Of a DNA stretch of 32,408 nt, positions 1 to 32,408 are shown one piece after another. Source of the DNA: Solobacterium sp. (GTDB taxonomy: Bacteria > Bacillota_I > Bacilli_A > Erysipelotrichales > Erysipelotrichaceae); the NCBI GenBank assembly GCA_017469355.1, contig JAFUGM010000024.1:1-32408 (forward strand), in the 5' to 3' direction. A model generated the notes under the pieces. That model did not search any database. It saw only the letters and a list, made by a program, of their open reading frames with translations, and was not told the DNA's origin. Both the position numbers and the translations under genes were made by a program. Within the stretch, counting starts at the first letter, position 1; the number at the start of each line of letters is the position of its first letter.

Positions 1-11
1 GCACTGCACTT

Positions 12-854
12 GTGTCTATTGCCGGGATTGTGATGGAGTTTACAGGTGATGCCAGGGCGATACCAAAGCAGCTGGAACCATTTTATGTGTCCTCCGCAGA
101 ACATGTGGACCTTTCCATTCGAATTGTCTCTGGAAAGGGTGGAATGGAACAAGGAGAAACCATCTTATTACATAACAATGAGCTGAATGTATATGAAGGG
201 GAATCCCGTTGGCATCTGGAATTTCCCCCGTTTGATAATGTGACTGGGGTTTATATTGACAAGGATCTAAGACATGCGGAGATACGTATCCGCTATGAAG
301 AGGAGCGGATTCCGTTAAGAGAAAATCTATTCCATGTGCTGCGGCATATGTTTCTTCTGAAAGCACAGTCGCTTGGCTTATTTGCGATTCACTCCGCAAG
401 TATTCTTTACCGTGGAAAAGCATATCTGTTCTCCGGTCCCAGCGGGACTGGGAAAAGTACTCATACGGCCCTCTGGCATGAGGCGTTTGGGACGGAATAC
501 CTGAATGGAGATCTGAATCTGCTTTCAGATGAAGGGATTGTTTATGGCATTCCATGGTGTGGTACCTCAGAACTGTTTACGGTAAAAGAATATCCCCTTG
601 GTGGAATTGTATTCCTGAAGCAGGCAAAAGATGATCGGGTAGAAGTGCTTGAAGGAGATCAGAAGAGTCTCCGCATTGCCCAGCGTCTCATTTCTCCGAC
701 ATACAATAAAGAACAGCTGGAAGAGAACCTTGGTTTCTCTGTGCGGCTGGGGGCACAGATTCCATGCTGGAGGCTGTTCTGCACGAAGAATGTCAGTGCC
801 GCAGAACTGATGAAGAATACCATTGATCGCTATTGGAACAGGAGTTTCCTATGA
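12..854 (+). CDS. HPr kinase-like P-loop protein (5' end may lie outside window)
   Basis: The protein resembles the C-terminal catalytic fold of HPr kinase. It has a Walker A loop GPSGTGKST at about residues 142-150, preceded by the family-like stretch FAIHSASILYRGKAYLFS, then an NGD triplet (165-167) and PWCGTSE (181-187). Relatives of this type are known as accessory kinases in peptide-modification clusters (for example lasso-peptide serine kinases) and do not act on HPr; that role is inferred here. The reading frame is open to the left edge, so the GTG at 12 or the ATG at 33 may be internal and the true start may lie upstream. Its stop overlaps the start of the ABC exporter gene (ATGA), so the two are translationally coupled. 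The N-terminal 110 residues have no motif I recognise. Confidence 0.75.
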   Translation: MSIAGIVMEFTGDARAIPKQLEPFYVSSAEHVDLSIRIVSGKGGMEQGETILLHNNELNVYEGESRWHLEFPPFDNVTGVYIDKDLRHAEIRIRYEEERIPLRENLFHVLRHMFLLKAQSLGLFAIHSASILYRGKAYLFSGPSGTGKSTHTALWHEAFGTEYLNGDLNLLSDEGIVYGIPWCGTSELFTVKEYPLGGIVFLKQAKDDRVEVLEGDQKSLRIAQRLISPTYNKEQLEENLGFSVRLGAQIPCWRLFCTKNVSAAELMKNTIDRYWNRSFL

Positions 855-2620
855 GCCGGATCAAGGAGCGGTGGAACTTCTATATTGGTCGTATTAAAGC
901 AGGCAGACTGAAGGAAATGAAACATCAGACTGCCTGGATTTATCAATATGCCAGAACCTACTGGCCCATGATGATTTTTTATACTGTCCTTGGCATGGGC
1001 GGAACAGTGATGGGCATCATCACCAGTTTTGTCAGCCGTGATCTTGTGGATATCATCACCGGCTATAAGATGGGAGAACTGGCGAAAACCTTCGGCATCA
1101 TGATCGGAATGGCAGTAGCTAATATCCTGATCAACCAGCTGACCAGCTATGTCAGTTCTCAGATATCCATGCGGATTGATGCGGAGATTAAAAGCGATAT
1201 CTTCGCGAAGATTCTGGAAACTGACTGGGAAAGCATTACCACCTATCATACAGGTGACCTGTTAGCCCGCTGGAACAATGATGCAGGGGCAGTAAGCTCA
1301 GGGGTGCTTGGGTATATTCCTTCCCTTATCATCAGTGTATTCAAATTCATCAGTGCCTTTGCGGTTGTGGTGTATAACGACTGGACGTTTGCGATATTTG
1401 CGATGATCGGAATTCCGTTTTCGCTACTGATGTCAAAGACCCTGTTGACACGCATGCAGGAAAGGAACCAGAAAAACGCTGCCATGGCTGCGAGGGTATC
1501 CGGTTTTAACCAGGAAACCTTTTCCAATCTTCAGACCATCAAATCCTTTGATCTGGTACATATGTATGTTGACCGTCTGAAGCAGCTACAGCAGGAATAT
1601 ATCGAGATGCGGCTGGAATATCAGAGAATTTCCATTATTACTTCTGTCCTGATGGGATTAGTTGGTCTGCTTGTGACTTACAGTTCCTATGGCTGGGGAA
1701 TTTATCGGGTATGGAGCGGTGCAATTTCCTATGGCACGATGACCATGTTTCTCGGGCTCTCTGGTCAGCTCACGGGTGCCGTGAATAATCTTGCGTCGAT
1801 GATTCCAAGCTGGATCTCCCTTACGACAAGTGCTGGTCGACTCATGGATATCATTGAAATGCCAAGAGAAGATTACAGTCATAAGGAAGAAGCACTGAAT
1901 TTCCTGGAACGTCATCGGGAACAGGGTATTTCACTTTATGTAAAGGAACTGGAATACAGCTATCATACGGGAACCAGGGTATTTGAGAACGCCTCGTTTG
2001 AAGGACATCCTCACGAAACCATCGCGTTAGTTGGCCCAAGCGGGGAAGGAAAGACGACGATGTTACGGCTGTTATTAGCACTGTTGCGTCCACAGAGTGG
2101 CAGAGCATATCTCGAAGCGGATGGAGAAACCATTACGATTGATGCGGGCGCCAGGAGTCTGTTCTCCTATGTTCCGCAGGGGAATACGATGTTTTCCGGA
2201 ACAATTGCGGAGAATATGCGCAATGTGAAGCCGGATGCGACCGAGGAAGAAATCAGAAATGTTCTGGAACTCAGCTGTGCCTGGGATTTTGTCTCAAAAC
2301 TTCCTGATGGCATTCATTCCGCAATCAAGGAGCGTGGCGGAGGTTTTTCCGAAGGACAGGCACAGCGCTTATCTATTTCCCGGGCATTGCTTCGCCGATC
2401 TCCGATTCTATTGCTTGATGAGGCAAGCTCTGCGCTGGATGTCGCAACGGAACGACGGGTCATCCGTAATATCATGTCCGATGAATATCCTCGGCTATGT
2501 ATTGTGACGACACATCGTCCTACGGTATTGACCATGTGTGATCGGGTATATGAAATCAATGAGCGTCACATGCGGGTATTGAACAGTGAAGAGGTGGATC
2601 AGCTGATCCATGACTTCTAA
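851..2620 (+). CDS. ABC exporter, fused membrane and ATPase domains (peptide/RiPP type)
   Basis: This is a 589-residue half-transporter. A six-helix exporter domain spans about residues 38-325 and a C-terminal ATPase about 360-589. Visible motifs are Walker A GPSGEGKT (395-402), a Q-loop in YVPQGN (440-445), a signature in the altered form FSEGQ (499-503), Walker B ILLLDEASSALD (519-530) and an H-loop histidine in TTHRP (555). There is no N-terminal C39 peptidase domain, so any leader removal would need another enzyme. I chose ATG 851 because AGGAG lies six bases upstream and the start overlaps the kinase stop; a longer TTG start at 833 is less likely. The exporter probably moves a peptide or small protein out of the cell. 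The next gene downstream is a plausible cargo. Confidence 0.88.
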   Translation: MSRIKERWNFYIGRIKAGRLKEMKHQTAWIYQYARTYWPMMIFYTVLGMGGTVMGIITSFVSRDLVDIITGYKMGELAKTFGIMIGMAVANILINQLTSYVSSQISMRIDAEIKSDIFAKILETDWESITTYHTGDLLARWNNDAGAVSSGVLGYIPSLIISVFKFISAFAVVVYNDWTFAIFAMIGIPFSLLMSKTLLTRMQERNQKNAAMAARVSGFNQETFSNLQTIKSFDLVHMYVDRLKQLQQEYIEMRLEYQRISIITSVLMGLVGLLVTYSSYGWGIYRVWSGAISYGTMTMFLGLSGQLTGAVNNLASMIPSWISLTTSAGRLMDIIEMPREDYSHKEEALNFLERHREQGISLYVKELEYSYHTGTRVFENASFEGHPHETIALVGPSGEGKTTMLRLLLALLRPQSGRAYLEADGETITIDAGARSLFSYVPQGNTMFSGTIAENMRNVKPDATEEEIRNVLELSCAWDFVSKLPDGIHSAIKERGGGFSEGQAQRLSISRALLRRSPILLLDEASSALDVATERRVIRNIMSDEYPRLCIVTTHRPTVLTMCDRVYEINERHMRVLNSEEVDQLIHDF

Positions 2621-2652
2621 GAGTCTTGATTTTTTGTGTTTTTTTGTTATCT

Positions 2653-2658
2653 TATGAT
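2653..2658 (+). promoter_or_regulatory. candidate -10 box for the CBM2-like gene
   Basis: TATGAT lies in a T-rich gap 25 bases before the ATG, and GAGGGG (2670-2675) is a good ribosome-binding site. No convincing -35 is seen at the right distance, so this gene may also be read through from the ABC gene. Confidence 0.35.
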
Positions 2659-2682
2659 TGGTAAACAAAGAGGGGTGGCACG

Positions 2683-3072
2683 ATGTATAAGAAGCCTGTG
2701 GTAATGAGATTTGATTCCCTTCATGAAGGGGTATATGCATATAGCGGAGAAGAGTATGAAGCTCCATTTGTGGCAGAAGAACCGGTAGAGATTCGTGCTT
2801 CCTATAAGCTTGTGCAGACAAATGCGTGGGATGGTAATAAGCAGTACGATTTTATATTTACGAATGAGTCCTCTGAAAAAGTGGAGTCTGTGACTGTTAC
2901 AGTTCGCTGTAATGGTACCGTCACTTCGATTGGAGGAAATGTTTCCGGCACAATTCATGGCGATACAGCGGAGGTTATGTTCAATAACTACGGAAACGGT
3001 ATCGAAGCAAACACTACGGTTGGACCAGTTTATGTGGCTGTCACCGGTGAAGGTGACTTCTCCCTCGAGTAA
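2683..3072 (+). CDS. small protein: leader-like N-terminus plus CBM2-like beta-sandwich
   Basis: A 129-residue protein without a Sec signal peptide or membrane segment. Residues 1-22 form a leader-like segment beginning MYKKPVV and ending EGVYAYSG. The rest (about 45-129) alternates short strands and glycines, with a tryptophan in AWDGNK, FTNESSEKVESVTVTV and a final GPVYVAVTGEGDF. This matches the general pattern of family-2 carbohydrate-binding beta-sandwiches. Placement 62 bases after a peptide exporter, with its own ribosome-binding site and a strong terminator, suggests that it is the exported or modified substrate of that cassette; this is inference. It could instead be a free-standing cytoplasmic beta-sandwich protein of unknown role. 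Confidence 0.7.
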   Translation: MYKKPVVMRFDSLHEGVYAYSGEEYEAPFVAEEPVEIRASYKLVQTNAWDGNKQYDFIFTNESSEKVESVTVTVRCNGTVTSIGGNVSGTIHGDTAEVMFNNYGNGIEANTTVGPVYVAVTGEGDFSLE

Positions 3073-3082
3073 TACAGCATTC

Positions 3083-3102
3083 AAGCGGCTTCGGCCGCTT
3101 TT
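3083..3102 (+). terminator. rho-independent terminator
   Basis: A perfect 7-bp stem, AAGCGGC/GCCGCTT, closed by a TTCG tetraloop and followed by a short T run. It ends the kinase/exporter/CBM2-like cassette. Confidence 0.85.
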
Positions 3103-3114
3103 CATATGTGTTTA

Positions 3115-3135
3115 GACAATTCCACCGTGATTGTC
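3115..3135. repeat. short perfect inverted repeat upstream of GT4 gene
   Basis: GACAAT and ATTGTC are separated by nine bases. The repeat lies just upstream of the candidate promoter of the glycosyltransferase gene, so it may be an operator. It could also be chance. Confidence 0.3.
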
Positions 3136-3155
3136 CAAAGTTAAGAACTCCTCCA

Positions 3156-3183
3156 TTGCATGAACCTGAATTTTTCCTAGAAT
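3156..3183 (+). promoter_or_regulatory. candidate promoter of GT4 gene
   Basis: TTGCAT, 16 bases, TAGAAT. The -10 matches five of six consensus bases and the -35 is weak. The start codon is 23 bases further on, with GAGGG as ribosome-binding site. Confidence 0.4.
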
Positions 3184-3206
3184 TGATATATTGAAGAGGG
3201 TAACAC

Positions 3207-4373
3207 ATGAAAATCGGAGAATTCAGTGACTCGTTTCTGCCTGTGGTTGATGGGGTGGGGCGTGTTGTATACAGCTATTGTGAATCTATTGCGAAAACCG
3301 GAAATGAAGTGAGCGCAATCGTCCCGTTAACCAGGATGGGATATCGGGGTAACTATCCCTTTGAAATCATTGATTATTACAGCCGCGCACTTCCGGGACT
3401 GGAACAATATCGAATGGGAATGCCACTAATTGATGAACACTTCCGCCAACATCTCGATATGACGGAGTTTGATATCGTTCATGCCCACACACCGTTTATC
3501 GCCGGGCCGGAAGCGATTCACTATGCGAAAAAACACCATATACCTCTGGTCGGGACGTTTCATTCCAAGTATTACGATGACTTTGTTCAGATTTCCGGCT
3601 CCCGCATCATTGCGGGAATCAGTACAGATGTGCTGGTGGCGGAATTCTTTAATAAGTGTGATGAAGTATGGGCATTAAGCCAGCGGAGTGCAGAAACACT
3701 GCGCAGCTATGGATATAACCGTGATATCTTCATCATGCCCAACGGCATGGATATTCATACGATTACGGAATCACAGAAGGAACGTGCCATTCAGGAATTT
3801 GGCATTCATCCAGATGTGCCGGTGCTGCTTTATGTTGGCCAGATGAACTGGAAGAAGAATATTGCGCTGATTCTTGAAGCCTGCGCATCACTGAAACAGT
3901 CTGGACAGCGCATTCAGCTCGTGCTGGCGGGACAGGGACACCATGAAGAAGAAATCAAAGAGAAAACAGAAGCACTTGGTCTTACGGATGACACGGTATT
4001 CACAGGTCATGTGAAGGATTCGGAACTGCTGTATGGGTTATATGCGGCGGCGGATCTCTTTGTATTTCCTTCTACCTATGACACCTTTTCCATGGTGGTA
4101 CGGGAGGCCGCAAATGCGGAGACCGCATCGGTATGTGTTCAGGGAAGCAGCGCTGCAGAATGTATTGAAGATGGCGTCAATGGCCTGTTATGTCATGAAA
4201 CATCGAAGGATCTGTTTGAAGTGCTGAGTCATGCGTTGGAAGACAAATCACATATCAAGGAGATGGGACTATGCGCAAGAAAAACCATTCCAATCAGCTG
4301 GGACACCATAACTCAGCGTGTATTGGAACGATATCAGTATCTGATCGATCATTATCAGGAAACAGAAGCGTGA
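3207..4373 (+). CDS. GT4-family glycosyltransferase (diacylglycerol glucosyltransferase-like)
   Basis: A 388-residue GT-B fold retaining glycosyltransferase. The N-terminus [17 protein letters not shown], then HAHTPF near residue 93, matches the acceptor domain of family-4 enzymes that glycosylate diacylglycerol or similar membrane lipids. The C-terminal donor domain has the usual [17 protein letters not shown] stretch and EDGVNGLL. The EX7E-like acidic pair seems present as the glutamate of REAAN and the later AAECIEDG. It would act at the inner membrane face, using a nucleotide-sugar to make a glycolipid or lipoteichoic acid anchor; the exact acceptor cannot be read from sequence. The gene stands alone between terminator 3083-3102 and the pyrH promoter, and starts at an ATG with GAGGG six bases before it. 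Confidence 0.85.
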
Positions 4374-4410
4374 GAACCTTCCCGAAATCCATGCATGGGA
4401 ACTCTCCCGA

Positions 4411-4419
4411 TGGTATAAT
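4411..4419 (+). promoter_or_regulatory. extended -10 promoter of pyrH
   Basis: TGGTATAAT combines a perfect TATAAT with an upstream TG, and no clear -35 is seen. It lies 28 bases before the pyrH start and leaves room for the AGAGGT ribosome-binding site. Confidence 0.65.
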
Positions 4420-4446
4420 GAGGAACAGGAAAGCAGAGGTCATACC

Positions 4447-5148
4447 ATGTATAAGCGTATCCTTTTGAAACTGAGCGGTGAAGCGCTCTCGGGAGAAGGA
4501 AATAACTTTGATCCGGGAATTCTGGATCACCTTGCGAGTGAGATGAAGGAAATCCAGTCTCTTGGCGTTGAGATTGCGATTGTGGTCGGAGGCGGAAACT
4601 TCATCCGCGGAAAGAATCTGACCGATATCGGAATCGATCGAGTTCAGGGCGACTATATGGGAATGTTAGCGACGATCATCAATGCGCTGGCACTTCAGTC
4701 CAGCTTTGAACGCCATGGGCTCGATACAAGAGTTCAGACGAGTATTGATATTCCCAAGGTTGCGGAACCGTTCATCGTAAGAAGAGCAGTCCGGCATCTG
4801 GAGAAGGGAAGAATTGTCATCTTTGGCGGCGGTACGGGTTCCCCGTATTTCTCCACTGACACCACGGCAGCCCTTCGTGCTTCGGAAATCAAGGCGGATG
4901 TTATCCTGATGGCGAAAAACGGTGTAGATGGTGTCTACAGTGCCGATCCCAAAAAGGATCCTACCGCAGTACGCTTTGAAACATTGAGCTATATGGATGT
5001 GCTGAACAAGGGCCTTCAGGTCATGGACAGCACCGCAATCAGTATGTGTATGGATAACCATACCGAACTCAGTGTCTTCAACATGAATGAACCGGGAAAT
5101 ATCGTCAAGGCAGTGCAGGGCACTGCTGTATGCACGATCATTAAATAA
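4447..5148 (+). CDS. pyrH: UMP kinase
   Basis: PyrH phosphorylates UMP to UDP in pyrimidine nucleotide synthesis, in the cytoplasm as a homohexamer. The 233-residue length is typical. Family landmarks are the N-terminal [17 protein letters not shown] near residues 54-63, the DYMGMLAT helix and [20 protein letters not shown] in the middle. The C-terminus NPGN-type nucleotide loop appears as [14 protein letters not shown]. The gene has its own extended -10 promoter and is followed after 23 bases by frr, the near-universal partner in Bacillota, so they probably form a two-gene operon ending at the terminator at 5730-5760. Expression is expected to be constitutive. Confidence 0.98.
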
Positions 5149-5171
5149 TAAGCAGTCAGGAGGAAAATAAT

Positions 5172-5720
5172 ATGGCTTATCCGATCGTAGATTCCAGCGA
5201 AGAAAAAATGAATGGTGCTCTGGAGCACTTTAAGGAAGAACTTCTCTCCATCCGCACCGGTATGGCAAATGCCGGTATGCTGAATAACGTCAAGGTTGAT
5301 TATTACGGAAGCCCGACACCGCTGAACCAGATTGCCGGTATCAAGGTGGAAGAGGGAAGAACGCTTGTGATCAAACCGTATGATCCAACCAGTCTTAAGG
5401 ACATTGAAAAGGGAATCAATACCGCAAACCTTGGTATTGCGCCGCAGAATGATGGAAGCGTGATTCGTCTTGCGGTTCCTCAGATGACCGAAGAAACCCG
5501 TAAGGAAATGGTCAAGAAGGTCTCCAAGATGGCCGAGGAGGCAAAGGTTGCGGTACGCAACATCCGCCGGGATGCCAATACAGCAATCAAGAATGACAAG
5601 ACCATGGATGAAGATATCCAGAAGGATGCGCAGAACGAAATCCAGAAGCTCACCGATAAGTATGGAAAACTCATCGATGAAGTTGCGGATAAGAAGTCAA
5701 AGGAAGTTCTCGGAAAATAA
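5172..5720 (+). CDS. frr: ribosome recycling factor
   Basis: RRF works with EF-G to split post-termination ribosomes. The 182 residues are close to the family length of about 185. Landmarks are the N-terminal helix with ALEHFKEELLSIRTGMANAGMLNNVKVDYYG, the hinge region PTPLNQIA, and VRNIRRDAN near residues 127-135. The start is fixed by AGGAGG eight bases upstream. It follows pyrH in the usual order. The expected next gene, uppS, is displaced about 1.4 kb downstream by an ABC ATPase and a rubredoxin gene. Confidence 0.98.
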   Translation: MAYPIVDSSEEKMNGALEHFKEELLSIRTGMANAGMLNNVKVDYYGSPTPLNQIAGIKVEEGRTLVIKPYDPTSLKDIEKGINTANLGIAPQNDGSVIRLAVPQMTEETRKEMVKKVSKMAEEAKVAVRNIRRDANTAIKNDKTMDEDIQKDAQNEIQKLTDKYGKLIDEVADKKSKEVLGK

Positions 5721-5729
5721 TGCAGCAGT

Positions 5730-5760
5730 AAGGTCGCATTCCATCTGCGGCCTTTCTTTT
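5730..5760 (+). terminator. rho-independent terminator after frr
   Basis: A 9-bp stem, AAGGTCGCA/TGCGGCCTT with one G-T wobble, has a seven-base loop and is followed by TCTTTT. Confidence 0.85.
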
Positions 5761-5777
5761 GAATGTGCATGATTGGA

Positions 5778-5783
5778 TATAAT
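5778..5783 (+). promoter_or_regulatory. -10 box of the orphan ABC ATPase gene, leaderless arrangement
   Basis: A perfect TATAAT ends only 11 bases before ATG 5795. No Shine-Dalgarno sequence lies between them. A start of transcription at the usual distance would give a leader of about five bases. Confidence 0.5.
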
Positions 5784-5794
5784 TGAACTTGGTT

Positions 5795-6817
5795 ATGTCG
5801 ACATTACGTTGTGAGCAGCTTCAGAAATCCTATGGTACGCAGATGATCCTCAATGAGGTTTCTTTCACTGTGCCTGGCGGGAAGTGCCTTGCGCTCATGG
5901 GAGAAAGCGGGGCAGGAAAAACCACGACGCTTCGAATGCTTGCGGGGTTGGAAATACCTGATCATGGGAAGGTGTTTCTGGATGATGCAGAGATTACATC
6001 GCTTCCTCCAGCCCGACGTTCCATGGCGATGGTATTCCAGACGGCTTCATTATTTCCCCATACTACTGTTGCCCATAACATTACCTATGGAATGGTGAAA
6101 CTTGGCTATTCCAAAGCAGAGATCGACACCCGTCTTCATGAAGTTGCGGTGCTATTGAACATTGAAGATCAGCTGGATCGGTATCCCGGAACACTGTCGC
6201 TGGGACAGGCACAGCGTGCCGATATTGCCCGGGCTTTGATTCGTGATCCAGGTGTGCTGTTACTGGATGAACCGTTCAGCAGTCTTGACCAGGCCATAAA
6301 AGAAGAACTGTTAAGTGAACTGCGGGCGATTCTTCGTGTTCACCCGATCACGATGGTATATGTGACGCATTCTGCGGAAGATGCCTTTGAACTGGCAGAT
6401 GAGATTGCCTTTCTGGATCAGGGAAAGGTGATGGTTCAAACACAGCCAGAGGATCTCTCACGTCATCCGGTATCCGTGAAATGTGCCTTGATGATGCATC
6501 CAAAGCTGACCATAGTTGAAGGGGAAGAACACAATGGTGTCTGGACAAGCCAGGGCGTAACACTGCCCCATCGTACAAGAGGGATGGATGGACCGCTGTT
6601 ATTAGGTATATTGCCCGAACATACCATGCCGGGAACGGACTTTCGTGGCCCACTCCTTGGCCAGGTTCCTTCGCCCAGTGGGATTCTGCAGCGGGTGAGT
6701 TTCCTTGACAAAGAACTTCTCGTTCATGGGACATTACATAACAATGAAGTGGAATTCTCTATTTCTGGGGATCAATGTTTTCTGTTTGATGGGAACACTG
6801 GATCACTGATCTTGTGA
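5795..6817 (+). CDS. orphan sugar-type (MalK/UgpC-like) ABC transporter ATP-binding protein
   Basis: A 340-residue ATPase subunit. It has Walker A GESGAGKT (36-43), a Q-loop in [10 protein letters not shown] (80-89), an atypical signature LSLGQAQR (134-141; LSGGQQQR is usual), Walker [12 protein letters not shown] and an H-loop in [10 protein letters not shown]. Residues from about 235 form a C-terminal TOBE-like region containing GILPEH, which resembles the GIRPEH of the CUT1 sugar importers. No permease or binding protein gene is adjacent, so it may energise importers encoded elsewhere, as MsmX-type ATPases do; this is inferred. The ATG at 5795 is preferred over an in-frame TTG at 5783, which falls inside the -10 box. 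The gene sits between frr and uppS, which normally adjoin. Confidence 0.85.
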
Positions 6818-6860
6818 TTTTCTTCGATATCCGTTATTCTTCCTTCAGGAGGACAGTACA

Positions 6861-7022
6861 ATGGATAAATATGAATGCCCGTGTGGATATGTCTATGATC
6901 CTGCACTCGGTGATCCGGACAACAATATCCCTGCTGGAACAGCGTTCGAGGACCTTCCTGATGACTGGATGTGCCCGACCTGTGGTTTAGGCAAAGACGC
7001 GTTTACCAAAGTAGAAGAATAA
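6861..7022 (+). CDS. rubredoxin
   Basis: A 53-residue one-iron electron carrier. The two iron-binding motifs are CPCGYVYDP (cysteines 6 and 9) and [11 protein letters not shown] (cysteines 39 and 42), and the family sequence [11 protein letters not shown] lies between them. It starts MDKYEC, with a perfect AGGAGG eight bases before the ATG. Rubredoxins in anaerobes pass electrons to rubrerythrin, flavodiiron proteins or similar oxygen and peroxide reductases. None of these is in the window, so the partner is unknown. It lies 43 bases after the ABC ATPase and is closed by a terminator at 7029-7048. Confidence 0.97.
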
Positions 7023-7028
7023 TCTGTG

Positions 7029-7048
7029 AAGAGCCTGCGGGCTCTTTT
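7029..7048 (+). terminator. rho-independent terminator after rubredoxin
   Basis: Stem AAGAGCC/GGCTCTT with a four-base TGCG loop, then TTTT. Confidence 0.8.
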
Positions 7049-7076
7049 CAGTTGGAGGGTTATCCGTTCTTAAGAA

Positions 7077-7085
7077 TGTTATAAT
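7077..7085 (+). promoter_or_regulatory. extended -10 promoter of uppS, leaderless arrangement
   Basis: TGTTATAAT ends nine bases before the uppS ATG at 7095. The expected transcription start would leave only about three leader bases and no ribosome-binding site. A perfect 10-bp palindrome TTCTTAAGAA (7067-7076) adjoins the box upstream and could bind a regulator. Confidence 0.6.
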
Positions 7086-7094
7086 TTTAACGTT

Positions 7095-7811
7095 ATGAGT
7101 GAAGAGAATAAGAACTGCCGTCATGTGGCAATCATCATGGATGGAAACGGGCGCTGGGCCAAGGCACAGGGGAAACCCCGCACTGCTGGTCATCTTGCGG
7201 GTGCGGATAACGTTCGTACCATCGCAATCGCAGCCTCTAATCTTGGAGTGGAGTATCTGACGCTGTATGCCTTTTCTACGGAAAACTGGAAGCGCAGTGC
7301 AGATGAAGTGAATTACATCATGAAGCTTCCTTCTTTCTTCTTCGGAAAGTATATGAAGGAGTTTATCGACCGCGGATTCCGTATGCATATGCTTGGCGAA
7401 CTCGACCGTCTTCCCGCTGAAACAAGAAAGGTTCTCGATGATGCGGTGGAACAGTCCAAGCAGAATACCGGACTGAACCTGAGTATTGCGATCAACTACG
7501 GATCCCAACGGGAGATTCTGCTTGCGGCGAAGCACTATGCGGAAGATGTCGCAGAAGGGAAGGCGTCACTTGATTTATCGGAAGAACAGTTTGAATCCTA
7601 TCTCATGACTGCGGGAATGCCGAATGTGGATCTTCTGATCCGCACCAGCGGGGAACTGCGGATCTCCAATTATCTGTTATGGCAGATTGCCTATGCGGAA
7701 CTGGAGTTTGTCCCTGAGGCATGGCCGGAGTTTACACCCGAAGTGCTGGCGCGCTGTATCGATCAGTTTAATAACCGTGACCGGCGGTTCGGAGGAATCA
7801 AGGATGAATAA
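7095..7811 (+). CDS. uppS: isoprenyl transferase (undecaprenyl diphosphate synthase)
   Basis: UppS extends farnesyl diphosphate with cis isoprene units to make the C55 carrier used in peptidoglycan and other wall polymers. The 238 residues carry IMDGNGRWAK near the N-terminus (catalytic Asp of the cis-prenyltransferase family), the AFSTENWKR motif at about 60-68, and the C-terminal RTSGELRISNYLLWQIAYAEL block. The gene begins a run with cdsA, dxr and rseP, each overlapping its neighbour, so the four are co-transcribed. The ATG lacks a Shine-Dalgarno sequence and is very close to the promoter; a GGAGGG at 7054-7059 is too far upstream to serve. The next start upstream is excluded by family alignment. 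Confidence 0.97.
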   Translation: MSEENKNCRHVAIIMDGNGRWAKAQGKPRTAGHLAGADNVRTIAIAASNLGVEYLTLYAFSTENWKRSADEVNYIMKLPSFFFGKYMKEFIDRGFRMHMLGELDRLPAETRKVLDDAVEQSKQNTGLNLSIAINYGSQREILLAAKHYAEDVAEGKASLDLSEEQFESYLMTAGMPNVDLLIRTSGELRISNYLLWQIAYAELEFVPEAWPEFTPEVLARCIDQFNNRDRRFGGIKDE

Positions 7812-8598
7812 GAAGATGGCAACCAAAACCGTTGCCGCATTGATCCTGGTGGCGGTATTCGTTCCGATCTTTCTGATTGGCGGATGGCTGCTGGAGGCGA
7901 TGATTGTCGTGGTTGCGTGTGCGACGGGCTATGAGATCGCGGGAATCAAAGATGAATCCAAAGCCAACTGGCCAATGACGATACTGACGGCAGCGGCGAT
8001 TCTTATTCTGGGTCATATCGCACCGGAGATGACCGCATTAGGAGCTGGTGTATGGCTTGTCATTTTGTTTGTGATCAGTCTTCTGGATGAATCCATTACC
8101 GCAGATCAGGTCGTTTATAACTTTGCGATGAGTTTTATCATGGTTCTGGCCTGCCGTACCATCTTAGCGATTTATCGGGCTGGGATGAACTGGCAGGGGG
8201 CGATCTATGTGGCACTTGCCTGCTTTATCTGTGATACCGGTGCTTACTTTGCGGGTTCCTTTCTGGGAAAACATAAGATGATTCCCCGGATCTCTCCGAA
8301 TAAGACATGGGAAGGGGCAATCGGAGGATATCTTGCGGGTGCTGTTATATCGATGTTATTTGGCCTGCTTGTGGCAGGATCCATTCCCAATCGTCTTGTA
8401 GTACTTGCCTCAGTATTACTGCCAGCAGCTGCGGAGGCAGGTGATCTTGCATTTTCTTCGATCAAGCGTCGGTGGAAGATGAAGGACTTTGGCAGTTTCA
8501 TTCCGGAACATGGCGGAATGCTGGATCGGATTGACAGCCTGATGTTCTGTCTGATTGTGTTTGGCTTTCTGATGACCTGTTGGGGGATACCTGTATGA
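7804..8598 (+). CDS. cdsA: phosphatidate cytidylyltransferase
   Basis: CdsA converts phosphatidic acid and CTP to CDP-diacylglycerol, the precursor of the membrane phospholipids. The 264-residue protein has about seven or eight hydrophobic segments. The C-terminal CDS signature is complete: SSIKRRWKMKDFG, then IPEHGGMLDRIDS, including the K-D and D-R-x-D metal/substrate residues. The ISPNKTWEGAIGG loop is also typical. ATG 7804 is chosen because it overlaps the uppS stop by eight bases and GGAGG lies at the correct distance; upstream in-frame codons belong to a frame inside uppS. The stop overlaps the dxr start. Confidence 0.96.
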   Translation: MNKKMATKTVAALILVAVFVPIFLIGGWLLEAMIVVVACATGYEIAGIKDESKANWPMTILTAAAILILGHIAPEMTALGAGVWLVILFVISLLDESITADQVVYNFAMSFIMVLACRTILAIYRAGMNWQGAIYVALACFICDTGAYFAGSFLGKHKMIPRISPNKTWEGAIGGYLAGAVISMLFGLLVAGSIPNRLVVLASVLLPAAAEAGDLAFSSIKRRWKMKDFGSFIPEHGGMLDRIDSLMFCLIVFGFLMTCWGIPV

Positions 8599-9743
8599 AA
8601 AAAATTGCATTGCTTGGCGCAAGCGGAAGTATTGGCCGGCAGACCATTGATGTCATTTCCCAGCATCCAGATCTCTTTGAACTGGTGAGCTTTGGCGTCG
8701 GCACAAGAGTGGAGTACGCAAGAGAACTTCTAAGAATCTTTGAGGTACCTTTGATCGCAGTACAGAAGGAAGAAGATGCGCTGGAACTCATGAAGGAGTA
8801 TCCTGATAAAACTATTCTCTATGGGGAAGAAGGGCTGCTTGCGATTGCGAAAAGTGAATATGACGTATTAGTAAATGCGTTAGTTGGGTTTGCGGGATTC
8901 TTGCCGACCTATGCGGCGGTGGAAAGCGGTCATGATGTGGCACTTGCGAATAAGGAGTCGCTTGTCTGTGGGGGAGAGCTGATCAACCGCTCCCTTGCCT
9001 TACATGGGAAAAGCCTGATTCCCATTGACAGTGAACACAGTGCCATCTTCCAATGTCTTCAAGGCAACCGCATGCGTCAGGTAAAACGTCTGATCGTCAC
9101 GGCCAGCGGCGGCAGTTTTCGCAATAAGACAAGAGAAGAGCTATCTTATGTTACGGTGGAAGAAGCACTTGCGCACCCGAACTGGTCCATGGGTGCCAAG
9201 ATTACGATCGACTCCGCAACCATGATGAACAAGGGATTTGAAGTGACGGAAGCCCATTGGCTGTTCGGGGTTCCCTATGAACAGATTGATGTGCTGATGC
9301 ATCCGGAATCCATCGTTCACTCCATGGTGGAATATATCGATCAAAGCGTCATGGCCCAGATGGGTACACCGGATATGCGTCTTCCGATTCAATATGCGCT
9401 TTCCTGGCCAGACCGCTTGGAACTGAATGAACCTTCCCTTGATTTAGCGAACATTGGAACACTGCACTTCAGCGCTCCGGACCTTAACCGCTTCCCGCTG
9501 CTTGGGTTAGCGTATGAGGCAGGGAAGAAGGGCGGAAACCTTGGGGCAGTGATGAATGCGGCGAATGAAGTCGCTAATCTTGCGTTCCGTAACCATGAGC
9601 TTCCCTTTCCTGGGATTGAGGAAATCGTGATCGGTGCGGTTCAGAATGCGCCCTATTGGGAACTGAACAGTGTAGAGGATCTGTTTAAGGCGAATGCATG
9701 GGGCGATGAATATGCCCGTAAACAACTGAGGAAACTGAGTTAA
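8595..9743 (+). CDS. dxr: 1-deoxy-D-xylulose 5-phosphate reductoisomerase
   Basis: Dxr catalyses the committed NADPH-dependent step of the MEP isoprenoid pathway and so supplies precursors for UppS two genes upstream. The 382 residues show the NADPH loop LGASGSIGRQT near the N-terminus, LANKESLVCGG, the metal and substrate site PIDSEHSAIFQ, VTASGGSFR, and MMNKGFEVTEAHWLF. ATG 8595 overlaps the cdsA stop and fits the conserved MKKIALLG start; a TTG at 8580 is possible but adds residues the family lacks. A GGGGGA sequence about eight bases upstream is a modest ribosome-binding site. The TAA overlaps the ATG of rseP. Presence of this gene implies the MEP pathway rather than mevalonate. Confidence 0.98.
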   Translation: MKKIALLGASGSIGRQTIDVISQHPDLFELVSFGVGTRVEYARELLRIFEVPLIAVQKEEDALELMKEYPDKTILYGEEGLLAIAKSEYDVLVNALVGFAGFLPTYAAVESGHDVALANKESLVCGGELINRSLALHGKSLIPIDSEHSAIFQCLQGNRMRQVKRLIVTASGGSFRNKTREELSYVTVEEALAHPNWSMGAKITIDSATMMNKGFEVTEAHWLFGVPYEQIDVLMHPESIVHSMVEYIDQSVMAQMGTPDMRLPIQYALSWPDRLELNEPSLDLANIGTLHFSAPDLNRFPLLGLAYEAGKKGGNLGAVMNAANEVANLAFRNHELPFPGIEEIVIGAVQNAPYWELNSVEDLFKANAWGDEYARKQLRKLS

Positions 9744-10798
9744 TGACAATACTTTATTTCATAATCCTGCTTTCAGTTATTATCTGCCTTCATGAGGCAG
9801 GACATCTGATTGCGGCGAAAATCTTCGGCGTATACTGCTATGAGTACAGCTTCGGTATGGGACCGCTTCTGTTTAAGAAACAAACCGCGGAAACCCAATA
9901 CAGCATCCGGGCAATTCCGATTGGCGGCTATGTGGCGATGGCTGGGGAATCCAGTGATGAAGTTTATCAGGATATCCCGATTCCTGAAGGAAGAAAACTG
10001 ACGGATAAGCCGATCTGGCAGCGCCTGATTATTCTGCTTGCGGGCGTAACGATGAATTTCCTGCTCTGCTATCTGATTCTTACCATGTTGGTATTGCGGG
10101 CAGGGGGATTTGTGGAATCCCCACGGGCATATATCAACGAAGTGGTAGAAGACTCTCCGGCAGAGCGTGCCGGATTACAGGCAGGAGATGTCATTGTATC
10201 GATTTACGCCGATGGCTCACTCACAAAACCCAAAACCTTCCAGGATATGCAGACGGTATTTCTTCTGCTGGAAGAAGAACGTGTTGATATTACCGTGAGC
10301 CGGGATGGGGAAGAAGTCACACTGGAAGTATTTCCTGAATATGATGAAGAAATGCAGAGCTACCGGATTGGCATCGTTGGCCCAAGTGCGGAAGTTGTGC
10401 CAGTGAATCTGCTGAACTGCTGGAAGTATGGTGCTAAGGAGATGAAGTATTTCTCTACACTGCTCGTGGCTGGAATCCGCTCGATTCTTTCCGGAAGAAA
10501 TCTGGATCAGGTCAGTGGTCCGGTTGGGATCTATACCGCAACCGAACAGTCGGTAAGCTATGGTTTGGTCGGATATCTGGTACTGATGGCGGAAATCTCG
10601 CTGAATGTTGGTCTTATGAATCTGCTTCCCTTGCCGGTGCTTGATGGCGGCCAGGTTGTCATTACGATCGGGGAAGGAATTCTTCATAAACCATTGAATG
10701 AAAAGGTCAGAGTCGGTCTGATGGCCGCATGTTGGGTATTATTGATTGGACTCATGGTGTTTGTGACCTGGAATGATATTTCCCGTCTCATCGGGTAA
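9743..10798 (+). CDS. rseP: site-2 membrane metalloprotease RseP
   Basis: A 351-residue intramembrane zinc protease. The HExxH motif is CLHEAGHLIAAK at about residues 16-27 inside the first membrane segment. A PDZ domain lies in the middle (about 125-205, with SPAERAGLQAGDVI). The third zinc ligand motif is LLPLPVLDGGQV near residue 296. In Bacillota such enzymes cleave anti-sigma factors and clear remnant signal peptides. The ATG overlaps the dxr stop by one base, and gene order dxr-rseP is conserved across the phylum. It is the last gene of the uppS run; an 89-base gap without a terminator follows before galE. Confidence 0.96.
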   Translation: MTILYFIILLSVIICLHEAGHLIAAKIFGVYCYEYSFGMGPLLFKKQTAETQYSIRAIPIGGYVAMAGESSDEVYQDIPIPEGRKLTDKPIWQRLIILLAGVTMNFLLCYLILTMLVLRAGGFVESPRAYINEVVEDSPAERAGLQAGDVIVSIYADGSLTKPKTFQDMQTVFLLLEEERVDITVSRDGEEVTLEVFPEYDEEMQSYRIGIVGPSAEVVPVNLLNCWKYGAKEMKYFSTLLVAGIRSILSGRNLDQVSGPVGIYTATEQSVSYGLVGYLVLMAEISLNVGLMNLLPLPVLDGGQVVITIGEGILHKPLNEKVRVGLMAACWVLLIGLMVFVTWNDISRLIG

Positions 10799-10827
10799 AA
10801 TAGATTCGATACTGACGACAGGCAGGA

Positions 10828-10872
10828 ATGAAACACGTATACGAAGAGAAAGGAGCGCCGGGGTCTGCCTGA
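10828..10872 (+). other. possible 14-codon leader ORF upstream of galE
   Basis: ATG 10828 to TGA 10870-10872 encodes MKHVYEEKGAPGSA in the same frame as galE. It contains the AAAGGAG and overlaps the hairpin described next. Only a weak AGG-type ribosome-binding site precedes it, so it may not be translated. Confidence 0.25.
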
Positions 10873-10877
10873 CCGGC
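10849..10877 (+). promoter_or_regulatory. Shine-Dalgarno sequence plus hairpin in the galE leader
   Basis: AAAGGAG (10849-10855) lies 32 bases before the galE ATG. Between them GCC-GGTC pairs with GACC-GGC (10857-10877, two bulged bases, loop TGCCT). No Shine-Dalgarno sequence lies next to the ATG. Folding would bring the two together or block translation. Confidence 0.4.
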
Positions 10878-10887
10878 ATACTAACCT

Positions 10888-11901
10888 ATGAAAACAATTC
10901 TAGTAACAGGAGGAACAGGTTATATTGGAAGTCATACCGTTACGGCACTGATTCAGTCCGGATATAACGTTGTGGTTCTTGATAACCTCTATAATTCCTC
11001 GGAAGCGGTCTTAGATCGGATTGAAACCATTACCGGCACAAAGCCGAAATTCTATAAGACGGATATTCTGGATAAGGAAGGGCTGAAAACCGTATTTGCG
11101 GAAAATGAGATTGATGCGGTAATTCACTTTGCGGGTTATAAGGCAGTTGGAGAATCGGTTCAGATTCCGTTAACCTACTATGAAAACAATATTTCCGGTT
11201 CGGTGAATCTTTATGAAGCAATGAAGGATGCCGGAGTTAAGACTCTGGTCTTCTCCAGCAGTGCGACGGTTTATGGTGCTCCCAAATCCGTTCCTATCCG
11301 TGAGGACTTCCCGACCAGTACCACCAACCCTTATGGCAGCACGAAGCTGATGAATGAAATGATTCTTGCGGATGTATGCAAGTCTGATCCAGACTGGTCG
11401 GTTCTGCTGTTACGTTACTTCAATCCGATTGGCGCACATCAGAGCGGTCTGCTTGGGGAAGTACCAAATGGAATTCCTAACAACCTGGTTCCCTATATCG
11501 CCCGTGTCGCCAATGGAACGCTGGAATACCTGCGTGTCTGGGGAAATGATTATCCGACACCGGATGGAACCGGCGTGCGTGACTACATTCATGTCGTAGA
11601 TCTTGCGGAAGGTCATATCGCCGCAGTTGCCTATGCGCTTGAACACAAGGGTGCTGATTACATCAACCTCGGTACTGGGAACGGATATTCTGTACTGGAA
11701 GTACTCCATGCGTATGAAAAGGCATGCGGGAAGGAACTCCCATATCAGATTCTGGAACGGCGGCCTGGGGATATTGCGGAATGTTATGCAGATACCGAAA
11801 AGGCTGCCCGGTTATTGAACTGGCGTGCGAAGTATAACATTGATGAAATGTGCCGTGATTCCTGGAACTTCACACTGAAGAACCCTGACGGAATCAAATA
11901 A
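10888..11901 (+). CDS. galE: UDP-glucose 4-epimerase
   Basis: GalE interconverts UDP-glucose and UDP-galactose, feeding wall and lipid glycosylation or galactose use. The 337-residue short-chain dehydrogenase fold has the NAD-binding GGTGYIGSH at residues 8-16, DNLYNSS, the catalytic serine region SSSATVYG near 125-132, and YGSTK with the catalytic Tyr and Lys. Length matches bacterial GalE. The ATG is fixed by the conserved MKTILVTGGTG start and an in-frame TGA 18 bases upstream. The leader is unusual (see the hairpin and short ORF). Genes for galactose kinase or uridylyltransferase are not nearby, so a role in sugar-nucleotide supply is more likely than catabolism. Confidence 0.96.
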   Translation: MKTILVTGGTGYIGSHTVTALIQSGYNVVVLDNLYNSSEAVLDRIETITGTKPKFYKTDILDKEGLKTVFAENEIDAVIHFAGYKAVGESVQIPLTYYENNISGSVNLYEAMKDAGVKTLVFSSSATVYGAPKSVPIREDFPTSTTNPYGSTKLMNEMILADVCKSDPDWSVLLLRYFNPIGAHQSGLLGEVPNGIPNNLVPYIARVANGTLEYLRVWGNDYPTPDGTGVRDYIHVVDLAEGHIAAVAYALEHKGADYINLGTGNGYSVLEVLHAYEKACGKELPYQILERRPGDIAECYADTEKAARLLNWRAKYNIDEMCRDSWNFTLKNPDGIK

Positions 11902-11909
11902 GGAAGCAG

Positions 11910-11953
11910 AAAGCTCACACTGTCCATGAAGCGGTTGGTCAGTGAGCTTTTTT
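11910..11953 (+). terminator. rho-independent terminator after galE
   Basis: Stem AAAGCTCAC/GTGAGCTTT with a long, partly structured loop, then a run of six T. It faces the terminator of the convergent PBP gene. Confidence 0.8.
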
Positions 11954-11959
11954 AGAAGG

Positions 11960-11989
11960 AAATGAAAACTGCCGGGGGTTCCGGCAGTT
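11960..11989 (-). terminator. rho-independent terminator of the PBP gene
   Basis: Perfect 9-bp stem AACTGCCGG/CCGGCAGTT with a five-base loop. On the minus strand it is followed by TTTTCATTT. It begins at the last bases of the stop codon. Confidence 0.8.
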
Positions 11990-14585
11990 ATTCATAATAA
12001 TGGAAGTTTCCGTATTCGTCCCACCATCCCATGGTCCACCATTCGGGATTGTCGTTGGGTTCGGTCCATTCCCACCATTCTTCGACCCACTCTCCGCCAG
12101 AGGGTTCTTCTGGTTCAGCGTAGGTATGTCCTTCACAAAGTACGGTAGGCGCATTGGCAGGTGCTGCGTATTCCCAATGCCCTTCACACCAGTCCTGGGC
12201 AAGCTGTCCGCTGTTGGTGCAGACCCAGTATTGCTGGATTCCGACTTCTTCCGCGGAGAAGTCCTGAATCTCACGGTCCTCCAGTCCTTCATGGATTGGT
12301 TCCATATATGCCCGCCACAATGGAGCGGACTGATAATAGGAGGAACTGTTGGTCATATTGACATAGTCATCGGCGGAGATCCGCACGAAGCTGGTGTAGT
12401 AAGGTGTATATCCGCCAAAGGAGATGACCTTATGTTCGTGGGTTCCGGTTTTTCCGGCCGATGCCACAGAACTTAAGCGTGCATTGACACCATAGCCATC
12501 CACCATGTTCGACTTCATCATATCTGTGACAAGCCATGCGGTGGATTTGGAGAATACACGGTGCGTTTCCACATGATCACCATTCAGTATTTCATTTCCG
12601 AAGCGATCCGTGACTCTGCGATATGCGTGCGGTTCAATATAGACACCACCATTGGCCAGTGTCGCATAGGCCGCGGTCATTTCCAGCGTTGTGACGTCCG
12701 TTGCGCCAAGTGCCAGACCGGCTGCGGTACGGGCGAGGTTGGCAGGAGCGAAGCCTTCCCGAACCATGAATTCATAGGCTTTATCGATTCCGACATGTTC
12801 AAGCAAGAAGCGGGCCGCCGGGATGTTATGAGAGAGCTCAAGTGCTCTGCGCATCGTGATGGCACCGCCGGTATGATCTCCATTAGGATAGCTGTTGTCT
12901 TCGCCATAGCCCTGGATGCTGTCCTGGGTATCCATGACGGTTGTGCCGGGATAGTCTCCGGTTTCCACCGCCGGGGCATAGACTGACAAGGGCTTGATGG
13001 AAGAGCCAACCGCCTGTGTACTGTCGGTCGCCCGGTTGAATCCTTCCGGTTCAGTGGGCTCTTGTCGTCCTCCGACCATCGCCACAACTTCTCCGGTTCT
13101 TTGATCCATGATTACCGTACTGGCTTCTACTGCCGTATTGTTAACGAGATTCGGGTAGTTGTCGAAATTGGTGATCGCATCCTGTGCGATGTCCTGAATT
13201 TCAGGGTTGAAGCCGGTATAGATCTGATATCCTGCGGTACGCAGCCACTGTTTCTTTTCCGTCAGAGTTTCATCATTGACTTCTACACCTTCTTCTTCCA
13301 GAAGCTTTGTGGCGACATTTTCGACCGCATATTCGACATAGATCGGATAATCATATAATTCATATCTGCGGGAAGTTTCGAGTATGTTGAGGTGCTCATT
13401 AAGCGCTGCCTCATACTGTTCATCGGAAATCTTCCCGTTTTTATGCATGGTATAAAGCACGTCATTGGCTCTTCGGTTGGTAGGGGAGAGATCTCCCTTT
13501 AACATATTCAGGCGTGGGTTATATGCGTTGGGCGACTGTGCCAGTCCGGCCAGAATTGCGCATTCCCGTAAGGAGAGATTCCGCAGTTCCTTGCCGAAGT
13601 AATCCTTCGCCGCAACCTTGACGCCATAGTTGGAATCGCCAAGATAGATCGTATTCATATACCAGACAAGAATGTCATCCTTGGACATGACTTTCTCCAG
13701 TTCCAGTGCCAGGTGGATTTCCATGGCTTTTCTGGTATAGGAGACATCCTGGGTAAGGTGAGTATTCTTGATCAGCTGCTGGGTAATGGTCGAAGCGCCA
13801 TAGCTGGCGTTCCCGGTTACCTGGCCGATGACCGCTCCCACAAGACGCTTCAGATCGATTCCGTTATGTTCATAGAAGCGGGTATCCTCAATGGATGTAA
13901 ATGCGTCCTTGAGGGCCTGAGGAATCTCTGAGCTGTCGGCCCATTCCACGTTTTCGTTGGTGCCGTATTCCGCTACGAAGTTTCCTTCATAGTCATAAAT
14001 TCGGGATGCCTGTGAGTATTCTTCCCGTTTGGAGATATCAAGTGGCGGAACATTTTCGATGAGATTTTCAAACCACATCGTTCCCGCAAATCCACCGCCA
14101 ACCCCAAGCAGGAGTAAGAACAGAAACAGTCCAACCAGCACTTTGCCACTGCGCCCGGATTTGAATTCCGGAGGCGGAGTTTCGCTTTTAACGGATGTGG
14201 TCTTCCTTCGCCGCGTGCGCTTGTGAGAAGAGGGTGAACCGCTTGTTTCGATTGGTACTGAGAGAGGTTCTTTCTCCTTCGCAGGTTCTAAGTCAGCTGA
14301 GACATCTTCTTCTTTGGAAGAATCGTGTTTGGCTGGAGGCGCTTCTTGAACCGGGAGCTCCTTTGAATCTGTAGAAGGTTCATCAGAAGATTCCGGTTTA
14401 GATTCTGGTTTCTTTTCATCAGGTCTAGAAGTTGAAGTTTCTTCTTCCACCGCCTTGGCAGAGATGAGTTCTTCTTCAGTAGTTTCTGCTTCTTCAGGAA
14501 CGTCCAAAACCGCTGTCTCTGTGACTTCAGAAGCAGCGTTTTCATTCACCTGAGGAGTTATGTTTTTCTTTTTGCGTTTTGCCAT
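11988..14585 (-). CDS. class A penicillin-binding protein (PBP1A-like)
   Basis: An 865-residue bifunctional peptidoglycan synthase. Residues 10-140 are a charged, Glu/Pro/Ser/Thr-rich cytoplasmic tail ending in a basic HKRTRRRK, and one membrane helix follows (about 148-170). The GT51 glycosyltransferase has EDTRFYEHNG (233-242) and GASTITQQ (263-270). The transpeptidase has SSIK (528-531), SHN (585-587) and KTG (712-714), so both activities look intact. The C-terminus is odd: eight tryptophans between residues 833 and 855 in an acidic, aromatic tail. Start MAKRKKK is chosen over an upstream in-frame ATG lying inside the promoter, but no Shine-Dalgarno sequence is visible. A TATAAT lies about 60 bases upstream. 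The gene is monocistronic, downstream of the nagA terminator. Confidence 0.93.
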   Translation of the reverse strand: MAKRKKKNITPQVNENAASEVTETAVLDVPEEAETTEEELISAKAVEEETSTSRPDEKKPESKPESSDEPSTDSKELPVQEAPPAKHDSSKEEDVSADLEPAKEKEPLSVPIETSGSPSSHKRTRRRKTTSVKSETPPPEFKSGRSGKVLVGLFLFLLLLGVGGGFAGTMWFENLIENVPPLDISKREEYSQASRIYDYEGNFVAEYGTNENVEWADSSEIPQALKDAFTSIEDTRFYEHNGIDLKRLVGAVIGQVTGNASYGASTITQQLIKNTHLTQDVSYTRKAMEIHLALELEKVMSKDDILVWYMNTIYLGDSNYGVKVAAKDYFGKELRNLSLRECAILAGLAQSPNAYNPRLNMLKGDLSPTNRRANDVLYTMHKNGKISDEQYEAALNEHLNILETSRRYELYDYPIYVEYAVENVATKLLEEEGVEVNDETLTEKKQWLRTAGYQIYTGFNPEIQDIAQDAITNFDNYPNLVNNTAVEASTVIMDQRTGEVVAMVGGRQEPTEPEGFNRATDSTQAVGSSIKPLSVYAPAVETGDYPGTTVMDTQDSIQGYGEDNSYPNGDHTGGAITMRRALELSHNIPAARFLLEHVGIDKAYEFMVREGFAPANLARTAAGLALGATDVTTLEMTAAYATLANGGVYIEPHAYRRVTDRFGNEILNGDHVETHRVFSKSTAWLVTDMMKSNMVDGYGVNARLSSVASAGKTGTHEHKVISFGGYTPYYTSFVRISADDYVNMTNSSSYYQSAPLWRAYMEPIHEGLEDREIQDFSAEEVGIQQYWVCTNSGQLAQDWCEGHWEYAAPANAPTVLCEGHTYAEPEEPSGGEWVEEWWEWTEPNDNPEWWTMGWWDEYGNFHYYE

Positions 14586-14607
14586 AAGAAAAAATTCAAA
14601 AACCACA

Positions 14608-14631
14608 ATGGAATACAGAGTCAGATTCCAT
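14608..14631. repeat. inverted repeat in the PBP gene leader
   Basis: ATGGAAT and ATTCCAT, separated by ten bases, lie between the -10 box and the start codon on the minus strand. This could be an operator or an RNA hairpin. Confidence 0.35.
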
Positions 14632-14646
14632 CGGGTGTGCCGTTCC

Positions 14647-14652
14647 ATTATA
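14647..14652 (-). promoter_or_regulatory. candidate -10 box of the PBP gene
   Basis: A perfect TATAAT on the minus strand, about 62 bases before ATG 14585. No good -35 is seen. Confidence 0.45.
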
Positions 14653-14740
14653 AATCGAAACAAGGGATCCCATCGGAGGAAAATTATTAAAATGCATGGT
14701 TTTTCCATCCCGGTTCAATTGACAGCGCTTTCAGCCAGAG

Positions 14741-14760
14741 AAAAGGGCCGAATGGCCCTG
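14741..14760 (-). terminator. rho-independent terminator after nagA
   Basis: Stem AGGGCC/GGCCCT with a four-base ATTC loop (minus strand), then TTTTCT. Confidence 0.8.
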
Positions 14761-14765
14761 TGAGG

Positions 14766-15923
14766 TTAATGAAGCTGTGGGACGCCCTTGCAGAAGGTTT
14801 CTTCTACGGAATAGTCATCATTCAATACGACCATGTCCGCATCATATCTAACCGCAATCTTTCCCAGATGATCATCTTCCCCAAGCATTGCGGCAGGATT
14901 GAGGGTGCAGGCATTGATCGCATATTCGAAGGGAACCAGAGCTTTTTCCACAAGATTTCTCAGTCCGTCGTTTGTATGCATGGTTGAACCGGCGATGCTG
15001 TGTTCGGGAATGTCGTTGAGATGCGCACAGCCATCCGGATAGATTTCTACCTCATGACCACCGAATATGAACTTGTCTCCGACCTTGAATCCCTTGCACA
15101 TGAGGGCATCACTTATCATGATGGCCTTGTCTCTTCCCTTGGATGTAAAGAAGATGTTCAGCGCTTCCGGCGTGCTGTGGGCACAGTCACAGATGATTTC
15201 GCTGTACAGGTTGCGCAGACGGAGTGCCGCTCCGACCACACCATTTGCCCGATGGTTTAACGGTGTCTGAGCGTTGTAGGTATGCGTGATGGACACAGCG
15301 CCGTTTGCGGCCGCAAGCATCGCTTCTTCATAAGTCGCATCGGTATGACCGATAGATACCCGTACTCCTGTTGCGGCACAGTAGCGGGTTAACGCAAACT
15401 CCGGATCATTTTCCGGGGCCAGGGTAATGACACGAATATTCCCATCTGCGGCGTTCTGATATTCCTTGAACTCTTCCACGGAAGGAGGGACGATGGCCTC
15501 GGGCGGCTGGGCACCTTTATGCTTGAGATTGAGGTAGGGGCCTTCGAAATGGATACCGAGAATGTCTGCCCCATCCTTCCCCGCATGATGTTCTGCCTTG
15601 ACTTCAGCGACATTCTGCACGGCTTTTAACAGGACATCTTTGTGCTGGGTAACAGTGGTGGCGAGAAAGGTTGTGACACCTTCGGAGGGAATCCGCTTTG
15701 CCCAGGTCTTCAGACCCTCTGGGGTTGCCTCGTTGGTATCCCATCCATATGCCCCATGACAGTGAATATCAATGAATCCCGGGACAATACGGCGATCGCC
15801 ATAGTCCCGATCTGTTTCCACACTTCCATATGGGTGAACTTTAATAATGGCAGTGCCGTCGGTTTCTATCGCGGCTTTCATAAAACTTCCTGCCACATAG
15901 ACTCTCGTACTCTGAATGATCAT
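14766..15923 (-). CDS. nagA: N-acetylglucosamine-6-phosphate deacetylase
   Basis: NagA removes acetate from GlcNAc-6-phosphate during amino-sugar uptake and wall recycling. The 385-residue amidohydrolase has the metal motif GFIDIHCHGAYGWD near residues 50-63, GIHFEGPYLN with the conserved glutamate, SIGHTDATYEEA, THTYNAQTPLNHR and the catalytic Asp region ISDAL. The start is MIIQST, set by a perfect AGGAGG six bases upstream on the minus strand. An upstream in-frame ATG adds residues before that site. It is divergent from the PTS-like operon starting at 15999, which suggests shared control and that the PTS imports an amino sugar. The partner deaminase gene nagB is not in the window. Confidence 0.96.
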   Translation of the reverse strand: MIIQSTRVYVAGSFMKAAIETDGTAIIKVHPYGSVETDRDYGDRRIVPGFIDIHCHGAYGWDTNEATPEGLKTWAKRIPSEGVTTFLATTVTQHKDVLLKAVQNVAEVKAEHHAGKDGADILGIHFEGPYLNLKHKGAQPPEAIVPPSVEEFKEYQNAADGNIRVITLAPENDPEFALTRYCAATGVRVSIGHTDATYEEAMLAAANGAVSITHTYNAQTPLNHRANGVVGAALRLRNLYSEIICDCAHSTPEALNIFFTSKGRDKAIMISDALMCKGFKVGDKFIFGGHEVEIYPDGCAHLNDIPEHSIAGSTMHTNDGLRNLVEKALVPFEYAINACTLNPAAMLGEDDHLGKIAVRYDADMVVLNDDYSVEETFCKGVPQLH

Positions 15924-15969
15924 GAACTTCCTCCTGATTTCTACGTTTCCATAGTAGTTCAAAACCGGA

Positions 15970-15975
15970 TATTAT
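15970..15975 (+). promoter_or_regulatory. candidate -10 box of the PTS-like operon
   Basis: TATTAT lies 23 bases before ATG 15999. No Shine-Dalgarno sequence precedes the ATG. The nagA-to-EIIC gap (15924-15998) must also carry the nagA promoter. Confidence 0.35.
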
Positions 15976-15998
15976 GTTAGTTGGATTCTGTCATTTTT

Positions 15999-17132
15999 AT
16001 GAAAAAGATGTTCGAAACAATCCGGGATATTCTGCTTCCCGGACTCATGGTTCTAAGTATGGCGGCAGTCCTGGAAGGGATTGGCTACTGCCTTTGTCCT
16101 GCATCTATGCAGGGAGGGGAAATATTGACGCTGGCGAATCGGATTGGCTGGGTTCTTGTGCGGATTTCCGGCGCAGTGCTCAATAACAGCGGTCTCTTTC
16201 TTTCCTGTCTTGCCGGGGCGTCATGTTGTAAGGAAAAACTCACCGGGGCAGCCATCGGAATATCCGCTGGTCTCATTGGTCAATCGATTCAATCCACCCA
16301 GGCCCTGACGGTTCTTTCTGGCCGGGAGCTTTCTGAGCTTACTGCTGCGGCAGTGGATCTTTTTCCGTTAGCAGATGGGTTAGTATGTGGGATGATTGCT
16401 TCATGTATCGTGCAGAAATGGCATAGTTCAGGAACATCGGTTGTCCTTGGACTTCTTGGCTCTGCGGTGGCCAGTGCCGTGCTTCTGGGTATGCGTATTC
16501 TGCTATATCAGGGATTATATAGACTTGGCCAGGTGTGCCTGTTAACCGGGATGCCAGGAGCGGTACTGTATACCATACTCAACCGGCTGCTTTGCCCATT
16601 TCAGCTTCATCGTCCATTGAATCTTGCAGTACTTTCCAACCCCGTCTCAGGGGATCTGGTGCGCTTTTGGGCCAGAGAAACTGCTGGCGATCCTGGCCGA
16701 TATATGTCTGGCTTCTTTGCGCCGATGATCGCCGGGGTGCCAATGACCTGTTATTTCCTGGCTCGTCGTCTTCCTGAAACGAAGCGTTTCCAACGGATTG
16801 TGCTTCTTACCGCAGGAGCCGCATCTCTTATTGCAGGATTGAGCGAGCCGTTTGAATATCTGCTGTTATTCACCAGCCCGATCGGCTATGTGTGTTATGC
16901 ATTGTTATATGGGCTATTTGAACTGCTCAGCCTTGTGTCTGGGTTCCGGTCGGGGTTTGCCTGCTCAGGAGGGCTATCCGATCTGATTTTTTCTTCCCTC
17001 TATCCTGCCGCTTCTTCTACCTGGCTGATCATGCCGCTGGGAATTCTTGCGGGAGTGTTATTTCCTGTGGTACTGGGGAAGTTTATCACCTCGTATAATA
17101 TAGACAACAGAGAAACGGAGAAGATCATATGA
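15999..17132 (+). CDS. divergent PTS EIIC, glucose/N-acetylglucosamine superfamily
   Basis: A 377-residue membrane protein resembling the EIIC domain of NagE/PtsG. Shared landmarks are NRLLCPFQLHRPLN (the histidine-containing LHxxLN of the family), MSGFFAPMIAGVP, and GLSEPFEYLLLFTSPIGY in place of the family GxTEPxEFxFxFxxP. About ten hydrophobic segments are visible. No EIIB (CX3T-type cysteine domain) or EIIA of the glucose type is fused to it. It probably carries a sugar across the membrane, perhaps GlcNAc or a relative given nagA next door; this is inferred. The ATG lacks a ribosome-binding site; an in-frame TTG at 15981 is the alternative. Its stop overlaps the start of the EIIA gene. 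Confidence 0.8.
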   Translation: MKKMFETIRDILLPGLMVLSMAAVLEGIGYCLCPASMQGGEILTLANRIGWVLVRISGAVLNNSGLFLSCLAGASCCKEKLTGAAIGISAGLIGQSIQSTQALTVLSGRELSELTAAAVDLFPLADGLVCGMIASCIVQKWHSSGTSVVLGLLGSAVASAVLLGMRILLYQGLYRLGQVCLLTGMPGAVLYTILNRLLCPFQLHRPLNLAVLSNPVSGDLVRFWARETAGDPGRYMSGFFAPMIAGVPMTCYFLARRLPETKRFQRIVLLTAGAASLIAGLSEPFEYLLLFTSPIGYVCYALLYGLFELLSLVSGFRSGFACSGGLSDLIFSSLYPAASSTWLIMPLGILAGVLFPVVLGKFITSYNIDNRETEKII

Positions 17133-17551
17133 TTGGAATTGTTGTATGTGGCCATGGCCAGTTTGGCAGTATGATGGCTGGCGTTGTACGGCTTGTGATT
17201 GGAATGCCGAAAAACTTTGCTTATGCGGATTATCGTCAGGAAGATACGGCCGATGACTTTGAAGCACATCTGAATGCTGCAGTTCAGGAACTGGAAGATG
17301 ATTCCGAAGGGATTCTCTTTTTTACAGATCTTTCTCAGGGCACCCCATTCCGCACGGCAGTGGCATTAGCCAACGCTCATGCAGAACGGCATATCATCGT
17401 TCTTTCCGGCACAACGGTAGGCGCCTTGACGGAAACCTCCATTGCCAGAGGCTATATTCATGATATTGAAGTTCTCGCTGATCTTGCGGTGGAACACGGA
17501 AAGAAGGAAGTTATGCGTACAGAAACGCATATCGAGGAGAATCAGGAATGA
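17129..17551 (+). CDS. PTS EIIA, mannose-family type
   Basis: A 140-residue soluble phosphocarrier domain. It begins MIGIVVCGHGQFGSMMAG, where the first histidine of the GHG motif is the expected phosphorylation site of the ManX/AgaF EIIA fold. The second landmark is ILFFTDLSQGTPFRTAVALA near residues 55-75. It would accept phosphate from HPr and pass it to an EIIB, but none is encoded here. The start overlaps the EIIC stop (ATGA) and its own stop overlaps the next gene the same way, so the three are tightly coupled. Pairing a mannose-superfamily EIIA with a glucose-superfamily EIIC is unusual. Confidence 0.9.
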   Translation: MIGIVVCGHGQFGSMMAGVVRLVIGMPKNFAYADYRQEDTADDFEAHLNAAVQELEDDSEGILFFTDLSQGTPFRTAVALANAHAERHIIVLSGTTVGALTETSIARGYIHDIEVLADLAVEHGKKEVMRTETHIEENQE

Positions 17552-17985
17552 AGAAGCTGTCGGTACCAGGGCTTGTCGGATTGATCTTTTCGTTTGTCGG
17601 GCTTCTCTTTTATATCCTTTGCATAACCGTACTTCGTCATACGGAGCCATTTCTTCATTACATGTTTCTGATTCTTGGGGCGTTATTTGCGTCCATTGGT
17701 TTAGCGATGGTATATGGTGAATGGAAACGTCTGCGTGGGGAACAGGTAGCACGCAGGGAAGGAACACCCTATGATGCAGTGGTGGTCTCGGTAGAGATTA
17801 ACTTCAATGTCACAATGAATGATAAGCATCCCTGGTTTATCACCTGCCAGTTACAGGAGCCATTTTCCGGGAGTTTGAACACCTACGTCAGTCATGATGT
17901 CTTTGATCGGCCGCAATTGGAGCCGGGGGATATCGTACGCGTATATATCAAGGAATCGACCGGGGAATATTACGTCGATGTTTGA
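17548..17985 (+). CDS. two-helix membrane protein with C-terminal beta domain (DUF3592-like)
   Basis: A 145-residue protein with two hydrophobic helices (about residues 7-29 and 37-56), a short basic stretch WKRLRGEQ and a C-terminal soluble domain rich in beta strands. The pattern of the latter (AVVVSVEIN... FITCQLQEP... LEPGDIVRVYI) recalls DUF3592-type domains. Which side of the membrane the soluble domain faces is not clear; the Lys/Arg after helix 2 suggests the cytoplasm. It is coupled by ATGA overlap to the PTS EIIA gene, so it may assist the transporter, but I cannot name a function. Confidence 0.75.
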   Translation: MKKLSVPGLVGLIFSFVGLLFYILCITVLRHTEPFLHYMFLILGALFASIGLAMVYGEWKRLRGEQVARREGTPYDAVVVSVEINFNVTMNDKHPWFITCQLQEPFSGSLNTYVSHDVFDRPQLEPGDIVRVYIKESTGEYYVDV

Positions 17986-18007
17986 GCCTAAAAATCACTT
18001 GAAACGA

Positions 18008-18016
18008 TGGTAAAAT
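18008..18016 (+). promoter_or_regulatory. candidate extended -10 promoter of ZnuA-like gene
   Basis: TGGTAAAAT sits 36 bases before ATG 18053, with AAAGGAG as ribosome-binding site. The -35 is not clear. Confidence 0.45.
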
Positions 18017-18052
18017 AACTCCGGACAGCATTGGGAGAAAGGAGCCGTATTG

Positions 18053-19183
18053 ATGAAACGTACCGTGATGAAATTGTTATCTGTCATTCTGGCGGTCACG
18101 CTGCTTTCTGCCTGCGCACCAGAGCGCTCCGGCATTGCTTATACAGTTTATCCGGTAGGGTTTCTTGTTGAACGGATGACAGGCGGATCCATTCCTTCCG
18201 AATCCATTCAGGAAGATGTGATTGTTCAGCGGGCGACGATCCGTGAAGACTGGGAAGAGGTGCTTTCCTCTGCTGCAGTTTTCCTGCATATCGGCCAGCT
18301 GGAACCATATTATGCGATGTACAGCAGAGACTATGCCTCGCTCGTGCCGGATCTGATTGACCTGTCCGTCATGAATGCGGTCTATGATTTCCGCCGGTAT
18401 ACAGAAGTGAATTCCGATGGGGAGATTACCTTTATAGAAAGCCCATATTACCGTGGGGAAGAGTTCGATCTGATCGATACCGACAGCCGGGATCTCTACC
18501 TCTGGATGGATCCGATTGCGATGTTGTCGATGGCACGGGATGTAAGGGACTGGCTGATCTCTGCCTATCCCGATGAACAGGCGGCCTTTGAGTCGAACTT
18601 TGAACTGCTGGAAAATGATCTGATTAATCTCGATGCCCAATACCAGGCGCTTGCGACATCCAATGAAGTCAACGAGCGTCAGATCAAGTTTGTGACGATG
18701 ACCGCAAGCTTTGGGAACTGGCAGAAGACGTATGGCTTTCAAGTGTATCCAGTCATTCTGTCGAAATATGGGGCACTTCCCAATGAAGCGCAGTTGGAAC
18801 TGATTGAAAAACGAATCAAAGACGATGATGTTCAATACATTGTCTATGAATCCAATATGACCCAGGATATGATCAGCCTCTTCAATCGAATTGAAGATGA
18901 TCTGTCACTGACCCGGGTGGAACTCAGTAATCTTTCGAGCCTGACAGAGGCAGACAAAGAGGCGGGAAAGGATTATCTGTCCATCATGTATGAGAACCTT
19001 GCGGTACTTGAAACGATGGCGGCTGACCGCACCGAATTGCCAGAGATCAGTGAAGAGGATCCTGAAGGTGATGCGAATGTGATCAGTGAACTTCCTGAAC
19101 CGGAGGAAGTGGAACAGGCTCTGACCTGGGAAGAGGCGTACAGCACGCCATCCCCGGAAGAGGAGAACACAGATAAAGGATAA
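18053..19183 (+). CDS. ZnuA/TroA-like lipoprotein lacking canonical metal histidines
   Basis: A 376-residue lipoprotein: a signal peptide ends in lipobox LLSAC, with Cys21 as the lipid anchor, so it is tethered outside the membrane. The body matches the cluster-9 metal-binding fold: AVFLHIGQLEPYY, DLYLWMDP (147-154) where family members have a His two residues before the Trp, TASFG where they have HDAFG, and VYESN where they have the VEPQ-type acidic ligand. All three family histidine ligands appear replaced. A Glu/Pro-rich acidic tail fills about residues 325-376. No ZnuB or ZnuC gene is adjacent. Start ATG 18053 is chosen for AAAGGAG upstream, not TTG 18050. Ligand and role are unknown; a structural or non-metal role is possible. 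Confidence 0.8.
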   Translation: MKRTVMKLLSVILAVTLLSACAPERSGIAYTVYPVGFLVERMTGGSIPSESIQEDVIVQRATIREDWEEVLSSAAVFLHIGQLEPYYAMYSRDYASLVPDLIDLSVMNAVYDFRRYTEVNSDGEITFIESPYYRGEEFDLIDTDSRDLYLWMDPIAMLSMARDVRDWLISAYPDEQAAFESNFELLENDLINLDAQYQALATSNEVNERQIKFVTMTASFGNWQKTYGFQVYPVILSKYGALPNEAQLELIEKRIKDDDVQYIVYESNMTQDMISLFNRIEDDLSLTRVELSNLSSLTEADKEAGKDYLSIMYENLAVLETMAADRTELPEISEEDPEGDANVISELPEPEEVEQALTWEEAYSTPSPEEENTDKG

Positions 19184-19184
19184 T

Positions 19185-19206
19185 GCCCGTGAACAGCGGG
19201 CTTTTT
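19185..19206 (+). terminator. rho-independent terminator before polA
   Basis: Stem GCCCGT/GCGGGC with one G-T pair, a five-base loop, then TTTTT. Confidence 0.8.
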
Positions 19207-19225
19207 CCGCATGATGGAGAAGATT

Positions 19226-21835
19226 ATGAAAAAACTGTTACTCGTTGATGGAAACGCCATGTTGTTTCGGGCATATTATGCGACTGCCTATGGCACGAAG
19301 ATGACAAGCAGTCAGGGACTTCCGACTAATGCGGTATTCGGCTTTGCGAATATGCTGCAGAAAGCGATGGATCTGGTTCAGCCGGACAGTATTCTGGTTG
19401 CGTTTGACGCTGGGAAGCATACCTTCCGTCATGAACTCTATGCGGAGTATAAAGGTGGCCGGAAACCGGCACCGGATGATCTGGTGCCGCAGTTTCAGAT
19501 GGTGCGGGATTACCTGGATGCCTATCATATCCGTTGGGTAGAACGGAAGGATATTGAAGCGGATGATCTGATCGGTTCCTATTCCAAACAGTCGGAAGGC
19601 TGGCAGACCATCATTTTTTCCAGTGACCGGGATCTGCTTCAGCTGATCGATGAAGATACCACCGTGATGTTAATGAAAAAGGGAATCACGGAAATGGCGG
19701 AGATGAACGAAGAAGCGCTGAAGGAAGAGATGGGTATCCGTCCGTTACAGATCATTGATCTGAAGGGATTGATGGGAGACCATTCGGATAATATTCCCGG
19801 GATCCCCGGAATCGGGGAAAAGACCGCGTTAAAGTTGTTATATGAATATGACTCCGTGGAAAATGTACTGGCCCATGGGGAAGAACTGAAAGGTGCGCTG
19901 GGAAAGAAAGTGCGGGAAGGGAAAGAATCTGCACTCCTGTCCAAGACACTTGCGACGATTCGTACCGATGTTGAACTTGAGTTTGGGGCGGAGGAATGCG
20001 AATTTCATCCGGATTATTCCTCTCTGGTTAAATTCTTTGAAAGTCTTGATATGCGCATGTTGGCAGGAAGATATAAAGAGCTTGCGGCAGATTCCCAGAC
20101 GGAAGTGGAAGTTCAGGAGCCTGCACAGATCATGGAGCGGGTTACAGCTCTGCCTGAATCCATGAAAGGGCGCGATCTTTCGATTTACTTTGATGCGGAT
20201 AAGGAAGTCTTCTATCTTGCGGAATTACGAGGAGTCGTGGTTTACGATGGAACGCGCGCAGTATATCTGGAACTGAATGATGCTTTAAAGGATGAGGTGC
20301 TCAAAGCGGAGCTAAGTTCAAAGGAACATCTGAGAATCGGCTTTGACATTAAGAAAAACATGCATTTCTCTGCCCGTCATGAATTGCCGGTGAATTACAG
20401 CGATGATGTGATGATCATGGCGAATCTCTGTGATTCCACGCTTACCTCTTCGGAAAAGATTCTTGAAAAGTATGGGCTTTCCACATCTCGCAGCTATGAG
20501 GAGATTTATGGAACACCTGGCCGCCCAAGACTCGCTGATCCAAATGAATCGATGGTCTATGCCTGTGAGCGGGCGATTCAGATTCGTACATTATATGATC
20601 TTCTGATCAATGATCTTCAGGAAGAGCAGTTATCAAAGCTGTATCGGGAGATGGAACTTCCCTTAACTTCCATTCTCTTTGATATGGAAGAAACCGGTGT
20701 CATCTGTGACCGGACGGTGCTGGAATCCGTCGCATCCGATATGAAGAAACAGGTGGATGAACTGCAGGCGCAGATCTATGATCAGGCGGGCCATGAGTTC
20801 AACATCAACAGTCCCAAGCAGCTTGCGGTTGTGCTTTATGATGAACTTGGACTTCCCTCTGGAAAAAAGCGCAGCACGGGAGCGGATGTGCTGGAGAAAC
20901 TGAAAGAGGATCATCCGATCATTGGCTCTCTGCTTTCCTATCGTAAACTGCAGAAGATCTACAGCACCTATGCGGAAGGTCTGCAGAAATACATTCGTCC
21001 CGATGGCCGGATTCATACGTTATATAACCAGTGTGCTACTCAGACAGGACGGCTTTCTTCCAGCGATCCCAACCTTCAGAACATCAGTGTAAGAGATGAG
21101 CAGGGACGGATTATCCGCCGTGCCTTTCTCCCGGAACCTGGGCATGTATTGTTATCCAGCGATTATCATCAGATTGAACTCCGCATGCTTGCGAGTATGG
21201 CGGAGGAAGACTCCATGATTGATGCCTTCAACCACGACATCGATATTCACACCAAGACCGCAATGGATGTGTTTGGTGTGGAACAGGAGGATGTCACAAA
21301 GGAAATGCGCCGGCGGGCAAAGACCGTAAATTTCGGAATTGTTTATGGTATTTCGGATTTCGGTCTGGGCGAACAGCTCGGCATTTCCCGCAGGGAAGCG
21401 AATGAATTCATCGAGACCTATTACGCAAGGTTTCCGAAGATCCGTACCTATATGGATTCTCTGGTGCAGTTCTGTGAAGAACATGGCTATGTGCTGACTA
21501 TATGCGGACGCAGACGCTCCATTCCTGAAATCAAGGATAAGAACCGGATGGTTCGTGAATTCGGAAAGCGGGCTGCGATGAATGCGCCGATTCAGGGAAG
21601 CGCTGCGGATCTTATCAAGATCGCCATGATTCATATCGATCAGATGATGAAGGAAGCCGGTGTAAAGTCACAGATGATTCTTCAGGTGCACGATGAACTG
21701 ATCTTTGATGTGCCGCAAGAGGAAGTGGAACAGATGAAACAGCTGGTCATTGAAGGCATGGTTAAGGCGATGAGCCTGAAGGTGCCTTTAACGGTTGAGT
21801 GTTCCATCGGCAATGACTGGTATGAGGCGAAATAA
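19226..21835 (+). CDS. polA: DNA polymerase I
   Basis: PolA fills gaps and removes RNA primers in replication and repair. The 869 residues have three parts. The 5' nuclease domain has LLLVDGNAMLFRAYYA and the acidic sites KDIEADDLIG and FSSDRDLLQLID, with the HSDNIPGIPGIG helix-hairpin. The middle 3' exonuclease-like domain lacks the catalytic acidic motifs, as in many Bacillota. The polymerase domain has motif A DYHQIELRML, where family members usually have DYSQIELR, motif B RRAKTVNFGIVYG and motif C QVHDELIFDV. ATG 19226 has GGAG six bases upstream, whereas the ATGs at 19211 and 19214 have no site and crowd the terminator. The stop overlaps the mutM start. Confidence 0.98.
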   Translation: MKKLLLVDGNAMLFRAYYATAYGTKMTSSQGLPTNAVFGFANMLQKAMDLVQPDSILVAFDAGKHTFRHELYAEYKGGRKPAPDDLVPQFQMVRDYLDAYHIRWVERKDIEADDLIGSYSKQSEGWQTIIFSSDRDLLQLIDEDTTVMLMKKGITEMAEMNEEALKEEMGIRPLQIIDLKGLMGDHSDNIPGIPGIGEKTALKLLYEYDSVENVLAHGEELKGALGKKVREGKESALLSKTLATIRTDVELEFGAEECEFHPDYSSLVKFFESLDMRMLAGRYKELAADSQTEVEVQEPAQIMERVTALPESMKGRDLSIYFDADKEVFYLAELRGVVVYDGTRAVYLELNDALKDEVLKAELSSKEHLRIGFDIKKNMHFSARHELPVNYSDDVMIMANLCDSTLTSSEKILEKYGLSTSRSYEEIYGTPGRPRLADPNESMVYACERAIQIRTLYDLLINDLQEEQLSKLYREMELPLTSILFDMEETGVICDRTVLESVASDMKKQVDELQAQIYDQAGHEFNINSPKQLAVVLYDELGLPSGKKRSTGADVLEKLKEDHPIIGSLLSYRKLQKIYSTYAEGLQKYIRPDGRIHTLYNQCATQTGRLSSSDPNLQNISVRDEQGRIIRRAFLPEPGHVLLSSDYHQIELRMLASMAEEDSMIDAFNHDIDIHTKTAMDVFGVEQEDVTKEMRRRAKTVNFGIVYGISDFGLGEQLGISRREANEFIETYYARFPKIRTYMDSLVQFCEEHGYVLTICGRRRSIPEIKDKNRMVREFGKRAAMNAPIQGSAADLIKIAMIHIDQMMKEAGVKSQMILQVHDELIFDVPQEEVEQMKQLVIEGMVKAMSLKVPLTVECSIGNDWYEAK

Positions 21836-22641
21836 TGCCGGAATTACCTGAAGTAGAAACCGTATTGCGTACGCTGGAGAAGAAGATTGCGGGGGAAGAG
21901 ATTCTTGGTGTTGCCGTCCGGTATCCCAAGATGATTGACCGCAGTCCCGAAGCGTTTGCGCAGAAGCTTATCGGAAAACATTTCCTGCAGTTTGAACGCA
22001 GAGGAAAGTATCTTCTCTTTGGCATGGAAGATGTTGTGTTGTGCTCTCATCTGCGGATGGAAGGAAAGTACTGGATTCTTCCCGAAGATGCGCCCCTGGA
22101 CCGTCATACGCATGTCATCTTTGAACTGGCAGATGGGCGTCAGCTACGCTATCACGACACCCGCAAATTTGGCCGTATGGAGTTACTGGAACCTGACTTT
22201 GACCGCAGAACATTCCATGGGTTAGGACCAGAGCCGTTTTCTCCAGAGTGGAATGGGGCATATCTTTATCGCATTGTAAAGCAGCGCTCTACCCCGATCA
22301 AAAGCCTTCTGCTTGATCAGAGTGTCGTGGCGGGAATTGGAAATATCTACGCCGATGAAATTCTCTTTGCGTGTGGGATCCGCCCGCGGGTTTCCTCCCG
22401 ACGATTAACAAAAACGCAGTGCGAAGCGATTGTCGAAGCGACCAGGGATATCCTGTCTCGGGCGATTCAGGCAGGAGGAACCACGATTCGCTCCTATACC
22501 TCTTCCCTTGGCGTGAGCGGATTGTTTCAGCTGTCCTGCAATGTTCATGCGCAAAAGACCTGTCAACAGTGTGGGCAGATGATTAAAATAGTAAGAGTAG
22601 GCGGACGATCCTCATATTATTGTCCGCGCTGTCAGAAGTAA
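21835..22641 (+). CDS. mutM: formamidopyrimidine-DNA glycosylase
   Basis: MutM (Fpg) excises oxidised purines such as 8-oxoguanine. The 268 residues begin with the catalytic MPELPEVETV (proline 2 nucleophile after Met removal, plus the conserved glutamate), contain the HLRMEGKY lysine region, and end in a zinc finger with cysteines in HAQKTCQQCG and YYCPRCQK. The order polA-mutM-coaE is a common Bacillota arrangement. The ATG shares one base with the polA stop, with GAGG six bases before it, so translation is coupled. Confidence 0.98.
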   Translation: MPELPEVETVLRTLEKKIAGEEILGVAVRYPKMIDRSPEAFAQKLIGKHFLQFERRGKYLLFGMEDVVLCSHLRMEGKYWILPEDAPLDRHTHVIFELADGRQLRYHDTRKFGRMELLEPDFDRRTFHGLGPEPFSPEWNGAYLYRIVKQRSTPIKSLLLDQSVVAGIGNIYADEILFACGIRPRVSSRRLTKTQCEAIVEATRDILSRAIQAGGTTIRSYTSSLGVSGLFQLSCNVHAQKTCQQCGQMIKIVRVGGRSSYYCPRCQK

Positions 22642-22644
22642 TTT

Positions 22645-23244
22645 ATGAAGAAAATCGGAATTACCGGCACAATTGCATCGGGAAAAACCACGGTGTCCAT
22701 TCTGCTTCGCAGAAAGGGTTACCGTGTATTTGACTGTGATGGCTATACCCGTTCCCTGTATCTGCCTGGCCAGCCTGTTTATGAAGCAATCGTAGATACC
22801 TTTGGGGAAGATATTCTCGATGGGCAGGGAGAAATTGATCGGGCTTCTCTTGCGGGAATTGTATTTTCCAATGAAGAGGCTCGCGTGAAATTGAATTCCA
22901 TCGTACATCCTGCTGTATTAGCAGGCATGGAACGATTCTTTTTCAACCATCAGGAAGAGCCGCTCGTCTTTGCGGAGGTGCCGTTATTATTTGAGGCTCA
23001 TATGGAATCTGCTGTGGATGAAATTCTTGTTGTGGCGTGTGAACACGATACTGCGATTCAGCGGATGAAGGAAGATCGCGGCTACAGCGAAGAAGAGGCG
23101 GAGCGGCGTTATCAGGCAATGGTTCATCCTTCCTTACAGAAGGAACAGGCACACTATGTCATATTGAATGACGGTACGCTTTCGGAGCTTAACGATAAGG
23201 TGATTGCCTGGTTAGAACAGATGGAGGACAGCCATGTCTCTTAA
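22645..23244 (+). CDS. coaE: dephospho-CoA kinase
   Basis: CoaE performs the last step of coenzyme A synthesis. The 199-residue P-loop kinase has GTIASGKTT (Walker A, residues 8-16), CDGYTRSLY, a PLLFEAH segment with the substrate site, and RMKEDRGYSEEEAERR in the lid region. It begins three bases after the mutM stop, and its own 3' end overlaps dnaB by 11 bases. No strong ribosome-binding site is seen, which suggests coupling to mutM. Confidence 0.97.
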   Translation: MKKIGITGTIASGKTTVSILLRRKGYRVFDCDGYTRSLYLPGQPVYEAIVDTFGEDILDGQGEIDRASLAGIVFSNEEARVKLNSIVHPAVLAGMERFFFNHQEEPLVFAEVPLLFEAHMESAVDEILVVACEHDTAIQRMKEDRGYSEEEAERRYQAMVHPSLQKEQAHYVILNDGTLSELNDKVIAWLEQMEDSHVS

Positions 23245-24433
23245 GGCAAAAGATGTCTACCGGGTAGAAACCGGATTGAATCTTGGGGAAGATGCGCTTT
23301 CTTCTCTGATTACGCTGTATCTTCCGATTATCGGGAAGGATGCGGTTTTACTGTACCTGCTGCTTCACAGTGAAGGTCGGCTTCAGCGTACCCAGGAATC
23401 TCACAGCCGCTTATGTGATCTGCTTGGAATGCGGGTGGAAGAGATTGAAGCAGCCCGGATTCATCTGGAAGAATATCTGTTATTGCGGTGCTACGAGCAG
23501 GAAGGGGAAACCAGAAATTCCTATATTTATCACCTGAATGCGCCGCTTCCTTCGGAAAGCTTTCTTTCCAGCCGGGAATTCTATGCGATGTATGTTCATG
23601 CGGCAGGAGCGAAACAGGCAGAGGCCAGCGCCGCAAAGTTTTTTTCCGGAGCGATCCCGACCGGCGGATTCCGCGATATCACTTCCGCCGTGCGCCGGCT
23701 TCCTTCGGAGCGGGATGTCGAGGCTGCGGTAAGTTTTCAGAAAGTCTCGCCAAAGTATGCATTTTCCCGGGATGATATCGATATCAACTTCGACTATGAG
23801 AAGTTTTTCGCTACGACGACGGATGTTGTTTTTCCCAATATTCTGCGCACCCGCAGTAACCTGGAGGAGATTGGCCGATTAGCGACGTTATATGGCCTCT
23901 CTGCAGATCGAATGCGGATTCTGGTTGGCCATTGTGTAACATTGAATCCGGTGAGTCTGGATCTGGAACGGCTCCGCCATGCGGCAAGTTCCGCCGTGCC
24001 GGATGTTACGACCGCAAAGGATCCTTATGCGCTCCCTCCGGGTTCCTTCCTCATGGCGAAACAGAATGGCGCATTGGTTTCTCAAGCGGATAAGAAGATT
24101 CTTGATCGATTGTCTTCGGAGATGCATTTCTCCAATGAAGTCATTAATATCATGATCGAATATATTCTGAAGATTTCTGATAATCGCCTGAACAGCCGCT
24201 TTGTGGATATGGTGGCAGGCGAGTGGGCAAGAGATGGTGTAAAAACGAGAGAAGATGCCCTGGCAGAAACACAGAAAAAGAAGATCAGCGGACGAAAGAA
24301 ACAGGATGTGCTTCCTTCCTATTACAACGCAGATCCAGGCAGGACATCGGATGCCCGTCCTGCCAGCGCAGAGGAAGTGGAAGCTGCCCGAAGAATTCTG
24401 AAGCAGTCTGGAAAGGGGAATGAACATGGATGA
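23234..24433 (+). CDS. dnaB: replication initiation and membrane attachment protein DnaB
   Basis: This is the Firmicutes DnaB, not the replicative helicase. It helps load the helicase at oriC and restart sites with DnaD and DnaI. The 399 residues have an N-terminal winged-helix-like region (about 1-115) and a C-terminal DnaB/DnaD domain around 290-345, with SNEVINIMIEYILKISDNRL and FVDMVAGEWARDGVKT. The gene begins with GGAGG before the ATG, inside the coaE end, and is followed by dnaI. The order coaE-dnaB-dnaI is consistent with a loader operon. Confidence 0.92.
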   Translation: MSLKAKDVYRVETGLNLGEDALSSLITLYLPIIGKDAVLLYLLLHSEGRLQRTQESHSRLCDLLGMRVEEIEAARIHLEEYLLLRCYEQEGETRNSYIYHLNAPLPSESFLSSREFYAMYVHAAGAKQAEASAAKFFSGAIPTGGFRDITSAVRRLPSERDVEAAVSFQKVSPKYAFSRDDIDINFDYEKFFATTTDVVFPNILRTRSNLEEIGRLATLYGLSADRMRILVGHCVTLNPVSLDLERLRHAASSAVPDVTTAKDPYALPPGSFLMAKQNGALVSQADKKILDRLSSEMHFSNEVINIMIEYILKISDNRLNSRFVDMVAGEWARDGVKTREDALAETQKKKISGRKKQDVLPSYYNADPGRTSDARPASAEEVEAARRILKQSGKGNEHG

Positions 24434-25337
24434 GTGGAAAACACCTGAGTTTACGGTACGGCCTTCCGACTCCTTTGAAAAGCAGGCACTGGTCCAATCC
24501 CTGAAGAATGACACTGCAGTGCATCGGCTGTTTCGCACGCAGTCGATTCCTGAAGAAGAGCTCAACGCCTCACCGTATATGATTTCCCGCTGGCGCACTT
24601 CGCTTGAGGTGTGCCGGGGATGTCAGTCTCTGAACACGTGTCGGCAGAAGAAAACGGGCTATCGCATGGGCATTTCTTATGATGGATTACTGCAGGAAAC
24701 GCTTGAAGCCTGCCCGTATGAACGAGAGCGGCTCAAGGCAGAATCACATCTAGCCCAATATACCGTTTCGGATCTTGGGCCTTCCTTCCGTACCGTTTCC
24801 TTTGAAACGATTCCTCTGGATGGGGAGTCGGGTGATTATGTGCGTACGGTGCTTGAGGTCAGTTCTCTTTATGAAGCACATCAGGGTGCCTACATCTATG
24901 GAAATATGGGCACTGGAAAAACATATCTCTGCGCCTGTGCCGCAAATCGCGCCGCAGGGGAAGGGCACAGTACTGCGTTTGTGCACTATCCTTCCTTCTG
25001 TGAGCGGATCGCCGCAACATCTTATTCTGGTGAATACCGCCGGGAAGCGGATCTGCTTCGTGCCGCATGGATGTTGGTGATTGATGATATCGGGGCAGAG
25101 GAAGTCACTGGCCGTAATCGTCAGGTGCTGCTGTCAATTCTGGATGCGCGGATGCAGAGTGGGAAGATGACCTGGTTCAGCGGAAACGGTGACCTCAATA
25201 CCTTGCAGAATCACCTTCGGTATTCTGCTTCTGGGGAAGATACTGCCGCATCTGATCGCATCATTGAGCGAATCCGCACCCTTGCTAAACCTGTCTATCT
25301 TGATGGGGCTGACCGCAGAAGCAGTGCGGCAGGGTGA
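24426..25337 (+). CDS. dnaI: primosomal helicase loader DnaI
   Basis: DnaI is the AAA+ ATPase that places the replicative helicase on DNA. Of 303 residues, the N-terminal region has a zinc-binding-type set of cysteines (CRGCQSLNTC, then EACPYE), as in DnaI. The C-terminal AAA+ domain has Walker A GNMGTGKTY and Walker B WMLVIDDIGAEE, with the sensor region FSGNGDLNTL. ATG 24426 is preferred over 24420 because AAGGGG is seven bases from the former and only one from the latter. It overlaps the end of dnaB by eight bases. The next gene, pfkA, has its own promoter. Confidence 0.94.
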   Translation: MDEWKTPEFTVRPSDSFEKQALVQSLKNDTAVHRLFRTQSIPEEELNASPYMISRWRTSLEVCRGCQSLNTCRQKKTGYRMGISYDGLLQETLEACPYERERLKAESHLAQYTVSDLGPSFRTVSFETIPLDGESGDYVRTVLEVSSLYEAHQGAYIYGNMGTGKTYLCACAANRAAGEGHSTAFVHYPSFCERIAATSYSGEYRREADLLRAAWMLVIDDIGAEEVTGRNRQVLLSILDARMQSGKMTWFSGNGDLNTLQNHLRYSASGEDTAASDRIIERIRTLAKPVYLDGADRRSSAAG

Positions 25338-25339
25338 TA

Positions 25340-25348
25340 TGGTAGAAT
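25340..25348 (+). promoter_or_regulatory. extended -10 promoter of pfkA
   Basis: TGGTAGAAT begins just after the dnaI stop, 27 bases before the pfkA ATG, with GAGG as ribosome-binding site. No clear -35 is visible. Confidence 0.55.
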
Positions 25349-25375
25349 AGAAACGTACGTTTGAGGATAGAAATT

Positions 25376-26338
25376 ATGGTAAGAAAAATCGGTATTCTGA
25401 CATCTGGCGGTGACGCTCCGGGTATGAACGCTGCGATTCGCAGTGTGACCCGTGTCGCATTAAACAACGGTCTTGAAGTATATGGAATCAAGGATGGCTA
25501 TAAGGGACTGCTGGTAGGAGATATGTTCCGGATGGAACGCTCTTCCGTTTCCGATATCCTTTCCCGTGGGGGAACGATTCTCGGCAGTGCGCGTCTTCCG
25601 GAATTCAAGGAGGATGCGATTCAGAATCAGTGCATCAGCCATCTGAATGAAAACGGGATCGATGCATTGGTTGTTATTGGCGGGGATGGAAGTTATCGGG
25701 GCGCCCTCGCATTAACGAAAAAGGGCATTAACTGTATTGGCCTGCCCGGTACGATCGATAACGATATTTCCGGTTCGGATCTGACGATCGGCTTTGATAC
25801 AGCACTTCAGACCTGTGTGGAATGCGTGGATAAACTGCGTGATACCAGTTCTTCGCATCATCGCTGTTCCATCGTGGAAGTCATGGGCAACCATTGCGGA
25901 GACCTGGCACTGTATACTGCGATTTCCTGTGGCGCAGAGCTTGTTATTACACCAGAGACCGGCTATGACGAGCTCGAAGTGCTGGAGCGTCTGCGGTATC
26001 TTGACAGTGCGGTTCATAAGAATCATGCGATTGTCATTGTTTCTGAGAAGACCACGGATGTCCAGGCTCTGGCTTCCAAGATTTCCCAGAATACCGGATT
26101 CAGCGGCAGAGCTACGGTACTTGGCCATGTACAGCGTGGTGGCTCTCCGACACCGGCAGATCGAATGCTGGCGAGCCGGATGGGCGAAAAGGCGGTGGAT
26201 CTTCTGATGGAAGGTGTTGGCGGACACTGCGTCGGAATTGTAAATAATGCGATTACTTCCATGCCGATTGATGAGGCACTGGAAAAACCGCGTGCCAGCC
26301 GGAAGAAACTGTATCGTCTGTTTGATCGGTTATATTAA
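25376..26338 (+). CDS. pfkA: ATP-dependent 6-phosphofructokinase
   Basis: PfkA commits fructose 6-phosphate to glycolysis. The 320 residues match the bacterial enzyme: ILTSGGDAPGMNAAIR near residue 6, IKDGYKGLL, VVIGGDGSYRGA, and the catalytic GTIDNDISGSDLTIGFDTAL with the active-site Asp. HHRCSIVEVMGNHCGDLAL and GHVQRGGSPTPADR are also typical. ATG 25376 gives the family start and has GAGG nine bases upstream; TTG 25361 adds five residues. It is followed by pyk at a 39-base gap, a pair often co-transcribed for lower glycolysis. Confidence 0.98.
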   Translation: MVRKIGILTSGGDAPGMNAAIRSVTRVALNNGLEVYGIKDGYKGLLVGDMFRMERSSVSDILSRGGTILGSARLPEFKEDAIQNQCISHLNENGIDALVVIGGDGSYRGALALTKKGINCIGLPGTIDNDISGSDLTIGFDTALQTCVECVDKLRDTSSSHHRCSIVEVMGNHCGDLALYTAISCGAELVITPETGYDELEVLERLRYLDSAVHKNHAIVIVSEKTTDVQALASKISQNTGFSGRATVLGHVQRGGSPTPADRMLASRMGEKAVDLLMEGVGGHCVGIVNNAITSMPIDEALEKPRASRKKLYRLFDRLY

Positions 26339-26377
26339 GCATTACACAACAGGAAGTTACGAAAGGGGTAGTGAATT

Positions 26378-27817
26378 ATGGAATCAGAAATGCGTCATCT
26401 GTTTAAGAAAACCAAGGTGGTCTGTACGATTGGACCGGCCAGTGAAGATAAGGAAACCATTCTCAAGCTTGCCTATGCAGGAATGAATATCGTTCGTATG
26501 AATTTCTCGCACGGCACACATGAAGAACATCTGGAACGGATTAAGATGGTTCGGGAAGTCAGTGACCAGAGCGGAATTAATCTTGCGCTTGCGTTAGATA
26601 CCAAAGGACCGGAAATCCGACTGGGAAATTTTGTGAATGATGAAGAAGAATATAAAAAGGGTGAAATCGTCTACGTCACAAAAGAAGAGATCGAAGGCAC
26701 CCATGAGCGGTTTCATATCATGTGTCCGGAACTGTTTGCGGACCTGAAGCCGGAGAACTATATTCTGATTAATGATGGAAAAATGAAACTCACCGTTCTG
26801 GAAAATAATGGTGAGGAGTTGAAGTGCCGGGTGGACGTGAATGGACCGATTTCTTCCCATAAGGGATGTAATGTGCCGGGCGTCAAGCTGTCCATGCCAT
26901 TTCTGTCTCAGAAGGACTCGGAAGATCTTCGCTTTGGCTGCCGGAATGATGTAGATTTCATCTTCGCATCTTTCTGCCGCAGAGCCAGTGATGTCAATGC
27001 GATCCGTAAGATACTGATTGAAGAAGGAAAACCTCGCATTCAGATTATTGCCAAGATTGAGAACCAGGAAGGCTTTGATAACCTGGATTCCATTCTGGAA
27101 GCTGCGGATGGCGTTATGGTTGCCCGTGGTGATCTGGGCGTAGAAATCCCGACTCACATGGTTCCGGTATATCAGAAGGCAATCATCCAGAAAGCCAATA
27201 CGGTAGGAAAACCGGTCATTACCGCGACCCATATGCTCGACAGTATGACGCATAACCCCCGCTGCACAAGAGCGGAGGCGAGTGATGTGCTTAATGCGGT
27301 GCTTGATGGATCGGATGGTGTCATGTTAAGTGCAGAAACCGCTGCTGGTGAATATCCGGTAGAGGCATGTGAAATGATGTCGGAGATCTCGGAAGAGGCA
27401 GAAAGCATCATCCCGTATCGGGATCGTCTGGAAGTATCGAAGCGTTCTTCCAACAAAACGATTCAGGATGCGGTCGGAATTGCGATTTCTGATGCGACGC
27501 TTACCCTGGATAATGTAGGTGCAGTTGTTGTATTCACTCAGGGTGGTACAACTGCACGCCGTATTTCCAAGTTCCGGCCATGTGTACCGATTCTTGCGAT
27601 TACCTTCTCCAAGAGCACACAGCGTAAGCTGGAAAGCTACTGGGGTGTTACACCGCTGTTCTCTGATGTTCAGAACAGTATGACTAATGACGATGATCTT
27701 GCCTGTCTGTTTGCGAAGGATTATGGAATTCGTCCGGGCCAGCTGATTATCCTTTCTGCTGGATACCCGACCGGAGAAGGCTCCGCAAACATGATGAAGA
27801 TCATTCCTGTAAAATAA
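26378..27817 (+). CDS. pyk: pyruvate kinase
   Basis: Pyk makes ATP and pyruvate from phosphoenolpyruvate at the end of glycolysis. Of 479 residues, the barrel domain carries KVVCTIGPAS, NIVRMNFSHG, DTKGPEIRLG, the signature IIAKIENQEGFDNLD with the catalytic lysine, and MVARGDLGVEIP, with MLDSMTHNPRCTRAEASDV. The length fits the form without the extra C-terminal PEP-utiliser domain found in bacilli. GAAAGGGG precedes the ATG at 26378; ATG 26390 is a less likely start. A hairpin follows the stop. Confidence 0.98.
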   Translation: MESEMRHLFKKTKVVCTIGPASEDKETILKLAYAGMNIVRMNFSHGTHEEHLERIKMVREVSDQSGINLALALDTKGPEIRLGNFVNDEEEYKKGEIVYVTKEEIEGTHERFHIMCPELFADLKPENYILINDGKMKLTVLENNGEELKCRVDVNGPISSHKGCNVPGVKLSMPFLSQKDSEDLRFGCRNDVDFIFASFCRRASDVNAIRKILIEEGKPRIQIIAKIENQEGFDNLDSILEAADGVMVARGDLGVEIPTHMVPVYQKAIIQKANTVGKPVITATHMLDSMTHNPRCTRAEASDVLNAVLDGSDGVMLSAETAAGEYPVEACEMMSEISEEAESIIPYRDRLEVSKRSSNKTIQDAVGIAISDATLTLDNVGAVVVFTQGGTTARRISKFRPCVPILAITFSKSTQRKLESYWGVTPLFSDVQNSMTNDDDLACLFAKDYGIRPGQLIILSAGYPTGEGSANMMKIIPVK

Positions 27818-27824
27818 GCCACTT

Positions 27825-27849
27825 CAGGGCACGAGAACAGTGCCCTGTT
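27825..27849 (+). terminator. hairpin after pyk, weak terminator
   Basis: Perfect 8-bp stem CAGGGCAC/GTGCCCTG with a seven-base loop, but only TT before the sequence turns mixed. It may attenuate rather than stop transcription into the next gene, whose ribosome-binding site starts within ten bases. Confidence 0.5.
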
Positions 27850-27869
27850 ATGATGCAGGGGAGGTATTT

Positions 27870-28499
27870 ATGAAATCACTTACTTATCTTGGACACAGCT
27901 GCTTCTGCCTGGAAGCCGAAAATGGCTGGCGTGTGGTCTTTGACCCATATCAGAACGGTTCGGTTCCCGGTCTCGAACTTCCTGCCCTGAGCGCCGATGT
28001 GGTGCTCTGCTCGCACGGGCATGCGGACCATAACGCGAGTGACTTGATTCAGATTGAACCGGTTCATACTTCTCCATATACGATTACAACCATGGAAACC
28101 GATCATGATGATCAGGGTGGAAGTCTAAGGGGAAAAAGCAATGTGACGATTCTCTCTAACGCAGAAGAGAAGATTATCCATCTGGGGGATCTTGGCCGGG
28201 ATCTTACGGATGAGGAAGCAGCTCAGCTCCTTGACGCAGACCTGCTGATGATTCCCTGCGGTGGCTTCTATACCATTGATGCGGCACAGGCCGGAGCGAT
28301 CATCAAACAGCTTCATCCTGAACTTGCGGTGCTGATGCATTATCGTACGGATGAACATGGCTATGAGGTGATCGAACATCTCTCTGCCATCATTGAGGTT
28401 CTTCCTGAAACAAGAATCCTTGAAACTTCCGTACTTGAAGGAAATAAGGAACAGGGAATTGTGGCGTTAACTGCCGATCGAAGCGTAATTCATTCATAA
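27870..28499 (+). CDS. metallo-beta-lactamase-fold hydrolase (UPF0173/UlaG-like)
   Basis: A 209-residue MBL-fold protein. It has the N-terminal LTYLGHSCFCLE strand, the metal motif SHGHADHNASD near residues 49-59, and IHLGDLG in the middle. MHYRTDEHG near residue 159 supplies a further histidine. Family members include UlaG-like lactonases and uncharacterised metal-dependent hydrolases; the substrate is not known. ATG 27870 is chosen for AGGGGAGG five bases upstream; an in-frame GTG at 27840 falls inside the hairpin stem of the pyk terminator. The next gene starts nine bases after the stop. Confidence 0.85.
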   Translation: MKSLTYLGHSCFCLEAENGWRVVFDPYQNGSVPGLELPALSADVVLCSHGHADHNASDLIQIEPVHTSPYTITTMETDHDDQGGSLRGKSNVTILSNAEEKIIHLGDLGRDLTDEEAAQLLDADLLMIPCGGFYTIDAAQAGAIIKQLHPELAVLMHYRTDEHGYEVIEHLSAIIEVLPETRILETSVLEGNKEQGIVALTADRSVIHS

Positions 28500-28508
28500 G
28501 GAGAAACG

Positions 28509-29114
28509 ATGGAACGATACAGCCGTATCACACGTATGGCAATCACTGCACTTGGATGCCTGATACTGGGGTGTGGAATCGGGCTCTGCGATCATGCGGG
28601 GCTTGGCACGGACCCATTTACCGTACTGTTAGTGGGAATGCAGGTGCAGCTTGGGGGAACCGTTGGAACATTGAATCTGATTGTCTGCCTTATCATGTTG
28701 GTGATTGCGTGGCTGACGGATCGAAAGCTGATCTCATTGATCTCCTTTCTGGCGGTAGTATGTTCCAGTGCTGGAATTGATCTTATGGGAATGGTATTCC
28801 CTGGCCGCAGCGTGGCACTACTTCCCTCGATACTGTTTCTTGGGGCAGGGGAACTACTCTATTCCTTTGGGACGGCAGTGGCCATTGTGCCAGAAGCAGG
28901 GATGGATGCCTATAATGCGTTTCTGACGTCTGTCAGTCAGCTGCTGCATTGTTCCTATAAAGCTGCCCGCTGGGGTGTTGAAGCGGTATTTCTGATCGGT
29001 GGATTTCTGCTGGGAGGGATTGTCGGCGCAGGAACTGTGGTATCTTTAATCCTGACGGCACCGTTAGTGGAATGGATTGCCAACCATCTTCGTCAATGGC
29101 TGATTTCTCGTTAG
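28509..29114 (+). CDS. YczE/YitT-type integral membrane protein
   Basis: A 201-residue protein with five or so hydrophobic segments. The N-terminal motif GIGLCDHAGLGTDPFTVLLVG (a conserved glycine-rich turn with GTDP) and the similar MDAYNAFLTSV later are typical of the YczE/YyaS/YitT group. Its role is unknown: some relatives affect secretion or lipopeptide production. AAGGAG precedes the ATG, and the gap to the upstream MBL gene is nine bases, so the two are probably co-transcribed. The gene ends 79 bases before the terminator at 29194-29220. Confidence 0.75.
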   Translation: MERYSRITRMAITALGCLILGCGIGLCDHAGLGTDPFTVLLVGMQVQLGGTVGTLNLIVCLIMLVIAWLTDRKLISLISFLAVVCSSAGIDLMGMVFPGRSVALLPSILFLGAGELLYSFGTAVAIVPEAGMDAYNAFLTSVSQLLHCSYKAARWGVEAVFLIGGFLLGGIVGAGTVVSLILTAPLVEWIANHLRQWLISR

Positions 29115-29142
29115 CACATCCACAGGAAAAGTGATGAAATTA

Positions 29143-29162
29143 TTTTGACAAATTTGTTAAAA
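29143..29162. repeat. 20-bp near-palindrome in the gap before the heat-shock genes
   Basis: TTTTGACAAA and TTTGTTAAAA form an inverted repeat with one mismatch and include a TTGACA. It is a plausible regulator site, but no matching -10 box is seen. Confidence 0.35.
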
Positions 29163-29193
29163 ATATTTTCTTAAATCACAATAGTAATGCTTG

Positions 29194-29220
29194 AAAATGG
29201 CTTTATACAGCCATTTTTTA
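29194..29220 (+). terminator. rho-independent terminator
   Basis: A perfect 9-bp stem AAAATGGCT/AGCCATTTT with a six-base loop, followed by T's. It isolates the heat-shock promoter from the upstream operon. Confidence 0.8.
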
Positions 29221-29233
29221 TTATGAAGAGAAA

Positions 29234-29260
29234 TTAGCACTCAGGTATTGACAGTGCTAA
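29234..29260. promoter_or_regulatory. CIRCE operator (HrcA binding site)
   Basis: TTAGCACTC-N9-CAGTGCTAA differs from the consensus TTAGCACTC-N9-GAGTGCTAA at one base. It overlaps the -35 box of the small heat-shock promoter, so HrcA binding would block it. The hrcA gene is not in the window. Confidence 0.93.
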
Positions 29261-29278
29261 ATTTATGATTAATATAAT
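29248..29278 (+). promoter_or_regulatory. promoter of the small heat-shock operon
   Basis: A perfect TTGACA (29248-29253), a 19-base spacer and TATAAT (29273-29278). The -35 sits inside the CIRCE element. Confidence 0.75.
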
Positions 29279-29321
29279 GGGTGTAGCCAATCAGAAGGCT
29301 AAGACTTGGAGGTAAAAACAT

Positions 29322-29744
29322 ATGGTATATATTCCTGTAAAACGCAACAGCGTATTCGATGATCTGATTGATGATGTATTTGGAACTCCTGGATTTACAA
29401 GTGGAAGTTCCTTGATGAAAACAGACATCCGTGAGAAAGACGGTATGTATCTTCTGGACATTGATCTTCCGGGATTTCGGAAAGAGGATATTCGGATTTC
29501 TCTCTATAACGGAAATCTGACTGTAACCGCAGAACATAACAAGACCGAGGAAGAAAAGAGTGCCGAAGGACGTATCATCCGTCAGGAACGCTATATGGGT
29601 TCCTGCTCGAGAACCTGGTATGTCGGCGATGCGATTAAGGATACTGATATTAAAGCCGGATTCAAAGATGGCATTCTGACACTTGAAGTTCCGAGCGAAA
29701 AGAAAAAGGAAGCAGAAGAGAAGAAGTTCATTAACATCCTGTAA
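29322..29744 (+). CDS. Hsp20 small heat-shock protein (first of two)
   Basis: A 140-residue alpha-crystallin-fold chaperone that holds unfolding proteins. The core begins TDIREKDGMYLLDIDLPGFRKEDI and includes YNGNLTVTAEHN. The C-terminal IXI-type motif is INI in FINIL, which links dimers into oligomers. GGAGG lies just upstream. It is the first gene under the CIRCE promoter and is followed after 22 bases by a paralogue with about half its residues identical, so the pair arose by tandem duplication. An HrcA-regulated Hsp20 is known but less common than HrcA control of groESL and dnaK. Confidence 0.95.
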   Translation: MVYIPVKRNSVFDDLIDDVFGTPGFTSGSSLMKTDIREKDGMYLLDIDLPGFRKEDIRISLYNGNLTVTAEHNKTEEEKSAEGRIIRQERYMGSCSRTWYVGDAIKDTDIKAGFKDGILTLEVPSEKKKEAEEKKFINIL

Positions 29745-29766
29745 GCAGGAGAAGGAGGAAATTAAT

Positions 29767-30177
29767 ATGATGAGATTTGCGCCTATGACAAGTAATAACT
29801 GGTTCGATTCCTTTCTGGAATCGTTTGGAGTAAATGATCGCTCCCTGATGAAAACGGATATCCGTGAAAAGGATGGACGGTTCTATCTGGATATTGATCT
29901 TGCGGGCTATCATAAGGAAGATATCAGCATCTCCCTCTATAACGGCACTCTCACAGTGACTGCCAATCAGAACTCCTCCAATGAGGAAACTGATCAAAGC
30001 GGTCGCCTCATTCGTAAGGAACGTTACAGCGGAACCTGTTCCAGAAGCTGGAATATCGGAGAGGGTATTTCGGAAACAGATATTCACGCCGCATTTGAAA
30101 ACGGTGTACTGACGGTGGATCTTCCTTCAGAAGCGAAGAAAGAAGAACCGCAGGAAAAACAGATCGCGATTCAATAA
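29767..30177 (+). CDS. Hsp20 small heat-shock protein (second of two)
   Basis: A 136-residue paralogue of the preceding gene, sharing MKTDIREKDG, ISLYNGTLTVTA and ENGVLTVDLPSEAKKE with only small changes. The C-terminal motif is IAI in the last four residues, equivalent to INI in the first protein. The start is ATG 29767, with AAGGAGG eight bases before it. The longer open frame reaching 29683 would cross the end of the upstream gene and is not needed. The operon ends at the terminator at 30211-30240. Two copies may form mixed oligomers. Confidence 0.95.
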   Translation: MMRFAPMTSNNWFDSFLESFGVNDRSLMKTDIREKDGRFYLDIDLAGYHKEDISISLYNGTLTVTANQNSSNEETDQSGRLIRKERYSGTCSRSWNIGEGISETDIHAAFENGVLTVDLPSEAKKEEPQEKQIAIQ

Positions 30178-30210
30178 CGAAGCAGATCGAACGAATCTCC
30201 CCCAACGGTT

Positions 30211-30240
30211 GAGCCCATCCAGAAACGGATGGGCTTTTTT
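30211..30240 (+). terminator. rho-independent terminator of hsp20 operon
   Basis: Stem AGCCCATCC/GGATGGGCT with a six-base loop, then six T. Confidence 0.9.
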
Positions 30241-30244
30241 CATG

Positions 30245-30289
30245 AAAAAAGTGATCCGAAGCAGCAGTGTTGACTGCGCTTGGATCACT
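30245..30289 (-). terminator. rho-independent terminator of the RHH-like gene
   Basis: AGTGATCC, AAGC and GCAGT pair with ACTGC, GCTT and GGATCACT, giving about 17 pairs with two single-base bulges and a four-base loop. On the minus strand the stem is followed by TTTTTT. It lies 41 bases beyond the stop at 30330. Confidence 0.8.
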
Positions 30290-30329
30290 GATGCGGCCCA
30301 AGAGGGGGGTGGAAGCCGCTTGTGGTGGA

Positions 30330-30527
30330 TCAGTTGGATGGAGAACTCTCTTCCAGCATTGCTTTGAACCAGGCCGTGCGATTGTCCATCTGTTCGAGAC
30401 GCTCAATCAACTCCCGGTCATGACGAGTGTTCAGTTTGAACACATACCGTTTCACATACTTCTTCTGGTAATCGAGATTGTAGTCGGCCCGTTTTTTGCG
30501 GGCTCGTTTTGACAGTTTCTGACTCAT
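30330..30527 (-). CDS. small ribbon-helix-helix-like DNA-binding protein
   Basis: A 65-residue, strongly basic protein. After a Lys/Arg-rich arm (residues 4-14) comes a candidate beta strand YVFKLNT, a helix HDRELIERLEQM and a second helix RTAWFKAMLEE, the layout of the Arc/MetJ ribbon-helix-helix fold. Such dimers bind operators through the strands. An inverted repeat of 9+9 bases lies between its -10 box and the start, so autoregulation is likely. AGGAGG precedes ATG 30527 by eight bases on the minus strand. No toxin partner is adjacent; the amino-acid permease is divergent and could be its target. Identity as RHH is inferred from pattern only. Confidence 0.65.
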   Translation of the reverse strand: MSQKLSKRARKKRADYNLDYQKKYVKRYVFKLNTRHDRELIERLEQMDNRTAWFKAMLEESSPSN

Positions 30528-30541
30528 GCACAACACCTCCT

Positions 30542-30561
30542 ATGATTGGTACACCAATCAT
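30542..30561. promoter_or_regulatory. inverted-repeat operator
   Basis: ATGATTGGT and ACCAATCAT are perfect complements separated by two bases. The site lies between the -10 box and the AGGAGG of the RHH-like gene and overlaps the -10 by two bases, so occupancy would block that promoter. It also faces the permease gene. Confidence 0.7.
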
Positions 30562-30588
30562 TATACGTTGATTCGAACTTTTGTGCAA
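30560..30588 (-). promoter_or_regulatory. promoter of the RHH-like gene
   Basis: On the minus strand, TTGCAC (30583-30588), a 17-base spacer, then TATAAT (30560-30565). Confidence 0.65.
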
Positions 30589-30650
30589 GCCCTGAAATGA
30601 AAAAAGTTGATTGTGTGCTATTGTGATCAGGAAGAAGGGGAGACAACCGA

Positions 30651-31808
30651 ATGAAAGCGAAAACAAAAATTGCAAATCTGACATTTGCGGAGGCTTCAAG
30701 CATCATCATTGGACACGGAGTTGGAAGTGGGATTCTGGCCGTACCATATCTTGCCAGCAGAAACTCCCTGCGTGACCTGCTTGTTGTAATTGTGCTGGCG
30801 TATACGATCAACCTGCTTCTGCATTTGATGATTGCGGATCTCTCGCTGAATAATCACGGTGCACAGTTTGTGAAGTGTTTCGAGAATGAACTGTTTACCG
30901 GCAAACTCAAGAAGGTCGCAACCTGGGCCGCATTTGGTTTGTTGGGAATATCGGTATTAGTTAACGTGGCTGGATTTATCGCTGGAGGAGCAGCGGTATT
31001 TGAATCCTGGTTTGGACTACCTTCCAGAATTGGTATGATTCTTTACTATCTGCTTGCGTCCGGAGTAGTTCTTTATGGATTGAAGATAGTCGGGATCTTT
31101 GAGACATATGCGGTTGTGATGATGGTAGCTGTCATGGCTGTACTTGGGTTTGCGGTTGTCTCAGGAACCACGTATCCTTTACCAACGACCTTTGTTTCAT
31201 TGACCAATGTGCTTGCGCTCTATTCTATGATTTCGTTTTCTCTGTCTGCAGTAATGTCTGTTCCGCAGGTTGTCAAAGGACTGGATGGAGACCCGGTGAA
31301 AATACGTTGGTCGATTGCGGCAGGAACCGGTGTCAACGCTGCTTTGATTCTTCTGGTGACGTTTATTACCCTGTTTGGGGCAGGTCGTGATATTACCGGA
31401 AGCGGTGCGCTTGTGGACCTCTCCGCAAAACTTGGAGGATGGGTTGGGTCCGTTGGATATCTGTTTTCTCTGCTTGCGCTGTCCACCTCATTCTGGGCCA
31501 ATACATTGAATCTCAGAGATATCATGAATGAACAGACCGGATGGAGTGAATCGGTAAGTTTTGGGGCAGGATCGCTTCCCTGTCTTTTACTGGCATTATT
31601 AGGCCTGAACAGCTTTGTTGGATTTACACGTCTTGCGGGAGTTATTCAGGTGATGACTGGAATTGGGGTAATACTGGCATTTCATAAATCAAGAAAACGC
31701 ACCGGCCAGGCTGCGGTGTCTGGGAAGTTTGGCGTCGTGCTCTTTGAAGCGGTTGTGATTCTCAGCTCCCTTGTCGCAACGATTGGATCGGTGCTGCCAG
31801 TGAAATAG
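30651..31808 (+). CDS. amino-acid permease (aromatic/hydroxy amino-acid type)
   Basis: A 385-residue membrane protein with about eleven hydrophobic segments. The first segment carries the transporter signature IIIGHGVGSGILAVPYLA, like the unwound helix of APC-fold permeases. The length and this helix suggest the HAAAP group (Tyr/Trp/Ser/Thr transporters), but the substrate is not readable. AGGGGAG precedes ATG 30651. It is divergent from the small RHH-like gene; the shared gap of 123 bases holds the inverted-repeat operator. No good promoter is seen for this direction. The end of the gene has no strong terminator, only a T-rich hairpin-like stretch near 31841-31858. Confidence 0.8.
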   Translation: MKAKTKIANLTFAEASSIIIGHGVGSGILAVPYLASRNSLRDLLVVIVLAYTINLLLHLMIADLSLNNHGAQFVKCFENELFTGKLKKVATWAAFGLLGISVLVNVAGFIAGGAAVFESWFGLPSRIGMILYYLLASGVVLYGLKIVGIFETYAVVMMVAVMAVLGFAVVSGTTYPLPTTFVSLTNVLALYSMISFSLSAVMSVPQVVKGLDGDPVKIRWSIAAGTGVNAALILLVTFITLFGAGRDITGSGALVDLSAKLGGWVGSVGYLFSLLALSTSFWANTLNLRDIMNEQTGWSESVSFGAGSLPCLLLALLGLNSFVGFTRLAGVIQVMTGIGVILAFHKSRKRTGQAAVSGKFGVVLFEAVVILSSLVATIGSVLPVK

Positions 31809-31872
31809 AAAATAATGAAAAGGATTATTGTAATGGTGCTAGAAAAATCTTTTTTTCTCGTTGAAATACAGC

Positions 31873-31878
31873 TATAAT
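31873..31878 (+). promoter_or_regulatory. candidate -10 box of the Rpn-type gene
   Basis: TATAAT lies in an AT-rich gap (31809-31987), about 110 bases before the start. No clear -35 is seen. The leader is long for this window. Confidence 0.4.
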
Positions 31879-31987
31879 TTGAGTACAAAATAATACTAAA
31901 ACAAAAATTTCTGCAATTTTCTTAAAGAACTTCCGGGGAGAATGGACCTTCGCTCGCTAAAAAGTAAGTGCAAGGAGGCAAAAGGTT

Positions 31988-32408
31988 ATGAAGACGATTG
32001 ATTTAACCACCCGGAATTTCCTGAAGGATAACCGGCATTTCGCTGATCTTATGAATACATTTGTGTTTCATGAGAACGTACTTGACTATCGTACCTTAAG
32101 AGATCTCGATACCAGAAAGGACTTAAGGAGAATGGATGGAAGGCTGAGAGCACGGATACGTGATCTGATTAAGGCGGGCGGCGTAATCAAGACGAACGGA
32201 AAACAGCTGTTTATGATCATGGGAGTGGAAGGCCAGGGAAGTGTAGATTACGCGATGCCAATACGGTCATTGGTATATGAGGCCTCTGACTACAGTGTGC
32301 AGTTAGAAAAGAATCTTACCCAATCGGGACACTATCCGAAGGGGGAAAAGATTCTTCCAGTGTTAACGTTAGTGATTTACCTGGGAGAAGGAAGATGGAC
32401 AGCACCTA
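31988..32408 (+). CDS. Rpn-family PD-(D/E)XK nuclease, partial (3' end outside window)
   Basis: The first 140 residues of a protein beginning MKTIDLTTRNFLKD. The middle has MIMGVEGQGSVDYAMPIRSL, with the E-x-Q form of the nuclease core, and later VYEASDYSVQL and LPVLTLVIYLGEGRWTAP. These fit the recombination-promoting nuclease/Transposase_31 group seen in many gut Bacillota, which can cut DNA and is often present in several copies per genome. AAGGAGG is nine bases upstream of ATG 31988. The gene runs off the right edge, so completeness and catalytic residues beyond this point are not known. Confidence 0.8.
   Translation, partial: MKTIDLTTRNFLKDNRHFADLMNTFVFHENVLDYRTLRDLDTRKDLRRMDGRLRARIRDLIKAGGVIKTNGKQLFMIMGVEGQGSVDYAMPIRSLVYEASDYSVQLEKNLTQSGHYPKGEKILPVLTLVIYLGEGRWTAP

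Follow-up and report, generated by a model that had tools for sequence, protein, structure and literature searches.

What does a protein with the fold of a zinc-binding receptor do once the residues that hold the metal are gone? The question is raised by a gene in the window analysed here, a stretch of 32,408 nucleotides from Solobacterium sp. (GenBank assembly GCA_017469355.1, contig JAFUGM010000024.1, positions 1 to 32,408 of the forward strand). An earlier note on this DNA had described the gene product as a ZnuA-like lipoprotein in which all histidine metal ligands are replaced. We consider, with a probability of roughly 0.6, that this His-less protein is a membrane-anchored, ABC-independent envelope lipoprotein, derived from a metal-binding SBP (binding protein) whose canonical zinc role has been lost.

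A lipoprotein with the ZnuA fold

The open reading frame is real (Table 1), with an alternative in-frame TTG start at 18050 ahead of the ATG, and its product carries the lipobox signal peptide of Gram-positive cluster A-I SBPs. The sole Pfam domain is ZnuA (PF01297), whose 89.3 bits lie above the cut-off of 29. The best NCBIfam match is to AdcA (NF033605), at 64.9 bits against a curated cut-off of 700, and spans only profile positions 1-325 of 517; with neither the score nor the second, C-terminal domain, the protein is not an AdcA equivalog. An AlphaFold (AF2) model computed with 45 orthologues as input has a mean pLDDT of 86.5 and superposes on the structures of AztC, TroA, Lmb, PsaA and AdcA with Z values of 24-27. 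Foldseek ranks AdcA at the top, and sequence comparison with solved structures places AdcA and B. subtilis YcdH nearest. Both the cluster A-I metal SBP fold and the PF01297 score place the protein in the ZnuA superfamily by descent, though the functional hallmarks of a metal SBP are missing. The fold and the lipoprotein character are as the earlier note had them. The acidic tail to which it also drew attention is present in the window protein but poorly conserved, many relatives terminating at about residue 325-330 in the alignment. It is not a feature shared across the family and is unfit as an argument for function.

Table 1. Positions of the features discussed, numbered along the window
Feature	Position	Strand	Remarks
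Predicted 145-aa membrane protein	17548..17985	+	upstream of the lipoprotein gene; no family above cut-off
His-less ZnuA-fold lipoprotein gene	18053..19183	+	376 aa plus stop; ATG at 18053
Lipoprotein signal peptide, lipobox LSAC (L-S-A-C21)	18053..18115	+	Cys21 unchanged across 45 relatives
Former ligand loop 1, V58-Q59-R60-A61	18224..18235	+	position of AdcA His63, register uncertain
Conserved beta-hairpin, about residues 112-143	18386..18481	+	specific to the family; F113, R115, Y133 and D142 invariant
Codon of Y149, former ligand 2	18497..18499	+	position of AdcA His140
Codon of T217, former ligand 3	18701..18703	+	position of AdcA His204; inside residues 215-244, where conservation in the family is highest
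Codon of S295, former ligand 4	18935..18937	+	position of AdcA Glu279; in NLSSLT
Acidic C-terminal tail	19028..19180	+	from about residue 326; low model confidence; missing in many relatives
Terminator-like hairpin with T run	19185..19201	+	between the lipoprotein gene and polA
polA	19211..21835	+	conserved downstream neighbour, followed by mutM, coaE, dnaB and dnaI

Loss of the metal ligands

Pneumococcal AdcA holds zinc through His63, His140, His204 and Glu279, and exchange of these three His for Ala in its N-terminal domain is reported to abolish zinc binding (PMC7858048). We located the corresponding residues by profile alignment to AdcA (chain numbering offset 26) and by multiple alignment. 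Of the expected three His and one Glu/Asp, the window protein keeps 0/4. The first position is placed at Q59 by profile alignment to AdcAII and at about A61 by multiple alignments, so that Q59, R60 or A61 are possible; the loop itself (IVQRATI) contains no His, and Q59 is nearly invariant across the His-less family. Residue 149 varies freely among relatives (Y, C, F, M, N and others) and is never His. We considered E266 as the fourth ligand and rejected it, since AdcA numbering puts Glu279 at S295 and E266 is a different conserved residue.

The replacements that the earlier note had read (Tyr149 at the HxW position, TASFG for HDAFG, and a first loop free of His) are all confirmed, and the loss of Glu279, which it did not mention, is added to them. 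It had also raised the question of whether relatives share these losses, and they do so throughout the orthologous family. None of the 45 aligned members has a His in loop 2 or loop 3. A few His occur in loops 1 and 4 of some relatives, and the zinc site is restored in 0/45. From these alignments we infer that the His-less protein does not bind metal at the canonical site.

Conserved segments of the family

Ordinary ZnuA members carry a variable acidic/His-rich loop ahead of site 2. The His-less family has the conserved hairpin there, with strands at residues 115-121 and 124-130 (DSSP on the AlphaFold model), and the window protein is without the flexible His-rich loop that precedes ligand 2 in SBPs of zinc importers. 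Across the 45 aligned sequences 38 columns are invariant. Conservation is strong in loops 3 and 4 and in residues 215-244; Q59, R115, W151, W223 and Q224 are near-invariant together with aromatic residues, and the acidic residues D142, D147, D153 and E266 are conserved. We read this pattern as a surface or cleft that may have been remade for a non-metal purpose. Taken jointly, however, the four ligand loops do not exceed random stretches significantly in conservation (p 0.14), and residue 149 is variable, so that the case for a remade small-molecule pocket is weak.

Distribution and selection

One genome-contig scan and two genome searches yielded about 70 orthologues. They come from Solobacterium-type MAGs and from Holdemania, Anaerorhabdus, Lactimicrobium and Erysipelothrix. 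The His-less lipoprotein is present in 32 of the 36 sampled genomes of Erysipelotrichaceae (gut bacteria), always at more than 330 bits. The next-best scores elsewhere in the sampled class are at most 134 bits, and those of the proteins behind them that were read carry His at the metal sites. Two family-level genomes (G286 and G394) were set aside because they match none of PF01297, PF01594 and polA despite high stated completeness; their sequences may be atypical or illegible to the search. The His-less proteins form a one-sided, monophyletic clade with a branch support of 100/100 and a long stem, as would fit a single origin. Pairwise dN/dS values of 0.015-0.14 in 16 pairs reflect strong purifying selection, and the lipoprotein is therefore maintained, not decaying.

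Other ligand arrangements occur among the ZnuA-family proteins compared. L170 and L172, the nearest relatives in the tree (with weak support), keep three His with Ala at the Glu site and contain a 'STWxxYGLIQIPI' stretch reminiscent of the His-less family. The ZnuA-family lipoproteins L165-L169 and L176, from another family of the class, have His at sites 1 and 2 and MLF at the third, with an additional conserved 'H(S/T)(T/S)' and 'LHGLG(N/Q)' where the Glu loop was; theirs is a different rearranged metal site.

Relation to ZnuBC-type importers

An ABC-3 (ZnuB-type) permease is absent from 21 of the 49 genomes that carry the His-less gene, several of them 98-100% complete, and 3 more give weak matches only. 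These genomes encode no PF01297 protein besides the His-less one; ordinary ZnuA copies go together with a clear permease, in the 25 genomes that have one and in no others. Because 21/49 genomes have neither the permease nor another ZnuA, the His-less protein cannot, over the family as a whole, rely on a ZnuBC-type importer, and it is not the binding protein of such an importer. In the neighbourhoods no cognate ABC-3 permease or ATPase was found either. The neighbouring genes tested around the window lipoprotein likewise include no permease or ATPase of the ZnuBC kind, in agreement with the earlier note, whose picture of a ZnuA fold with replaced ligands now extends to a family-wide loss under purifying selection, uncoupled from the ABC permease.

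The genome of the window is one of the 25, and its contig 90 clusters a Fur-like regulator, a ZnuA, an ATPase and a permease. This ZnuA (L001) carries DR where the third ligand would be and Q in place of the fourth, as in relatives that have the 'DRFPF' motif. The ligand set is thus not constant in importer-borne proteins either, a point that counts against our preferred reading.

Genomic neighbourhood

The lipoprotein gene usually lies just upstream of polA-mutM-coaE-dnaB-dnaI, a nearly constant order that is broken in a few loci by insertions of transposon or transporter genes. In L044, L084, L088 and L101 insertions of 4-5 kb separate it from polA; they contain ABC importer-like gene sets (L084, L101) and an IS110 transposase (L088). 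The gap to polA is short in most loci. A terminator-like hairpin is present in 13 of 65 loci, and since the window gene and those of some relatives are followed by one, co-transcription with polA is not assured. These hairpins and the four insertions leave a functional tie to PolA weak.

Upstream, among the 58 loci with enough flank, 47 have radC and 27 a membrane protein of the AI-2E family; the AI-2E-family gene is the immediate neighbour in about 23 loci, among them those of Erysipelothrix and of the nearest relatives of the window. We rejected the AI-2E protein as an obligate partner, the adjacent paralogue being absent from the window genome and others. The early branches have mreC/mreD upstream; in G313, a genome of the family that has no lipoprotein gene, mreC- and mreD-like reading frames (read as such, not from a family scan) are followed directly by polA. 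A relative of the predicted 145-aa membrane protein upstream of the window gene is found near the His-less lipoprotein gene in L036.

Proposed role and alternatives

We propose that the family arose once, early in the Erysipelotrichaceae, from a cluster A-I metal-binding SBP akin to AdcA/ZnuA. Its two-lobed fold would have been retained while other residues took the place of the four metal ligands and the conserved beta-hairpin that of the His/acidic-rich loop; zinc recruitment through the canonical site would have been lost, as would service to an ABC-3 importer. The regions most likely to engage a partner protein, or a small ligand other than a metal, would be the hairpin (residues 112-143), residues 150-164 where the helix that links the lobes begins, and a conserved stretch of the C-lobe (about 214-244). 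We infer a role outside ABC transport; that the protein docks or senses, and what it would contact or bind, is speculative. A more specific version, in which a zinc-binding SBP turned once, through loss of the metal site and gain of the hairpin, into a near-universal, ABC-independent envelope lipoprotein of the Erysipelotrichaceae that now docks or senses in a housekeeping process, draws on the neighbourhood (radC, polA and, in early branches, mreC/mreD), and we advance it tentatively, at slightly less than even odds.

The protein could alternatively be an SBP for a non-metal solute that delivers to a transporter encoded elsewhere. The SBP fold and lipoprotein anchor are suited to this, the near-invariant Q59, R115, W151, W223 and Q224 could line a pocket with the aromatics, and the AI-2E-family gene directly upstream in about 23 loci also speaks for it. 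We nevertheless consider this unlikely, as there are no conserved ABC genes beside the His-less gene, the AI-2E paralogue is missing from the upstream position in the window and many relatives (the single AI-2E gene of the window genome sits on another contig), and the cognate ABC-3 permeases are absent in 21 of 49 genomes. Metal might still be bound through other residues, either Asp/Glu or a His among the few present, in a surface metal buffer or sensor. No His is invariant or nearly so, no Cys is conserved besides the lipidated Cys21, position 149 varies freely, the His/acidic-rich loop is gone and no metal-transport genes accompany the gene, all of which makes this option distinctly improbable even though the ancestral fold binds metal and importer-borne relatives tolerate ligand changes. 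The conserved D142, D147, D153 and E266 could in principle form a hard-ligand metal site, and to this extent they count against our preferred reading.

The window genome has a zinc importer locus (ZnuA, ATPase and permease) on another contig, and the protein might be an accessory or decoy subunit of this ZnuBC importer. Such a role is already contradicted at the family level by the 21 gene-bearing genomes, several of them 98-100% complete, with neither an ABC-3 permease nor another ZnuA, and has very little probability. Lost ligands and the lack of partner genes nearby are also what a zinc-binding protein in decay would display, but the dN/dS values, the 38 invariant columns in 45 sequences and the near-universal retention in the family contradict decay, which we discount almost entirely.

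In the open-access literature searched we found no papers on His-less ZnuA-family proteins. Automatic annotation would, because of the clear PF01297 match, label such proteins as zinc ABC-transporter binding proteins, a label that is very probably wrong for the His-less proteins of the whole Erysipelotrichaceae family, including those in genomes without an importer of the ZnuBC class. The family is a clean, apparently single-origin example of a binding-protein fold departing from transport.

Comparison with known systems

Among solved structures the top sequence match is the N-terminal ZnuA-like domain of Streptococcus pneumoniae AdcA (PDB 7jj8, 7jj9; profile 7e-22), which is also the best Foldseek match; both proteins are lipoproteins with a two-lobed fold. 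Unlike AdcA, the window protein has none of the four zinc ligands, no second (C-terminal) domain and no His-rich loop, and it is not accompanied by AdcCB partner genes. With the cluster A-I SBPs ZnuA, AdcAII, Lmb, TroA and AztC it shares the fold (Z 24-27), a PF01297 score above the cut-off and export, whereas its family lacks their metal ligands, has a hairpin of its own and, in 21 of the 49 genomes with the His-less gene, is without a cognate ABC-3 permease. The ZnuA encoded on contig 90 of the window genome itself belongs to the same superfamily and is also a lipoprotein, but it keeps His at sites 1 and 2, lies in an importer cluster and has an acidic variable loop where the window protein has the hairpin. 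Such ordinary ZnuA copies, present in some of the same genomes, can serve as a comparison for what the cleft of the His-less protein now holds.
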